Program-made: the position numbers and the translations under genes
From: Pseudomonadales bacterium
GTDB taxonomy: Bacteria; Pseudomonadota; Gammaproteobacteria; Pseudomonadales; UBA7239
Length of the DNA: 64,000 bases
Assembly (NCBI GenBank): GCA_028280345.1
Contig: JANQLY010000005.1
Span: 303,427 to 367,426, forward strand
Reading direction: 5' to 3'
In this document: positions 1-64,000 of the stretch, piece after piece
How the letters are laid out: every line of letters starts with the position of its first letter
How positions within the stretch are numbered: the stretch's first letter is position 1
The notes under the pieces: generated by a model
The model's database searches: none
What the model was told of the DNA's origin: nothing
The model's input: only the letters and a program-made list of their open reading frames with translations

Positions 1-26
1 GTTAAAACCGGAGTGAGGTAAAACCA

Positions 27-842
27 ATGCCTGAATTGCCAGAAGTGGAAACCACACGGCGTGGTATTGAGCCCCATATACAGAAGCAAACCGTTGCAGA
101 TATCTGTGTGCGTCAACGTCAGTTGCGCTGGCCAGTCAGTCGTGGCTTAAAAAAACACCTGGTGGGCTATTCGATCAGGTCGGTGGAACGGCGTGGCAAG
201 TATTTACTGGTAAACCTGGAAACGGGTACGCTGTTGATTCATCTTGGTATGTCGGGAAGTTTAAGGGTGGTTGATAGCGATCTCATACCGGACAAGCACG
301 ATCATGTGGATATCGTGTTTAGCAACCAAAGCTGTCTGCGTTTGCGCGACCCGCGCCGTTTTGGTGCGGTACTGTGGGCTGGTAAGCAGCCGCTGCAACA
401 TAAGCTGTTGTCATCATTGGGCCCGGAGCCACTGTCCGCTGAATTTGATACAGATTATCTCTATCGGGCTTCGCGCCAACGCAAGGTGGCGGTCAAGCAG
501 TTTATTATGGATAGCAAGGTAGTGGTTGGGGTAGGCAATATCTATGCAAATGAAGCGCTGTTTCTGTCCGGTATTCGGCCTACTGTTGCAGCAGGTAAAA
601 TTTCCCGGGCGCGCTATGAAACTCTGCTCGGGCATATCAAGGCGGTGTTGGAAAAGGCGATTACTGCCGGCGGTACAACCCTGCGTGATTTTGTTTCGGT
701 AGAAGGAAATCCTGGCTATTTCAAACAGGAGTTGCTGGTTTATGGCCGCGCTGGTGAAGCCTGTGCTGTGTGCAAAACTACCCTGAAAGAAATCCGCCAG
801 GGGCAGCGCTCAACCGTGTACTGTCCGCGCTGCCAGCGTTAA
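27..842 (+). CDS. mutM: Formamidopyrimidine-DNA glycosylase (Fpg/MutM)
   Basis: Bifunctional DNA glycosylase/AP lyase that removes 8-oxoguanine and other oxidised purines in base-excision repair. The N-terminus MPELPEVET supplies the catalytic Pro2 (exposed after Met removal) and Glu3; Lys58 in RRGKYL is the conserved DNA-contacting lysine. The helix-two-turn-helix lies in [14 protein letters not shown], and the C-terminus is a zinc finger with Cys246, Cys249, Cys266 and Cys269. Length 271 aa is normal. The ATG at 27 follows a GAGTGAGG ribosome-binding site. It converges on ggt with only 12 bp between the stops. In many gammaproteobacteria mutM is also near coaD and rsmD, as here. Confidence 0.97.
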
Positions 843-854
843 TCTGACTAACAC

Positions 855-2654
855 TTATTCTCCGATAGCCATACCTTCGCGACGCGGATCTGCGGCACCT
901 TGCAGAGTAGGTGTGTCATCTTTATCAAAAGACTGCCAGATAATATGTAAACCGCTGCTTTGGTTTTTTTCCTTGAGGGTATGACCGAGCGCCTGCAACT
1001 GTTCAGCAACTTCGTTGTTCACAGTCCCTTCAAGTTCCAGTACGCCATTATTGCGCGCAATAATATGAGGGGCAGAGACTGCTTCAGCCGGTTGTTGTTG
1101 CCAGTCGACTAAATGAATAATGGATTTGGCAGTGTAATCAATAATGCGCGAGCCGCCGGGGGATCCGGTAATACCGACGAGGCGACTATTCGCATCAAAA
1201 ATCATCGTCGGTGCCATGGAGCTGCGCGGCCGTTTGCCTGCTTCAATACGATTGGCGATAGCTTTTTGTTCTTTATCCTCGGGTGTAGAAGTCGTGGAGG
1301 TAAAAGGCGTAAAAGAGAAATCGGTCAGTTGGTTGTTGAGCAAAAATCCGTTAACCATCAAGCGTGCGCCAAACGCATTTTCAATACTGCTGGTCATACT
1401 GATCGCGTTGCCCTGTGTATCAACAATACTCAGATGTGTAGTGGATTGTTTTTCAGGCGATGCAGCGGGCAGGTGAGGGTTATTTTTCACATCACCGGCC
1501 GGATAGCTTTGTAGTGCCTGGTCAGGTTGAATCAGTTGCGCACGCTGTTGTAGATAGCTGTCGCTAAGCAGTTGTTCAACTGCCGTATCGACAAAATCCG
1601 GATCGGCGATATAACGATTTCTATCTGCGAAAGCGAGGTTCGAGGCTTCAGCGAATAAATGAATAAACTCGGCGGAGTCAGGAGAGAGTGTGGCAATGTC
1701 GTAGTGGTTGAGTACGCCAAGAATGGCAAGTACGGTGGAGGCCCCCGACGATGGCGGTGCAGCACCACAGACCTGATAATGGCGATAGGGTGCACACAGT
1801 GCCGGGCGTATTTTAGCCTGATAGTTGTCGAAATCGCTTTGGCTTAACTGCCCCGGTTTGCGTGAATCCTGAGTTACCGCTTTGACAATGTTAGCACTGA
1901 TGTCTCCGCGATAAAAAGCGCGGCTGCCCTGACTGGCAATTATCGACAGTGTCTTTGCGTAGTCCGGATTTTTCAGAATATGCCCGACCGGCAATGGTTT
2001 GTTATTGCGATCAAAAAAATACTCACGTAATGTCGGATCGGTATTAAGCATTGGCGTGTGTTGCAGTAGCAAATGCAGACGCGGTGAAATAGCAAAACCT
2101 TCGTTGGCCAGTGTAATTGCCGGTGTAAACAAATCTTGCCAGGCAAGTTTGCCGTATTGTGCGTGCGCTTGCCCAAACATATCGAGCACGCCGGGAACGC
2201 CGACGGCGTAGCCGCCGATCACGGCATCAAAGAACCCCATTTTCTCGCCGTTGTCAGTGAGAAAATAGTTTTCATCAACAGCCGCCGGTGCAGTCTCGCG
2301 GCCATCGTAATAGGTCAGTGCCTGTTGTTTTGCATCCCAGTGCAACAGAAACGCACCGCCACCAATACCGGATGATTGCGGTTCAACGAGGCCGAGTACC
2401 ATTTGTGCTGCGATTGCTGCATCAATTGCACTGCCACCTTGTTGCAAAATATCTCTCGCCGCCTTGCTTGCGTGGGGGTTAGCAGTCACCACCATAAAAT
2501 CGTGGCTACTTGCTGTACTAACAACATTTAATGGGGTGTGGCGTTCAGGTGGTGCTTCCTTTTTGGCATAACTGGCTGTGGAGATGCCGATTAAAGACAG
2601 AGCGGTGCATAACAGACAGGCAACAAAAAGCGAGTATTGCAGTCTGTTAGTCAC
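855..2654 (-). CDS. ggt: Gamma-glutamyltransferase, periplasmic
   Basis: Hydrolyses or transfers the gamma-glutamyl group of glutathione in the periplasm. It has an N-terminal signal peptide (hydrophobic segment about residues 8-28, then SYA) and the Ntn-hydrolase architecture: autocleavage before Thr405 in the motif STTHLSIVD yields the small subunit whose N-terminal Thr is the nucleophile. The substrate-binding Arg is in DGRETAP, and the GSPGGSRI loop that forms the oxyanion region is present. Length 599 aa fits the family. It starts 5 bp after coaD ends on the same strand, so it is probably translated from a coaD-ggt transcript. Confidence 0.95.
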   Translation of the reverse strand: MTNRLQYSLFVACLLCTALSLIGISTASYAKKEAPPERHTPLNVVSTASSHDFMVVTANPHASKAARDILQQGGSAIDAAIAAQMVLGLVEPQSSGIGGGAFLLHWDAKQQALTYYDGRETAPAAVDENYFLTDNGEKMGFFDAVIGGYAVGVPGVLDMFGQAHAQYGKLAWQDLFTPAITLANEGFAISPRLHLLLQHTPMLNTDPTLREYFFDRNNKPLPVGHILKNPDYAKTLSIIASQGSRAFYRGDISANIVKAVTQDSRKPGQLSQSDFDNYQAKIRPALCAPYRHYQVCGAAPPSSGASTVLAILGVLNHYDIATLSPDSAEFIHLFAEASNLAFADRNRYIADPDFVDTAVEQLLSDSYLQQRAQLIQPDQALQSYPAGDVKNNPHLPAASPEKQSTTHLSIVDTQGNAISMTSSIENAFGARLMVNGFLLNNQLTDFSFTPFTSTTSTPEDKEQKAIANRIEAGKRPRSSMAPTMIFDANSRLVGITGSPGGSRIIDYTAKSIIHLVDWQQQPAEAVSAPHIIARNNGVLELEGTVNNEVAEQLQALGHTLKEKNQSSGLHIIWQSFDKDDTPTLQGAADPRREGMAIGE

Positions 2655-2659
2655 GTGTT

Positions 2660-3154
<495 letters not shown>

Positions 3155-3290
3155 CTAAATCTGCACATTATTAGTGGGGGCAAAATAGTAAACAATTTGG
3201 CTGCCAGGTTCAAAAGTATAAACCGTACAGCGCCCAGGTTGCGGTTTTTTCCATGCCTGGATTCAATGTCGATAATTTAATGCTGCCAAA

Positions 3291-3866
3291 TTAGCACTGA
3301 TAAAGGCGATAGCTGACCTGACCCGCCTGTTTGTCCCGCGTTAATTCCCATGTGGAGGGCAAATCATCACAGATAGCGTCGAGAGCCTGTTCGACATAGA
3401 GTTGGCTGCCCTCACTGACAATTCCCTGTTGCTCAAGCAGTGCGCAGGCTTGTTGCAGCAGACCTGCACTAAAGGGAGGATCGACAAAAACGATATCAAA
3501 TGCCTGCTGTGTAGAGGCAAGCCACGCCAGGCTATCGGTACAGATAACTGTGGCGTTATCGGACTTTAACTGTTCCAGGTTATGTTCAATGGCTGCGGTG
3601 ACGGTTTTTGAGCAGTCGATGAAGGTAACGTGGCTGGCACCGCGAGACAGTGCTTCAAAGCCCAATGCGCCACTGCCACAAAACAGGTCGAGACAGCGTG
3701 CACCGGCGATATCAGCCGCGAGCCAGTTGAACAGGGTTTCGCGCAAGCGGTCGCCCGTAGGGCGCAGACCGTCCACAACGGGGAACGATAACTGGCGGCT
3801 GCGGTATTCGCCGCCAATAATTCTCAGCCGATTTTGCGGGCGTGAGTTCTTTTTTCGCAATTGCAC
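3291..3866 (-). CDS. rsmD: 16S rRNA (guanine(966)-N(2))-methyltransferase
   Basis: SAM-dependent methyltransferase modifying G966 of 16S rRNA during 30S assembly. The family N-terminus LRIIGGEYRSRQL and RPTGDRLRETLFNWL are present, followed by the SAM-binding loop DLFCGSGALGFEALSRGA (about residues 60-77) and the catalytic DPPF motif at 129-132. Length 191 aa is normal. It is divergent from ftsY, with only 62 bp between the starts, an arrangement widely conserved in gammaproteobacteria. Confidence 0.95.
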   Translation of the reverse strand: MQLRKKNSRPQNRLRIIGGEYRSRQLSFPVVDGLRPTGDRLRETLFNWLAADIAGARCLDLFCGSGALGFEALSRGASHVTFIDCSKTVTAAIEHNLEQLKSDNATVICTDSLAWLASTQQAFDIVFVDPPFSAGLLQQACALLEQQGIVSEGSQLYVEQALDAICDDLPSTWELTRDKQAGQVSYRLYQC

Positions 3867-3928
3867 ACTCTGTTAATAAGTGAAGAAATGGTAGGATACT
3901 GCATTATTTTTTGTAGTACAGGTGTGAT

Positions 3929-5029
3929 TTGTCGATGGCAGACAACGAAGAAAATCCGGATACAGAAGCATCGGGTAAATCCGGTGGTCTGTTTGGGTTT
4001 TTAAAACGTAACAAGGATGAAGAAAATACTGAGGTTGGGGTAGCAGAGCAGACACCGGTAGCAGACGCTGTGGCTGATCATGTTGCTGAAGTAGCGGAGG
4101 AGGAAAAAACCGGAATTTTTTCCCGCATCAAACGCGGCCTGTCAAAGACCGGCAGTTCCCTGAGCTCTGGTCTTGGTCATCTGGTACTCGGTAAAAAAGA
4201 GATCGACGACGATCTTATCGAAGAGCTGGAGACGCAGTTATTGATGGCCGATGTCGGGATTGATGCGGCGGAGAAAGTGGTTGAAAGCCTTACAGAAAAA
4301 GTTGCGCGGCGTGAGCTTGACGATGCCGACGCGCTGTATCAATCACTTCAGGAAGCACTGTGTGAACTGTTGCTTCCCTGCGAAGCCCCGTTGGATATTG
4401 ACGCCAGTCACCAGCCGTTTGTGTTGTTGGTGGTTGGTGTTAACGGCGTCGGCAAAACCACTACCATCGGCAAGCTCGCAAAACGTTTTCAGCAACAAGG
4501 TAAGTCGGTGATGCTCGCTGCAGGAGATACCTTTCGCGCAGCGGCGGTGGAACAGTTGCAAGTGTGGGGTGAGCGCAACGATGTCCCTGTTGTCGCCCAG
4601 CATACTGGTGCAGATAGCGCTTCAGTTATTTTTGATGCGATTCAATCGGCACAATCGCGAGGTACAGATATTGTTATTGCCGATACGGCAGGGCGCCTGC
4701 ACAATAAAGACAACCTCATGGAAGAATTGAAAAAAGTTCTGCGTGTTATGCAAAAACTGGATGCGAGTGCACCCCACGAGGTATTACTCGTACTTGATGC
4801 CGGTACCGGACAAAATGCATTGGCGCAAGCGGAACAATTTAGCCAGGCGGTAGGAGTCAGCGGCATTGCGCTTACCAAACTCGATGGTACCGCCAAAGGC
4901 GGGATCATTTTTGCGTTGTGTGAAAAGTTTGGTTTGCCGGTACGCTTTATCGGTGTCGGTGAAGGCATAGAAGATTTGCAACCGTTTGCTGCGCAGCAGT
5001 TTGTCTCTGCGCTGTTCTCCGACGATTAA
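3929..5029 (+). CDS. ftsY: Signal recognition particle receptor FtsY
   Basis: SRP receptor GTPase that docks ribosome-SRP complexes at the inner membrane. An acidic N-terminal A region (about residues 1-75) is followed by the N helical domain and the G domain: GVNGVGKTTT (G1, about 170-179), DTFRAAAVEQL, DTAGRLHNK (G3), TKLDGTAKGG (G4) and GVGEGIEDLQPF near the end. 366 aa is normal. The coordinate given uses a TTG at 3929; an ATG two codons later (3935) is an equally plausible start. It heads the ftsY-ftsE-ftsX cluster. Confidence 0.96.
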   Translation: MSMADNEENPDTEASGKSGGLFGFLKRNKDEENTEVGVAEQTPVADAVADHVAEVAEEEKTGIFSRIKRGLSKTGSSLSSGLGHLVLGKKEIDDDLIEELETQLLMADVGIDAAEKVVESLTEKVARRELDDADALYQSLQEALCELLLPCEAPLDIDASHQPFVLLVVGVNGVGKTTTIGKLAKRFQQQGKSVMLAAGDTFRAAAVEQLQVWGERNDVPVVAQHTGADSASVIFDAIQSAQSRGTDIVIADTAGRLHNKDNLMEELKKVLRVMQKLDASAPHEVLLVLDAGTGQNALAQAEQFSQAVGVSGIALTKLDGTAKGGIIFALCEKFGLPVRFIGVGEGIEDLQPFAAQQFVSALFSDD

Positions 5030-5055
5030 CAGGCATTCCGTGAACCTGTCTGCAG

Positions 5056-5727
5056 ATGATTAAATTTGATAATGTTTCCAAGCGCTATGAGACCGGCTAC
5101 GAAGCGTTAAGCCATGTAAATTTTCAGATCGACCACGGTGAGATGGTATTTTTAACGGGCCACTCCGGGGCGGGTAAAAGTACGCTGTTAAAACTCATCA
5201 TGCTCATGGAGCGCTCCAGCCGCGGTCAGGTACTGGTGGCGAATCAAAATCTCAACCGCTTTGGCCGTCTGCAGATCCCCTATTATCGACGCAATATCGG
5301 TGTGGTATTCCAGGATCACCAACTACTGTTTGATCGCTCGGTGTATGACAATGTGGCGCTACCTCTGCTGGTGGCGGGTTTTCAACCGCGGGATGCGGAG
5401 CGCCGGGTGCGTGCCGCACTCGATAAGGTGGGTTTGCTCAACAAGGAAAAGTCGCTGCCGATTACTTTGTCCGGTGGGGAACAACAGCGTGTCGGTATTG
5501 CGCGCGCCGTGGTGAACAAACCGCCGTTGCTGCTCGCGGATGAGCCCACGGGTAACCTGGATCCAAAGCTGTCCGCCGAAATTATGGATTTGTTTGAAGA
5601 TTTTAATCGCGTTGGCGTCACCGTACTGATCGCGACCCACGATCTGGAACTGGTGCAACGTCTCGGCCACCGCGAGCTCATTCTCAAGGAAGGCAAGCTG
5701 ATTCACGGAGGCGATGCCGATGGCTAA
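5056..5727 (+). CDS. ftsE: Cell division ATP-binding protein FtsE
   Basis: ATPase subunit of the FtsEX complex, which links the divisome to activation of periplasmic peptidoglycan hydrolases. It has Walker A GHSGAGKSTLLK, Q-loop QDHQLL, the ABC signature LSGGEQQRVGIARA, Walker B LLLADEPTGNLD and the switch His in ATHDLELV. 223 aa is typical. It follows ftsY by 26 bp and its 3' end overlaps the start of ftsX, consistent with translational coupling. Confidence 0.97.
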   Translation: MIKFDNVSKRYETGYEALSHVNFQIDHGEMVFLTGHSGAGKSTLLKLIMLMERSSRGQVLVANQNLNRFGRLQIPYYRRNIGVVFQDHQLLFDRSVYDNVALPLLVAGFQPRDAERRVRAALDKVGLLNKEKSLPITLSGGEQQRVGIARAVVNKPPLLLADEPTGNLDPKLSAEIMDLFEDFNRVGVTVLIATHDLELVQRLGHRELILKEGKLIHGGDADG

Positions 5728-6718
5728 GTCGAAGCCGTCCCGTCCCTCTTCCCCCCGCGACAAACGCGGTGCGAGTGTCAGCAAAATCGGCTGGGGTGAT
5801 CGGCTCCAGGCCTGGTCTTCGCACCACAAAACCTCGGCACTGGTGAGTTTGCAAAAGCTGCTTGCCACACCGCTACAAAGCCTGATGACCTGGTTGGTAA
5901 TTGGCATTGCTATGGCCTTGCCGAGTGGACTGTTTCTCGCCATCGACAATGTGAAAACCCTCGGTGAGCGCTGGGATGGTAATCCGCGGGTTACGGTATT
6001 TTTGCAGCGTGGTATCAAGGAGCAGGCGGCGCTGAAATTACGCGATAAGATCGAGGCGCTGGAGGGCATCGCCTCGATTGAGTACGTTTCTCCGCAGCTG
6101 GCGTTACAGGAATTTCAGGCGAGCTCGGGGTTTGGTGATGTACTCGACTTGCTGGATGAAAACCCGTTGCCGCCGGTTTATATCGTGATGCCGGCTGATC
6201 GCGCGGTGAGTACAGAGGAGCTCGCCAGCTTGTCCGAACAGTTACAGGCCTTTGCCGAGGTGGAATTTGTACAGCTCGATCTTGAGTGGGTGCAAAGGCT
6301 GCAACAAATTATCGCGTTTTCCCAGCGGTTTGCCTTCCTGCTCGGCTTTCTGTTGTCGTTGGGTATTCTACTCACGGTAGGCAATACGATTCGACTGGCG
6401 ATTGAAAATCGTCGCGAGGAGATTGTGGTGGTCAAGCTGGTCGGTGGTACCGATGCGTTTGTGCGCCGGCCCCTGCTCTATACCGGGCTCTGGTATGGTC
6501 TGGTAGGAGGTATTGTGGCGTGGCTGATGGTGCTTGTGGGCACCCTCGTGCTGATGGGGCCGGTACGTGAGCTTTCCGCGCTCTACGGTAGTGATTTTTC
6601 CATACAAGGATTGGGGTTTATTGAGGTGTTGCGCCTGCTGCTGATTAGCACTGGCCTGGGTCTCGCCGGCTCCTGGCTCGCCGTAGCCCGTCATTTACAT
6701 CTGATTCAGCCCCGATAA
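5714..6718 (+). CDS. ftsX: Cell division permease FtsX
   Basis: Membrane subunit of FtsEX. A basic cytoplasmic N-terminus is followed by a first transmembrane segment (about residues 52-78), a periplasmic domain carrying the RVTVFLQRG start typical of FtsX, and then three C-terminal membrane segments with the NTIRLAIENRREEIVVVKLVGGT cytoplasmic coupling region. Two starts are possible, ATG 5714 and ATG 5720 (MAKSK); both overlap the ftsE stop. 334 aa is within the proteobacterial range. Confidence 0.95.
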   Translation: MPMAKSKPSRPSSPRDKRGASVSKIGWGDRLQAWSSHHKTSALVSLQKLLATPLQSLMTWLVIGIAMALPSGLFLAIDNVKTLGERWDGNPRVTVFLQRGIKEQAALKLRDKIEALEGIASIEYVSPQLALQEFQASSGFGDVLDLLDENPLPPVYIVMPADRAVSTEELASLSEQLQAFAEVEFVQLDLEWVQRLQQIIAFSQRFAFLLGFLLSLGILLTVGNTIRLAIENRREEIVVVKLVGGTDAFVRRPLLYTGLWYGLVGGIVAWLMVLVGTLVLMGPVRELSALYGSDFSIQGLGFIEVLRLLLISTGLGLAGSWLAVARHLHLIQPR

Positions 6719-6740
6719 TTCCTCCCGGCAGCCCGATTTG

Positions 6741-6768
6741 CTTGATTTTTATTAAAAATCCCCCATGT
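6741..6768 (+). promoter_or_regulatory. Sigma-32 promoter of rpoH
   Basis: CTTGAT at 6741-6746, a 14-bp spacer, then CCCCATGT at 6761-6768. The E. coli heat-shock consensus is CTTGAA with an 11-16 bp spacer and CCCCATNT, so the -10 element is an exact match and the -35 differs at one base. Transcription would begin around 6774-6778, just upstream of the CIRCE element. It implies that RpoH transcribes its own gene. Confidence 0.75.
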
Positions 6769-6789
6769 CTGATGGAACCTGTGCGGTGA

Positions 6790-6816
6790 TTAGCACTCTA
6801 ACCTCCGGAGTGCTAA
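6790..6816 (+). promoter_or_regulatory. CIRCE element (HrcA operator) upstream of rpoH
   Basis: Perfect inverted repeat TTAGCACTC (6790-6798), nine-base spacer, GAGTGCTAA (6808-6816), which is the canonical CIRCE sequence bound by the heat-shock repressor HrcA. It lies between the sigma-32 promoter and the ribosome-binding site of rpoH, where bound repressor would block initiation or elongation. hrcA itself is not in the window. Confidence 0.95.
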
Positions 6817-6846
6817 AATAGCCCGCAATTGGAGGAGTATAAACTC

Positions 6847-7710
6847 ATGCAAAAAACTGGAACCGAGTTACAGACGATCAACCTGGTTTCCCCGGGAGCG
6901 AATCTGAACAGCTATATGAATACTGTTCACGCTATTCCCATTCTGTCAGCGGAAGATGAAAAAGTTCTCGCCGAGCGTCTTTATTACAAAGAAGATCTCG
7001 ATGCTGCGCGCCAGCTTGTTATGTCTCATCTGCGCTTTGTGATGCACATTGCGCGCAGTTATTCCGGCTATGGTCTCAATCAGGGAGATCTGATTCAGGA
7101 AGGCAATGTTGGTCTGATGAAAGCGGTGAAACGCTTTAACCCGGAAAAAGGTGTGCGCCTCGTGTCATTTGCCGTGCACTGGATCAAAGCAGAAATCCAC
7201 GAATACATCCTGCGCAACTGGCGTATTGTCAAAATTGCTACAACCAAGGCGCAGCGCAAATTGTTCTTTAATTTGCGCAGCTCCAAGCAGAAGCTGGCGT
7301 GGTTGACGAATGAGGAGGCAGAAGCCGTTGCCAAAGACCTCGGTGTTGAAGTGAAAACTGTGTTTGAAATGGAAGGCCGTCTCAGTGCTTACGACGCAGC
7401 GTTTGATCCGAAAACTGATGATGACGATGAAGATGCCTGGCAGGCTCCAGCGAATTATCTTGAAGATCACAATAGTGATCCGGCGCATCAGGTAGAAGCA
7501 GAAAACTGGGAAGAGGACAGCAATGAACGACTGTATCGTGCATTATCTGACCTCGATGAGCGCAGCCAGGACATTCTGCAACAGCGTTGGCTCAATGAGG
7601 AAAAGGCTACCTTGCATGATCTGGCCGATAAATACGGTGTTTCAGCCGAACGTATTCGCCAGCTTGAGCAGAATGCGATGAAAAAGATCCGCACGGTGAT
7701 TGAAGCCTGA
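6847..7710 (+). CDS. rpoH: RNA polymerase heat-shock sigma factor RpoH (sigma-32)
   Basis: Alternative sigma factor for cytoplasmic heat-shock genes. Region 2 is seen in [15 protein letters not shown] and the following [18 protein letters not shown]; the RpoH box QRKLFFNLR, diagnostic of sigma-32 and linked to its chaperone/FtsH control, is intact. Region 4 helix-turn-helix is [19 protein letters not shown] near the C-terminus. The ATG at 6847 is chosen because GGAGGAG lies at 6831-6837; an in-frame TTG at 6829 would place the start upstream of this site. This gives 287 aa, the usual size. Control appears to combine a sigma-32 promoter and CIRCE, both just upstream, and an intrinsic terminator follows. 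Confidence 0.97.
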
Positions 7711-7730
7711 AACTGAACACCTGCCCGAAC

Positions 7731-7762
7731 AAAAAACCGCGATAGTCCGTCGCGGTTTTTTT
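7731..7762 (+). terminator. Intrinsic terminator after rpoH
   Basis: Arms ACCGCGA and TCGCGGT around the loop TAGTCCG, flanked upstream by an A-run and followed by a run of seven T. It lies 20 bp after the rpoH stop and is a standard rho-independent terminator. Confidence 0.9.
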
Positions 7763-7867
7763 ATGCCGCACGTTTTTGCGGAGTTTTCATGCAACAGGAA
7801 TGGCGGAGGTTTTTGTGTTACCTGCCACAGCGCTGTAAAATTCCCGATCACGAGAAGGTTGGGGCGC

Positions 7868-8260
7868 ATGAAAAACGGGTTTACGCTGATAGCGGCACTG
7901 AATGGTTTTATGGCGGTATTGTGTGGCGCACTGGGCGCCCATGCACTAAAAAGCCAACTTGGTGAAAAAGCGCTTGTCACTTGGCAAACAGCCGTTGAAT
8001 ACCATTTTTATCACACGCTGGCGCTATTGCTGGTAAGCGTGCTACTGATGCAGGGGGCCAACCGTTCTGCCCGCTGGTTGCTGAGCAGCGGGTGGTTGTT
8101 TATAGCGGGCATGGTTTTGTTTAGTGGTGCATTGTATGTCTATGCCTTGAGTGGCGTGGTACTGTTCGCACATGTGGCGCCGTTCGGGGGACTCAGTCTC
8201 ATGCTGGGTTGGCTCGTGCTTGCAGTGGCGGCACTGAAAAATATCCGGAGTGAAAGATGA
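7868..8260 (+). CDS. DUF423 family small membrane protein
   Basis: 130-residue integral membrane protein of the DUF423 (YgdD-like) family. Four hydrophobic segments are evident, with the family hallmarks LCGALGAHAL near the N-terminus, WQTAVEYHFYHTLALL, and FSGALYVYAL plus APFGGLSLMLGWL at the C-terminal end. Function is unknown. The ATG at 7868 gives the family-typical N-terminus; the open frame extends further upstream through the rpoH terminator and that part is unlikely to be translated. Its stop overlaps the thiS start by four bases, so it heads a DUF423-thiS-thiG-trmB unit. Confidence 0.9.
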   Translation: MKNGFTLIAALNGFMAVLCGALGAHALKSQLGEKALVTWQTAVEYHFYHTLALLLVSVLLMQGANRSARWLLSSGWLFIAGMVLFSGALYVYALSGVVLFAHVAPFGGLSLMLGWLVLAVAALKNIRSER

Positions 8261-8457
8261 ATATCCACTTGAATGGCGAAGTGTTTGAAATCGAATCCGG
8301 GCACACCATCGCGCAGCTCATTGAGCAGCTCGGTCTGCAAGGCAAACGCATCGCGGTGGAACATAATCTGGAAATTCTGCCGAAGAGTGAACATGGGGCA
8401 GTGGTGTTACGTGAAGATGATCGCGTGGAAATTGTCCATGCGATTGGTGGCGGCTAG
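8257..8457 (+). CDS. thiS: Sulfur carrier protein ThiS
   Basis: Ubiquitin-like sulfur carrier for the thiazole moiety of thiamine. The 66-aa beta-grasp protein ends in IGGG, providing the C-terminal Gly-Gly that is adenylated and thiocarboxylated. It overlaps the preceding DUF423 gene by four bases and lies just upstream of thiG, its partner. I saw no TPP riboswitch (THI element) ahead of this unit, and the other thi genes are not in the window. Confidence 0.95.
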   Translation: MNIHLNGEVFEIESGHTIAQLIEQLGLQGKRIAVEHNLEILPKSEHGAVVLREDDRVEIVHAIGGG

Positions 8458-8535
8458 ATCAGCCAGTCCACATAAATTTATGGGTAGTCGTTAAATGGGC
8501 CGTTGTTTGGCAGGCCCAGTGGAGGTTCAGTAGTT

Positions 8536-9321
8536 ATGAAATCGGATAAGCCCCTGGTGATTGCGGGCCGAGAGTACACATCGCGCCTTATTGTTGGTAC
8601 CGGCAAATACAAGGATCTGACTGAAACGGGTATCGCTATTGAAGCGTCCGGTGCGGAAATGGTGACGGTGGCGATCCGCCGTACCAATATTGGACAGAAC
8701 CCCGACGAGCCGAATTTACTTGATGTGGTTTCTCCGCAAAAGTACACCATTCTGCCGAATACAGCGGGCTGTTATAACGCAGAGGATGCGGTGCGTACCT
8801 GCAAACTCGCGCGGGAGTTACTCGACGGTCACAAACTCGTAAAGCTCGAAGTGCTCGGTGATGAAAAAACCCTCTATCCGAATATCACGGAAACCTTGAG
8901 CGCAGCGGAAAGCCTGATTGCAGACGGTTTTGATGTGATGGTCTATACCACCGATGATCCGCTTATCGCAAAACGCCTTGAAGAGATGGGCTGTGTTGCG
9001 GTGATGCCGCTCGGGGCGCCGATTGGTTCGGGACTGGGTATTACCAATCCCTACAACATCCGCCTGATTCTTGAAAACGCCAGTGTGCCGATCATTGTTG
9101 ATGCGGGAGTCGGCACAGCATCTGATGCGACAATTGCGATGGAACTGGGTTGCGAAGGTGTACTGATGAACACCGCGATTGCAAAAGCACAGGATCCGGT
9201 ATTGATGGCAAGTGCAATGAAAAAAGCGGTAGCAGCAGGGCGCGAGGCGTATCTCGCCGGGCGTATGCCGAAGAAACTGTACGCATCGGCCTCTTCGCCA
9301 CTTGATGGCACAATCATCTAG
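8536..9321 (+). CDS. thiG: Thiazole synthase ThiG
   Basis: Forms the thiazole phosphate ring of thiamine from 1-deoxyxylulose 5-phosphate, dehydroglycine and ThiS thiocarboxylate. TIM-barrel protein with the Schiff-base lysine Lys103 in [13 protein letters not shown], and phosphate-binding Gly motifs [10 protein letters not shown] and [11 protein letters not shown]. The start at ATG 8536 is set by GGAGG at 8521-8525; an open-frame extension begins upstream at 8503 but has no ribosome-binding site. 261 aa is typical. Confidence 0.96.
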
Positions 9322-9347
9322 CGGCTGACAGCCCAGGTATCAAGTTT

Positions 9348-10064
9348 GTGAAAATTCGCCCGGAGTTTAAACGGCGGGATATCCGCTCTTTTGTGATACG
9401 CGGTGGTCGCATGACCGAGGCTCAGCAAAAAGCGTTTGACGAATACTGGCCGCAATACGGTTTAAGTCTGCGCGAGGGCCTGCTTGATCCGGTAGCGATA
9501 TTCGGCAATGACCATCCGCTGGTATTGGAAATCGGCTACGGGATGGGTGATTCCCTCGTGACAATGGCGCAGCAGCAGCCGCAAAAGAACTTTATTGGTA
9601 TTGAAGTGCATCCGCCGGGGGTTGGACGTTTGATCAATGAGGCGGGCAAGTTGCAGCTCAACAATATTCGCACCTACTGTGCCGATGCGATTGACATACT
9701 TGATGACTGTATTGCCACTGCATCGCTGGAGCGGCTACAACTCTATTTCCCGGATCCATGGCATAAGAAAAAGCACCACAAGCGTCGCATAGTGCAGCCG
9801 GATTTTGTGGAGCGCGTAGTCAGTCGCCTGCAGCCGGGTGGCATCTTTCATCTGTGCACAGATTGGCAGAACTACGCCGAGCACATGATGGAAATCGTTA
9901 GTGCACATACGCAACTTGATAACCAGGCAGGCCCTGGGTTGTTTAGCCCGCGACCTGAATTTCGGCCTGTCACCAAATTTGAACAGCGTGGCGAACGGCT
10001 CGGTCATGGGGTATGGGATTTACTGTTTGTGAAAATCCCGACCGGAGATTACAGCAAAGTGTGA
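9348..10064 (+). CDS. trmB: tRNA (guanine(46)-N(7))-methyltransferase TrmB
   Basis: SAM-dependent enzyme making m7G46 in tRNA variable loops. Shows the family N-terminus RSFVIRGGRMTEAQ, the SAM loop VLEIGYGMGDSLV, GIEVHPPGVG, and the signature FPDPWHKKKHHKRRIVQ with the catalytic Asp/His region, ending in TKFEQRGERLGHGVWDL. Starts at a GTG (9348), 26 bp after thiG; the ATG at the internal MTEAQ would lose the conserved N-terminal motif. 238 aa is typical. Confidence 0.96.
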   Translation: MKIRPEFKRRDIRSFVIRGGRMTEAQQKAFDEYWPQYGLSLREGLLDPVAIFGNDHPLVLEIGYGMGDSLVTMAQQQPQKNFIGIEVHPPGVGRLINEAGKLQLNNIRTYCADAIDILDDCIATASLERLQLYFPDPWHKKKHHKRRIVQPDFVERVVSRLQPGGIFHLCTDWQNYAEHMMEIVSAHTQLDNQAGPGLFSPRPEFRPVTKFEQRGERLGHGVWDLLFVKIPTGDYSKV

Positions 10065-10104
10065 TAGAATTAACAAAATTTTTTTAAAGATCAAACCTCC
10101 CTGT

Positions 10105-10437
10105 ATGAGTCCTGTAGAAGACAAGCGCGATGTGATTGATAAATGTGTGGCATTGAAAAAAATGCCACATGTTTTCGACAATATTAAAAATGTCTGGGGC
10201 TATCCGGAGTTTTTTGAGTATATCGACAATTTGTTGCTGATGGAGCCAGGACGGGAAGCGCGTTCTGGCTTTCCTGAAGGTGTTTACAAGGAAATTGATG
10301 CGCTCAAACGTATCTTTATGAAATTTCCCGATGAGATTATGGCGCCGGATCTAAACGACAGAGCGCGTCAGCAAGTCAGAGATATCATTAAAGATATTGA
10401 AACCCGCGTGAACTTCTCAGTCGGTGATCGTCGCTAG
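10105..10437 (+). CDS. Conserved hypothetical protein, 110 aa
   Basis: I do not recognise the family. The protein is small, soluble and charged, predicted largely alpha-helical, with no signal peptide or membrane segment; motifs visible are NIWNVWGYPEFFEY-like aromatic residues around 28-40 and a C-terminal helix DRARQQVRDIIKDIETRV. It follows trmB by 40 bp through an AT-rich spacer and converges on hslU. Codon use matches the housekeeping neighbours, so it is probably a genuine vertically inherited gene. Confidence 0.75.
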   Translation: MSPVEDKRDVIDKCVALKKMPHVFDNIKNVWGYPEFFEYIDNLLLMEPGREARSGFPEGVYKEIDALKRIFMKFPDEIMAPDLNDRARQQVRDIIKDIETRVNFSVGDRR

Positions 10438-10464
10438 TCTTGCTCTATATTAAAAAGCTCAACG

Positions 10465-11796
10465 CTAAAGAATAAAGCGACTCAGGTCTTCATCCTGGGC
10501 AAGACTGCCGAGATGAGAATCCACATAGTCGGCACTAATTTCCACAATACTTTTATCCCGGTCAGCACCGAGGTCGGAAGCGTCAAACGAGATTTCCTCA
10601 AGCAAACGTTCCATGACCGTGTGTAAACGCCGCGCGCCGATATTTTCTGTGCGTTCGTTAACTTCCCATGCGGTTTCTGCAATACGGCGGATGCCATCGT
10701 CAGAAAATGACAGCGACACACCTTCTGTTTCCATTAGCGCGATGTACTGCTCGGTGAGTGAAGCGTCTGGCTCAACCAGAATGCGTTGAAAGTCTTCCGG
10801 TGTCAGCGCAGACAACTCTACACGAATTGGTAAACGGCCCTGTAACTCGGGAATCAGATCCGAAGGTTTGGATAAATGAAAGGCACCGGAAGAGATGAAC
10901 AGAATATGGTCGGTTTTAATCATGCCGTGCTTGGTGCTGATCGTGCAGCCTTCAATCAGCGGCAATAAATCCCGCTGTACACCTTCGCGGCTGACATCGG
11001 CACCGCCACTCTCTGCACGTTTAGCCACCTTGTCGATTTCGTCGATAAACACAATGCCATTTTGTTCGGCGTTGTGAATCGCGCGGCTCTTGATATCATC
11101 TTCGTTAATAAGCTTCGCCGCTTCCTCTTCAGACAGTTTCTCCAGTGCCTGTTTAACCGTAAGTTTTTTGCGCTTGGTTTTATCGTTACTGATATTGGAG
11201 AACATACTTTGCAACTGGCTGGTCATATCTTCCATGCCAGGGGGTGCCATAATTTCTACGCCCACTGACGCGGCTTGCACTTCAATTTCAATTTCCTTGT
11301 CGTCGAGTTCCCCTTCGCGCAGTTTTTTGCGGAACAATTGTCGCGTAGTGGAATCGCTTTCTTCGGCATCGACTGTGCGCGCTGGTGGCAATAGTGCATC
11401 GAGCACGCGTTCTTCAGCGGCATCATGCGCACGATTCTTTACTTTCTCCATTTCCTGTTCGCGCAGCAATTTGATCGATACATCGACGAGGTCGCGCACA
11501 ATAGACTCCACATCGCGCCCTACATAGCCAACTTCGGTAAACTTTGTTGCCTCCACTTTCATAAACGGCGCATTGGCAAGGCGTGCGAGGCGGCGCGCAA
11601 TTTCCGTTTTACCCACCCCGGTAGGGCCGATCATGAGAATATTTTTTGGCGTAATTTCGTTGCGCAGTTCTTCGTTGAGTTGCATGCGGCGCCAGCGGTT
11701 GCGCAGAGCAATCGCCACGGCGCGCTTTGCGTCATCCTGGCCGATAATATGTTTGTTAAGCTCGTGAACAATTTCACGGGGAGTCATTTGAGGCAT
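10465..11796 (-). CDS. hslU: HslU ATPase subunit of the HslUV protease
   Basis: AAA+ unfoldase that feeds substrates into HslV. N-terminus [16 protein letters not shown], Walker [16 protein letters not shown], Walker [12 protein letters not shown], the GYVGRDVES pore loop and the C-terminal tail LSRFIL that inserts into HslV are all intact; 443 aa is standard. It lies 30 bp after hslV in the same direction and is expected to share the sigma-32 promoter in front of hslV. Confidence 0.98.
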
Positions 11797-11826
11797 GGTA
11801 AGCGTTTCTCGTTAAACCAACCGGGC

Positions 11827-12372
11827 TCAGCGGCGTGAGTCGAGTTCTTCAATCGTATGGTGGTGGTTGGTATAGATACAGATATCTCCGGCAATCGACA
11901 GCCCTTTTTCGACGATGTCGCGGGCGCCGAGTTCCGTAGTTTCAAGCATGGCCTTTGCGGCGGCCTGAGCAAATGGCCCGCCGGAGCCAATCGCAATCAG
12001 ATCGTCTTCCGGTTCAATCACATCGCCATTGCCGGTAATAATCAGGGAATTGTTTTCATCGGCCACGGCAAGCAGTGCTTCGAGACGGCGCAGGGCGCGG
12101 TCAGTACGCCAGTCTTTCGCCAACTCCACAGCAGAGCGCACCAGTTGGCCCTGATACTTTTCGAGTTTCGCTTCAAAGCGCTCAAACAGGGTAAAGGCGT
12201 CAGCAGTGCCGCCAGCAAAACCCGCGATTACCTTATCCTGGTAAAGGCGGCGCACCTTGCGCGCATTGCCTTTCATCACGGTATTGCCAAGGGATACCTG
12301 TCCGTCACCGCCAATTACAACGCGGCCGTTACGGCGCACCGAGAGAATCGTGGTTCCACGGTATTGTTCCAA
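11827..12372 (-). CDS. hslV: HslV peptidase subunit of the HslUV protease
   Basis: Proteasome-beta-like threonine peptidase. The sequence begins [16 protein letters not shown], so maturation must remove a six-residue propeptide to expose the catalytic Thr7 at the start of TTILSVRR; this propeptide form is known in related bacteria. [23 protein letters not shown] and the sodium/proteasome fold glycine-rich segments follow. 181 aa. It is the first gene of a heat-shock sub-operon with its own promoter inside the argS-SPOR-hslVU gene string. Confidence 0.97.
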
Positions 12373-12403
12373 AATGACACCTTTTTGTTAGTCTTTCACT
12401 CGA

Positions 12404-12431
12404 TTATGGGGTCAGCGGAAGGCTTTTCAAG
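12404..12431 (-). promoter_or_regulatory. Sigma-32 promoter of hslVU
   Basis: On the minus strand CTTGAA (12431-12426), a 14-bp spacer, then CCCCATAA (12411-12404). This is a near-perfect heat-shock promoter located 32-59 bp before the hslV start. Its -35 box overlaps the last codons of the upstream SPOR-domain gene, so hslVU can be induced independently of argS and the SPOR gene. Confidence 0.85.
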
Positions 12432-12975
12432 CATCCGGCTCTTTTTTCAGCAAAATCGGTGAAATATCGTGTTGGGCCAGAGTGCTGCGCGCCTTGGCCA
12501 TTTTTGAACGGGAATCAAACGGGCCCACCAGTACGCGGTGCCAGGTCTCTCCCTTATTGCTGAATTCCTGGATTTCCACATCAAGCCCTTCAAGTGTGAG
12601 CAATGCCTTGAGTGCATCGGCTTCCTGATACTGCTGGAAGGATGCAGCTTGTAGAATATAAATGGTCGGATTTTTTGCGTCGTTTAGCTCTTCCTCATCA
12701 ATATTTACAACCACTTCGTTATCGAGCAGGCGATCATAAAATTCAAATACCGGCTTGTCGCGCTGGTTGTCAGTACTGCTATTCTGTGTCGTGGTGCCTG
12801 TTGTAGAAGAGCCGCCCCCCGACTTTGGTGTAAGCCCGGCGAGATAGACGAGAAACATAATAAACGCACCGGTCACTACGCCGGTAAATACCCACACCCA
12901 GGCCGGTACATTGGACTGGGGGCGGGATTTTTTCTTGCCCTTTGCGGCCTGCTTTTTTGCAAAATCCTGGGTCAC
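12427..12975 (-). CDS. SPOR domain-containing membrane protein (FtsN-like)
   Basis: Bitopic inner-membrane protein: a basic cytoplasmic N-terminus (about 25 residues), one transmembrane helix around 26-48 (VWVFTGVVTGAFIMFLVYL), a low-complexity Ser/Thr/Gly linker and a C-terminal SPOR domain (about 105-180) that binds denuded septal glycan. Position between argS and hslV is where gammaproteobacterial FtsN-like proteins sit. It is short (182 aa) compared with E. coli FtsN (319 aa), so a role in septation is likely but identity as FtsN is not proven. Confidence 0.88.
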   Translation of the reverse strand: MTQDFAKKQAAKGKKKSRPQSNVPAWVWVFTGVVTGAFIMFLVYLAGLTPKSGGGSSTTGTTTQNSSTDNQRDKPVFEFYDRLLDNEVVVNIDEEELNDAKNPTIYILQAASFQQYQEADALKALLTLEGLDVEIQEFSNKGETWHRVLVGPFDSRSKMAKARSTLAQHDISPILLKKEPDA

Positions 12976-13003
12976 TGTCGGTTAGCCTCCGGGATACCGT
13001 TAC

Positions 13004-14686
13004 TTACATCGCTTGTGGTGCTGAGACACCGAGTAATTGTAACCCGTTCGCTATCACTTGTTTAACTGCGCGACTCAGTGCGAGACGGGCGTTACGCAAG
13101 GTCTCATCGTCGACCAGGGTTTTATGGGCGTTATACCAGGAATGGAAATCCCGCGCCAGCTCCTGGAGGTAGTTGGCAATCAGGTGAGGTTCGAGGCTGT
13201 CAGCCGCACGGGATACCATTTCCGGGTAGGCGGCGAGGCGTTTGAGCAGGAGTTTCTCGTGTTCTTCCACAAGCAAGTCGAGCGCATGGGGAGCCTGCTC
13301 GTCCCAGGTGCCACCGGTTTCTTCCAGCTTGCGAAATACACTGCAAATGCGCGCATGGGCGTACTGGATGTAATACACCGGATTCTCATTGCTTTGCGAG
13401 ATGGCCAGGTCGATATCAAATGTCAGCTGTGAATTTGGTGAACGCGCGACAAGGAAATAGCGTGTCGCATCCATGCCTACCTCGTCAATCAAATCGCGCA
13501 ACGTCACATAGGAGCCGGCGCGTTTGCTGAGTTTGACCTCTTCACCGCCGCGCATCACCAGTACCATCTGGTGTAACACATAGTCGGGCCAGCCTGCGGG
13601 AATGCCAGCGTCGAGTGCCTGCAGCCCGGCGCGTACCCGGGTAATCGTGCTGTGATGATCGGCACCCTGCTCGTTGACCACACGGCTGAAACCACGTTGC
13701 CACTTGTTCAGGTGGTAAGCCACATCCGGTACAAAATAGGTATAACCGCCGTCCTGTTTGCGCATCACACGGTCCTTGTCATCGCCAAAATCGGTGGTTT
13801 TCAACCACAGTGCACCATCCTGCTCATAGGTGTGGCCATTATCGATAAGGGTTTGCACCGCAGCGTCCACCTTGCCTTCGCTGTACAGCGAGGATTCAAG
13901 GTAATAAACATCGAAGTTTACGCCAAAGGCTTTGAGATCGAGATCCTGCTCGCGACGCAAACAGGCTACTGCAAATTCGCGAATTGCATCGAGGTTGTCA
14001 ACGTCCGCTGCGCCCGTTACATGCTTGTCTTCTGCATCGATGGTTTCGCCTGCCATATAGGCAGTGGCGACATCGTTGATGTACTCACCGGCATAGCCGT
14101 CTTCAGGCCAGCCTTTATCGCCGGGTGCAAGACCTTTGAGACGGGCCTGCACAGAAGTAGCGAGATTGTTAATTTGCTGGCCGGCATCGTTGTAATAAAA
14201 CTCCTTTGTAACATCCCAGCCTGTGGCGCTGAGCAGGCGGCACAGACTGTCGCCCACAGCACCGCCGCGGCCGTGACCCACGTGCAAGGGGCCGGTAGGG
14301 TTGGCGGAGACAAATTCCACCTGGACTTTGCTGCCTGCAGCGCTGTTGTTTGTGCCAAATGCCGCGCCCTGTTGCAGGATGGTGTTAACCACGGCAGCGC
14401 TTGCACCCTGGCGTAAAAAGAAATTGATAAAACCGGGCCCGGCAATGTCGACTTTTTCAATCAGTTCGGAGTCGGGTAGCGCCGCCACGAGCGCAGCGGC
14501 GATATCTCGTGGTTTTTTGCCTGCCGGTTTTGCCAATGTCATTGCAACATTGGTAGCGAGGTCGCCATGGCTTTTGTCGCGGGTTTGATCCACCTGGATA
14601 ACAGGTGTGATATCGGTGGGCAGAAAGCCATCGCTTTTTAGTTGTTCGATGGCTTCGTTAATCACCTGGCTAAGGGCTTCTTTCAT
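13004..14686 (-). CDS. argS: Arginyl-tRNA synthetase
   Basis: Class I aminoacyl-tRNA synthetase charging tRNA-Arg. The HIGH motif is HVGH within [18 protein letters not shown], preceded by the Add-1 tRNA D-loop recognition domain; the KMSKS equivalent is the degenerate VKLSKRAG, usual in ArgRS. The anticodon-binding DALR domain forms the C-terminus ([12 protein letters not shown] onward). 560 aa is standard. Gene order priA-argS-SPOR-hslVU is conserved in gammaproteobacteria. Confidence 0.97.
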
Positions 14687-14722
14687 AAAAACGGGTAATA
14701 CCGGTGTTTAATGCGGCGGCTA

Positions 14723-16957
14723 TTATATCGGATCAACATCTACAGCCCAGCGGTATTTTTTACTATCTGGCAGTGCCTCGATGTTTTTGATGAGTGCAGT
14801 GAGTAATTGCTGTAAGGGCTGGCGCTGTGTAGTGGTAAAAATCAGTTCCTGGCGATAGTAACTTGCACGTTTTTCCATGAGTGAGGGAATCGGGCCAAGC
14901 ACATTGACGGTCTGATACTGTGCGATTAAGCCATCAATGAGTTCGCGCACCTGGCGCAAAAATGTGACCCCCTGTGCCGGGTCATGGGTTTCAGCGCGCA
15001 GAATGGCTTGGTACCGATAGGGCGGCAAGCCAATGGTTTGTCGTTCCGCAAGTAGCTGGCGTGCCAGCCGGTCGTAGCTGTCACTGACGAGGGTTTGCAA
15101 AATCGGATGTTCAGCAAACTGGCTCTGGATCATTACGCGACCGGGTTTTTGTGCGCGCCCGGCACGCCCGGCCACCTGGGTAATCAGTTGGGCGAGTTTT
15201 TCCGCTCCACGGAAATCAGCGCTGAAAATACCGCCATCGGCATCGAGAATTGCCACGAGGGTGACATCGGGAAAATGGTGACCTTTGGCAATCATCTGGG
15301 TGCCGAGCAAAATAGCTGGCTCGCCGCTGTGTACGTCCTGTAACAGGCTTTCGAGAGCGTTTTTGCCTTGTACGCTGTCCCGGTCAATACGAATAATGCG
15401 GGTTTTTGGGAAGCGCAGCTTGAGTAGTTCCTCGCTGCGCTGGGTACCGTGGCCAATATAGTCGAGGTGTACACTGCCACAATCCGGGCAGCGCGGCGGT
15501 AACGGTTGCTGAAAGCCGCAGTGATGGCAGCGCAGCAAATGCTGCTTCTTGTGCACGGTGGTGCGCGCACTACAAAACGTGCAGTTGGCTATCCAGCCAC
15601 AATCGCGGCAGATCAATACTGGAGCGTAACCGCGTCGATTAAGAAACACGAGCACCTGGTTGCCTTGTGTAAGCTGTTCGCTCATCGCCTCAAGCAGTTC
15701 GGGGCTGAAGCCCTCGACGAGCTTGCAACCGGCTGTATCAATCATTTGCACAGCTGGAGGCTGTGCGCCTGCGGCCCGTTGGGTGAGGCGCAGATGGGTG
15801 TAACGTTCTTCAAGTGCATTGTGCAGGGTTTCCAGCGATGGTGTAGCCGTACCTAGAATGACCGGAATTTTCTGCTGTTGGGCGCGCACTATCGCAAGGT
15901 CACGCGCCGAGTAGCGAAAACCATCCTGCTGTTTGAAAGAGCCATCGTGCTCTTCATCCACAATAATCACACCGAGATTCGGCATTGGCGTAAAGATTGC
16001 GGAACGGGTGCCGATGACGATTGCCGCTTCATTGCGACTGGCCTGTAGCCATGCATCAAGACGTTCGCGGTTATTGAGTCCGGAGTGGAAGGCCACCACA
16101 TTACAGTTGAAACGGCTGCGAAAGCGCTCGATGGTCTGTGGCGTCAAGCCGATTTCTGGCACGAGTACGAGTGCCTGTTGCTGCTGACGCAGCGCTTTTT
16201 CAATAACCTGTAGATAGACTTCAGTTTTGCCGCTGCCGGTTACCCCGTCGAGTAATACCGGCTGGAAATGCTCTCCCGGTTGGATCTCGCCAACGGCAAA
16301 CTGCTGTTCATCGTTAAGGTTCAGTGGCGATTGCGCGAGTAACTCCGCCGCATCCAGAGGTGCTGATGGGGCTCGGATCTCTTCCTCATAATCCTCAATC
16401 AGTGACTTGTCCTTGAGGGTTTTGATATTGGCGGTGGTAAAACCGAGCTTATTTAGCTGTGCTGCCGATTGCGGGGCTGTCTGCAAGCAGGCCAGCAGGG
16501 AGGCCTGTTTGGGAGCGCGCTTTAGCGCGCCTTCAGGCAGACCCTTGCCAGTAGTGGTGAGGCGCCACCAGCGCTCGGTGCGGGTTCGCGCGGGTTCGCC
16601 CTGACGCAGTAAAACTGGCAGGGTAGAACACAGTGCATCTCCAGTGGGGTGGTGGTAGTAATCCGTAGCCCAACGTATCAGGGTCAGCAGGGAGAGTGGT
16701 ATCAGGGGGGCGTCGTCGAGAATACGTTTTGCGGGCTTGAGCTTGTCAGCTGCGATATCTGTTGTACGCGAGGTTTCGAGCAACACACCGACAAGGGTTT
16801 TGTGCCCGAAGGGTACTTCAACGCGGCAGCCGGGTTTGAGACGCAGGGTCTGTTCATCGTTGAGATCCGGTGGCGCAAGATAGTCAAAACTGCGCCGCAT
16901 CGGCACCGGCAGGCCGATGCGCAAAACAGGGGGTTTTCCAGCGTCTTCCGGAATCAT
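14723..16957 (-). CDS. priA: Primosomal replication restart helicase PriA
   Basis: 3'-5' DNA helicase that reloads the replisome at collapsed forks. N-terminal DNA-binding domain, helicase Walker A GVTGSGKTEVYLQ, DEEH box IIVDEEHDGSFKQ, and the zinc-binding cluster with paired cysteines CRDC...CTFC...CHHC...CPDC embedded between the helicase lobes. GTQMIAKGHHFPDVTLV is the family motif V. 744 aa is typical. It starts 18 bp after the outer-membrane protein gene ends, on the same strand. Confidence 0.97.
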   Translation of the reverse strand: MIPEDAGKPPVLRIGLPVPMRRSFDYLAPPDLNDEQTLRLKPGCRVEVPFGHKTLVGVLLETSRTTDIAADKLKPAKRILDDAPLIPLSLLTLIRWATDYYHHPTGDALCSTLPVLLRQGEPARTRTERWWRLTTTGKGLPEGALKRAPKQASLLACLQTAPQSAAQLNKLGFTTANIKTLKDKSLIEDYEEEIRAPSAPLDAAELLAQSPLNLNDEQQFAVGEIQPGEHFQPVLLDGVTGSGKTEVYLQVIEKALRQQQQALVLVPEIGLTPQTIERFRSRFNCNVVAFHSGLNNRERLDAWLQASRNEAAIVIGTRSAIFTPMPNLGVIIVDEEHDGSFKQQDGFRYSARDLAIVRAQQQKIPVILGTATPSLETLHNALEERYTHLRLTQRAAGAQPPAVQMIDTAGCKLVEGFSPELLEAMSEQLTQGNQVLVFLNRRGYAPVLICRDCGWIANCTFCSARTTVHKKQHLLRCHHCGFQQPLPPRCPDCGSVHLDYIGHGTQRSEELLKLRFPKTRIIRIDRDSVQGKNALESLLQDVHSGEPAILLGTQMIAKGHHFPDVTLVAILDADGGIFSADFRGAEKLAQLITQVAGRAGRAQKPGRVMIQSQFAEHPILQTLVSDSYDRLARQLLAERQTIGLPPYRYQAILRAETHDPAQGVTFLRQVRELIDGLIAQYQTVNVLGPIPSLMEKRASYYRQELIFTTTQRQPLQQLLTALIKNIEALPDSKKYRWAVDVDPI

Positions 16958-16975
16958 TAACGTGGCAGGGTAAGC

Positions 16976-17836
16976 CTAGAACCGGGCAACCAGGTAGGCA
17001 TTGAGGCCGGTATAGCGCCATTCAAAATTGCCCAGCCGGCTGTCATCATCCACACCCAGCGCCATATCAAAGCCGCCGACAGACAGTCCAGCACCCCAGC
17101 GTTCGGTAAAGAAGTACTCGGCGGAGATTTCCGCAAGCCACAGGGAGCCGTCATATTTGTCATAGGACACATCGAGAATTTTGGTATTGGCGATAACGTG
17201 CCAGCGCGGGTGGGGACGCCAGGCATAGCTCAGGCCAAACAAAGGCAACGGCGCTTCCGCATTCATCGAGGTGGAATAATCCGATTGGAAATTGCTGTAG
17301 GTGTTACCGGCGATAAACCCAATGCTGCCCTGGGCTTGAAGGTCAAATTCGGCAGATATCCAGTGAATACCCGCGGCGAGCCCAAGCTGGTGTTTGTCGG
17401 TTTTAATCAGGGCATAGCTGTAATCTATATCGTAGATATAGGTATCAAAGCGGCTATCGGTTCGGGAACCCGCCTTGATTAAATCATCGTCGATTTCGAT
17501 ATCCCCTTCGAGCGTGGTGGCACCGGAGCGGGAAATCGGCAGGAACGAAAAGGATAAATAGTGGCGACCGGACATATTCCAGCGAAAACCGGTGTAGCCG
17601 AGGCGGATAGTTTCTTCGTAACCGAGGGTATCTTCGAGGTCGATACTGGCCCCGGTGCCGTATTCCTTGGAGTTAATACGCAATGTCGAGTCAAAGTCGG
17701 TTACCGAGAACCCGAATTTGATCATAAAGCGGTGTCTGTCGGTTTCGTCTTCCTCTTTATCGGCGCCATCAGCGCCAAAAACGACTGCGGGAAGCAGACA
17801 CAAAAGCAGCCAAAACAGGGTTAAAAAGCGCAACAT
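16976..17836 (-). CDS. Outer-membrane beta-barrel protein of unknown function
   Basis: A signal peptide (residues 1-21, LLPAVVFGA cleavage region) is followed by a short acidic segment and alternating amphipathic strands ending in the aromatic C-terminus YLVARF required for BAM-mediated outer-membrane insertion. Strand-like repeats such as IRLGYTGFRW and HYLSFSFLPI are visible throughout. 286 aa suits a 10-12-stranded barrel. No transport or enzyme motif is recognised. It lies directly upstream of priA, which may be incidental. Confidence 0.8.
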   Translation of the reverse strand: MLRFLTLFWLLLCLLPAVVFGADGADKEEDETDRHRFMIKFGFSVTDFDSTLRINSKEYGTGASIDLEDTLGYEETIRLGYTGFRWNMSGRHYLSFSFLPISRSGATTLEGDIEIDDDLIKAGSRTDSRFDTYIYDIDYSYALIKTDKHQLGLAAGIHWISAEFDLQAQGSIGFIAGNTYSNFQSDYSTSMNAEAPLPLFGLSYAWRPHPRWHVIANTKILDVSYDKYDGSLWLAEISAEYFFTERWGAGLSVGGFDMALGVDDDSRLGNFEWRYTGLNAYLVARF

Positions 17837-18069
17837 GGAATGATAGTCCCAAGGGTTCTTAAAATTGCCGTAGATTATACGGTTTTTGTTGCTATACAGG
17901 TGTACCCCGGAGTGAAAAAACCTTGGTTGAATCCATCAAATGTGGGCTAAACTTCTGGTGATTTTTTTGCCATAATGCGCCCCCTATACCTGCACTGGTG
18001 ATCCTGGTGCAGAATGAACGTTTTTATTGATTACCCTGCTACAAACCCGGGCGAACAGGAATTTACAGA

Positions 18070-19623
18070 ATGACAGATATTGCCGAAACCACGAGCCACA
18101 ACGACCTTACCCCTGCACAGTTTATTGAGGAATCTCTCTCCAGAGGGGAAGGGGCTCTGACCAACACCGGGGCCCTGTTGGTGACAACCGGCAAGCGCAC
18201 GGGCCGCTCACCTGGCGATCGTTTTATCGTCGAAGAGCCGAGTACCGCAGATGCAATTGATTGGGGCAATGTGAATCGCCCGTTTCCCGAAGATAAATTT
18301 AATGCGCTGTGGGATCGTGTCGAGGACTACCTGTCGCAGAAAGACCGTTTTGTGTCCCACCTCCATGTTGGCGCCCATGAGGAGCACTACCTGCCGGTAC
18401 AGGTGAACACTGAAACCGCATGGCAGGGGCTGTTCGGCCGCAACATGTTTATCAAGCCGGAAAAGTACAACCCGAAAAGCAAGGAAGAGTGGACCATTCT
18501 AAATGTGGCTTCGTTCACTTGTGAGCCGGAACGCGATGGCACAAATTCCGATGGTGTTGTGATTATTAATTTTGCCCAGCGCAAGGTACTGCTGGCTGGT
18601 ATGCGCTATGCGGGTGAAATGAAGAAAGCTATGTTCTCTGTACAGAACTTTCTGTTGCCGGAAAAAGATGTACTGCCAATGCACTGTTCAGCCAATGTTG
18701 GTGAAGAGGGTGATACAGCACTGTTCTTTGGTTTATCCGGTACTGGTAAAACCACACTGTCAGCTGATCCCGAACGTTACCTGATCGGTGACGACGAGCA
18801 TGGTTGGTCAAAAGGTTCGGTGTTTAATATGGAAGGGGGTTGTTATGCAAAAACGATCAACCTGTCACAGAAGAATGAACCGATTATCTGGGATGCGATC
18901 AAGCACGGTGCAATCGTTGAAAACGTTGTGGTTAACGACGAAGGTCTTGCCGACTACGACGATACTTCGCTGACTGAAAACGGTCGCTGCTCCTACCCAC
19001 TTGAGCATGTGGAAAAACGCGTTATTGAAAATGCTGCCGGTGAACCAAAGGTGGTCATCTTCCTCACCTGTGATGTCAGTGGTGTATTGCCCCCAGTGTC
19101 TATCCTTACCAAGGAAGCCGCTGCCTACCACTTCCTGTCCGGTTATACCGCTCGCGTTGGCTCAACAGAGCTCGGTGCAGAGGCGGGTATTAACCCGGCG
19201 TTCTCTACCTGTTTTGGTGCACCGTTTATGCCGCGCCCCGCAGGTGATTATGCGAACCTGCTGATGAAACGTATTGAAGACTTTGGCGCTCAGGTTTATC
19301 TCGTCAATACCGGCTGGACTGGTGGTTCCGGTGCACCCGGTGGTGCGGGCTCCCGCTTCCCGATTCCGGTTACACGTGCAGTGGTGACTGCTTGTCAAAG
19401 CGGTGCCTTGCTGGATTGTGAAACCGAGGAAATTGCATCACTTAACTTGTCTGTTCCGAAGCAAGTGCCGGGGGTTGATGGTAAATATCTGAATCCGCGT
19501 GATACCTGGGCCGATAAGGATGCCTACGATGCAGAAGCGCAGAAACTTGCTGGTTTGTTTGCCGATAACTTTAAAAAGTTTGATGTCGACGCAGCGATTG
19601 TTAACGCGGGCCCAAAAGGATAA
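18070..19623 (+). CDS. pckA: Phosphoenolpyruvate carboxykinase (ATP)
   Basis: Converts oxaloacetate and ATP to phosphoenolpyruvate, the entry to gluconeogenesis. The P-loop (kinase-1) [11 protein letters not shown] and the adjoining metal/substrate motif [15 protein letters not shown] identify the ATP-dependent type; [10 protein letters not shown] binds substrate near the N-terminus and [10 protein letters not shown] lies in the C-terminal half. 517 aa is typical. It is monocistronic by structure: 233 bp of leader before it and a strong terminator beginning 80 bp after its stop. Confidence 0.97.
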
Positions 19624-19666
19624 CGAAAGGCTGACACAGCTTTTAAATCCAACCTGACAGGCGGTA

Positions 19667-20560
19667 ATGCCAGACTTCAAGCAAACCGCTAGACAAACAG
19701 CTAAAAAAGCAGCGCTGATCCTGATCCGGTCAGCGCTGCTTTTTTATGTGTTGCTTGTGCTTGCACTCTATCTATTCCAGACTTCGATGATCTTTCCAGT
19801 ACAACCGATAGATAGACAAAACCTCGAACAGATTCGCAAATACGATCCTGCCAGTGAGCGTGTGTTTCACAACGGAGATGTGCGCTTGCACGGTTGGCAT
19901 CTCAATCGCGGCTCACATCCACTATCAGATAAGCTGGTTATCTTTTACTACGGCGGCAATGCCGATGAACTGTCCAATGAATTTATGCGTTTTAAACAGC
20001 GAGCCGACTTTCAGACCGTTCTGGTTAACTATCGCGGTTATGGATTAAGTACAGGTACTCCGAGTGAGCAGGCTTTGTATGAAGATGCGCTGTTGGTTTT
20101 CGATGAAGTAGTGAACGAGCAACAACCGGAAAAAGTGATACTTATTGGTCGTAGTTTGGGTTCGGGTATTGCGACCTATGTGGCTACACAACGCAAGGTG
20201 GATGGCTTGGTGCTTGTTACACCCTATGACAGTGTTGCCGCTATTGCTGAGCAGCATTATCCTCTGGTGCCCATTTCCTTGCTAATCAAGCATCCGTTTG
20301 ATTCACTGTCGCGAGCACAGGATTTGCATATGCCTGTAGTGGTGTTTAAAGCCGAGCGCGACAATATTGTGCCGCACCGTCACACTAATCAGTTAATAGC
20401 TGCGTTACCTGCAACAACACCTGTATATACCATCGGTCAGTCAGACCATATCAATATTGTTACTGTGCCGGAGTATCAGATACAGCTAGGTAATTTTCTG
20501 GAAAAGATCAGGCAGCCTGCAACGTCGCAATCCGCTGCTCCAGCGGCGGGTGGCTCATAA
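19667..20560 (+). CDS. Membrane-anchored alpha/beta hydrolase
   Basis: Resembles the Bem46/YfhR-type alpha/beta hydrolases. One N-terminal membrane segment (about residues 18-43, ending [10 protein letters not shown]) anchors a hydrolase domain with [15 protein letters not shown], nucleophile elbow GRSLGSG, acid ERDNIVP and catalytic His in QSDHINIV. The first 27 codons coincide with a 16-bp-stem terminator of pckA (19703-19745); a GTG at 19747 downstream of the terminator is an alternative start that would retain much of the membrane segment. The 3' end overlaps htpX on the other strand by 53 bp. Substrate unknown. Confidence 0.82.
19703..19745 (+). terminator. Strong intrinsic terminator after pckA, inside the next reading frame
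   Basis: Perfect 16-bp arms: A6 followed by GCAGCGCTGA (19703-19718) and TCAGCGCTGC followed by T6 (19730-19745), separated by an 11-base loop. It is the best terminator hairpin in the window. It begins 80 bp after the pckA stop and lies within the first codons of the alpha/beta hydrolase frame. Confidence 0.92.
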
Positions 20561-21356
20561 ACAACGCTGATGCCTGCTTGCTGTTGATACCAAACGCCGT
20601 AAGCTGACCATCGAGACGGCTTTCAAGTTTACTGTTTTGCAAGCGCTGTAAGGCGGCAATCATTTTCTGTTTGCCTGCAAGGTTTGCACCACCTTCATCG
20701 GCACGGAACTCGCGCTGACGTGAAAACCACATTACGATCATGCTTGCGAACAGTCCAAATACTACCTGCAAGGCCAACACTGTCAGAAAGTAGACGGCCG
20801 CATTATTACTGCCGCGATTGATCACGCTTGCAACCACACGGGCAAAGAAAAACACAAAAGTGTTGAGCACGCCCTGGATTAATGTCAGGGTCACCATGTC
20901 GCCGTTGGCGATATGACTGACTTCATGGCCGAGCACGGCCTCCGCCTCGTCTGCCGTCATACCTTGTAGCAAGCCGCTACTCACGGCTACGAGAGAGTTG
21001 TTGCGGCTCATGCCAGTGGCAAAGGCATTGATTTCCGGAGAATCGTAGATAGCAACCTCCGGCATGCCAATACCCGCCTGTTCAGATTGACGTTTTACCG
21101 TTTCCACCAGCCAGGCTTCTTCGCGATTGCGCGGTTGTTCAATGACCTGTGCGCCCGTGCTGTATTTGGCAATGGTTTTCGACAAAGCGAGGGAAATGAA
21201 CGAGCCACCCATGCCGAATACCGCTGAAATTAACAGCAGCCCCGTGGTACTTTGGCCCTGGATGCCGAGCAGTGGCAATACAATGCTGAGAAAAATGCCG
21301 AGTATTAGCAAAATCGCAAAGTTGGTGGCAACAAACAGCAAAACACGTTTCATCAC
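20508..21356 (-). CDS. htpX: Membrane metalloprotease HtpX
   Basis: Inner-membrane zinc endopeptidase (M48B) for quality control of membrane proteins. Two N-terminal transmembrane segments (about 4-30 and 38-58), the zinc motif HEVSH at 144-148 with catalytic Glu145, a further pair of hydrophobic segments, and the third ligand Glu in [10 protein letters not shown]. 282 aa is close to the E. coli enzyme. A sigma-32-like promoter precedes it; in E. coli htpX is also Cpx-controlled, but I saw no clear CpxR box here. It overlaps the hydrolase gene tail-to-tail by 53 bp. Confidence 0.96.
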
Positions 21357-21385
21357 AAGCTCCGGTAAGGGTTGATTACATTATC

Positions 21386-21414
21386 GATATAGGGGCAGTT
21401 TTGACGATTTAAAG
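21386..21414 (-). promoter_or_regulatory. Sigma-32-like promoter of htpX
   Basis: On the minus strand CTTTAA (21414-21409), 13-bp spacer, then CCCCTATAT (21395-21387). Both boxes resemble the heat-shock consensus with one mismatch in the -35 and a shifted AT stretch in the -10. It lies about 30-58 bp before the htpX start. Confidence 0.55.
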
Positions 21415-21544
21415 TTCCGTATTGGTAAGTGCGACGAACCAGGTATTTTCCCTGGCGCTTTTCTGTCGCGATAGCTTATGTTGCGGGCAAAAATGCGTAT
21501 AATGCGCCGCATTTCAACCACCTGCCAAACGGCCCCAATAATCC

Positions 21545-23371
21545 GTGATAGAGAAACTTCGCAATATTGCCATTATCGCCCACGTCGATCATGGCAAGAC
21601 CACCCTTGTCGATAAACTGCTGCAACAATCCGGCACACTGGATCGCAAGGATCAGGGTGCCGAGCGCATTATGGATTCCAATGATCAGGAAAAAGAACGC
21701 GGCATCACCATACTCGCAAAAAATACCGCAATTAACTGGAGTGACGAAAACGGTGAGCAATACCGTATCAACATTGTGGATACCCCGGGGCACGCAGACT
21801 TTGGCGGTGAAGTGGAGCGTGTCTTGTCCATGGTGGATTCCGTGTTACTGCTCGTGGATGCAGTGGACGGCCCAATGCCACAAACTCGCTTTGTGACACA
21901 AAAAGCCTTTGAGCGAGGTCTCAACCCGATTGTGGTAGTGAACAAGGTGGATCGCCCGGGAGCGCGTCCGGACTGGGTTATCGATCAGGTGTTTGACCTG
22001 TTTGATCGTCTCGGAGCTAACGATGAACAGCTCGATTTTCCCTATGTTTATGCTTCAGCACTTAACGGTGTTGCCGGACTCGACGTCGATAGCCTTGCCG
22101 ATGATATGACGCCGTTGTTCAACATGATTGTAGACAAGGTGGCAGCGCCATCCGTTGACGTCGATGGTCCATTCCAGATGCAGATTTCGGCGCTCGATTA
22201 CAGTTCCTATGTTGGTGTTATCGGTGTGGGGCGCATTACCCGTGGAACGCTGAAGCCAAACCAGCAACTGATTGTGGCCGACAAGGATAATAACCAGCGC
22301 AAGGCACGAGTGTTACAAGTGATGGGGTATCTCGGACTGGAGCGTGTCGATGTAGAGCAAGCCAGCGCCGGGGATATTGTCTGTATTACCGGTATTGATG
22401 GTTTGCAGATATCCGATACCTTGTGCGACCCGGATAATGTGGAACTGCTACCGACATTGACCGTTGATGAACCGACAGTGAGCATGACTTTCCAGGTAAA
22501 CGATTCACCGTTTGCCGGTCGTGAGGGTAAGTTTGTTACCTCACGCAACATTAAGGAGCGCCTTGAAGAAGAGCTGATTCACAATGTTGCACTGCGTGTG
22601 GAGCCCGGTGATAGCCCGGACAAGTTTATTGTATCGGGGCGCGGCGAGTTACATTTATCCGTGTTAATTGAAACCATGCGCCGTGAAGGTTATGAACTCG
22701 GAGTGTCGCGTCCGGAAGTTATTCAGCGCGAAGTAGGTGGTGTGATAGAAGAACCGTTTGAGCAGGTGGTGATTGATGTTGAGGATCAACACCAGGGCGC
22801 AGTGATGGAAGAGCTCGGTTTACGCAAGGGCGAACTGCTGAACATGGAACCCGACGGCAAGGGCCGGGTAAAGCTTGAGTTTATGACGCCGTCCCGAGGC
22901 CTGATTGGTTTTCGCAGTCAGTTTCTCACCATGACGTCGGGCTCTGGCATTATGACCAGTATTTTTGACCACTACGGCCCGGTCAAGGAAGGTGAGGTGG
23001 TGAGTCGTCAAAACGGTGTGCTCGTGTCAATGGTAAAAGGTAAAACACTGGCCTATGCGCTGTTCAACCTGCAGGATCGTGGTCGTCTGTTTCTCGGTCA
23101 TGGTGAGGAAGTCTATGAAGGTCAGGTCATAGGTATTCATTCGCGCTCCAATGACCTTACGGTTAATCCAACCAAAGCGAAGCAGCTTACCAACATACGT
23201 GCGGCGGGTAGTGATGAAGCGTTAACTCTATCGCCTCCGATTCGTCATACATTGGAACAGGCACTGGAGTTTATCGAGGATGATGAACTGGTTGAAGTAA
23301 CGCCCGAAGCGGTACGCTTACGTAAAAAACTACTGACTGAAGTAGAACGCAAGCGCTCCAAAAATAAATAG
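21545..23371 (+). CDS. typA: Ribosome-associated translational GTPase TypA/BipA
   Basis: EF-G-like GTPase that assists 50S assembly and stress-dependent translation. G1 [13 protein letters not shown]2 around [15 protein letters not shown]3 [16 protein letters not shown]4 [11 protein letters not shown], then domains II, III and V and the BipA-specific C-terminal domain ([19 protein letters not shown]). 608 aa is typical. Starts at a GTG (21545). A TATAAT at 21498-21503 may be its -10 box. Converges on the following lipoprotein gene with 7 bp between stops. Confidence 0.97.
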
Positions 23372-23378
23372 GTAGTGG

Positions 23379-23834
23379 TTAATACTCTTTCCAGCTGGCT
23401 TTTAACACCTTCCAGTCGGAGCCGTCTTTCCACCATTCCAGCTTTACGACGCGCACACTGCCATCGTTGGGTAGGCCGCCGCTGGAGCCGGTAATAATCA
23501 GTGACAGAGTGGTTTCTGCCTTGTCACTGTAGACCGGGTCAATCACTGTTTTTGAGCTGACTTTTGTGATCGAGATATTGCTGTGGCGCATACCTTGTAA
23601 CATCAGTAATTGACGTACCTGCTTGGCGTTCATCTTGCCATTGGCGAGAAAGTCATCGTGTAGATAGTCACCAATTTCCGACGCCTGTTTGTTTTCTACC
23701 GCAGCGCTCATCGCCTCGATTGCCGCGTTAATTTGTTCTTCGTCCGGAGTCGAGTCGCAGGCGCTGAGAGTGAGCACAAGAAAAAGTCCGATGCAGGTAT
23801 TGGTACAACGCGATAAAAATTTATAATGTGCCAT
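23379..23834 (-). CDS. Putative lipoprotein
   Basis: Signal peptide ending in a lipobox (LTLSAC), so the mature protein would begin CDSTPDEEQ; Asp at +2 suggests retention at the inner membrane if the Lol rule applies. The mature part (about 125 aa) has an NTF2/DUF4440-like pattern: INAAIEAMSAAVENKQ helix, DYLHDDFLANG, and a C-terminal VKLEWWKDGSDWKVLKASWKEY strand set. The ATG at 23834 has AAAGG just upstream; a second ATG five codons earlier (23849) is possible. Function unknown. Confidence 0.8.
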   Translation of the reverse strand: MAHYKFLSRCTNTCIGLFLVLTLSACDSTPDEEQINAAIEAMSAAVENKQASEIGDYLHDDFLANGKMNAKQVRQLLMLQGMRHSNISITKVSSKTVIDPVYSDKAETTLSLIITGSSGGLPNDGSVRVVKLEWWKDGSDWKVLKASWKEY

Positions 23835-23975
23835 GTTGCTACCTTTCATTCTACCTGACTGTTGTGGTTGTTCAGTATGATAATAAGTGACTGGTGAAGC
23901 AACTACCAGAGGGATTTTGCTTGTTGGTGAGATAGGAAAATAGCAACGGGATAGCGGGGGTAGAAAACGGCAATA

Positions 23976-24413
23976 ATGAAAGCATTAATTCAACGTGTCA
24001 GTGAAGCCGCCGTCAGGGTGGATGGAGAGGTGGTTGGTGAGATTGGCCACGGCCTGCTGGTGTTGCTCGGTATCGACAAACAGGACGACGAGCAAAGTGT
24101 GGCGAAGCTGCTCGACAAGCTGCTTGCCTACCGTGTATTTCCAGATGCGCAGGGAAAAATGAATCTGTCGGTCAGCGATATACAAGGCGGGGTACTATTG
24201 GTTTCACAGTTCACACTGTCCGCCGATACTCGTAAGGGGCTGCGGCCCTCGTTCTCCAGCGCTGCGCCTCCGGATCAGGCGCAAGCACTCTATGAATATA
24301 CCCTGCAACAGCTTGAGCAGCGTCACAATCCGGTAGCCAGCGGAGTCTTTGCTGCCGATATGAAAGTCAGTCTTGTTAATGATGGTCCAGTGACTTTTTT
24401 GCTCGAGGTCTGA
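23976..24413 (+). CDS. dtd: D-aminoacyl-tRNA deacylase
   Basis: Removes D-amino acids (and glycine from tRNA-Ala) from mischarged tRNAs. The two family signatures are present: LVSQFTL (SQxxL type) in the middle and NDGPVTFLL (the cross-subunit Gly-cisPro motif GPVT) at the C-terminus. 145 aa is exactly the usual length. It is followed by an epoxide-hydrolase-like gene and an SDR on the same strand with 109- and 13-bp gaps. Confidence 0.97.
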
Positions 24414-24522
24414 CGAGTGAGATAACCAACTGTCATGGCAGATGTCATCGTGGCGTGTAGAAACCGCAGTTAAATTTTGCGTCCGGCTTGTTATAGTGCG
24501 GGCTCTGCTAGAGGGCAATGTG

Positions 24523-25419
24523 ATGACTGCAACAGGATTTGATTTTGAAGAAAATGGTTTTGTGCTGCAAAGCTGTGAACTCAACGGTTCCATCCTGAGT
24601 TACTGGGAAGCGGGCGAGGGGCCGCTGGCATTACTGATTCATGGCTTCCCCGATACCCCTGAAACATTCGAATATCAGTTTCCCCGTTTGCTCGATGCGG
24701 GCTACCGCGTCGTAGCACCCTACCTGCCCGGCTATTTTCCATCCCGTGCACGTCTTGAGGTGGGCAACTACCATCCGATTCGTCTTGGAGAAGACTTTGT
24801 CGCCCTGATTGATCACCTCGGTTATGACAAGGCAACCCTGATTGGTCACGACTGGGGTGCGTTGGCGGCTAACATGGTCGCTTCCATTGCGCCGGAAAAA
24901 GTTGACCAGATGGTCGTGGCTGCTGTGCCACACTTTAATGCGTTTATGGCGAAGCGTATCGATTTCAGACAGATGTGGCGTTCGCGTTATGCACTGTTTT
25001 TTCAAACTGGACGTCTCGCGCATCATTTTATGAAACGTAAAAACCTGTCCGGCATTAACTATCTTTGGAATTACTGGTCGCCGGGTTGGCGTTATAGCGA
25101 AACACAAATCAACACTGTGAAAGATTGCCTGAAAGAAAGTGACGGATTGTGGAATTCCATGGGTTATTATCGCGCCATCGTACAACAAAGTAGCGACAAG
25201 GATTTAATGGACGTGCTCGGCAAGCCACTGGAAACCTCAACACTGGTGTTTGCCGGTATGGATGATGGCTGTATCGCATTGGAAATCTTTACCCGGCCCC
25301 ATGATGGCTATCGTAATGGTCGTCTGGTTGAAGTGCCGAATGCCGGTCATTTTATGCACCGTGAAAACTCGGCGTTTTTCAATCAGGTGCTGTTACAATT
25401 TTTACAACGCGATAGTTAA
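24523..25419 (+). CDS. Alpha/beta hydrolase, epoxide-hydrolase-like
   Basis: Alpha/beta-hydrolase fold with the oxyanion motif HGFPDTPETF, nucleophile elbow GHDWGA (Asp nucleophile, as in epoxide hydrolases and haloalkane dehalogenases) and catalytic His in NAGHFMHREN. The start is placed at ATG 24523; the frame remains open upstream to 24442 but that segment does not look like protein. 298 aa is family-typical. It lies 13 bp before an SDR gene, suggesting joint metabolism of an unidentified small molecule. Confidence 0.85.
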   Translation: MTATGFDFEENGFVLQSCELNGSILSYWEAGEGPLALLIHGFPDTPETFEYQFPRLLDAGYRVVAPYLPGYFPSRARLEVGNYHPIRLGEDFVALIDHLGYDKATLIGHDWGALAANMVASIAPEKVDQMVVAAVPHFNAFMAKRIDFRQMWRSRYALFFQTGRLAHHFMKRKNLSGINYLWNYWSPGWRYSETQINTVKDCLKESDGLWNSMGYYRAIVQQSSDKDLMDVLGKPLETSTLVFAGMDDGCIALEIFTRPHDGYRNGRLVEVPNAGHFMHRENSAFFNQVLLQFLQRDS

Positions 25420-25432
25420 TAGCTAATTTCCT

Positions 25433-26245
25433 ATGTCTAACTTACTGCGAGAACGTTATGGCCCCTGGGCTTTTATCACCGGTGCCTCATCCGGTATCGG
25501 CGAGCAGTTTGCCAACCTGTTGGCACAACAGGGGTTTAATTTATTGCTGGCTGCGCGTCGTAGTGAATTACTTAAGCAACTCAAACAAAAGCTGGAGAGT
25601 GAGCATAAAATAACGGTGGAAATTATTGTCGCTGATTTGGCTAACCCACAAGATGTTGAAAAAGCATTGTTCTGTGTTGCAAACAAAGACGTTGGTCTGA
25701 TTGTCAGCAATGCAGGCTTCGGCCTTAAAGGGGGATTTTGCGATGATCAACTCGATACAATTCTCGATATGGTGCAGGTCAACGCGATTACGCCACTGAT
25801 GATGGCGCACAAAATGTTGCCGCTATTGGCAAAACGTCCACGTGCAGGGTTTATCGTGACTGGCTCTATGGAAGGGGAGGCGGCATTTCCCTGGTCGAGT
25901 GCCTATGCTGCGACCAAGGCATTTGTTCACAGCCTTGGCAATGGCCTGTGGGAAGAGTGCAGAAAGCAGGGAACGGATGTACTTGTGCTCGCACCGGGTT
26001 CAACGGATACCAATGCACCGATTGCTCAAGGTATCAGTCGGGATCAACTGGTCGGTATTATGAGCCCGGAGGTGGTTGCTCAACAGGCGCTGGACCATCT
26101 GGGTAAAACCCCACAATTATTGACTGGATGGCACAACCGCCTGTTTATCCGGTTATTGCGTATTCTGCCCAGAGCGCTTGCAATAAAAATTGCCGGGCTG
26201 GGTATGTCTCAGGCCATAGAAAATAGTAAAAAGACCTCTTCCTGA
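25433..26245 (+). CDS. Short-chain dehydrogenase/reductase
   Basis: Classical SDR with the NAD(P)-binding motif GASSGIGEQFANLLA at residues 16-30, basic residues AARR after beta-2 (favouring NADPH), the SNAGFG motif, and the catalytic Ser-Tyr-Lys in TGSME and SAYAATKAF. 270 aa; resembles the DltE/YqjQ-like subgroup. Probably co-transcribed with the preceding hydrolase. Substrate unknown. Confidence 0.88.
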   Translation: MSNLLRERYGPWAFITGASSGIGEQFANLLAQQGFNLLLAARRSELLKQLKQKLESEHKITVEIIVADLANPQDVEKALFCVANKDVGLIVSNAGFGLKGGFCDDQLDTILDMVQVNAITPLMMAHKMLPLLAKRPRAGFIVTGSMEGEAAFPWSSAYAATKAFVHSLGNGLWEECRKQGTDVLVLAPGSTDTNAPIAQGISRDQLVGIMSPEVVAQQALDHLGKTPQLLTGWHNRLFIRLLRILPRALAIKIAGLGMSQAIENSKKTSS

Positions 26246-26479
26246 CAAGAATAACTGCAGAAAACGCCGATAGACTCGTGTTGTAGTAACTATTTCTGTG
26301 GCAGAATGGGCTTGTATACGAGGAAGTATCCAAGTGGTTCACAGGAAAGGATGCAGAAAATAGATAAAGGTTAGATAGAAAGCCAAAACGTGAAATTTGA
26401 ACCGGCTCTTCTGGAGCAAATAAATGACACACAAATAAACAGGACTTTGCAATAACAAGACGTTAAGAGATGTAGAGAC

Positions 26480-27490
26480 GTGCGATTTCCACTCAGCTTC
26501 AATTGGGCTCAGAGCCTGCATAGACTCAGAATGAAAGTACGGGGGCAGACGCGCTATCCGACAGTTCTGATGCTGGAGCCTTTATATACCTGTAATCTCG
26601 CCTGCATCGGTTGCTCGGTAGAACGCCACTCCGGCAAACTCAAGGATCGCATTGATCCTGCAACTTGCTTTAAAGCGGTTGATGAATGTGACGCGCCGAT
26701 CGTGAATATCTGCGGTGGTGAGCCAACGCTCTATCCCGAATTAAAAGAACTGGTTGATGGCCTCATCGAGCGACGCAAACATGTGATTATTTGTAGCAAT
26801 GCATTGAAACTACAGGAGGCGGTTTACGAAGTTATACCGCCTCACAACCATTTGTTTATCATGATCCATCTGGATGGTATGAAAGAAACGCACGATGCCA
26901 TTTGTGCCCGTGATGGTGTGTTTGAAAAAACCATTGAAATGATCCGCAAGGGGCGCGAGCTTGGCTATCACATCTTTCTCAATGCGACGGTTTACAAGAG
27001 GACTGAGCTCGAGGAAGTAGAGGAACTGTGTCAGCTATCAGACAACCTTGATGTTGGCGGTATTCTGATTTCTCCTGGTTATGAATTTGCGAGTATTCGT
27101 GAGGAAAATATTTTTCTTAATACCCGGGAAATAGAAGAAAAGTTCACTGCGATTATTGAGCTGTCAAAGCGCTACAAAATTAATGCAACACCGACGTTTT
27201 TGCAGTTTGCTGCTGGACAACTCGAATTAAGCTGTGCGCCGTGGTCAACGGTTAACTATACGCCCAAAGGTTGGAAGGCACCGTGCTATTTAATTGAGGG
27301 AGAAGGTTACTTCGATCGCTGGGATGAGTTCTGGAACAAAACAGATTGGGAGTACTGGGAGTCACATCAGGACGAACGCTGTCGTAACTGCAAGATGCAC
27401 AGTGGCTTTGAACATAGCGCCGTGATTGAATCAATGAAAACCTGGAAAGGAAAAATCAAACTGTTCAATTGGGCGCTCGGGCGAAGCTGA
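26480..27490 (+). CDS. HpnH-like radical SAM protein
   Basis: Radical SAM enzyme with CxxxCxxC at Cys38, Cys42, Cys45 (TCNLACIGC), GGEPTLYPE, and the downstream features of HpnH, the adenosylhopene synthase of hopanoid biosynthesis: VSIHLDG-like IMIHLDGMKETHD, SPGYEFA, CAPW, KAPCYLIEGEGY and the C-terminal CRNCKMHSGFEHSAV cluster. It is 336 aa, somewhat shorter at the C-terminus than HpnH. Start is a GTG at 26480. No squalene-hopene cyclase or other hpn gene is nearby, so its substrate may not be a hopanoid. 234 bp without visible genes precede it. Confidence 0.82.
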   Translation: MRFPLSFNWAQSLHRLRMKVRGQTRYPTVLMLEPLYTCNLACIGCSVERHSGKLKDRIDPATCFKAVDECDAPIVNICGGEPTLYPELKELVDGLIERRKHVIICSNALKLQEAVYEVIPPHNHLFIMIHLDGMKETHDAICARDGVFEKTIEMIRKGRELGYHIFLNATVYKRTELEEVEELCQLSDNLDVGGILISPGYEFASIREENIFLNTREIEEKFTAIIELSKRYKINATPTFLQFAAGQLELSCAPWSTVNYTPKGWKAPCYLIEGEGYFDRWDEFWNKTDWEYWESHQDERCRNCKMHSGFEHSAVIESMKTWKGKIKLFNWALGRS

Positions 27491-27757
27491 GAACCTGCAG
27501 TTGAAAACAGGTTATAGCAACTAACAGAATTTTAGAAAGATTGCCACGCATAGTTGCCAAAAAAACAAATATAAAGAAGTAGACAGTTTTGTGTAAAACA
27601 GTAGAATTCCTATTGAATAAGGGATATTTAATAACTGGCTGTTTTGGAAATATAGCCGGAAACGGTGGGAGCAAGGGCGTTATTTTTTCTTTTTAGGAAA
27701 GAATGCCTGGGAAGGTACTACTCACCATTGATATAAAAATAACGGTTTAACGCGTAG

Positions 27758-28603
27758 ATGGATAGTTCAATTGTAGAGTGTCTTCCTTTGATAGGGTGCG
27801 AAGGAGACCAGAGCGAAACTAACTGCATTCAACGTATCGAGCAGTCGATCGTTGAAACGTTTGCGGAGCAAGGCTTTGACTCCGTGCGCTACACCTCTGT
27901 GCAGATCGTCGTGAAAGATGACCTCATCGTTCCAAGTTTCAGTATTAATCTCAGTACCTTCCCGCCGGAGTGGGACAAGCTCTACGAAGACAAGGAATAT
28001 GCGGTCATCGATCCGGTTTACTGGATGCTGGTAAACCAGGAAAACTCCCAACGTGTTAATTTTGGTAGTTGGCACGACATTGAGCAGGCAGCACTTGAAG
28101 ATCTCGAAAAATATAGCCTGAAAGAAGATGCCAAATCAAAAAGTGGTCGCCTGATTGTCTATGAGGGCTACGAACAACACGGTTTAAATAGCGGTTTATA
28201 CATTATTCTTGCTGATGAGGAAGGGCGCACGATTATTCACCTTGCAAGCAAAATGCCCCACGAAGAATTGGCGCAGCGCCTGAACGACACTTACTGGAAA
28301 AAAATCCTGGGTATGATTATTCATATCAACTATGCCATTGAAGGAACCAGAAATTGCAGCTTTTGCGACAAGCACCTGCGCATAGCGGGCGGAGAAACGG
28401 TGGTAATTAATCCGCAGCAAATAGAAATCCTTAAATGTTACCTGGATAACCCCAAGGCCACGGCAAAAAGTGTTGCTGAAAAAGTGTTTGTCAGTGAAAG
28501 TACTATTAACTATCACCTTAAAGAAATTCGCAAGAAATTCAGTATGCCGGAAACCTCCGGACTGGCGCTGGCACAGTTTGCTCACAAGCACCGTCTGCTG
28601 TAG
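27758..28603 (+). CDS. LuxR-family regulator with autoinducer-binding domain
   Basis: Two-domain regulator: an N-terminal acyl-homoserine-lactone-type sensing domain (about 20-190) and a C-terminal LuxR helix-turn-helix (about 215-275; ATAKSVAEKVFVSESTINYHLKEIRKKF). Ligand-pocket positions equivalent to TraR W57, Y61, D70 and P71 are present as Trp72, Tyr76, Asp85 and Pro86 with identical spacing, so it probably binds an AHL or a related molecule. No luxI homologue is in the window, making it a candidate LuxR solo. It sits between the HpnH-like enzyme and the ion channel gene. Confidence 0.88.
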   Translation: MDSSIVECLPLIGCEGDQSETNCIQRIEQSIVETFAEQGFDSVRYTSVQIVVKDDLIVPSFSINLSTFPPEWDKLYEDKEYAVIDPVYWMLVNQENSQRVNFGSWHDIEQAALEDLEKYSLKEDAKSKSGRLIVYEGYEQHGLNSGLYIILADEEGRTIIHLASKMPHEELAQRLNDTYWKKILGMIIHINYAIEGTRNCSFCDKHLRIAGGETVVINPQQIEILKCYLDNPKATAKSVAEKVFVSESTINYHLKEIRKKFSMPETSGLALAQFAHKHRLL

Positions 28604-28624
28604 CTGCTTATATAGCACCTGGCG

Positions 28625-29422
28625 CTAGCTTTTTAATTCCCGAATCATTTTTTTCAATTCCAGGATTTCCTGCTGCAGCTCTGCCAACGTTGGTTGTGGC
28701 TCCTCCTGTTCCAGCTGTGCAAGCGCGTTTTCCTTCTCCAGCACATTGACTACAATACCGATTACCATATTGAGAAAAGCAAAAGCGGTGAGAAAGATAA
28801 AACTTAAAAAGAATGCCCAGCTGAACGGATAAACTTCCATGGTTTCATACATCACATCAGTCCAGTCCTCAAAGGTCATTACCCGGAACAGGGTCAGCAT
28901 GGCAATGGTAATATCTCCCCACAGTTTCGGGTTGATGTTTTCGAAAAACATCGTGCCAAATGCGGCGTAGATATAGAAAATAATAAACATCAACAGCAGC
29001 ACATAGCCGAGTTGTGGCATCGCTTTGAGCAATGAATTGAGCAGAATGCGTAGCTCAGGAATAATCGAAATCATACGCAGCACACGGAAAATGCGCACAA
29101 GGCGACCAATAAACGCCATGTCACTGTTACTTATTGGGATCAGGCTGACGAGCACGATCAGTGTGTCAAAAATATTCCAGCCATTGCGAAAGAAGTTCTT
29201 CTTATTTTCCTCGCCGAGAAAGCGAATAGTGATCTCCACGACAAAGAACACCGTAATCATGAGATCGAGCCAGCCAACGATACGCAGGGTTGTCGGTGAA
29301 ATGTCGTAGGTTTTTGCCCCAATAACCAAAGCTGAAAAAATAATGATAATAACCACGAAGAGTTCAAACAGCTTGTTGGAGCGCACTCGCAGGAAGGTCT
29401 GTTGTAATTTGTCAGTATTCAT
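28625..29422 (-). CDS. Single-domain voltage-gated cation channel (BacNav-like)
   Basis: Six-transmembrane ion-transport domain: S1 about 20-36, S2 about 50-67, S3 about 82-97, S4 with arginines every third residue (Arg107, 110, 113, 116), S5 about 138-160, S6 about 205-230. The pore loop TFEDW at 183-187 matches the TxExW selectivity filter of bacterial voltage-gated sodium channels. A C-terminal coiled coil (AELQQEILELKKMIREL) would hold the tetramer. 265 aa is typical. It converges on the luxR-type gene and is divergent from the deazaflavin oxidoreductase. Confidence 0.9.
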   Translation of the reverse strand: MNTDKLQQTFLRVRSNKLFELFVVIIIIFSALVIGAKTYDISPTTLRIVGWLDLMITVFFVVEITIRFLGEENKKNFFRNGWNIFDTLIVLVSLIPISNSDMAFIGRLVRIFRVLRMISIIPELRILLNSLLKAMPQLGYVLLLMFIIFYIYAAFGTMFFENINPKLWGDITIAMLTLFRVMTFEDWTDVMYETMEVYPFSWAFFLSFIFLTAFAFLNMVIGIVVNVLEKENALAQLEQEEPQPTLAELQQEILELKKMIRELKS

Positions 29423-29541
29423 AAGCGTGTGAAATATTGCTTTATGCCATTATGGCTGTTGTGAGACAGGTCTGCCGGGGCTATTATCTGGCAGGGCTGA
29501 GAGGGCTGCAAGCGCCGGATGGTAATCCGGCCAGGACTAAC

Positions 29542-30051
29542 ATGCGGGGGGCTACCGTGAGCAAATTCGACTATGTGAAAACCCGGCGGGAAGACATTCC
29601 CGAAATACCGGAAAAAGCTGTTCCGTTTGTCAGGGCGGTAATGAAGCTGTTTACCCGTTTCAACGTCTGGATCTTTAAGAAGACCCGCGGACGACTGATG
29701 ACGAAATTTCCCGGCGGCTATCCAATCTGTATCGTCGGCATGATTGGACGCAAGAGTGGCCAGCGCCGCGAAGTTGCGCTTATCCATCTGCCGCGCAATG
29801 AAGATGTGATTCTGATCGCTTCCCAGGGTGGTATGGATAAGCACCCGGTGTGGTACCACAACATCAAAGCCAATCCGGCGGTGGATATTATGATCGCCGG
29901 GGGTGCACAGCGGAATTATCTCGCGCGTCAGGTCAGCGAGGCAGAGAAGGCCGAGCTGTGGCCACATATTTTGACAATCTACCCGGACTTTGATGAATAC
30001 CAGGCGCGCACCGATCGTGAGATTCCGGTGTTCCTCTGCGAACCTCAATAG
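29542..30051 (+). CDS. Deazaflavin-type nitroreductase family protein (DUF385-like)
   Basis: Small split-barrel flavin/deazaflavin-dependent oxidoreductase related to mycobacterial Ddn: motifs NVWIFKKTRGRLM, GMIGRKSGQRREVALIH, and HPVWYHNIKANPAVDI are characteristic. Whether the cofactor is F420 or another flavin cannot be read from sequence. The start is uncertain: ATG 29542 is used, GTG 29557 (MSKFDYV) is equally good, and the open frame extends to 29437 over the channel gene's upstream region. First of four closely spaced genes (30085, 30543, 31031). Confidence 0.8.
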   Translation: MRGATVSKFDYVKTRREDIPEIPEKAVPFVRAVMKLFTRFNVWIFKKTRGRLMTKFPGGYPICIVGMIGRKSGQRREVALIHLPRNEDVILIASQGGMDKHPVWYHNIKANPAVDIMIAGGAQRNYLARQVSEAEKAELWPHILTIYPDFDEYQARTDREIPVFLCEPQ

Positions 30052-30084
30052 CCTTTCAATAGCCCTTATATAAAAGATACCTCT

Positions 30085-30528
30085 ATGCTGTATTACGAAG
30101 ACATTGTGCTGAATAACCCGATCGAGTCCCGTTCTGTGACTCTGAGCAAGGAAGACATTATCGATTTTGCCACTGAGTGGGATCCGCAACCGTTTCACAC
30201 CGATGAAGAAGCTGCCAAACAGTGGCCGCTGGGTCTCACCGCTTCAGGGCTGCACACCATCAGTTGGGCTTGCCGTTTGAGTTTTGATCTCGTCGATGAG
30301 CCGACAGCGGTTGTTGCCGGGCTCGGATGGGATGAACTGCGCCTGCCAAAACCGGTTGTACCCGGCGACAGTATCCGGGTGCGTTGTTATGTCTGCGAAA
30401 AACGTGAGTCTGCGAGTAAGCCGGACATGGGGGTTATTCGCAACAAGGTAGAAGTCTGGAATCAGAACGATGAAGTGGTACTGCACTTCATGATCTCGAC
30501 GCTCGTATTGAAAAAGCCGCAGGACTAA
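30085..30528 (+). CDS. MaoC-like hot-dog dehydratase
   Basis: Single hot-dog domain protein of the (R)-specific enoyl-CoA hydratase/MaoC family. The hydratase signature is visible: SKEDIIDFATEWDPQPFHTDEEAAK holds the catalytic Asp and His, and GLTASGLHTIS and LRLPKPVVPGDSIRVR follow as in family members. 147 aa. It lies 33 bp after one deazaflavin-type reductase gene and 14 bp before another, suggesting a joint role in acyl-CoA or lipid-like substrate conversion. Confidence 0.88.
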   Translation: MLYYEDIVLNNPIESRSVTLSKEDIIDFATEWDPQPFHTDEEAAKQWPLGLTASGLHTISWACRLSFDLVDEPTAVVAGLGWDELRLPKPVVPGDSIRVRCYVCEKRESASKPDMGVIRNKVEVWNQNDEVVLHFMISTLVLKKPQD

Positions 30529-30542
30529 CAGGAGCAGAGGGC

Positions 30543-31031
30543 ATGTCAAACCAGCCATTCACGGAAAAACAGGAGCAACAGGCTGTTAAGACCATGCGTT
30601 TTATGAGTCGTGTGCAGGCCTGGGTGTTTAAAAAAACCGGGGGGCGCTTGTTTAATACTTTTTTCTTTCTCGCACCCGTGGGCATCCTGACGAGCAAGGG
30701 CCGTAAAAGTGGGCAGTGGCGGGAAGCCTGTCTTGTCTATGGTGAGATAGAAAATAAAGTTTTACTCATCGCTTCAAAAGCCGGGTGCTCAACGCACCCG
30801 CTGTGGTATTTGAATCTCAAGGCACACCCTGAATGCAAAATGCAACTTCGCAACCGTGTTGTCGAGATGCGTGCCCGTGAAGCAGAGGGGGAAGAAAAGG
30901 CTGCGCTGTGGGAAAAAATGACGACCGTATACAAGGGGTTTAACACCTATCGCGAACGTGCCGGAATGGCTTCAGGGCGCGATGTGCCACTGATGGTATT
31001 GGAAAAACAAGCTGAAGTGAAAGGGGAATAA
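30543..31031 (+). CDS. Second deazaflavin-type nitroreductase family protein
   Basis: Paralogue of the gene at 29542 with the same motifs: AWVFKKTGGRLFN, GILTSKGRKSGQWREACLV and HPLWYLNLKAHPECKM. 162 aa. GGAGCAGAGG ahead of the ATG is a good ribosome-binding site. Its stop TAA shares one base with the following ATG, so the downstream membrane protein is translationally coupled. Function unknown; a reductive step paired with the MaoC hydratase is an inference. Confidence 0.85.
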   Translation: MSNQPFTEKQEQQAVKTMRFMSRVQAWVFKKTGGRLFNTFFFLAPVGILTSKGRKSGQWREACLVYGEIENKVLLIASKAGCSTHPLWYLNLKAHPECKMQLRNRVVEMRAREAEGEEKAALWEKMTTVYKGFNTYRERAGMASGRDVPLMVLEKQAEVKGE

Positions 31032-31483
31032 TGGTGAGCAGTGTAACTGATAGCAAGGCGATGAAAATTTTTCTTCTGATCAATGTCTGTGTATGGGTAC
31101 CCTATGCACTGGTATGTACTTTTGCTCCGGGCCTGCTCGCCGGAGAAGTGGTGGAAGGCCTGGTGGTATTTGACCAGTCGGGCTGGGTAGAAAAAGTGGA
31201 AGTGCGCGCGATGTACGGCGGGGCACAACTGGCCATTGGTCTGTTTGCATTGGTGGCACTTTTAAAGCCGCAACACCGGACTGCAGCTGTGATCTTTTAT
31301 TTGCTGTTATTCAGCGGCCTCTCCCTCGTACGCATAGCTGGTTTACTGATTGATGGGCCGGGGCTGGCATTTACCTTTAGCACACAGGTTGATCCGGCCA
31401 GTTATAACGGTGGCGCGTTGTGGTGCTTTGAGTTTCCAATGATGCTCTATGCCGCGTTTCTGTTTTTGAAAAGTGATCAGTGA
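31031..31483 (+). CDS. DUF4345-like membrane protein
   Basis: Four hydrophobic segments (about 12-32, 55-78, 85-108, 125-146) and the motif VRAMYGGAQLAIGLF resemble the DUF4345 family of small integral membrane proteins of unknown function. 150 aa; coupled to the preceding reductase by an ATAATG overlap. Converges on xthA with 16 bp between. Confidence 0.75.
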   Translation: MVSSVTDSKAMKIFLLINVCVWVPYALVCTFAPGLLAGEVVEGLVVFDQSGWVEKVEVRAMYGGAQLAIGLFALVALLKPQHRTAAVIFYLLLFSGLSLVRIAGLLIDGPGLAFTFSTQVDPASYNGGALWCFEFPMMLYAAFLFLKSDQ

Positions 31484-31485
31484 TA

Positions 31486-31500
31486 GCTTGTTAAGCTAAC
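31486..31500. terminator. Weak hairpin between convergent genes
   Basis: TAGCTT, GTT, AAGCTA at 31486-31500, followed by ACTATTTTAG. The six-base stem with a T-rich flank could end transcription of the 29.5-31.5 kb operon; it overlaps the xthA stop codon. Weak by itself. Confidence 0.3.
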
Positions 31501-32264
31501 TATTTTAGTTGCAACTGTACCGGGCAGTGATCCGAGCCGTGAATATCGTTGAGAATATCAGTGCTGTGAATTTGCTCCCTGAGCTGCTGTGAAGCGATCA
31601 AATAGTCAATGCGCCAGCCGATGTTTTTGGCGCGGGCTCCAGCGCGATAGCTCCACCAGCTATATTTGATTTCCTCCGGGTGCTGATCGCGCCAGCTGTC
31701 AATAAACCCCGCATCGAGCAGTGCACTAAAACCATCGATTTCCTGCTGGCTGTAGCCCGGTGTTTTATTGTAGTTGGCTTTGGGGCGCGCCAGATCAATT
31801 GCCTGATGGGCCACATTAAAATCACCGCAGGCAATCACGGGCTTGCTGCCTTGAAGCTCCAGTAAATAATCTCTGAAACAGACATCCCAGTTTTGTCGAT
31901 AGGGCAGGCGCGCCAGTTCATTTTGTGAATTGGGCGTATACACCGTTACCAGGTAAAAATCCTCGTACTCTGCGGTGAGTACCCGACCTTCCGTGTCATG
32001 TTCGGCGATACCCAACCCGGAATACACATCCACCGGCTCGGTTTTGCTGATAATGGCGGTGCCAGAGTAGCCTTTTTTCTCAGCACTAAACGCGTAGAGG
32101 TGGTATTCCTCAAGCCAGTCCAGGGTTTCGAACACCTGGTCGTCCTGGGCTTTGGTTTCCTGCAAGCAGAGAATATCCGGTGCCATCGTGGCAAAGGATT
32201 GGGCAAAATCTTTTTTCATCACGGCGCGTACGCCGTTAACGTTCCAGGAAATAATTTTCATCAA
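31500..32264 (-). CDS. xthA: Exodeoxyribonuclease III
   Basis: AP endonuclease / 3'-5' exonuclease of the Exo III family. Motifs in order: MKIISWNVNGVRA, LQETKAQD (metal Glu), GYSGTAIISK, GDFNVAHQAIDLARP (catalytic Asp, Asn), GWRIDYLIAS and the terminal SDHCPVQL with the catalytic His. 254 aa is usual. Complements mutM at the other end of the window in base-excision repair. Confidence 0.95.
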   Translation of the reverse strand: MMKIISWNVNGVRAVMKKDFAQSFATMAPDILCLQETKAQDDQVFETLDWLEEYHLYAFSAEKKGYSGTAIISKTEPVDVYSGLGIAEHDTEGRVLTAEYEDFYLVTVYTPNSQNELARLPYRQNWDVCFRDYLLELQGSKPVIACGDFNVAHQAIDLARPKANYNKTPGYSQQEIDGFSALLDAGFIDSWRDQHPEEIKYSWWSYRAGARAKNIGWRIDYLIASQQLREQIHSTDILNDIHGSDHCPVQLQLK

Positions 32265-32281
32265 TAATCGTCAAGTATGTT

Positions 32282-32929
32282 TTAGAGCAAGCCTTTGAAC
32301 ATTTCCTGTTCTTCGTCAAGGCGGTGTTTGAACACATGTTGTTCCTTAACGAACTCAAGATAGGCAGCGAGTTTCGGCCAATAGTGTGTATCAACACTGT
32401 AACCTGCGTACTGTGCGTTAATAAACATCGATGTTACAGTGATATCCGCGATGGTAAATTGTCCGGCAATAATAAAATTGTTTTTCTGTACCTGGCTTTC
32501 AAGATAACCGAGAAAGCGCGGTAATGCCTTGAGAGTTTGTTTGACTTTCTTGTCATCGGTGGCGCGACCGAGTAGTTTGGGCGCTACCAGCAATTCAAAA
32601 AACAGACCGCCACCGAGCAGTTCAACAAGCTTGGTGTCGGCATACTCTTCAAACCACAGTGCGCGGGCCTTTTCTACCGGTGATGACGGATAGATCGATG
32701 GTTGTGGATAGCGCTCATCGAGATAGTTACAAATCACCGAAGAATCCGGAACGGTAAGATACTCGTCTTCGAATACAGGAACTTTGCCCAGTGGGCTGAT
32801 TGCTTGAAAAGCTGCATCGCCAGCGCCGGGGATGACCGGGTTATTTTCGTAGTCAACGCCTTTGTATTCGAGAGTTATCAGAACCTTGCGAACAAAAGGG
32901 GAAAGCGGGGCACCGTGAACAATCGTCAT
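32282..32929 (-). CDS. Glutathione S-transferase family protein
   Basis: Thioredoxin-fold N-terminal domain with SPFVRKVLITLEYKGVDYE, the cis-Pro GKVPVFEDE and the glutathione-binding DSSVICNYLDE, followed by an all-helical C-terminal domain. 215 aa is typical for cytosolic GSTs. Lies 17 bp upstream of xthA on the same strand. Substrate unknown. Confidence 0.88.
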   Translation of the reverse strand: MTIVHGAPLSPFVRKVLITLEYKGVDYENNPVIPGAGDAAFQAISPLGKVPVFEDEYLTVPDSSVICNYLDERYPQPSIYPSSPVEKARALWFEEYADTKLVELLGGGLFFELLVAPKLLGRATDDKKVKQTLKALPRFLGYLESQVQKNNFIIAGQFTIADITVTSMFINAQYAGYSVDTHYWPKLAAYLEFVKEQHVFKHRLDEEQEMFKGLL

Positions 32930-33096
32930 AATTAATCCTCAATTTTTATCAGAGCACACTATTAACCTGTGCAGCCTGCCATGGGTGGTGTTGGATGGCG
33001 ACAAGAGGCCTAACTCTAGCACAGCCACTGACAGATTTTTATGTCAGCTTCGGATATACCGTATCTTTATTGTCTATGACTGGTTGAATGTTGCCA

Positions 33097-34092
33097 TCAG
33101 GGTTGTTCGCGTTTGAGCAAAATCTGGCCGGGTCGACAGGCTTTCTGCAACTGTGTTTGCTCGTCTACCGAGAGGCTCTGCAAGCGTGTTGGTGGCTCAC
33201 CGCGGCACAGGCTACTGGCACGTTGTAAAAACTCACGGTCGCTCGGCAGAGCAAAAAAATCCGCAATTTTCTCCAGGGTTGCACGGGTATTGTTTACAAG
33301 GTCTTCAAAACGAACTTCGCAGAACTGTTCCCGATTGAGTTCCCCGAGCGCTTTGTAACCGTTCAAAACCTGATCGCTCCAGTACTGGCCGATGGCTTCC
33401 GCAGGTGGCAGGGTTTCCAGCACATAGTCAATCATGGCGCTTTCTTCCAGATCCGCAGGGAACAGACCATAGCGCAGTGATACACCAAGACGATAAAACG
33501 GATGAGCGCGCATCGATAGTGCTGCTTCGCAGCCATCGCGATGAATATGCAGAAAGCGTCCTTCGGGAAACAGGCGAATTAAGTCTGCGAGGTAGTCGAT
33601 TGATGAGCCGGAGCGCTCTATCCAGTGTGGTTTGTTTTTAACCGCGGCAAGCCACTCGAACAGATGTCGGTAGTTTTCGCTGAGTGGTGCGGTGGGCAGG
33701 CTTTTTACCTTGTCGATAAACGCATTGAACAGGGGGTCCGGGTCGTCACTCAGGCGGCTTAGCATGGAAATTAATAGCCAGGGTAAACGGTCACCCATCT
33801 TGCGCTGTGCCTGGGGTTGTCCAAACGGGTAACAGATTTCATCGGTAGTGTAGCCGCGGGCGAGTACCTCCGTGGTGACCATTTGTTCGTCGGCAAGAAA
33901 ATCTGCGAGTTCTGCTGCGGTGACATCGCCGGGTTGAAAGCGCCGACCCCAGTCGAGGCCGGTATAAAACTCATGCAGACAAACCACGTCAAGGTGTTCG
34001 TCGAGCATGCGTGATAACAGTGTGGAACCACAGCGGCCGGTTCCGACAATAAATCGATCTGTAGTGGATGTTGTCATCGTGATAGTTGCCAT
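33097..34092 (-). CDS. Sulfotransferase family protein
   Basis: PAPS-dependent sulfotransferase fold: 5'-phosphosulfate-binding loop FIVGTGRCGSTLLSRML at residues 14-30 and the 3'-phosphate-binding segment RFLHIHRDGCEAALSMR. 331 aa. It starts 8 bp after a DUF1214-like gene, and the two are probably one transcript. The acceptor is unknown; members of this group also occur in actinobacteria with similar neighbours. Confidence 0.85.
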   Translation of the reverse strand: MATITMTTSTTDRFIVGTGRCGSTLLSRMLDEHLDVVCLHEFYTGLDWGRRFQPGDVTAAELADFLADEQMVTTEVLARGYTTDEICYPFGQPQAQRKMGDRLPWLLISMLSRLSDDPDPLFNAFIDKVKSLPTAPLSENYRHLFEWLAAVKNKPHWIERSGSSIDYLADLIRLFPEGRFLHIHRDGCEAALSMRAHPFYRLGVSLRYGLFPADLEESAMIDYVLETLPPAEAIGQYWSDQVLNGYKALGELNREQFCEVRFEDLVNNTRATLEKIADFFALPSDREFLQRASSLCRGEPPTRLQSLSVDEQTQLQKACRPGQILLKREQP

Positions 34093-34100
34093 CCTGTGTT

Positions 34101-35297
34101 TCAGGGTTTAGTGCGTCGCTGGTAGGCGAGGCGGCGCGCACGCAATTGTTCAGAGCGCTGTTGTGCATCAATGCGCTGAATCTGTTGCGGTAAATGGTCG
34201 TCCAGTTCTGTGAGCTTGATCTTCTGATAGCTCACAGCGGGAACCTCGTCAGTGAGCACATAGCGCACAGCGATAATACCCAGCGTGTGACCACCGCAGT
34301 CAAACCAGTTGTGTATGCCCGGATCGCGGTGCGCAATCACACCAATACACTCACCGTTGTTCAGCATGGCCTGGGAAGAGTTAAGCGACGACTGGCGGTG
34401 GTCAAAGTCAATACTCTGTAAAAAACGATCACACAGTGAGATACCCCAGACCAGACAATCCGGCGGTGTGAAGCGCAAGATAATGGCCTCGTCTTCGGCC
34501 AGTTCAAACGCACCCATGCCGTAGGCCTGTCCGCCGAGTGCTGCTGCATCGGCGGGTGGTAAAAACGGGCTGATGTCACCGGGTTGATTGGCGAGAATAC
34601 CCGCGGCAAATTGCTGCCAACAGCGTGCCCCCACTTCGAGCCACTGCATCAGTAAATCAAAACGCCCGGCAATAGTCGCAGAGGTTAATGGCGCGGGTGG
34701 ATAGTGGGCATCGAGACTTTCCATCGTGAATTGGGCCGGCCGCTGTTGCCAGTCGCTAAAAAACTCGCGGATCAGTAAAAAACTCGCTTCTCCGGTCATC
34801 TTCATCCAGTTGCCATCAGTGGGTTTGGCGCTCAAGGTCAGGGTAAAGCTACCGTCATCAGACACTTCCATATCACGGCCGCGCAGTGCAGAAATCGATT
34901 GCCAGGCACCGAAGTTACCGTCCGCGTGGTGGCCGCTGGTTACCTGAAACTCAATATTGTCAGCGCAGCCGATATGGCCACTAATGCGATAGCGTTGCGT
35001 GCCATCAAGGCGCGCATAGGAATAATTACAGTCGGGGTTGTCGAGCCCCCAGCTCATGCGATTGTAAATATTAAAGTCAATAAACGGGTGTGTGCTGTCG
35101 TCGAGTTCCACACAAACCCGCAAACCCGCTGCGAGAAAACGCAGCAGGTACTGTGCGCCTTCTGCCTTGACGAGCGGATCGTCGGGTATTTCATCATTCC
35201 AGACAATCTGGCCTAGCTCAGCGACCTTTTCACTAAAAGCCTGCCAGATTGTGCCGTCGATAATGCGAGGGTCTATCGTGTTATCCATGGTCATCAC
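34101..35297 (-). CDS. DUF1214-like protein
   Basis: No signal peptide; 398 aa, predicted mainly beta in the central part. Segments such as YSYARLDGTQRYRISG, DGSFTLTLS and the C-terminal DEAIILRFTPPDCLVWGISLCDRFLQSIDF resemble DUF1214/DUF1254-type proteins, a family without established function. Immediately upstream of the sulfotransferase, so a shared pathway is likely. Two Met residues open the frame (35297 and 35291). Confidence 0.7.
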   Translation of the reverse strand: MMTMDNTIDPRIIDGTIWQAFSEKVAELGQIVWNDEIPDDPLVKAEGAQYLLRFLAAGLRVCVELDDSTHPFIDFNIYNRMSWGLDNPDCNYSYARLDGTQRYRISGHIGCADNIEFQVTSGHHADGNFGAWQSISALRGRDMEVSDDGSFTLTLSAKPTDGNWMKMTGEASFLLIREFFSDWQQRPAQFTMESLDAHYPPAPLTSATIAGRFDLLMQWLEVGARCWQQFAAGILANQPGDISPFLPPADAAALGGQAYGMGAFELAEDEAIILRFTPPDCLVWGISLCDRFLQSIDFDHRQSSLNSSQAMLNNGECIGVIAHRDPGIHNWFDCGGHTLGIIAVRYVLTDEVPAVSYQKIKLTELDDHLPQQIQRIDAQQRSEQLRARRLAYQRRTKP

Positions 35298-35353
35298 TGT
35301 ACCAAAGCTTCACTGCGATATAACAGAGGATAAGTGCAACAGGGAGCCAGGTA

Positions 35354-36637
35354 TTAACCGTTAATTGGAAACTCGAGTGTAAATACCAGCCCTCCGGAAT
35401 CCCGATTGGCCACCCTGATATCGCCACCATTTTTTTCTACAGCGCGTTTGGCAATATTCAAACCGAGACCAAAGCCACTGTTCTCTCCGTTACGATAAAA
35501 TGGTTTGAAGAGTTGCTCCAACTCTCCGGGTCTGACACCGGGACCGTTATCGGTAATCATAATTACTATACTGTGTGCACGGCGTGCCAGGCTCACCGTA
35601 ATCTCTGAGCCTGGTGGCGTATGCTGGCACGCATTGCGCAACAGATTTTGCACGGCCATGGCAAGCATAGTGGCATCAGTATGCAAATTAACCGGTAATG
35701 TGGGTCGATCTGCCCAGTGCAGGTTGTGGTCGGGAAATTCAAAGCAGGTGTTATTGAGGCAGCTGTCAAGCAGTTCACCAGGGTTGATGTCGGTGGGTAG
35801 TGTCTCCGTATTCTCAAACCGCGCGAGCCTGAGTATTTGTTCAATTAGCACATTGATTTGTTCGCTTTCCTGTTCAACTCGCTGCAGCATCGGGTCATCG
35901 TTGGCGTATTGCTGTTGTAGCAGACCAATCGCGGCCATCAGGCGGGCCAGCGGGGCGCGCAACTCGTGGGATATATCGTGCAGCAAGTGTTGCTGTGAGG
36001 TAATCAGCGTGCCGATGTTATTGATCATAAGATCAAACTCCCGCGATAGATCACCGATTTCGTCGCGACGTGCCAGCAACTGATCGCTGAGGCGGGCATC
36101 AAGTTCGCCGCGGGAAAACGGCTGAATCTGTGCGCCGAGTTGCTTGAGAGGCCTTGTGATTAACAGGGTGAGGCCATAGCTGACAAGTCCTGACACCAGA
36201 CAAACAAGTAGCAGACGCACGACAAGCCCGCGCCGTGCCTGCATAAAAAACGGGGCTGCCTTGTGATCGTGAAAGTAAATGCGATAGTGCTGCCCGCTGT
36301 GGCTTGTATAACTTATCGGCTCAGTCATTGTCGGAGCGGGAGCGTCGGCGGGCAGGTTGGTGAACACGACATCATTGTATTCATTGATAATCTTCAAAGC
36401 GCCGCGCCGTGGCGGGTGACGTCTGTCTGACTCGCGACCGGATAATATCGCTCCCGGTGTGGCTTCAAAACGCTCAATGATCTGTTCTGCGCTATGCAAT
36501 ATCGCTTCCTGTTTTTGTGCATAGCGATCACTATTGTAATAGGCGTGAAATACCAGATAACTGGTAGCAGCAATAATCAGTACATTGGCGAGCCAGAACG
36601 CGAGAAAAATCTTCCAGAATAAACTACCCGTTCTCAT
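35354..36637 (-). CDS. Sensor histidine kinase, CpxA-like
   Basis: Inner-membrane sensor: TM1 about 9-32, periplasmic domain about 33-135, TM2 about 138-160, HAMP region about 160-213, phosphoacceptor His224 in HDISHELRAPLARL, then the ATPase domain with N-box NLLRNACQHTP, G1 DNGPGVRPG, F-box LFKPFYR and G2 GFGLGLNIAK. The organisation and H-box are those of CpxA. It follows the response regulator by 7 bp. The Spy/CpxP-like gene diverging from this operon supports an envelope-stress role. Confidence 0.88.
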   Translation of the reverse strand: MRTGSLFWKIFLAFWLANVLIIAATSYLVFHAYYNSDRYAQKQEAILHSAEQIIERFEATPGAILSGRESDRRHPPRRGALKIINEYNDVVFTNLPADAPAPTMTEPISYTSHSGQHYRIYFHDHKAAPFFMQARRGLVVRLLLVCLVSGLVSYGLTLLITRPLKQLGAQIQPFSRGELDARLSDQLLARRDEIGDLSREFDLMINNIGTLITSQQHLLHDISHELRAPLARLMAAIGLLQQQYANDDPMLQRVEQESEQINVLIEQILRLARFENTETLPTDINPGELLDSCLNNTCFEFPDHNLHWADRPTLPVNLHTDATMLAMAVQNLLRNACQHTPPGSEITVSLARRAHSIVIMITDNGPGVRPGELEQLFKPFYRNGENSGFGLGLNIAKRAVEKNGGDIRVANRDSGGLVFTLEFPING

Positions 36638-36644
36638 CGTATCT

Positions 36645-37376
36645 TCAGCCTTGACCCTGAAGCAAAAACTGATAACCCTGACCGCGAATGGTTTTAATGC
36701 AGTCTTTTTGTGTTCCAGTCATTGCCTGTATTTTCTTGCGAATCCGGCTCACATGTACATCGATGCTGCGATCATAGGCACTGAGTTCGCGGTGCAAGAC
36801 CTGGCGGGTCAGAGACTCGCGGCTGATGGCGGTGCCGGCAGACTGCATCAACAGTTGCAAAACATTAAACTCGGCACTTGTCAGATCCAGCATCTCGTTA
36901 TTAATGCTCACGGTGCGCTGTGCCATATCCAGATGTACTTCGTTGCAGGTCAGGGTGGTTTCTTTTGCTATGTTGCCTGTCGTTAAATGATTGCCAGCGC
37001 GACGTAACACAGCGCGAATGCGCGCAAGCAGTTCGCGCGGATTACAGGGTTTGCCAAGATAATCATCGGCACCCATCTCCAGACCGATAATGCGATCGAT
37101 ATCATCGCCGCGGCCAGTGAGCATAATGACCGGTGTGTTCATGCGCTGGCGAAGAATCTGTAAAACCTCAAGGCCATTAAGCCCCGGCATCATAATATCC
37201 AGTACAATCACGGCATATTGATCCGGGCTTTGCAGGGTATCAACCGCTTCCTGCCCGTTGTGACAGGTATCCACCTGAAAACCTTCTGCTCTTAAGTACT
37301 CGGCGAGTAGCGCCACAAGCTCTGTGTCGTCATCGACAAGCATAATCACAGGTGGTGGATTGTCAGTTTCACTCAT
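36645..37376 (-). CDS. OmpR-type response regulator, CpxR-like
   Basis: Receiver domain with acidic pocket Asp15-17, phosphorylation site Asp60 (VLDIMMPG), Thr in MLTGRGDD and Lys109 in GADDYLGKPC, followed by a winged-helix DNA-binding domain ending SRIRKKIQAM...TIRGQGYQF. The start ATG at 37376 (MSETDN) is preferred; a TTG at 37415 would add 13 residues and overlap the regulatory region. 243 aa. Probably autoregulated through the adjoining CpxR-type boxes. Confidence 0.9.
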   Translation of the reverse strand: MSETDNPPPVIMLVDDDTELVALLAEYLRAEGFQVDTCHNGQEAVDTLQSPDQYAVIVLDIMMPGLNGLEVLQILRQRMNTPVIMLTGRGDDIDRIIGLEMGADDYLGKPCNPRELLARIRAVLRRAGNHLTTGNIAKETTLTCNEVHLDMAQRTVSINNEMLDLTSAEFNVLQLLMQSAGTAISRESLTRQVLHRELSAYDRSIDVHVSRIRKKIQAMTGTQKDCIKTIRGQGYQFLLQGQG

Positions 37377-37416
37377 AGGCTTTACTGTAGCAGAGTCACG
37401 GTAGGCATAAACCAAC

Positions 37417-37451
37417 TTTACGTAAATTTACATTACTGTACGCAACTTTAC
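37417..37451. promoter_or_regulatory. CpxR-type binding sites in the divergent cpxR-spy intergenic region
   Basis: TTTAC (37417-37421), five bases, TTTAC (37427-37431) is the complement of the CpxR box GTAAA-N5-GTAAA. A third TTTAC at 37447-37451 lies exactly 20 bp, two helical turns, from the second. The sites lie 41-75 bp before the response-regulator start and 53-87 bp before the Spy/CpxP-like start, suited to control both genes. Confidence 0.75.
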
Positions 37452-37503
37452 AGCAGTCTGTTGCATACTGGTTCCACCTTAAATAAACCACAGGAGCATT
37501 GCG

Positions 37504-37989
37504 ATGAACAAATATTTACGGTTGCCACAGCTGGCGGTCTGGCTGTTACTACTGAGCTTCAGCGTCGAAGGCTTTGCCTTTGGTGGCCCGGATGACGGTG
37601 GTCGTGGTTCGCACGGCGAACACCGTGAGCGCATGATGGAAAAGATGCAGAAATACCTGGAACTCAGTGATGAGCAGTCAGAGCAAATTCGTGAAATCAA
37701 ATCCCACTATGATTTCTCTCCGCGTGCGTTTGGCAAAGAGATGATGCAGGGCATGCAGGCACTTGATCCGAATGCGGCGGATTATGAACAGCAACTTGAC
37801 ACGTTCGCCACTGAGCAGGCTGAACGTGTTCGTGAAAACATTATTGCCCGCGGCAAAATGCGCGCAGAAATCTACGCTGTTCTGACTTCGGAACAACAGG
37901 AAAAACTGGAAGAGTTCCATAGCAAGATGCGTGAACGAATGGAACAGCGTCGTGGTGGCGGTCACAAATCTGCTGCAGATTTACCGTAA
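37504..37989 (+). CDS. Spy/CpxP-family periplasmic protein
   Basis: Signal peptide (about residues 1-25, ending EGFAFG) followed by a helical, charged mature protein with two LTxxQ-type motifs: LSDEQ near residue 54 and LTSEQ near 128. These repeats define the Spy/CpxP family of ATP-independent chaperones and Cpx feedback inhibitors. The tail is rich in Arg/Gly/His. 161 aa; AGGAG at 37492-37496 precedes the ATG. Divergent from the CpxRA-like operon, as cpxP is in E. coli. Confidence 0.88.
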   Translation: MNKYLRLPQLAVWLLLLSFSVEGFAFGGPDDGGRGSHGEHRERMMEKMQKYLELSDEQSEQIREIKSHYDFSPRAFGKEMMQGMQALDPNAADYEQQLDTFATEQAERVRENIIARGKMRAEIYAVLTSEQQEKLEEFHSKMRERMEQRRGGGHKSAADLP

Positions 37990-38014
37990 TAGTTACCGCA
38001 ACAGGTAAAAATAA

Positions 38015-38042
38015 ACAACGGCCTAGCGTGCCAGGCCGTTGT
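38015..38042. terminator. Perfect 10-bp hairpin downstream of the Spy-like gene
   Basis: Arms ACAACGGCCT (38015-38024) and AGGCCGTTGT (38033-38042) around an eight-base loop. No T-run follows on the plus strand, but on the minus strand it is followed by TTATTTTTA. It could end the spy-like transcript by hairpin alone or protect against minus-strand read-through. Confidence 0.55.
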
Positions 38043-38128
38043 AAACTGCACCAACACAAGTATAACAATAAGGTTTAACATGAAGACATAGGGTATAGTG
38101 TGGCGACGTTCTTTTTACGGTAAACAGC

Positions 38129-38716
38129 ATGCAACTCTACGGAAGTTATACCTCACCTTTTGTGCGCCATTGTCGCATCGCTCTGCTTGAAACAGGGCTC
38201 GACTGCGAGTTTGTAGAAACTGATGCCAAAGCCAGTGCGCAACTCTCGCCGACGCGACGCGTACCGTTTTTACACGATGAGCAAAATAGCAAAGTTATTC
38301 AGCTCACAGATTCCAGTGCCATTCTCAAATATCTGCGTGAAAAAAGTGGCGCAGCCTTTCTTGAGCATGTCGACGACTACGAGATGTTTTGCCTTGGCAA
38401 TACCTTGCTTGACACGGCTATCAATCTGTTTTTCCTGGAGAAAGATGGCCTTGGCCCTGAGCAGAGTGCCTATCTCTCGCGTCAGCAAGCGCGCATTGAC
38501 AGTGGTCTTGCCGAGCTGAATAAACGCTGTGGTGAAAAACCGTTACCGGATTCAGGGCCCTGGCACGATGGTTGGTTGCGAGTTGCCTGTTTTCTTGCCT
38601 GGGCGTTGTTTCGTGAACGTATTGTGCTGGCAGGCAAGGGTTATCATCATTTGGAGCAGTTGCTTGAGATGATGGCAAGTTATCCGCCGTTTACAGAAAC
38701 AGCTCCGCCGGGATAG
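38129..38716 (+). CDS. Glutathione S-transferase family protein
   Basis: N-terminal thioredoxin-like domain MQLYGSYTSPFVRHCRIALLE, VPFLHDEQN with the cis-Pro, and DSSAILKYLRE for glutathione contact; the C-terminal helical domain is shorter than usual. 195 aa. Unlike the GST at 32282 it is a stand-alone gene; dinB follows after 66 bp. Substrate unknown. Confidence 0.85.
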   Translation: MQLYGSYTSPFVRHCRIALLETGLDCEFVETDAKASAQLSPTRRVPFLHDEQNSKVIQLTDSSAILKYLREKSGAAFLEHVDDYEMFCLGNTLLDTAINLFFLEKDGLGPEQSAYLSRQQARIDSGLAELNKRCGEKPLPDSGPWHDGWLRVACFLAWALFRERIVLAGKGYHHLEQLLEMMASYPPFTETAPPG

Positions 38717-38782
38717 AACCTCCCTGGAGCCAATAATCCGTTTATAACACTTTGTGCGTATAACAATTTATCATCTACAACA

Positions 38783-39853
38783 ATGAAGAAAATTATCCAT
38801 GTGGATGCTGACTCGTTCTTTGCCTCCATAGAAATGCGCGACAACCCCGAGCTTGCCACTCAGCCGCTGGCGGTTGGCGGTCAGCCCGGGCAGCGTGGTG
38901 TGGTAGCCACCTGTAACTATCTTGCACGGGAATATGGTATTCACTCTGCCATGTCTTCTTCACTGGCGCAGCGCAAGTGCCCGCAACTCGTGTTTGTAAA
39001 ACCGCGCTTTGCGGTTTATAAGGAAGTCTCGCAACAGATTCATGAAATATTTCACGACTATACCGACCTGATAGAACCGCTTTCTCTCGATGAAGCCTAT
39101 CTTGATGTCAGTGCGTGTACGCAGCATCAAGGTAGCGCTACCCTGATTGCCGAGGAAATTCGGCAGCGGGTGCGCGATAGCATCGGTGTAACAGTCTCTG
39201 CCGGTGTAGCACCGAACAAATTTCTTGCCAAAGTCGCGAGTGATTGGAACAAACCCGACGGAGTCTTTGTGATTACCCCGGCACAAGTGGAGAATTTTGT
39301 GCGGGAATTGCCGGTAAAGAAAATTAATGGAGTGGGCCGAAAAACTGCAGAAAAACTCGCTGCCAAAGGCATTTATACCTGTGGCGATCTGCAAGCTTAT
39401 AACCTCACTGAAACGGTTGCGTTGATGGGCAGTTTTGGTGAACGCCTGTATCAGATGTGTCGCGGCATTGATCGTCGGGAAGTCAAGACCAGCCGTATCC
39501 GTAAATCTTGCTCGGTTGAGACAACTTACCACAACGACATTAGTGATCCTCAGCAAATTGCAGCAGCGATAGACACGCTGCTGGAAGAGTTGCGTGAGCG
39601 CTTTGCCAGACACCGGGAACACTATGTGCCGACCAGCCGTATCGTGAAAATCAAATACTTCGATTTCCAACAGACTACCGCCGAAGAAGCAATCAGTGAC
39701 TACGCCACACCCTGGGACAGTGAGGCACCTTTCCGAAGTCTTGCGGCCAAAGCCTGGCAGCGGCAGAGCAAGGCGGTGCGCCTGCTCGGTGTCGGTGTGA
39801 AGCTCAAGACCCTCGAACAGTTTGACAAGCAGCAGCAATATTCACTGTTCTAG
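38783..39853 (+). CDS. dinB: DNA polymerase IV
   Basis: Y-family translesion polymerase. Palm-domain metal residues lie in HVDADSFFASIE (Asp8) and SLDEAYLDV; the steric-gate aromatic is in SFFASIE; helix-hairpin-helix VKKINGVGRKTAEKLAAKGI follows. The C-terminus QQQYSLF fits the beta-clamp binding motif (QxxLF type). 356 aa is typical. I saw no convincing LexA box directly upstream. Confidence 0.96.
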   Translation: MKKIIHVDADSFFASIEMRDNPELATQPLAVGGQPGQRGVVATCNYLAREYGIHSAMSSSLAQRKCPQLVFVKPRFAVYKEVSQQIHEIFHDYTDLIEPLSLDEAYLDVSACTQHQGSATLIAEEIRQRVRDSIGVTVSAGVAPNKFLAKVASDWNKPDGVFVITPAQVENFVRELPVKKINGVGRKTAEKLAAKGIYTCGDLQAYNLTETVALMGSFGERLYQMCRGIDRREVKTSRIRKSCSVETTYHNDISDPQQIAAAIDTLLEELRERFARHREHYVPTSRIVKIKYFDFQQTTAEEAISDYATPWDSEAPFRSLAAKAWQRQSKAVRLLGVGVKLKTLEQFDKQQQYSLF

Positions 39854-39969
39854 CCGGGTTTCCAGGTTTTCTATACTAATTTTTTGTATTAGCGTGTCGC
39901 CGCTGGGTGTTTATTAACCAGTTATTTATTAATCGATCATTTAAGCTACACGCGGGAAAGGGGATAACA

Positions 39970-40764
39970 ATGCGCAGAGTTATTTTTAACCAGAAGGGTG
40001 GTGTCGGAAAAACCAGTATTACTTGCAATCTGGCGGCAATCAGTGCGTCGCGGGGCAAGCGCTGCCTGGCTATAGATCTTGATGTACAGTGCAATACATC
40101 GGAATATCTGCTCGGTGAAGACTTTATGCGTGAAGAAAATGCTGCCGAGTTTTTCAAGCAGTTCATTACCATCTTTACTCGCAATCGTGAGCCGCAAAAA
40201 TTTGCTCACGAGACGCCTTATGAAAACCTGTTTATTTTGCCTGCATCGCCAGAACTTGCAACGATAGAGCGTGAACTCGAAAGCCGCCATAAAATATTTA
40301 AATTGCGCGATGCGCTGATTACCCTCAGCGAAGACTTTGATGAAATTTATATCGACACACCACCGGCGCTGAATTTCTACAGTCGCGCTGCGATGATTGC
40401 CGCAGAAGAATTGTTGATTCCATTTGATTGCGACAGTTTTTCAAGACAGGCGCTAAATAATTTACTTGGTTCAGTTGAAGAAATCCGTGAGGATCACAAC
40501 AGTGAACTGGTGCTCAAGGGTATTGTCGTCAATCAATTTCAGGCCCAGGCTAAATTGCCGACCCAGCTCATTGACGCCATGCTTGAGGATGAGCTGCCAG
40601 TACTTGAACCCTATTTGTCGAGCTCGGTGAAGGTCAAGGAATCTCGCCAGCGCCACAAGCCATTAGTGTATATGGCGTCAAAACATAAAGTCAGTGAACA
40701 GTACGCTGCGCTCTATGACAGCTTGTCAGAAAAACAGACATTGGCTTCGCAAACCGCTGCATAA
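39970..40764 (+). CDS. ParA-family ATPase without a partner ParB
   Basis: Deviant Walker A KGGVGKTS with signature Lys at residues 9 and 14, DLDVQCNTSEYLLG (A'), and Walker B IYIDTPPAL. 264 aa with ATG at 39970 preceded by AAAGGGGA; the open frame extends upstream to 39907 but that part is not typical. No ParB or centromere-like repeat is adjacent, so it is an orphan that may position another cellular structure or protein. Followed by 178 bp of non-coding sequence. Confidence 0.85.
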   Translation: MRRVIFNQKGGVGKTSITCNLAAISASRGKRCLAIDLDVQCNTSEYLLGEDFMREENAAEFFKQFITIFTRNREPQKFAHETPYENLFILPASPELATIERELESRHKIFKLRDALITLSEDFDEIYIDTPPALNFYSRAAMIAAEELLIPFDCDSFSRQALNNLLGSVEEIREDHNSELVLKGIVVNQFQAQAKLPTQLIDAMLEDELPVLEPYLSSSVKVKESRQRHKPLVYMASKHKVSEQYAALYDSLSEKQTLASQTAA

Positions 40765-40942
40765 AGCCTGTATTTAGCGTAAATTTTGCGGAATAGAGCG
40801 CGTTTTTGAGATTAAGAGGAGGTTATTAACTTGTAAAAAGTGCTAAACTGCGCCGGTAAAACCTTCATCAGGCATGACGCCTGTAGCAGATGAAGTATGT
40901 GAAGTATATAGGGTGCAGTTACACAGGAGGACGCGCACGCGC

Positions 40943-41374
40943 ATGAATACAATGACCGACTCCAATATTACAACAAGAATAAACTGGAAAATTATAGTGC
41001 TTCGCATTGTGTTGGGCATTATCTTATTAGCCAATCTCTTGACTATTATTTCGTTTAGCGTTGATATGGATATGGCGGTTAAAATGTATGGCGGCGAGAT
41101 GGTTGACGATCTACACCGTTTTTCCGGCGCAACGCTCGCGGCAGCCGTCTTTTCATTCAGTGTTGCAGCAGCGTTGGCTATGTCTGACCCCTATGAGTAT
41201 CGGAGCTTGGTATTACTGCTGATTATTTTTCATTTCATGACCGTTTGTGTCGATGTTGTACTGTTGCTTAATGGCTTTAATAAATCAGATGTATTGTTGC
41301 CGCAAGCGATTTATGATGGTTTGATTACTGTGACATTGCTCATTTGTTATCCGGCTACCAAACGTCTTGTATAA
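40943..41374 (+). CDS. Small four-helix membrane protein
   Basis: 143 aa with hydrophobic segments at about 14-38, 58-80, 86-106 and 115-136; no recognised domain. CAGGAGG at 40924-40930 supports ATG 40943 (or ATG 40952 nine bases later); the frame is open upstream to 40874. It sits between parA and tatD. Function unknown. Confidence 0.65.
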   Translation: MNTMTDSNITTRINWKIIVLRIVLGIILLANLLTIISFSVDMDMAVKMYGGEMVDDLHRFSGATLAAAVFSFSVAAALAMSDPYEYRSLVLLLIIFHFMTVCVDVVLLLNGFNKSDVLLPQAIYDGLITVTLLICYPATKRLV

Positions 41375-41399
41375 AGCGTTTTAATAATGATCGCGTTCT

Positions 41400-42191
41400 A
41401 TGTTGATTGATATCGGTGTCAACTTAACCAATAAACGTTTTCAAAAAGATCTGCCCGATGTCCTGGCGCGAGCACAGGAAAACCAGGTCGCTCATATGGT
41501 TGTGACAGGAACGTCTGCGGACAATAGCCGCAAAGCGTTTGAACTGGCTAGCCATTATCCACAGCTACTGAGCAGTACTGCTGGCGTACACCCACACGAT
41601 GCAAGTGGCTGGAATAATGCAGTGGAAAAACAGATTCGCGATCTGCTGGATCATTCCTGCGTGGTGGCAGTGGGTGAGTGTGGTCTCGACTTTAACCGCG
41701 ACTTTTCACCTCGCGATCAGCAGAAAACGTGTTTCGCTGCACAATTGGCATTGGCTGTCGAAAAGGAAATGCCAGTGTTTATGCACGAGCGCGATGCACA
41801 TCAGTGCTTTGTAGAAATACTGAGTACCTATCGTGCGCAGCTTGGTGCGGTGGTTGTCCACTGCTTTACCGGTGACCGTGAGCAACTCAAAGCCTATCTT
41901 GATATGGATTGCCATATCGGCGTGACAGGTTGGGTCTGTGATGAGCGTCGTGGTCAGGATTTGCGCGATGCGGTTAGTTATATTCCCGCAGACCGGCTGA
42001 TGATAGAAACAGACGCTCCGTACCTCACGCCGCGTACTATCAAGCCAAAACCCAAAGACGGACGCAATGAGCCGGCGTTTTTGCCTTATGTGCTGCGTGA
42101 ACTGGCGTTATTGCGCGGTGTATCAGAGCAGCAGCTGATGGAAGAAACGCGGGTTACGGCGCAAAACTTCTTCTGCTTGCCCGCGAATTAG
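41400..42191 (+). CDS. tatD: TatD-type metal-dependent deoxyribonuclease
   Basis: Amidohydrolase-fold nuclease. The N-terminus IDIGVNLTNKRF (instead of the THCHL of paralogues) matches E. coli TatD itself; further family blocks are STAGVHPHDASGW, VAVGECGLDFNRDFS, MHERDAH, VVHCFTGDREQ, GVTGWVCDERRG and LIETDAPYLTPR. 263 aa is typical. Role is 3'-5' exonuclease activity in DNA repair/degradation. Its stop overlaps that of the convergent SDR by four bases. Confidence 0.92.
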   Translation: MLIDIGVNLTNKRFQKDLPDVLARAQENQVAHMVVTGTSADNSRKAFELASHYPQLLSSTAGVHPHDASGWNNAVEKQIRDLLDHSCVVAVGECGLDFNRDFSPRDQQKTCFAAQLALAVEKEMPVFMHERDAHQCFVEILSTYRAQLGAVVVHCFTGDREQLKAYLDMDCHIGVTGWVCDERRGQDLRDAVSYIPADRLMIETDAPYLTPRTIKPKPKDGRNEPAFLPYVLRELALLRGVSEQQLMEETRVTAQNFFCLPAN

Positions 42192-43012
42192 TCGATTAAA
42201 TGTTTTGCCATTAACAGATTGATGCGCTCGTATAACCAGGGCCACCATTGTTTTGTGGCGCGTTTGAATTTTTCATCAAGGCCGATCACGACGAGTCCCT
42301 TGCGTTTTAACATGGCGCGTACCGATAGTCGCGCAACCTTTTCCGGTGATGAGCCGACAAATTTTGGTACAGAGGTAGTCTGTTCACGGCAGCGTTGGTC
42401 ACGGTATTCCGATTTTTCTGCCAGTGGAGTGTGAACAAACCCCGGGCAAACCGTGGTGACGGAAATATTATGGCGTTTAACTTCCGCGCGCAGTGCCTCG
42501 CTAAAAGCCTGCACGCCCGCTTTGGTCAGTCCATAAGCAGCGGCACCAGGCGGTGTTGCCACGGCAGAGGCCGAACAGGTAAAGGCGATATGGCCACCAC
42601 CATGTTCAATCATCTGTGGGAGTAGCAGGTGAGTAAGTTTTAGCGGCGCATCAAGGTTTACTGTCCGGAGGCGTTCGACATCCTCCCAGTGTAGATTTCT
42701 TACCTGGCCGAGTACCATCATGCCGGCATTGTTGTACAAAATATCAATGCGCGCTGACAGTGCCCGAGCTTCTTCGACGGTGCGCTCAATATCACCGGCG
42801 ACAAGAAAATTACTAATAATCGTGCCGAGTACCTGTTGTTGAAGTTGATAAAGATTAATGGTTTCGTCAAGTGCTGCCTGATCAATGTCTGTAAGAATAA
42901 GTTGGGCGCCCTGTTGCGCGAGCTCGTTAGCGAGGCAGCGTCCAATACCGGAGCCGGCGCCCGTGAGCAGGGCTGTCTTTCCCGCAAGTGGCTTTGATGT
43001 CTTTGAAGTCAC
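42188..43012 (-). CDS. Short-chain dehydrogenase/reductase
   Basis: Rossmann motif TGAGSGIGRCLANELA (about residues 16-31), Asp in ILTDIDQ suggesting NAD preference, YNNAGMMVLG, catalytic CSASA and YGLTKAGVQAF. 274 aa with a C-terminal extension that is basic and hydrophobic. Overlaps tatD tail-to-tail by four bases. Substrate unknown. Confidence 0.88.
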   Translation of the reverse strand: MTSKTSKPLAGKTALLTGAGSGIGRCLANELAQQGAQLILTDIDQAALDETINLYQLQQQVLGTIISNFLVAGDIERTVEEARALSARIDILYNNAGMMVLGQVRNLHWEDVERLRTVNLDAPLKLTHLLLPQMIEHGGGHIAFTCSASAVATPPGAAAYGLTKAGVQAFSEALRAEVKRHNISVTTVCPGFVHTPLAEKSEYRDQRCREQTTSVPKFVGSSPEKVARLSVRAMLKRKGLVVIGLDEKFKRATKQWWPWLYERINLLMAKHLID

Positions 43013-43178
43013 GGTAAACGTCTATCTTCTATATAGTTATTGGCGTGTCATCTTAACGGTACTTAATCTCTAAATAAAGCCGGGTTATACCAAAGGCTAT
43101 AGTAAATTAGACACTTGTCCCTGGGGAGTACACTAAAAAAATGTTATCTTTGGCAGATAGCGAATTGCCTGGAGCATT

Positions 43179-44063
43179 ATGAGTTTAAGCGGTTACTACC
43201 TCGGCTGTCCCCAATGGACACTGGCCTCAATCCCCCGCGATGGACATGGTGAAAAAACGACATCAGCGCTATCGGCCTATAGTCAGTTGTTTAATACAGT
43301 GGAGGGTAATACTACTTTTTATCAACAGCCCACACCGGAAACGGTGCAGCGTTGGGCACAGCAAGTGCCGGAACACTTTCGTTTCTGTTTTAAATTCCCA
43401 CAAAATATCACCCACCGTGCGCAGTTGCGCCACGCCGCTGCCGAAGTCGATGAGTTTTTACAGCGCATGGCGCCGTTACAAGAAAAGCTTGGCCCATTTA
43501 TGCTGCAATTGCCAGCCAGTTTTTCCCCTGATGATCTCGGTGTGTTGACGCGATTTTTACAACGTTTGCCCACAGAGTTTGCTTACACTGTCGAGCTGCG
43601 CCACAAGGGTTTCTTTGCTATGGATGATACTGAACAACGCTTGAATACTATGCTTGAACAGGAGCAGGTGGGACGTGTGATGTTCGATAGTATTGCCTTG
43701 TTTAAAAGCAATGCGACAGATAAAGCTACGCAAGATGCGCAGCGAAAGAAGCCGCGGTTGCCGGTACACCCGGTAGTAACGAGTAAATATCCATTGGTAC
43801 GTTTTGTGGGTGGCCCGAATCCGCAAGCCAATAAACCTTACTATGAACGCTGGGCCGATAAACTGGCAGACTGGCTGGAGCAGGGTGTCGAGCCTTACTG
43901 GTTTGCCCATATGCCTGACAATCATTTTTCGCCGCAGTTGGCAGAGGTGTTTCATAAAACCCTGCAGGCGCGTACAGATAAATCGTTAGGAGATTTGTCA
44001 TTGGATAGGGCCTCGTTGGATAGGGCCGGGGTAGAAACGCAGGAACAAATCGGTTTGTTTTAA
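43179..44063 (+). CDS. DUF72 family protein
   Basis: TIM-barrel-like DUF72 protein (YecE family): YYLGCPQWTLASIP at the N-terminus, YSQLFNTVEGNTTFYQQP, FRFCFKFPQNITH, LGPFMLQLPASF, YTVELRHKGFF and WFAHMPDNHFSP. 294 aa. GGAG at 43171 precedes ATG 43179. Near the C-terminus a short in-frame tandem repeat encodes LDRAS-LDRAG (about 43999-44030). Biochemical role unknown. Confidence 0.88.
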   Translation: MSLSGYYLGCPQWTLASIPRDGHGEKTTSALSAYSQLFNTVEGNTTFYQQPTPETVQRWAQQVPEHFRFCFKFPQNITHRAQLRHAAAEVDEFLQRMAPLQEKLGPFMLQLPASFSPDDLGVLTRFLQRLPTEFAYTVELRHKGFFAMDDTEQRLNTMLEQEQVGRVMFDSIALFKSNATDKATQDAQRKKPRLPVHPVVTSKYPLVRFVGGPNPQANKPYYERWADKLADWLEQGVEPYWFAHMPDNHFSPQLAEVFHKTLQARTDKSLGDLSLDRASLDRAGVETQEQIGLF

Positions 44064-44096
44064 GGTTTGTGTTCTAAAAAATGTGTACAGGAGGAA

Positions 44097-45626
44097 TCAG
44101 GGCTGTCGCAATCGTGCGCGTATCCATTTAAATAGTCGGTACACTATATACAATGTCGCAAGGCCAACGGCAAGGAACACGGCCAGCATGCTACCGATAC
44201 CGTAATAAAGATATTTTTGATCAGAATGATCCGCAGGCAAAGCAACCGGTTGCGTGGCTCGCCCCTGATGTTGTTGCGCATGTTCGCGAAAGTCATCAAG
44301 CAGTGCACTGAGCTCGGCAACCTTGTCCGGATGTTGTGCAGCGAGGTTAACGGATTCACCAGGATCGTTATCGAGATCGAACAGCTCCAGCTTGCGATGG
44401 TACTGTCCGATTTTAATCAATGGATCGAGAAAGCGCGGATAAAAACCGCGGCGTGGTAGTACCAGTTTCCAGTTGCCGGAGCGTACCGCAGCAAACTCAT
44501 GCTCCTGCGATGTAATATTCGGAATGCGCACCTGAAAATAATAAAATGGCGTTTCTTCGCGCACACCGCGATTAGCGAGTACCGCTGTCAGGCTTCTGCC
44601 ATCAATAATACGGTCTTCCGGTAGTGGCGCTCCAGCCAGCGTAGCAAAAGTGGGAAACCAATCCATCATATTTGCCGCAAGGGTGTATTGAGTGCCAGCG
44701 GGAATAGTATTGGGCCAGCGTGCCAGTAACGGCACACGTTGGCCACCTTCATAGGGCATCGATTTGCCGCCGCGTAGTTCACCGGCCGAGCCGCCATGGG
44801 AGCGCATCGCGAGCATCGGACCGTTATCACTGGTAAAAACTACGAGCGTATTGTCGGCAATACCGCTGCGTTCCAGTTGCTGTAAAATTTTCCCGACTGA
44901 CCAGTCGAGCTCTTCCACCACATCGCCGTATAAACCTCCCGCAGAACGGCCGGCAAACTCCGGTGATACGTACAAGGGTACGTGGGGCATATTGTGAGCA
45001 ATATAAAGAAAGAATGGGCGGTCGCGATGTTGCTCAATAAACGTCAACGCTTTTTGGGTGTAGCGTTGCGTTAACAAGCGTTGGTCGATAGGTTCGAGTT
45101 CTATGTCGCGGTTCTCATACCAGTAAAAGTTTCCCATATCGTTGGAGTGAGGGGTGCCATAAAATTCATCAAAGCCCTGGTTCCACGGCATATGACGATC
45201 AAGCATGCCCAGATGCCACTTGCCAATCAGGCCGGTGTGATAGCCCGCTTGCTGCAACAGTTCTGCAATCGTGATTTCACTTTGTGGCATGCCTTCAATA
45301 CTGTCGTGGTAATACACCGTATTAACACCGGAGCGAAATGGATAGCGACCGGTTAATAGCGCCGCACGGGACGGAGAGCATACATTCGAGGCTGCGTAAA
45401 AGCTTGTAAATTTCATGCCCCGGGTTGCAAGAGAATCGATATTGGGCGTGCTGATGGTTGTGGAACCGAAGGAGGTCAAATCTCCGTAACCGAGATCATC
45501 GGCAAAAATAAAAATAATATTGGGCCGGCTCGCTGCCTGTGCCGATGAAATAAAGGCTAAAACCAGCCAGATTATTGCGAGGTGTTTGCAAAATATCAGC
45601 TTTCTATTGTTTTGGCTCTTTTGCAT
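44097..45626 (-). CDS. Membrane-anchored sulfatase
   Basis: Alkaline-phosphatase-superfamily sulfatase. Signal peptide to about residue 32 (SSAQAASRP), metal-binding FADDLGYGD, and the formylglycine motif CSPSRAALLTG with Cys83 as the residue to be oxidised; GKWHLG and DNGP follow. A C-terminal transmembrane helix (about 470-495) and basic tail would anchor the enzyme, with the catalytic domain in the periplasm. No formylglycine-generating enzyme (FGE or anSME) is in the window. 509 aa. Confidence 0.92.
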   Translation of the reverse strand: MQKSQNNRKLIFCKHLAIIWLVLAFISSAQAASRPNIIFIFADDLGYGDLTSFGSTTISTPNIDSLATRGMKFTSFYAASNVCSPSRAALLTGRYPFRSGVNTVYYHDSIEGMPQSEITIAELLQQAGYHTGLIGKWHLGMLDRHMPWNQGFDEFYGTPHSNDMGNFYWYENRDIELEPIDQRLLTQRYTQKALTFIEQHRDRPFFLYIAHNMPHVPLYVSPEFAGRSAGGLYGDVVEELDWSVGKILQQLERSGIADNTLVVFTSDNGPMLAMRSHGGSAGELRGGKSMPYEGGQRVPLLARWPNTIPAGTQYTLAANMMDWFPTFATLAGAPLPEDRIIDGRSLTAVLANRGVREETPFYYFQVRIPNITSQEHEFAAVRSGNWKLVLPRRGFYPRFLDPLIKIGQYHRKLELFDLDNDPGESVNLAAQHPDKVAELSALLDDFREHAQQHQGRATQPVALPADHSDQKYLYYGIGSMLAVFLAVGLATLYIVYRLFKWIRARLRQP

Positions 45627-45749
45627 AGAGAATATAGGGTTGAATGACGATTGAAAAACTACTGCTTTAACGGCACACTGTCAAACCCTGATGTCTGATT
45701 ATCAACAGACAGGGTGATACGGGTATAAAAAGTATCAGGCACGCTTTCA

Positions 45750-47075
45750 ATGCCAGCAGGAATAAACAGGAATAAAAAAGCAGTGATAAAAGTCGTACGC
45801 TTCCTTATAGGTATTTGTTGTCTTTCACCAGGTTTACTACTGTTCGGGTTGGTATCGTTTTCCCATGCTGAAGAAGATGCAGCCAAGGTGTTATTTGAAA
45901 ATCGCCAGGCGTATGTATTTCAGGTCAAGGTGATTGACAAGGGTTCGGGCAATAAATCCAGTATTGGTTCAGGCTTTCTTATTGACAGTGAGGGAACTAT
46001 TGCCACCAACTATCATGTGGTGTCCGACTATATTCTCGAACCTGATCAATATCGCGTGGAGATACTTGATCACAACAATAATCTCTATCCGGTGGAGATT
46101 CTCAACTTTGATGTGATCCACGATCTCGCGTTAATTCGCAGTGCCGAAGTTACCAGCGATGCATTCTTTATCCGACAGGATCGACAGTTGGCAAAAGGAG
46201 AGCGTATTTTCTCCCTCGGCAATCCTCACGATCTGGGCATGGTGATTATCGAAGGTAACTATAATGGTCTCGTGGAAGGTTCACGCTACGAGAAATATCT
46301 GTTCTCCGGTTCACTTAACGGTGGCATGAGTGGAGGGCCGGCGCTGGACAGAGATGGCCAGGTTATCGGTATTAACGTATCAAAAGGTGGGGAGCAACTG
46401 AGTTTTCTCGTGCCAGTGAAGCACCTTAACGAGCTGATTGCAAAGGCGGCAGATGAAAACGGAGTTGTCGCCCGGGAAGACTATAAGACTTATATTCTTA
46501 CTGCGTTGCTTGAGGATCAGGATGCCTATTTTAGTGACTTGCTTGATAAGGATTGGCCAGTAAAAGATTTTCAGAATTATACCTTGCCGGACAAAATTGA
46601 TGCGTCACTCAAGTGCTGGGGCCACACTGTCGATAAGGAAGAAAAGAAATATAACGAAATATATCGCTACTGCCGCACAGAAGATGAGATTTATATCTCC
46701 GGCGATCTCTATACCGGACGTTTTTCCTACTACTATGGTTATCTCGATACTGACGAGCTGAATCGCGTACAGTTTTACAATCTGTTGCAGGAAAACTTTG
46801 AGACAGGAAGATTCAGAAATGGCTATGAGGGAGATACCACCAATTTTATCTGCCATGACGATACCACGCTGATTAATGATTCCAACTGGAAAGTGACCAC
46901 CTGCATACGTGAATACGTGGATTACCGCGGTATTTATGATACCGCATTGATTGCTACGAGTATTGATCAGAGCCATGCCGCCTTGACAGTGCATATCAAG
47001 ATGCAGGGAATTGACCGGAATAATATTAAAAATATGCACAACAAATTTTTGCGGGAGATTGTATGGAAACAATAG
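45750..47075 (+). CDS. Secreted trypsin-like serine protease
   Basis: Chymotrypsin-fold protease (S1C/DegP-like catalytic domain without a PDZ domain) with signal peptide to about residue 40 and catalytic triad His89 (NYHVVSD), Asp125 (HDLALI) and Ser194 (NGGMSGGPA). The C-terminal half (about 240-441) is an unrecognised domain with several cysteines. Two starts are possible: ATG 45750, or GTG 45783 which has a better AGGA ribosome-binding site. Its 3' end overlaps the FHA gene by 13 bp. Confidence 0.85.
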   Translation: MPAGINRNKKAVIKVVRFLIGICCLSPGLLLFGLVSFSHAEEDAAKVLFENRQAYVFQVKVIDKGSGNKSSIGSGFLIDSEGTIATNYHVVSDYILEPDQYRVEILDHNNNLYPVEILNFDVIHDLALIRSAEVTSDAFFIRQDRQLAKGERIFSLGNPHDLGMVIIEGNYNGLVEGSRYEKYLFSGSLNGGMSGGPALDRDGQVIGINVSKGGEQLSFLVPVKHLNELIAKAADENGVVAREDYKTYILTALLEDQDAYFSDLLDKDWPVKDFQNYTLPDKIDASLKCWGHTVDKEEKKYNEIYRYCRTEDEIYISGDLYTGRFSYYYGYLDTDELNRVQFYNLLQENFETGRFRNGYEGDTTNFICHDDTTLINDSNWKVTTCIREYVDYRGIYDTALIATSIDQSHAALTVHIKMQGIDRNNIKNMHNKFLREIVWKQ

Positions 47076-48013
47076 TGATCAAGGCAGGTAGTCGCTATCA
47101 GAAGTTTTCTACTGCTAGTGCAGATTCGGTGCTAACCATTGGTCGTGCCTATAGCAACGATATTATCGTTTCAGATCCCTATGTGGCTGCGCAGGAAGCG
47201 GAACTGTACTGGCAAGAGGGTGCCTGGTACCTGCGCACGCTTGATAACACCAACCCGGTGCTACTAAATAGCTATGAGTTGGAGAACGGGCAGGGTCGTT
47301 TGCAATCCGGTGATGAAATTGCCCTCGGCAAATCCCGTATCCAGGTGTTTGCCGAGAATCACGCTGTTGAGCCGGCCAGAGAGTTTACGCTTGCAAACTG
47401 GTTGTCGCAGCACCGCTTTAAGCCGTTGTTATCTTTTGCAATGTTGGCAGTACTATTTTTAAGCTATGCCGGTATAGCGAGCTTGTCTGTTTATGAAAAA
47501 ATGGAAACGGGTAAGGTGTTTGCTGAAGCCTTGTGGTTTCCGGTTTTGGCGTTGGTCTGGGCAGGACTCTGGTCATTGACCGGGCGCTTTTTACGCCATC
47601 AACACTATTTCTTTTCCCATCTGTTTTTTACGGCGTTGTTATTAACACTAATGGAAGTGCTCTCCGGTTTGCCAGGCTATATCAACTTTATGTTTTCCAT
47701 CGGTATGTCGGTCATTGTACTGTACTGGATTATTTCGGGTATTTTGTTTGGCGTGCTGCTGAGTTTTAACCTGAGTCTGGCGAGTAACCTGAAAAACACG
47801 CTGCGCAAAGGCTTGCTGATCAGTGCCTGCATCATGGGTCTATTTGCTGCTATCAACTATTTTGAAAAAGACGATTATAGCAACCGGCCAACCTTTGCTG
47901 TGTCAATCAAATCGCCCCCGGCACCGGTGTTTAATGTCGCGAGTATTGATGAGTATGTGAGTAGTTACGACGAGTTGTTTGATAAACTTGCGAAAGAGGA
48001 AATCGATCAATAA
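47063..48013 (+). CDS. FHA-domain membrane protein
   Basis: N-terminal forkhead-associated domain (about residues 5-95; LTIGRAYSNDIIVSDPYVAAQEAEL and a late GDEIALGKSRIQVF), normally binding phosphothreonine, although the canonical GR-x-SN-x-I and SxxH features are only partly kept (GRAYSNDI kept, SPxVAAQEAEL lacks the His). Five or so transmembrane helices follow (about 116-265) and a short C-terminal tail. Start overlaps the protease gene by 13 bp; the two are translationally coupled and probably work together at the membrane. Confidence 0.83.
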   Translation: METIVIKAGSRYQKFSTASADSVLTIGRAYSNDIIVSDPYVAAQEAELYWQEGAWYLRTLDNTNPVLLNSYELENGQGRLQSGDEIALGKSRIQVFAENHAVEPAREFTLANWLSQHRFKPLLSFAMLAVLFLSYAGIASLSVYEKMETGKVFAEALWFPVLALVWAGLWSLTGRFLRHQHYFFSHLFFTALLLTLMEVLSGLPGYINFMFSIGMSVIVLYWIISGILFGVLLSFNLSLASNLKNTLRKGLLISACIMGLFAAINYFEKDDYSNRPTFAVSIKSPPAPVFNVASIDEYVSSYDELFDKLAKEEIDQ

Positions 48014-48016
48014 AAA

Positions 48017-48030
48017 GGCAATCCATTGCC
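48017..48030 (+). terminator. Possible terminator after the FHA gene
   Basis: GGCAAT, CC, ATTGCC hairpin directly after the FHA stop, with a preceding A5 and following GTCCTTTTAT. Short stem and interrupted T-run make it only a moderate candidate. Confidence 0.4.
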
Positions 48031-48093
48031 GTCCTTTTATCACTATAAAGTGAGTCCACAGTCGCACAGAGCGGCGCCTGCAAAGAGTCATGT

Positions 48094-48663
48094 CTAAAGT
48101 GCAGCACCCTGTTTATGAAACAGTTTGTCGCCGGTTGAAAAATGAATTTTCTCAATCAGTGCCTGACCATTCAGACTGACAAAACTGACATCGGCCCGCA
48201 CCAGAATTGATTTGCCCTGTTCACCTTTGGTTAAAAATAACGCTTCGCGAATCGTGGCGTGACACCCGTCTGCGGAGATCTCGATATGCTCCGCATCGAT
48301 TTCGTACATATATCCCGGGTAGTGAATATTCTCGCGCCGGGAAGTAAAGGCCTGAATCATGGCAATTGGCGAACGTACGGTATGCGGTTCGTCAGCGAGA
48401 AATGTTAGCTCAACCACGGCGGTGTCAGTGAAGTAACTGTATACCTGCTCCAACTGCCGGTTTGCAAAGGAGGTGTGAATATCGCGCAATACGGTTTGCA
48501 GCGACTCCGAAGTGAGCGGTACAGCGGCAGGTTCGGTTTTGGCAACAGCTGTGCTCATAAAAGCTGTGTTTATAAAAGCAATGTGCAGAAATAGCGACAG
48601 AATAAAATAGCCTGGCAAGGTGCCAGAGCGGTTAAGGCGGGTACAGGAAAAAGGCAGATTCAT
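48094..48663 (-). CDS. Secreted NTF2-like protein of unknown function
   Basis: Signal sequence (hydrophobic stretch about 18-37) followed by a SnoaL/NTF2-like fold pattern: LRDIHTSFANRQLEQVYSYFTDTAVVEL, and alternating strands at the C-terminus (HATIREALFLTKG, VRADVSFVSLNG). The ATG at 48663 is selected because CCGGAGG precedes it by eight bases; the open frame extends to 48786 without another good site. 189 aa. No catalytic residues are recognised. Confidence 0.72.
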   Translation of the reverse strand: MNLPFSCTRLNRSGTLPGYFILSLFLHIAFINTAFMSTAVAKTEPAAVPLTSESLQTVLRDIHTSFANRQLEQVYSYFTDTAVVELTFLADEPHTVRSPIAMIQAFTSRRENIHYPGYMYEIDAEHIEISADGCHATIREALFLTKGEQGKSILVRADVSFVSLNGQALIEKIHFSTGDKLFHKQGAAL

Positions 48664-48902
48664 AACGGGCCTCCGGGGTTTTTGATACAGCAGGTTCGTT
48701 ACAGTCAGGGGCGTAGTACTCCTATATGCTGCCCAGTCTATGGGAAACTGGCTGAATGGAAGCTGAACAGACCCTTTTACAGGCAAAAGACAATAGGTGA
48801 AAAGAAGCGACTAAAACGCGGCAAAGGGTTTGTTTTCCATGGGCGCAGGCCCGATAATAAAAGCTCCCCATGCTTTGACAGGTGACAGCAGTCTTGACAC
48901 TT

Positions 48903-49523
48903 ATGGAAAAAAAACCGATAAAAATCCTTGGCTTATGCATGATTTTGCTGAGCGTGCTGGCGCAAGCGCGGGATCTCGGCACTGTTAATGGCTGCAAGGT
49001 TGAATACTACGCCAACTGTGCCAATGCAGACCTGTCGAATCAGGATCTGTCGTTTATTGATGTGGCCGATGCAGATTTCTCCGGTGTTAATTTTGAAAAC
49101 TCCGACCTGGGCGGTACCACGCTGCGTGGTACCGATTTGACTGGCGCCAATATGAAAAACGTCGATCTAATGGGTGCGGACCTTGTCGGGTCAGATTTCG
49201 GCAAAACGGATCTTAGCAATGCCAATATGATCGGCGCTGACCTCAGTGGAGCCTATCTGGCCCATGCCAATCTGGCCGGGGCCAGCCTTTTTCAGGCCGA
49301 CCTGAGTTCGGTTGATTTTCAATTTGCGAACCTTACCGGTGCGGATTTGCGTAACACCAAAGTCAGCGACATTACCTGGAACCAGACGATCTGCATGGAC
49401 GGCCACCTCAGTGATGACCATGTCAACGGGGATTGCTTCGAACCGCTGCAGGAGGGCAAGGGGGCTGGTCATACCGATACCGCAGCACCTGCACCCGCGT
49501 CCACACCTCCGACGACGCAGTAA
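48903..49523 (+). CDS. Secreted pentapeptide-repeat protein
   Basis: Signal peptide (about residues 1-23, SVLAQA) followed by an N-terminal Cys-containing segment and about 20 consecutive A(D/N)LxX pentapeptides (for example ADLSN, VDFSG, SDLGG, TDLTG, ANMKN, ADLVG), forming a right-handed quadrilateral beta-helix. The C-terminus is a disordered Pro/Ala/Thr tail after a short Cys-containing cap. ATG 48903 is chosen over the in-frame GTG 48882. Function unknown; periplasmic pentapeptide proteins are poorly characterised. Confidence 0.85.
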   Translation: MEKKPIKILGLCMILLSVLAQARDLGTVNGCKVEYYANCANADLSNQDLSFIDVADADFSGVNFENSDLGGTTLRGTDLTGANMKNVDLMGADLVGSDFGKTDLSNANMIGADLSGAYLAHANLAGASLFQADLSSVDFQFANLTGADLRNTKVSDITWNQTICMDGHLSDDHVNGDCFEPLQEGKGAGHTDTAAPAPASTPPTTQ

Positions 49524-49529
49524 CAAAGC

Positions 49530-49557
49530 CTTGAATCACTGGCCTTTGCCCCCATTT
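49530..49557 (+). promoter_or_regulatory. Sigma-32 promoter of clpB
   Basis: CTTGAA at 49530-49535, 14-bp spacer, CCCCATTT at 49550-49557: an exact match to the heat-shock consensus in both boxes. It begins 7 bp after the pentapeptide gene stop and lies about 42-69 bp before the clpB start at 49599. Confidence 0.92.
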
Positions 49558-49598
49558 AAAGGGGTGAATTGAATAAAAACCCTGACGGGGAACCTATT

Positions 49599-52238
49599 AT
49601 GCGCATGGATCGATTAACCAATCAGCTGCAACTGGCGATTTCCGATGCCCAGTCCATTGCGGTTGGCAAAGATCACCTCGAAATTGATAGCCTGCACCTG
49701 TTACAGGCGCTGCTCGATCAGCAGCCGAATACCGTCAGGCCATTGCTGCGCCAGGCAGGTTACGACCTCGCCGCGTTACAAGAGGCACTTGCACAACAAA
49801 TCGATACCTTGCCCGCCGTAGGTAATCCCACCGGCGATGTACATATGTCCCAGGAGCTTGGCCGGCTGTTAAACCTGGCAGACAAACAGTCGCAGCAGCA
49901 GGGCGATAAATTTATTTCCAGCGAAACCGTGCTATTGGCTGCGGTCTCGGACAACGGCAAACTTGGTGCGCTGTTAAATCAATTCGGTGTGGCGAGTAAT
50001 CTCGCCGAAACCGTGTCGGAAATGCGCGGCGGAGAAACCGTCGATGATCAGGATGCGGAGTCGCAGCGCCAGGCGCTGGAAAAATACACCGTGGATCTCA
50101 CCAGTCGTGCAGAAATGGGCAAGCTCGATCCGGTGATCGGTCGCGATGACGAAATTCGCCGTACGATTCAGGTGTTGCAACGTCGTACCAAAAACAATCC
50201 GGTACTGATCGGTGAACCCGGTGTCGGTAAAACCGCGATTGTCGAAGGACTGGCCCAGCGCATCGTCAACGGTGAAGTACCGGAAGGTTTGAAAAACAAA
50301 CGCTTGCTGTCGCTTGACCTCGGCTCACTGCTTGCCGGTGCCAAGTTCCGTGGTGAATTTGAAGAACGCCTCAAGTCAGTACTCAACGAGCTGTCGAAAC
50401 AGGAAGGTCAGATCATTCTGTTTATCGATGAACTGCACACCATGGTTGGCGCGGGCAAGGCTGAAGGTGCGATGGATGCAGGTAATATGTTAAAACCTGC
50501 GCTCGCACGCGGTGAGTTGCACTGCGTCGGTGCCACCACCCTGAACGAATACCGCGAATATATTGAAAAAGATGCAGCGCTTGAACGTCGCTTCCAGAAA
50601 GTGCTCGTCGACGAACCTACCGAAGAAGCGACGATTGCTATTCTGCGCGGTCTTAACGAGCGCTACGAAGTACACCACGGTGTCGACATTACCGACTCAG
50701 CCATTATCGCCGCTACCAAATTGTCGCAGCGTTATATCACTGACCGTCAACTGCCGGACAAAGCGATTGATTTGATCGACGAAGCGGCGAGCCGTATTCG
50801 TATGGAAATCGATTCCAAACCGGAACAGATGGATCGCCTGGAGCGCCGTCTGATTCAGTTAAAGATCGAACGTGAAGCACTGAAGAAAGATGAAACCGCT
50901 GTGGAGCGTTTGCAAAAAATCGAACAGGACATTGCAGAAGTTGAAAAAGACTATGCCGACCTCGAGGAAATCTGGAAAGCGGAAAAAGTTGCTGTACAGG
51001 GCAGCCACGATATTAAAAGTCATTTGGAACAGGCGCGCATTGATCTTGAAGCGGCGCGCCGTGCCGGTGACCTGACTAAAATGTCTGAGCTGCAATACGG
51101 TGTAATACCGGATCTGGAAAAGCAGCTTGAGGCTGCAGCGCAAACCGACATCACTGAAATGAAATTGCTGCGCAACAAAGTAACCGATGAAGAAATTGCA
51201 GAAGTGGTGTCGAAGTGGACCGGTATTCCTGTCAGCAAAATGCTCGAAGGTGAACGGGAAAAATTTCTGCGCATGGAAGACGTGTTACACGATCGTGTCA
51301 TTGGGCAAAAAGAAGCCGTGGTTGCCATTTCCAATGCAGTGCGCCGTTCCCGCGCCGGCTTATCCGACCCGAACCGCCCCAATGGTTCATTCCTGTTTCT
51401 CGGTCCCACCGGTGTGGGTAAAACAGAACTGTGTAAGGCGCTAGCTGATTTTCTGTTTGATACAGAAGACGCGATTGTACGTATCGATATGTCGGAGTTT
51501 ATGGAGAAACACTCTGTCTCCCGTTTGATCGGTGCGCCGCCCGGTTATGTCGGTCACGAAGAGGGGGGTTACCTCACCGAAGCGGTACGTCGTCGACCCT
51601 ATGCCGTCGTGCTGCTCGACGAAATCGAAAAAGCCCACGTTGATGTATTTAACATTCTGCTACAGGTACTTGATGATGGCCGACTCACCGATAGTCAGGG
51701 TCGCACCGTGGATTTTCGCAACACCGTGGTCGTGATGACGTCCAACCTCGGTTCCGATGCCATTCAGGATCTCGCCGAAGATAAATCCTACGACACCATA
51801 TCGTTTGATAACATTGAGATCGACGATTCCACACGCAACGAAAACCGCTACTCCGTGATGAAAGACCGGGTAATGGAAGTGGTTAAAGGTCATTTCCGCC
51901 CGGAATTTATCAACCGTATCGACGAAGCCGTGGTATTCCATCCGCTGGGCAAGGAAGAAGTGCGTGGTATTGCGGACATTCAGCTGCAACTACTGCGCAA
52001 TCGCCTCGTGGAGCAGGGCATGGACATTGAATTTTCCCCCGCAGTTGTCGATCAACTGGTCTCTATTGGCTTTGATCCGGTCTATGGTGCGCGCCCCTTA
52101 AAACGTGCGATTCAGAACTGGATTGAGAATCCGCTGGCCGAACAGGTATTAGCGGGCAAATTTAGCGACGGATGTCATATTAATGCGGATTTAGGGGCAG
52201 ACAATAAAATTATATTTGCTACACTTAACGAAGGCTGA
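49599..52238 (+). CDS. clpB: Chaperone ClpB (Hsp100 disaggregase)
   Basis: Two-ring AAA+ disaggregase acting with DnaK. N-terminal Clp_N repeat domain (about 1-145), NBD1 Walker [14 protein letters not shown] and Walker [12 protein letters not shown], the middle coiled-coil propeller (about 405-525), NBD2 Walker [15 protein letters not shown] and Walker [12 protein letters not shown], sensor-2 [10 protein letters not shown]. With ATG 49599 (MRMDRLTNQ) the protein is 879 aa, near the usual 857-865; the open frame starts earlier at 49569. A sigma-32 promoter lies immediately upstream. Confidence 0.97.
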
Positions 52239-52246
52239 TAAAACCA

Positions 52247-52417
52247 ATGACAAGGCTGGAGCACGCGAGTGCCATTATTACGAGCAGTATTATTGCAGGT
52301 ATCACCATCACAAGTACCGCGATTAAGAGTACCATTATTAAAAAATTTAAAAATAACAGTATTAACAACCTTGAAAGTATTAAAACAGCGAACAAAACCG
52401 AAAAACGTAGTACTTGA
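52247..52417 (+). CDS. Possible 56-aa leader ORF overlapping the DUF1329 gene
   Basis: ATG at 52247, stop at 52415-52417, in a different frame from the overlapping DUF1329 reading frame. The product is rich in Ile, Thr, Ser, Lys and Asn (ASAIITSSIIAGITITSTAI), unlike a normal enzyme. No clear ribosome-binding site. The DNA is AT-rich and low complexity (repeated ATTATTA and AGTACC). It may be a leader peptide or simply noncoding sequence. Confidence 0.25.
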   Translation: MTRLEHASAIITSSIIAGITITSTAIKSTIIKKFKNNSINNLESIKTANKTEKRST

Positions 52418-53903
52418 AAACCATGTACTTAAAAATAATGTATCTGAGAATAAGGCACCCGAAAAAAAAGTAGGATATTGCAAGCCCCGGCAACGCTTCG
52501 CAACCCATGCAGCAGTTCGGCGACCGCGTTGCGGTAATCTGCCCCGATGGTTGTTGAGTACGCTGCTGCTGTTTCTTCTAACTGATGCTGTATTTGCCAA
52601 CGTTTCGGCGGAACAGGCGCACCGCCTCGGTACCGAATTGACACCAATGGGGGCAAACCCTGCTGGCAATGAAACGGGCCAGATACCTCCCTACACTGGC
52701 AAAATCCTCGGTGTACCGGACTGGGTAGACTATGAAGGCACGGGCACGTTTTATCCAAATCCCTATCCTGATGAGAAACCACTGTTTGTTATCGATAGCA
52801 GTAACGTACATCGACACCGGGAACAACTCACCACGGGTATGTTGGAGATGTTTCGTCTTTATCCGGATACCTTTCGCATGCCGATCTATCCGAGCAAACG
52901 CGATACACGCTATAGCGATTTTATTCACCGCAATACGCGCATCAATGCGATGAATGCAGAACTCGTAGAAGACGGCAGCGGTGTGGTGAATGTGTTTGGA
53001 GGTATACCGTTTCCAATTCCACAAAACGGCGAAGAGCTTGCGTTTAATAATCAATATGCACCCAATACCTACGCGACTCGCGGTGAAATTGCCGTGGCCA
53101 CGGTTTATAACAATGGCACCCGCTCACTCACCACGCGCATCGAAGATCGTTATTTTGAATTCTTTGATCCGGAGGTTGAGCGTCACGCCTACTCCGACCT
53201 TGCAGCCCGGGTGATGATTCTCACCACTTCACCCGCCAGAGAAAAAGGCAAGGTGATACTCGTTCATGAATACAGCAACCTGACGAAAAGTCCGCGCAAT
53301 GCCTGGCAATACCTGCCGGGCACACGCCGTGTACGCCGTGCGCCAACTATCTCCTACGACTATCCCGATGGCCCGGGAGGTTTGCGCACCGTTGACGATG
53401 CCTTGATTTTTAACGGTGCAACTGATCGCTTTACCTGGAAAATGGAAGGTGTGCGTGAGTTATATGTGCCTTACAACAACAATCTGCTTGATGACCCGGA
53501 TTTAAGCTACGACGATATCCTTGGTCTGTATCATATCAACCCCGATGTGATGCGTTACGAATTACACCGTTGTTGGGTCGTGGTTGGTGAATTGAAAAGA
53601 GGCAAGCGCCATATCTACAGCAAGCGCCGTATGTATGTAGACGAGGACAGCTGGGCGGGCTTGCTCGCCGAAAACTATGATCGCAGCGGTCAATTGATGC
53701 GTGCCAATATGCGCACCATGGTCAATCTTTACGATATGCCAGGTATGGGGCCACGGGTAGAGATCTATCACGACTTGCAAAAGCAGGCCTACCAGGCGGT
53801 TAATCTGATTAACGAGGAAAAAGGTCCACCAAAAGTGGTCGGTAATATCTGGGATGCCAGCTATTTCACGCCGGCCAACCTGCGAAAACTTGGACGCCGT
53901 TAA
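52269..53903 (+). CDS. DUF1329 periplasmic/outer-membrane-associated protein
   Basis: Mature part (from about residue 112) has the DUF1329 hallmarks: VSAEQAHRLGTELTPMGANPAGN near the start, PYTGKI, and later LPGTRRVRRAPTISYDYPDGPGGLRTVDD and DRFTWKMEGVRELYVPY. A typical signal peptide (PRWLLSTLLLFLLTDAVFA) is encoded about 90 codons into the open frame but has no ATG, GTG or TTG close by in frame, so the start is unresolved; GTG 52269 is the only standard start and gives an odd Val/Lys/Asn-rich leader. The family is often linked to lipid or aromatic-compound handling and sits beside RND transporters in other genomes. Confidence 0.82.
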   Translation: MPLLRAVLLQVSPSQVPRLRVPLLKNLKITVLTTLKVLKQRTKPKNVVLENHVLKNNVSENKAPEKKVGYCKPRQRFATHAAVRRPRCGNLPRWLLSTLLLFLLTDAVFANVSAEQAHRLGTELTPMGANPAGNETGQIPPYTGKILGVPDWVDYEGTGTFYPNPYPDEKPLFVIDSSNVHRHREQLTTGMLEMFRLYPDTFRMPIYPSKRDTRYSDFIHRNTRINAMNAELVEDGSGVVNVFGGIPFPIPQNGEELAFNNQYAPNTYATRGEIAVATVYNNGTRSLTTRIEDRYFEFFDPEVERHAYSDLAARVMILTTSPAREKGKVILVHEYSNLTKSPRNAWQYLPGTRRVRRAPTISYDYPDGPGGLRTVDDALIFNGATDRFTWKMEGVRELYVPYNNNLLDDPDLSYDDILGLYHINPDVMRYELHRCWVVVGELKRGKRHIYSKRRMYVDEDSWAGLLAENYDRSGQLMRANMRTMVNLYDMPGMGPRVEIYHDLQKQAYQAVNLINEEKGPPKVVGNIWDASYFTPANLRKLGRR

Positions 53904-54306
53904 CACTTTTAACACTCAAAGCAAATAAATTACCTATCTTATCTATCAATAAAAATTTTTATTGATCAAATACTTATTGAAAAATCTTCAAGCGTTTTTG
54001 ATTTTAGCTATCCATATAAATACTTGTTATTGAAAAAACACTTTGTTTTAATCAGCCCATTAGCCAAATATTTAGCCATTAATCAATCAGGGATGTTTAA
54101 AGCAGTGTCGAGAAGGGAGGCTTGAATGTATTTGAATGTAGTAGATGTCATTTAAAAACTGACGAATAATTGATAGCTGTTTACCAGATTTAACAGGTTA
54201 TTGAATCAATAAATTCAAACCACTGGCAACAGTGATGCTGTTTCGAGTAGCAGCTTTAAATGATCGTAGAGATGTAAAGATGTAAAAAGTGCGGAGGTAC
54301 AGCACA
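53904..54306. other. AT-rich gene-free spacer
   Basis: About 400 bp without a credible reading frame between DUF1329 and the gene at 54307. It is markedly AT-rich and contains a 22-bp perfect AT palindrome at 53945-53966 (ATCAATAAAAA and its complement). It marks the boundary between normal chromosomal genes and the RHS locus. I recognise no RNA gene here. Confidence 0.6.
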
Positions 54307-54768
54307 ATGAAGAATAAATTAGTAAGGATTAGCGCAGTTATTGCCTGTTTAGGCGTATTTATCACCGTTATTTTGTGGCAGCAAGGCCGCACGCTGGATC
54401 GCGAAACCCGCGATTATGTGGCAACGGCGCTACCACAGCTGATGATATTGGCGGCTAATCAACCGCAGCACCTGTCGGCATTTCTTGCCGAATCCACAGT
54501 CGATGAACAATCCCGCCTGGAAATCTCCCGCAGTCTTGCGCACTTGCATCGCGAGCGCGCCGGGGAATTCAAAAGCCTGTCAAAACTTGGCGGTGAAGGG
54601 TATGCGGTGGTGAGCCTTGCCGGTCAGGGGGTGCAGCGCGGTGGTTTTTACAGTGCTGAAATACGTTTTAGTGAGGCTGTGAAACAGGTTTATATCGAAG
54701 TTGTACAGGTCGATAACAGCTATAAGCTCAAGGCGCTGTCTTTGCAAAATCAGGTTCTTGATAGCTGA
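54307..54768 (+). CDS. Single-pass membrane protein upstream of the RHS genes
   Basis: N-terminal membrane anchor or signal (residues 5-26, ISAVIACLGVFITVILW) followed by a 125-aa extracytoplasmic domain of mixed helix and strand (SRLEISRSLAHLHRERAGEF, GFYSAEIRFSEAVKQVYIEVV). No recognised family. GGAGG at 54292-54296 supports ATG 54307. It lies 69 bp before rhsA on the same strand and may be part of that operon, possibly an assembly or export partner; this is inference from position only. Confidence 0.65.
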   Translation: MKNKLVRISAVIACLGVFITVILWQQGRTLDRETRDYVATALPQLMILAANQPQHLSAFLAESTVDEQSRLEISRSLAHLHRERAGEFKSLSKLGGEGYAVVSLAGQGVQRGGFYSAEIRFSEAVKQVYIEVVQVDNSYKLKALSLQNQVLDS

Positions 54769-54837
54769 ACAATAAATTTTAATTTTTTGCCAGCATTATC
54801 TGGCTTTAATAAATGATAAAAATTACGGGTGTGTATT

Positions 54838-57800
54838 ATGTTTAATTATCGCTTACTAAAAAATACCGGATTATCTCTGTTTATAACTGGACTGGCAGTC
54901 ACATTGACAGGCGTTATGCCGTTACAGACGTGGGCTTCCGCCAGTTCTGTATCGCCTGTCCAGCAGTCGGCAACAATAACGACAATGACAAGCGAACAAG
55001 AGCAGGCAAACGCTGTAAAGCCGACACTGCTATTTATTCCTGGTCTTGGAGAGCCAATGGTTGCCACAGGCCCATCGAGCCCGGAAGACATGCAACAGGT
55101 ACGCGATCTGGTCACGGCTTTTTTTGCGCTGGACGATGTGACAGATACCCGCCTTATCGACGACTACTTTGCGCAGCACCCTGAATCGGTGTGGCAGGTA
55201 GGCTTGTTAACCAACCTGGGTGGGCATTACTACAATAACGGCGCATTCTCCCAAGCCATAGATGCGTGGGAGCAAGCCTGGCAACTGGGCCAATCATCAA
55301 GCGGCAAGCTGGAAATGAAACAGGCCAATCGCGCGTTTGCCGAACTGGTGCGCATGCATGCGAAACTCGGTCATGCCGATAGGCTTGAACAGCTATTGTT
55401 AGTGGAAGGCCGCGATCGCGATATTAGCGGTTCGGCCTTGCAGTTTGTGCGCGGGGCCCACGAAGGGTTGGCTGCGATGAGATTGAATCCGGGAGTGGCC
55501 TACCTATGTGGCCCGGCAGCATTAAGTAACGTGTTGTACTCCATGGATCCGGAGCATCAGGGGCTTGGCTTTTTGGCCGGACTACGCTCCGGCCCGAATG
55601 GCTTTAATTTACAGCAGGTGAATGATATTGCCGGTGAAGCAGGTATGGACTATCGCATGGCGAAACGCGAACCCGGCGCAGCAATACCGGTGCCGTCTGT
55701 GGTGCACTGGAATGTCAATCACTATGCTGCCATCGTTGACGAACACGAAGGCAATTATCATATCAAGGATCCCACCTTTGGCCGTGATCTCTGGGTTTCT
55801 GAAAAGGTGCTTGAGCAGGAGGCCAGTGGCTATTTTGTGGTACCCGTCGAGATGGTGGGCGAGCAGGGCTGGCAGGTTGTCGCCAGCGCTGAGGCAGAAA
55901 GTATTTATGGTCGCGGTTTACCGAGTAACAGTGACGATAACGGCACAACACCTTGCGATGATACCAGTGGCGGAAGTGGTGCTGATGGGGAACCGGGTAT
56001 GCCAGTCTACAGGGCGCATTCGATGCTGGTTAGCCTCAATATTGTGGATACGCCGGTAGACTATACGCCGCCGTATGGCCCGAAAGTTAATAACACCCTG
56101 GTCTATAACCAGCGTGAGTCTAATCAACCGGGTATTTTTCCCTATGTGAATCTCGGTAGTCGCTGGACTGCCCACTGGATTTCCTTTATCCTGGATAATC
56201 CGGATCAATATAATGCCGACGTCAAACGTATTACGGGCGGTGGCGGTGCCGAGATACAGGACTACGATACCTGGGTTCTTAATAGCAGTACGGGTGAACA
56301 TGAACGTTTCTACCTGGCGGAAGCTTGTAATGGTTCAAAACTGGTTAGAACACAGAACTCGCCGCCGATTTATGAGCGTACGCTTGCCGATGGTTCAATA
56401 GAAATATTCAGCTATGATGATGGTGCGGTGTCTCCGGCTACAGAGAGAAGGGTGTTTCTTACCTCGCGTACCGACCCCTTTGGTCATACCATCAATTTCA
56501 CCTATGAAACGATTACCGACACTGGCGGCAGTGATTATATACGTTTGAAGAAAATTACCGATGCGCTCGGGCAGGATACAACCTTGACTTATCGCTCCGA
56601 CGACCCGGATGTATTGCCAGATGCATTGCAAGTCAGTGTGATTACCGACCCGTTTAGTCGCACGGCACAAGTTGGCTATGACAGTAACGACCAGGTGAAT
56701 TCGATCACCGATGCGGCAGGAATCGTGTCCACCTTTACCTACAGCGGTACCAGCGATTTTATCGACAGTATGACCACACCCTATGGCACCAGCACATTTG
56801 ATTATGGTGATGGACAAACTACCAAGGTTAAAGGCTATGCCGATGGGCGCTGGCTGGAAATGACAGATCCGGAAGGTGAAACCGAGCGACTGCAGTTTAT
56901 TAATAGTGGCTCAAATCACAATATTCCAACCTTTCCAGCATCACCGCTCCCGCCGGTAGCAGATATGTATATTTTTGATCGTTACCGCCTTGGTCATCAG
57001 CATGGTCCAATGAACCATGGTCGCAATACCCTCTACTGGGATCAGGAGGCTCACAAGGAGTATGAAGCCTATTACGATATTCACCAGGCGGTGGATTACC
57101 AAACAGCTGTGGTTAAACACTGGCTACATAATCCCTATAACAATGGCTCATTAGGTACCGGGCGCTATCTGGAAAGTATTAAAAAGCCCAACGAAAACCG
57201 GGTCTGGTTTAACTATCCGGGTCAAAGCGATGATCAAGAGGCCGGTGGAATGGCAGATATCCACAAGCCTTCGAAAATAGGTCGAGTACTTGATGATGGT
57301 ACGACCACGCAGATCAAGGAATTCACTTACAACGATAAAACCAGAATCACCTGCCGGGTAAACGGCGAAGGCGATACGTTTGCCTATGAGTACTTCAGCA
57401 ACGACATTGATCTGCAATATGTTAAGCGCCGCAATGATGGCATCCGTGGTTGTACCGCAGCGGCAGTACCTACCGGCTCGGAAACCCAGGCAGAAGCAGA
57501 GGAGCGCGCGTGGGATACCGTGGCCGAGTACGCGTACTACCCGGAAACCACCTACAGCATGAATCATCTGGTCGAAACCTATACTGACGGTGAGGGCAAC
57601 GAAACCGACTTTACCTACAACAACGAGGGGCAAGTAAAAACCGTGACCAATGCACTTGGCCAGGAGACCGAGTACAACTACGACAACGATGGTTACCTGC
57701 TCAATATCAAGGACAAGGAAAACCTGATTACACTGATCACCTTTACCTACGATAGCGCCGGGCGTATTGCAACAGCCACCAATGCCGCCGGTTATGTCGA

Positions 57801-59562
57801 AACCTACAGCTACGACAATCTTAACCGCCTGACCGGTGTGAGTTATCCGGGTTCCACCAGCCACAGCTACGGTTACCTCGATGGCACCGATAAAATGCTC
57901 GACCTTGAACAGCAAACTGATCGCTACGGGGATGAAATCGACTATACCTATGACGGCCAGCGTAATCTTACTGATACCGAAATCTACGACGGCACGATTG
58001 CCGGCGGCACAAAAATTCAGGCGATTAGCTATGGCTACTATGCCAATGGCAAGTTAAAAACCATTACCCACGGTGACAGCTCGGTAGCGAATGACAAACG
58101 CAGTGTCACCACATTTGAACGTGATGGGCAGTCCCGTGTTACTCAGGTGCGTCTCGGTACTGTGGCCAACGCTGACCCCGGCACTCACGAAACCGATTAC
58201 ACCTATGAAAGCACCATTAGCCGTTTGAAAAAAATTACCCATCCGGACGGTGGTGAAACGGAATATAGTTACGACCGTGCGGATCGCTTAAGCAAAGTCA
58301 TTGATGCCAATAATCTGGAAACTCACTATCACTACAATGCGAAAGGCGAACTGGAGCGCGAAGACAGCTACGATCGTGGCACACTCGTCTATGCCTACGA
58401 CCTCGCCGGTAACCTCACTGAAAAGAAAGCCTACAACTGCGAAAGCGGCACAGGTTTCCATAGTGCATTAAGCAGCTGCACACTGATCCAGACCGATGTG
58501 TACACCTACGATGCATTAAATCGCCTCGCCACAATCGACTATGACAACGACAGTACGATTGATCTTACCTACTGCTACGACAGTTACGATAGTGGCATCG
58601 ACCCGTTGGTATGTGACAGTGGCAGCTATGATCACGGCAAGGTGGAAGGGCGTCTCGCCCGTGTCGCCCACAGCGATGACAGCACCTACGATTACAAATA
58701 CGATAGCTATGGTCGCCTCGAGAAAGAGAGTTTCGACCCGGATGGCAGTGGCACCCTCAGCGCGTTTGATACCAGCTACAGCTACAATAGCGCCGGTGAA
58801 CTTACCGCAATCACCAATGCCAGTGGCTATACAATCGATTACACGCGCAGTGATAGCCAGCTGACTGCGGTGGATCTGAGTATTGGCGGGCAGAGCGCTT
58901 CACTCGTTAACACCATCAGCTACCAGCCATTTGGCGGTATCAAGCAATACACCAATGAGCTCACCACCACTAACGATCTGGTACTAACCCGCGCATGGAA
59001 TATGATGGGCCAGTACACCCAGCTTAATATGGATATCAATAACGACGACGGCTACGATATCGACTACGGCTACGATGGCTTTGGCAATATCAACAGCATC
59101 ACCGATGCATGGGCAGGTACAGAAGCCGATCAGGATTTCACCTATGATGCGATGCATCGCCTGACACAGGCCACGGGTATTTATGGCCAGTATGACTACA
59201 CCTACGATAAAGTGGGCAACCGCAAGACCCGTCAGGTGCAGCGTTTTGAACCCGCGCATCCCACGGTAAAACTGGTCGACTACACCGAAACCTATTACTA
59301 CGACGATGGCACTGGTGGCGGCGCCACCGCGCCGAGCCCTTACGCAAGTAACCGCCTGATGAAACTCGAGCGCCACGATAACCAGCTAACGGCTCCCAAT
59401 ACTTATATGCGGCGGCGCAGCTTTGTCTACGATGATCGCGGCAATACCACCGAAGATAAACGCGAAATACTCAATAGCGATGGTTCTACCGCCTCCACAA
59501 CCACCCTGAGCCCTTCCTACGGTGATAACAACCGTATGGAATCAGTCGACGTGACACCATAA
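54838..59562 (+). CDS. RhsA: secreted RHS/YD-repeat protein with C39-like peptidase domain
   Basis: 1574 aa. A signal peptide (about 1-36) is followed by a helical TPR-like segment (about 80-190) and a C39-like cysteine peptidase domain with Cys224 (YLCGPAALSN), His295 (NVNHYAAI) and Asp311 (IKDPTFG), the three catalytic positions of bacteriocin-processing-type C39 peptidases. From about residue 400 the protein is an RHS region with many YD repeats (for example YDNLNRLTG, YDYDLAGNLTEK-type), rich in Tyr and Asp. It stops at 59560-59562 after SYGDNNRMESVDVTP, before the conserved RHS core, which is supplied by the next gene. ATG 54838 is preferred over GTG 54829. Likely the shell half of a polymorphic toxin. 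Confidence 0.88.
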   Translation: MFNYRLLKNTGLSLFITGLAVTLTGVMPLQTWASASSVSPVQQSATITTMTSEQEQANAVKPTLLFIPGLGEPMVATGPSSPEDMQQVRDLVTAFFALDDVTDTRLIDDYFAQHPESVWQVGLLTNLGGHYYNNGAFSQAIDAWEQAWQLGQSSSGKLEMKQANRAFAELVRMHAKLGHADRLEQLLLVEGRDRDISGSALQFVRGAHEGLAAMRLNPGVAYLCGPAALSNVLYSMDPEHQGLGFLAGLRSGPNGFNLQQVNDIAGEAGMDYRMAKREPGAAIPVPSVVHWNVNHYAAIVDEHEGNYHIKDPTFGRDLWVSEKVLEQEASGYFVVPVEMVGEQGWQVVASAEAESIYGRGLPSNSDDNGTTPCDDTSGGSGADGEPGMPVYRAHSMLVSLNIVDTPVDYTPPYGPKVNNTLVYNQRESNQPGIFPYVNLGSRWTAHWISFILDNPDQYNADVKRITGGGGAEIQDYDTWVLNSSTGEHERFYLAEACNGSKLVRTQNSPPIYERTLADGSIEIFSYDDGAVSPATERRVFLTSRTDPFGHTINFTYETITDTGGSDYIRLKKITDALGQDTTLTYRSDDPDVLPDALQVSVITDPFSRTAQVGYDSNDQVNSITDAAGIVSTFTYSGTSDFIDSMTTPYGTSTFDYGDGQTTKVKGYADGRWLEMTDPEGETERLQFINSGSNHNIPTFPASPLPPVADMYIFDRYRLGHQHGPMNHGRNTLYWDQEAHKEYEAYYDIHQAVDYQTAVVKHWLHNPYNNGSLGTGRYLESIKKPNENRVWFNYPGQSDDQEAGGMADIHKPSKIGRVLDDGTTTQIKEFTYNDKTRITCRVNGEGDTFAYEYFSNDIDLQYVKRRNDGIRGCTAAAVPTGSETQAEAEERAWDTVAEYAYYPETTYSMNHLVETYTDGEGNETDFTYNNEGQVKTVTNALGQETEYNYDNDGYLLNIKDKENLITLITFTYDSAGRIATATNAAGYVETYSYDNLNRLTGVSYPGSTSHSYGYLDGTDKMLDLEQQTDRYGDEIDYTYDGQRNLTDTEIYDGTIAGGTKIQAISYGYYANGKLKTITHGDSSVANDKRSVTTFERDGQSRVTQVRLGTVANADPGTHETDYTYESTISRLKKITHPDGGETEYSYDRADRLSKVIDANNLETHYHYNAKGELEREDSYDRGTLVYAYDLAGNLTEKKAYNCESGTGFHSALSSCTLIQTDVYTYDALNRLATIDYDNDSTIDLTYCYDSYDSGIDPLVCDSGSYDHGKVEGRLARVAHSDDSTYDYKYDSYGRLEKESFDPDGSGTLSAFDTSYSYNSAGELTAITNASGYTIDYTRSDSQLTAVDLSIGGQSASLVNTISYQPFGGIKQYTNELTTTNDLVLTRAWNMMGQYTQLNMDINNDDGYDIDYGYDGFGNINSITDAWAGTEADQDFTYDAMHRLTQATGIYGQYDYTYDKVGNRKTRQVQRFEPAHPTVKLVDYTETYYYDDGTGGGATAPSPYASNRLMKLERHDNQLTAPNTYMRRRSFVYDDRGNTTEDKREILNSDGSTASTTTLSPSYGDNNRMESVDVTP
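59486..59562 (+). repeat. 77-bp 3' end of rhsA, copy 1
   Basis: The last 25 codons plus stop of rhsA. The same 77 bp recurs at 63452-63528 with one mismatch (A/T). The similarity then continues, more diverged, through the signal peptide and InlB-type region of the following lipoprotein genes. Candidate recombination arm. Confidence 0.92.
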
Positions 59563-59576
59563 GGGAGGAGAAGACA

Positions 59577-61112
59577 ATGAATATGAATATGGATACTCCA
59601 AACGTTAACACCCTGAAAGCCTCAACTCTGAGAACGTTTCCGGGTATGTGGCTTTTCCTGGTCATACTGCTTGGTCTGTCCTCGTGTAAATTGGAAATTG
59701 ATGCGAGCGGCTCCGGCTCGGGTAATGTACAAACAGTTAGCGGCACCATTGACTGTGACTACGACGGTAGTAACACGAGTAACGACTGTGCGCAGGAATA
59801 CGTTAATGATATTACCGAGTGTGATAACTATGTATTGGGTGGTGCCGATACCTGGGCGGAATTGCCGGAGTGTACCGAAGTGCTCGGTACCTATAGCGAA
59901 GACTTCCTTGCAACACCGGATGAAAACAGTACCTTCGGTGGTTGGCACCAGAACTGTATTGGTGGGGCCGGTTGTAGCTATTCCGTTAACAGCGTGGATA
60001 ACGACGACACCAATATTGTTGAGGTTGAGGCAAAGTTTGAGCCGGAAGCGACCCCGGAAGATGTCAGCTATACCTACAACCATCTCGGGCAGCGTAAAAG
60101 CAAAACCGTGGGCACATCACCCAACGAAGTCACTACCTACTATATTTACGGCCCGGGTGGTGAATTACTGGTAGAGCAAACCGATGAATCACCTGACCCA
60201 TTAATCAAAACCTATATTTATATGGATGGTGAGCTAACAGCCATCCATGAAAAACAGGGCACAAGTGAGAATCTGCACTATGTGATCAATAATCACCTCG
60301 GCCAGCCGATGTATATGATTTCACAGAACAACGCCTTGCATTTTGAGCGCTATCAGGAGCCATTTGGCAAAACCTATAGTCAGTATCAGGTGAATGCGAT
60401 CAGTGATCACAATACCCGTTTTCCTGGGCAAACCTATGAAGTTGAGACTGGTTACCACCAAAATTGGCATAGGGATTATGATCCTGAAACGGGCAGATAT
60501 TTGCAGAGTGATCCATTGGGGTTATATGATGGGCCGAATACCTATGCGTATGTACAGGGTAATCCGGTTAATTATATTGATCAAACCGGGTTATTCGGAA
60601 CAACTGTTGATGCCTATTGCCGGACCAGACCTGATCAGTGTTACCATCTGGTTGATGATTTGTCGACGTCAAGAACCCAATGCTCGGATGGGAGTAGTTG
60701 GGTAGAACCGTTGGCACCACTTATTGCGGTGGCGGCGATGGCAAGAGGCAGAGGTGGTCGAGGTGTTTCAGGCAGAGGATCGTCCGGTGGAGGTAGGAAT
60801 AGTGATACGACTTCCAACACTCCGTCTAAACCCGATCCTAACCGTACCGCTGATGATCCACTGCCTAGAGATGCAAATGGAGTACCTATTCCAGAATCAA
60901 GGTATCCTCACACTCAGTTGGGAACGAGGCCAGGAAAGAATAGTGGTGGTCCATATAGGCAAGCCAGAGAATTTGATGAAAATGGAAATCCAGTTAGGGA
61001 TATTGATTTTACCGACCATGGGCGAGGGCAGCCTAATCCTCATCAACATAGGTATGTGCCTAACCCAACAGGAGGCACTCTCAGAAGGTCAAAAGACCAT
61101 GAATCACTATAG
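59577..61112 (+). CDS. RhsB1: lipoprotein with InlB-type repeat, RHS core and toxin-like C-terminus
   Basis: 511 aa. Lipoprotein signal with lipobox LSSC (Cys37, Lys at +2, compatible with outer-membrane sorting). Residues about 45-160 are a divergent InlB B-repeat (SGTIDCDYDG...TPDENSTFGGW...GGAGCSYSV...VEAKFEP) interrupted by a Cys-rich insert (ECDNY...WAELPEC). Final RHS repeats (YTYNHLGQRKSKTV) lead to the RHS-associated core RDYDPETGRYLQSDPLGLYDGPNTYAYVQ at about 299-327 and the boundary DQTGL at 335-339. The variable tip has a Gly/Arg linker and a terminal domain with DIDFTDHGRGQPNPHQH (about 475-491), resembling a widespread polymorphic-toxin tip (possibly Ntox24 class). AGGGAGGAG precedes ATG 59577, 14 bp after rhsA. 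Confidence 0.87.
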   Translation: MNMNMDTPNVNTLKASTLRTFPGMWLFLVILLGLSSCKLEIDASGSGSGNVQTVSGTIDCDYDGSNTSNDCAQEYVNDITECDNYVLGGADTWAELPECTEVLGTYSEDFLATPDENSTFGGWHQNCIGGAGCSYSVNSVDNDDTNIVEVEAKFEPEATPEDVSYTYNHLGQRKSKTVGTSPNEVTTYYIYGPGGELLVEQTDESPDPLIKTYIYMDGELTAIHEKQGTSENLHYVINNHLGQPMYMISQNNALHFERYQEPFGKTYSQYQVNAISDHNTRFPGQTYEVETGYHQNWHRDYDPETGRYLQSDPLGLYDGPNTYAYVQGNPVNYIDQTGLFGTTVDAYCRTRPDQCYHLVDDLSTSRTQCSDGSSWVEPLAPLIAVAAMARGRGGRGVSGRGSSGGGRNSDTTSNTPSKPDPNRTADDPLPRDANGVPIPESRYPHTQLGTRPGKNSGGPYRQAREFDENGNPVRDIDFTDHGRGQPNPHQHRYVPNPTGGTLRRSKDHESL

Positions 61113-61135
61113 TTTTATATCTAGGAAGGCCAAAA

Positions 61136-61612
61136 ATGTTTCCTGAATTAATGCTAAAAGTTACTAGTAAGTGTTTGGATAATGACTCGGTTGAATGTAC
61201 AGGTGAGCAGCTATCAATGCTGGTAAATATTATCTCTGTAACATTTGAAGATTTAACCTGGTACGCTTCGGATGTTGATATGATGCCATACATGGATTTT
61301 TGGAAAATGTATCATGACGATGATCTTAAAATAGTAGGAGAAACTAAAAAGCTTGAGGATATGTCGAGAATTGTTCCGCAATTCCTTTCAGGTGTATTCA
61401 TAGCAATACAGAACTCAGATATAGGAGGTCCAAGTATAAAAAATTTCTCAACCGAAGAGGAAATGTTTGTGGATATAGGGAATGCTTCTATTCAAATAAG
61501 AGCATTTGATACAAGTTACTTTGAGGTTTATTTATCTAAAAAAGAAGGTTCAGAAGGTCTTCTGGAAAATCTTTCGTGTGCTGAGCTTGTTGAGAAAAAT
61601 AAACAGTCTTGA
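61136..61612 (+). CDS. Candidate immunity protein for the RhsB1 tip
   Basis: 158-aa acidic soluble protein without recognised domain (MFPELMLKVTSKCLDND, WYASDVDMMPYMDFW). AGGAAGG at 61123-61129 supports ATG 61136. It begins 23 bp after the toxin-tip gene, the usual place for the cognate immunity gene in RHS loci, and is AT-rich compared with the chromosome. Immunity function is inferred from position. Confidence 0.65.
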   Translation: MFPELMLKVTSKCLDNDSVECTGEQLSMLVNIISVTFEDLTWYASDVDMMPYMDFWKMYHDDDLKIVGETKKLEDMSRIVPQFLSGVFIAIQNSDIGGPSIKNFSTEEEMFVDIGNASIQIRAFDTSYFEVYLSKKEGSEGLLENLSCAELVEKNKQS

Positions 61613-61613
61613 T

Positions 61614-61688
61614 TTGGCGGAAAAGTTAAAATCTGTTATCCGAATTGATGCAGTCTCTCGACTGTGGGGAAAATATTGGAAAAGATAA
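61614..61688 (+). pseudogene. Possible remnant of a displaced RHS toxin C-terminus (1)
   Basis: In-frame tail LAEKLKSVIRIDAVSRLWGKYWKR followed by a stop at 61686-61688 starts directly after the upstream immunity gene ends, has no start codon or ribosome-binding site, and its end overlaps the start of the next gene, as toxin ends overlap immunity starts. The stretch is short and another frame is also open for 11 codons, so this is the weakest of the three remnants. Confidence 0.35.
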
Positions 61689-62143
61689 TAGAGCTAGAGT
61701 TGCATTCTCTTCCCGGCTTATTATTAAGTCAGGACTTTGGAAAAGATGTTCGGGAATTAGTTGTTGATGAGCTTGAGTTACCCGAAGAAGTATTTTTAGG
61801 TTTAAGTTATATACCGAGTAAAACTCATGCGGCTAACTTAAAAACAAATATTGAACGAGGAGAAATCCTGGAGATTGACTATTATCGGTTTTGTAAAAGT
61901 AACAACCTTGCCACAGAAATAGGCAACATTATTTCTGCGGCATCTTTCTTGGAATATCAGTATGGGAGAGGAATTGCCTGGTTACATCTTCCCTACAATG
62001 ATTCAGGTGTTAAGTATTTCAGGAAAATTGTTCAGTGGGCTAAAAAGAATAATTATTGTATTCAGGATGGCAATAATACCTGGTGTTTGAATTTTGACGC
62101 TGATATTAATGATTTGGTTGATTTGGTCTACTACGGTAAATAA
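61676..62143 (+). CDS. Orphan immunity-like protein
   Basis: About 155 aa, soluble, AT-rich, no recognised domain; contains SLPGLLLSQDFGKDVRELV, SAASFLEYQYGRGIAWLHLPYND and a C-terminal WCLNFDADINDLVDLVYYG. The start is unclear: TTG 61676 with GTGGGGA upstream, or GTG 61664. It follows a putative toxin-tip remnant and has no full toxin of its own, which fits an orphan immunity gene kept after tip replacement. Confidence 0.55.
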   Translation: MEKIIELELHSLPGLLLSQDFGKDVRELVVDELELPEEVFLGLSYIPSKTHAANLKTNIERGEILEIDYYRFCKSNNLATEIGNIISAASFLEYQYGRGIAWLHLPYNDSGVKYFRKIVQWAKKNNYCIQDGNNTWCLNFDADINDLVDLVYYGK

Positions 62144-62170
62144 TAATCAAGATTTTATTTAGAATGATAA

Positions 62171-62326
62171 ATTGACTATTGGCGATTTAAATTAGGTCAA
62201 CTTAGAGATATTGAAAGAGAACAAAACCGCAGAAGAAGACAAGGAGATAATACAAGTATTGAAAGTACTGAAAAATCCAGACAAAGAGCAGATCATAATC
62301 TGAAACCATGGAATATAGATTATTAA
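62171..62326 (+). pseudogene. Remnant of a displaced RHS toxin C-terminus (2)
   Basis: 51 codons open between stops: begins IDYWRFKLGQLRDIERE, then a basic stretch QNRRRRQGDN, then TEKSRQRADHNLKPWNIDY and a stop at 62324-62326. No start codon or ribosome-binding site; the composition (charged helix, basic patch, defined C-terminus) is that of a protein end rather than random DNA. It directly precedes the TPR gene, as a toxin tip would precede its immunity gene. Confidence 0.6.
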
Positions 62327-62339
62327 AGAGGCCTTAATT

Positions 62340-62747
62340 TTGAGTGATATTAATCAAGTACTTAGAAAAATTCAGCATTCTGGCCCTACAGCGATGTTGT
62401 ATCAGGAACTTGGAAAATTATATGTTGGGAAAAAGTACTTTGATTTAGCCTTGGAAGCATTTAATAGATCATTAGAATTGGATGCAGAAGATCCTTGGAC
62501 TTATTTATATATAGGCAACATATTTTTTTCTAAAAAAGATTTTGATGGTGCAATTACGTGGTTTGAGAAATCACGAGATGGAATGCCTGATGTATCTGTT
62601 CCATATTGGTGCTTGGCTGAATCATATGAAAAGCTTGAAAAATATGATAATGCGGACTTCTTTTTTAGAAAGTCTGTTCAGGTTGAGCCCGATAATGATA
62701 CAGCACGGAAAAAACTTGGAAATTGGCAGCAGAGAAATTTAGTTTGA
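62340..62747 (+). CDS. TPR-repeat protein, orphan immunity candidate
   Basis: 135 aa with three tetratricopeptide repeats (about 17-50, 51-84, 85-118; for example LYQELGKLYVGKKYFDLALEAFNRSLEL). Starts at TTG 62340 with AGAGG at 62326-62330. No signal peptide. TPR proteins are known among polymorphic-toxin immunity proteins; here function is inferred from its place behind a toxin-tip remnant. AT-rich. Confidence 0.65.
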   Translation: MSDINQVLRKIQHSGPTAMLYQELGKLYVGKKYFDLALEAFNRSLELDAEDPWTYLYIGNIFFSKKDFDGAITWFEKSRDGMPDVSVPYWCLAESYEKLEKYDNADFFFRKSVQVEPDNDTARKKLGNWQQRNLV

Positions 62748-62783
62748 ATTAGAGAAAGGACTGATCATTAAAAAGGGGGATAG

Positions 62784-62909
62784 ACGTATTCAAATGGCAA
62801 GGGGCCTAATGGACAAATTCAGTACCATCCAGGGGGAGGACATCATGGTCCAAACCCATATTATAAAGTGAGTAGTCCGGCTAATGGTACGAAACGTGTG
62901 GGTTTGTAA
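62784..62909 (+). pseudogene. Remnant of a displaced RHS toxin C-terminus (3)
   Basis: 41 codons open from just after a stop (62781-62783) to TAA 62907-62909, encoding TYSNGKGPNGQIQYHPGGG then HHGPNPYYKVSSPANGTKRVGL. The YHPGGGHHG...YYKVSS pattern is a typical C-terminal end of RHS/toxin tips. No start or ribosome-binding site. It lies directly before the orphan gene at 62928. Confidence 0.72.
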
Positions 62910-62927
62910 GCAAATAATGAGGAATAT

Positions 62928-63332
62928 ATGTTGAATATCTACAGCCTAAACGAATCAATATGTGGGTACGACTTTCCTAAGGAAGAACCTATTTTTGGCT
63001 TTGTTGTAAATGAAGAAAGAAAGATATGGTTCTGCAAATCAAGAAAAGATAGTTATAAATCAGAATCAGAGTTTATAGCGTCGGGGTTGTTTAATTTCTT
63101 GGAGGATATCAATGCTGATCATGAATACATGAGGGTTAAAGTTTTGTCTATTAAAGATGAAATCTTTAATAACATGGTTGATCAGCCTGACTTTACTGGA
63201 CTTTCGGAAAGCATACCAGAGTTCTTTAGCTATGTAGAGGAAAATAATAGCGTATCTTTAATTAAATTTTCTGAAAATTATCGTGCGATATTTTGTGTAG
63301 ATAACAACTATTGCTATGCCCTGTTTTTTTGA
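62928..63332 (+). CDS. Orphan immunity-like protein
   Basis: 134-aa acidic soluble protein, no recognised domain (IYSLNESICGYDFPKEEPIFGFVV, GLFNFLEDINADHEYMRVKVLSI, ending NYCYALFF). TGAGGAAT precedes ATG 62928. AT content is high. Follows toxin-tip remnant (3) by 18 bp; likely its former immunity partner. Confidence 0.6.
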   Translation: MLNIYSLNESICGYDFPKEEPIFGFVVNEERKIWFCKSRKDSYKSESEFIASGLFNFLEDINADHEYMRVKVLSIKDEIFNNMVDQPDFTGLSESIPEFFSYVEENNSVSLIKFSENYRAIFCVDNNYCYALFF

Positions 63333-63451
63333 ATTATGTACTGCACATTATGGAATTCAGATTTTTTCATAGAAGAATAGAAATTTTAATTAATCAGAGT
63401 CGGTAAAAGTACGATTAGTAGATATAAATAGGACTGCAGACTATAAAAGTA

Positions 63452-63528
63452 CTACCGCCTCCACTACCACCCTGAGCCCTTCCTACGGTGATAACAACCG
63501 TATGGAATCAGTCGACGTGACACCATAA
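63452..63528 (+). repeat. 77-bp 3' end of rhsA, copy 2
   Basis: Same sequence as 59486-59562 with a single mismatch, including the rhsA stop codon, but with no rhsA gene in front of it. It ends 14 bp before the ATG of the second lipoprotein module. The sequence upstream (63333-63451) is unrelated AT-rich DNA in which I see no gene. Confidence 0.92.
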
Positions 63529-63542
63529 GGGGGAGAAGAACG

Positions 63543-64000
63543 ATGAATATCAATAGCACTAAAGCATTAAAAAACTCTACCCTGAGCACTTCCCTGAAAA
63601 CTTTGGCTTGCCTCGTCATATTACTTGGCCTGTCCTCGTGCAAATTGGAAATCGATGCGAGTGGTTCCGGCTCGGGTAATGTACAAACAGTTAGCGGCAC
63701 GATTGACTGTGACTATGATGGCAGCAGCACGAGTAACGACTGTGCACAGGAATACGTTAATGATATTGCCGAGTGTTATAATCACGAATCCACACCGGAT
63801 CCGACAGACTCGGATGAATGGAGCGAACTGCCGGAATGTACCGAAGTGGGCATGGCAGAAGACATCACTGAATGCTCGAACTACGATGCCAATGATCCTG
63901 CAAAAGATGAGTGGCATGAGTTATATCCTGTGTGTATCCCGGCGGTTACCGAAAACTTTGTCGCAACCCCCGATGAAAACAGCACCTTTGGTGGCTGGCA
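63543..64000 (+). CDS. RhsB2: second lipoprotein/InlB-repeat tip module, partial
   Basis: Runs off the window; at least 152 codons. ATG 63543 after GGGGGAGAAG. Lipobox LSSC at Cys33 and the mature start CKLEIDASGSGSGNVQTVSG are the same as in RhsB1; the InlB-type repeat follows (SGTIDCDYDGSSTSNDC ... TPDENSTFGGW). In place of the single Cys-rich insert of RhsB1 there are two related units (ECYNH...DEWSELPEC and ECSNY...DEWHELYPVC). The RHS core and tip would lie beyond 64000. Without a promoter or an rhsA of its own it may be a silent cassette. Confidence 0.85.
   Translation, partial: MNINSTKALKNSTLSTSLKTLACLVILLGLSSCKLEIDASGSGSGNVQTVSGTIDCDYDGSSTSNDCAQEYVNDIAECYNHESTPDPTDSDEWSELPECTEVGMAEDITECSNYDANDPAKDEWHELYPVCIPAVTENFVATPDENSTFGGW

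What the first reader, a model, noticed from the sequence alone, without database searches (positions are those of the whole stretch)
54838..61112. RHS toxin split into a C39-peptidase shell protein and a lipoprotein core/tip protein
The YD-repeat region ends with a stop at 59562 and the remaining repeats and RHS core continue in a separate gene that starts 14 bp later with its own lipoprotein signal and an InlB-type repeat. A normal RHS protein is one polypeptide that folds a closed shell around its tip. Here the two halves would be secreted separately and meet in the periplasm or at the cell surface, with the tip half lipid-anchored. The C39-like domain in the shell half has all three catalytic positions and could process the partner. 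I do not know a described system with this division of parts.
Basis: partly seen in the sequence, partly recalled or inferred. Interest (0 to 1): 0.93.

Follow-up and report, generated by a model that had tools for sequence, protein, structure and literature searches.

The report
Split RHS toxin with lipoprotein cap
In this bacterium an RHS-type protein capsule is encoded by two neighbouring genes, one for a predicted shell and one for a predicted closing cap with its likely toxin, each starting with a predicted export signal, and the two halves would meet outside the cytoplasm to form one closed capsule that could take different caps.

Summary
The split is real and not a sequencing slip. Gene A (54838-59562) has YD repeats and no RHS core. 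Gene B (59577-61112) starts 14 bp later in another frame, with a lipobox, an InlB-like region, the last YD strands, the RHS core and a variable C-terminus. Four further A/B pairs in the same genome (A genes 37-47% identical) break at the same place, 12-15 bp apart. Four more B genes stand without an intact A. B codons show purifying selection. Two A homologues from other sources end at the same point. Folded separately, A matches the wall of solved RHS cocoons and B their C-terminal seal. The C39 idea fails as a general mechanism: C39 occurs in one of five A genes and in many single-chain RHS proteins. A two-chain cocoon has a precedent, TcB/TcC, cut mid-wall. New are the cut at the seal, the separate Sec and lipoprotein signals, and spare caps that are complete genes. 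The lipoprotein form was found in this genome only, apart from one database protein and two relics. Relatives carry other splits with Sec-type starts. Assembly, lipidation, location and toxicity are inferred.

The parts
54838..59562 (+). Gene A, predicted shell: signal-like start, C39, YD repeats, no core (GTG at 54829 is an alternative start)
54838..54945 (+). Predicted Sec signal peptide of A (by eye)
   Evidence: sequence; cleavage point not computed
55507..55839 (+). C39 domain of A with Cys, His and Asp motifs
56035..59559 (+). RHS wall of A that was modelled (residues 400-1574)
59563..59576 (+). 14 bp between A and B with a purine-rich ribosome-binding stretch
59577..61112 (+). Gene B, predicted lipoprotein cap
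59577..59687 (+). Signal and lipobox of B, Cys37 followed by Lys
59688..60050 (+). InlB-like spacer with conserved cysteines
60051..60593 (+). Last YD strands and RHS core; D312 and D335 invariant
60594..61112 (+). Variable C-terminus of B, predicted toxin, no family found
61136..61612 (+). Candidate immunity gene by position only; no family found
63449..63542 (+). Copy of the 3' end of A in front of B2
63543..64000 (+). B2, second lipoprotein cap gene, cut by the contig end

Best explanation
Genes A and B encode what their fold matches indicate are complementary pieces of one RHS cocoon, a wall and a closing cap, each with its own predicted export signal, and the two would likely be exported separately by Sec and assemble outside the cytoplasm into a closed capsule around the predicted toxin at B's C-terminus. 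B would be lipidated at Cys37 and sorted to the outer membrane (Lys at +2, by the known sorting rule, recalled), with the InlB-like region as spacer. The cap corresponds to the part that in solved RHS proteins spirals into the barrel and seals it, and it keeps the two aspartates of the RHS autoprotease, so B would likely clip its own toxin inside the assembled cocoon. Because a cap is a complete gene with start, signal and lipobox, the spare B genes of this genome could load the same shell without DNA recombination. Shown: gene structure, domain content, the same break in five pairs, purifying selection on B, fold matches of each half taken apart. Inferred: lipidation, location, A-B binding, autocleavage, toxicity, and use of one shell by several caps.
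Against: No complex was modelled. B's model is confident only around residues 160-260 and A's last 63-199 modelled residues are unaligned in the rows used, so the seam is not resolved; in 4 of 11 single-chain entries the A and B ranges overlap. A and B identities do not clearly co-vary over the five pairs (r 0.44, 13 of 120 permutations as high). A formal ribosome-site match is met by 3 of the 5 paired B genes, with 22% expected at random places. The lipoprotein form was not found in other genomes searched, nor was an A tail ending in this way. One B (C19) fails the lipobox pattern. This B's second autoprotease motif reads DQTGL, and 3 of 9 B proteins have an insertion between the motifs. No toxin or immunity family was found.
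Confidence: 0.5

Rival explanations
1. B works alone as a lipoprotein toxin, in the manner of SitA of myxobacteria, and A is a separate secreted protein (adhesin, or accessory like SitB); no common cocoon forms.
For: Complete B genes occur without A; SitA toxins are lipoproteins with variable ends, some with an accessory gene upstream (PMC5562445, passages).
Against: B holds only the seal part of an RHS cocoon, A lacks exactly that part, and five of five A genes are followed by a B.
Confidence: 0.27
2. The pair is a broken single-chain RHS gene or an assembly error.
For: A homologues with the core in one chain are frequent: 169 of 204 listed.
Against: Same break in five diverged pairs, each with signal and start on B; purifying selection on B; same end in two outside homologues; different frames here.
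Confidence: 0.03
3. The pair is cargo of the T6SS or part of a Tc toxin.
Against: Pfam lists no PAAR, SpvB or TcdB domain for A; both halves start with signal sequences, which neither T6SS cargo nor, as recalled, TcB and TcC carry. A TcA gene was not looked for.
Confidence: 0.06
4. C39 of A cuts B.
For: Cys, His and Asp motifs are present in A and in the seven homologues checked.
Against: C39 found in one of five A genes; Pfam or NCBIfam list none in the four others; frequent in single chains.
Confidence: 0.05

Closest known systems
TcB/TcC cocoon of Tc (ABC) toxins
   Same: One RHS cocoon made of two chains, the second with core, autoprotease and variable toxin end (PMC8765631, passages); A matches the TcB chain and B the TcC chain of 4igl.
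   Different: TcC carries a long part of the wall: B's match begins only at residue 398 of 664 in TccC2. Here the second chain has only the seal, plus lipobox and spacer. No lipid anchor is mentioned in the passages read.
Single-chain RHS effectors (RhsA, RhsP, Tse5, Tse15)
   Same: YD wall, C-terminal seal and core.
   Different: One chain, exported by T6SS; no signal peptide or lipobox described in the passages read.
C39-bearing single-chain RHS proteins
   Same: Same N-terminal region and YD wall as A.
   Different: Many continue into the core in one chain, e.g. P0039 and Pseudomonas citronellolis L176.
SitA lipoprotein toxins of myxobacteria
   Same: Lipoprotein with variable C-terminus and accessory gene upstream (PMC5562445, passages).
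   Different: No RHS cocoon is described in the passages read; SitA travels by outer membrane exchange.
Bacterial teneurin-like proteins
   Same: Gram-negative members are predicted lipoproteins with a YD shell (PMC13018210, passage).
   Different: One chain, the lipid at the start of the shell protein and not on the cap.
Orphan rhs toxin ends of Salmonella
   Same: Spare toxin ends beside or apart from a full gene.
   Different: Those lack start and export signals and need recombination with the main gene (PMC3967940, passages).

Membership tests
RHS/YD-repeat proteins | YD repeats and RHS-associated core | tested here: met
   PF05593 in A (116.5 bits, cut-off 22); TIGR03696 in B (80.1, cut-off 32.5); on two proteins, not one
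RHS/YD-repeat proteins | Autoprotease aspartates around DPxGL motifs | tested here: inconclusive
   D312 and D335 invariant, 23 apart; Tse15 cleavage mutant has its two Asp changes 22 apart (title); second motif is DQTGL here; cleavage not tested
RHS polymorphic toxins | Variable toxin end with a cognate immunity gene | tested here: inconclusive
   C-termini differ between B proteins; no toxin or immunity family found
Tc toxins | Cocoon made of two chains | tested here: inconclusive
   Separate models match TcB and TcC chains of 4igl; binding not tested
Tc toxins | SpvB/TcdB-type domains in the first chain | tested here: inconclusive
   Not listed by Pfam for A, but the fold resembles 6p0x and 4igl_C
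Tc toxins | TcA translocation subunit | not tested
   No search was made
T6SS Rhs effectors | N-terminal PAAR domain | tested here: not met
   Pfam scan of A lists only RHS_repeat and Peptidase_C39 at E up to 0.1
SitA toxins | Lipoprotein signal on the toxin | tested here: met
   PS51257 pattern at Cys37; signal only, lipidation not testable here
SitA toxins | Homology of the N-terminal part to SitA; delivery by TraA/B outer membrane exchange | not tested
   No comparison or search was made
Teneurin-like proteins | FN-plug and NHL propeller before the YD shell | tested here: inconclusive
   No NHL listed by Pfam for A; FN-plug not tested

The most novel reading that the evidence does not exclude
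A modular weapon assembled outside the cytoplasm: one secreted RHS shell is closed by any of a family of membrane-anchored, toxin-bearing lipoprotein caps, so spare caps are brought into use by assembly in trans and not by gene recombination; and RHS cocoons made of two or three separately Sec-exported chains, cut at different points, are a widespread and undescribed class in this bacterial order.
Probability: 0.35. Interest if true: 0.87.

Novelty: new variant of a known kind. Interest (0 to 1): 0.72.

Why it matters
RHS toxins are usually seen as one chain that folds round its own toxin. If shell and cap are made and exported apart, the toxin must be enclosed after export, so loading, sealing and release of a cocoon could be studied with two separate parts. 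It would give free-standing toxin caps a use, and a case where toxin exchange happens between proteins and not between genes. A lipid anchor on the cap would explain how a Sec-exported RHS toxin stays on the producing cell.

Tried and rejected
C39 as the means of treating the partner: rejected as general. Sequencing error or decay: rejected. Co-variation of A and B over five pairs: inconclusive.

Lipoprotein part elsewhere: the scan of named genomes found no relative. In 390 genomes of the order 45 had some match to the alignment, but outside this genome none covers the lipoprotein part and the YD part together; the longest are 121-190 of 191 positions in G001 (two genes without lipoprotein start) and G010, and 10-132 in G292. 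In 369 genomes of the class 7 matched; in the six others no match is longer than 55 positions. Among the 27 outside proteins, P0008 covers 90% of the query and has lipobox, spacer and core; the others cover at most 67%; I read 13 of the 27 sequences.

A tail elsewhere: in 381 genomes of the order 97 matched, the five own A genes near E 1e-100 and the best outside at 5e-17. The outside matches nearest the end of the tail (G285, G319, G283) showed no break of this kind: G285 and G283 run on into the core, and the second G319 locus has broken frames without a signal. The scan of named genomes with A homologues gave two loci: a single-chain protein with core in Pseudomonas citronellolis, and a Terriglobia contig with only a short match.

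Of 204 listed A homologues my own core profile finds a core in 169; the 35 without include the window's own protein, P0036, P0037, P0038 (another kind of coreless shell), partial proteins and a Ralstonia group ending in discoidin domains. My automatic scan for split pairs gave 13 rows in 212 overlapping loci: five are this genome's pairs and three have no signal (L132, L173, L207); it missed pairs seen by eye, so no rate can be taken from it.

Literature: the listings (titles and abstract starts) show none on an RHS wall and core exported as separate chains or on a lipoprotein RHS cap; the library holds open-licence papers only. Of PMC13018210, PMC8765631, PMC3482391, PMC5562445 and PMC3967940 I saw passages, none whole.

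Full report
What is there. The window is the end of contig C16 of an unnamed 4.0 Mb genome in 26 contigs. A carries YD repeats and a C39 match and no RHS core. B carries a lipobox, a cysteine-bearing InlB-like region, a few YD strands, the RHS core and a C-terminus without known family. The two lie in different frames.

Not an accident. The same genome holds four more pairs with the same anatomy, on contigs C13, C14, C9 and C19. The A genes are 37-47% identical over their last 520 residues, so these are old duplicates, and each stops 6-20 residues after the same NR[MI] motif. Spacers are 14, 12, 15, 15 and 12 bp for C16, C13, C14, C9 and C19. The stretch before B is purine-rich in all five; a formal match of four or more bases to the ribosome-site consensus is met by 3 of 5, against 22% of random places. 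Nine genes with a Cys-Lys lipoprotein start were seen, one cut by the contig end; 8 of 9 fit the PS51257 lipobox pattern (recalled), C19 does not, and Lys follows the Cys in all nine. Of ten comparisons among five close B genes, five are not saturated at synonymous sites and give dN/dS of 0.05-0.15 for the lipoprotein part; four of these five still have dS above 1, so the values are rough. A homologues P0036 and P0037 (39% identity over 97-98%) carry the C39 motifs and end at the same point. Their neighbouring genes could not be seen.

Autoprotease. D312 and D335 are invariant in nine B proteins (eight of this genome and P0008) and in 17 aligned core proteins. They are 23 residues apart; a cleavage mutant of Tse15 in the PDB has its two Asp changes 22 apart (title). 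Three of nine B proteins have an insertion between the motifs, and this B reads DQTGL at the second, so activity is open.

C39. The region was found in one of the five A genes; Pfam or NCBIfam list none in the other four. It is frequent in core-bearing single chains. It is best seen as an inherited part of one shell lineage.

Spare caps. Complete B genes stand without an A nearby at C20 (two) and C3; B2 follows a copy of the 3' end of A. The first three are 57-84% identical to the window's B in the shared part, so the window's A would be their likeliest shell; that is inference. Fragments with core and without signal lie at C10 and C13, and one cut by a contig start at C6. In Salmonella, orphan rhs ends lack start and export signals and need recombination (PMC3967940, passages). 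Here the spare caps look like complete genes.

A wider theme. In the same order I saw shells followed directly by a separate cap gene with a Sec-type start and the core: G014 (L078), G100 (L157), G072 (L162), G126 (L165), G273 (L194) and G189 (L200), and in this genome at C11 (two caps in a row) and at C2, where a 165-aa gene lies between shell and cap. Others are cut inside the wall, with a second Sec-type start: G055 (L069), G319 (L206), G152 (L210), G189 (L209) and, less surely, G107 (L212). G189 appears to have three pieces. In G030, G014 and G063 single chains carry a membrane stretch and then a signal-like stretch between wall and core. These loci were picked for short frames or good matches and give no frequency. 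Signals were judged by eye and by a hydrophobicity rule.

Verdict. The system is a variant of RHS toxins whose nearest precedent is TcB/TcC. The joint cocoon, lipid anchor, surface location and toxicity remain to be shown. The genome also holds a T6SS sheath gene, but Pfam lists no PAAR domain for A and both halves carry export-type starts.

Noticed in passing
L066 1916-6862 and 9092-13921; L063 2-1399; L114 8235-9929; L111 1-3204; L079 3160-7854: Single-chain RHS proteins of relatives with a membrane stretch followed by a signal-like (in L063 lipobox-like) stretch between wall and core, as if one chain were to yield two.
   Followed up: partly
L078, L157, L162, L165, L194, L200; own C11 (L042 13638-15515) and C2 (L110 7649-8533): Core-only cap genes with Sec-type starts behind coreless shells, in several families of the order; at C11 two caps in a row behind a 3998-aa shell with an RTX-like end.
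   Followed up: partly
L069 470-5329; L206 4520-9395; L209 334-5640; L210 652-5459; L212 3196-8255: RHS walls cut in the middle into two genes, the second with its own signal-like start; L209 seems to have three pieces.
   Followed up: partly
L065 4641-5060 and 5573-6487 (G001): Two B-like genes without lipoprotein start in a genome of the same family.
   Followed up: partly
P0009: Sec-type start, cadherin repeats, then the same YD strand and core as B: a cap with another spacer.
   Followed up: no
P0157, P0159, P0160, P0163-P0171, P0173: C39-RHS proteins, several named as Ralstonia, ending in discoidin domains without a core by my profile.
   Followed up: no
L037 2-805 (contig C6 start): Core fragment 94% identical to B at a contig start; whether it continues B2 is unknown and was not tested.
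   Followed up: no
window 52269-53903: DUF1329 (LolA-like) protein gene upstream of the pair; no link was tested.
   Followed up: no
L178 (G000:C15:79499-80395): T6SS sheath gene VipB in the same genome.
   Followed up: no
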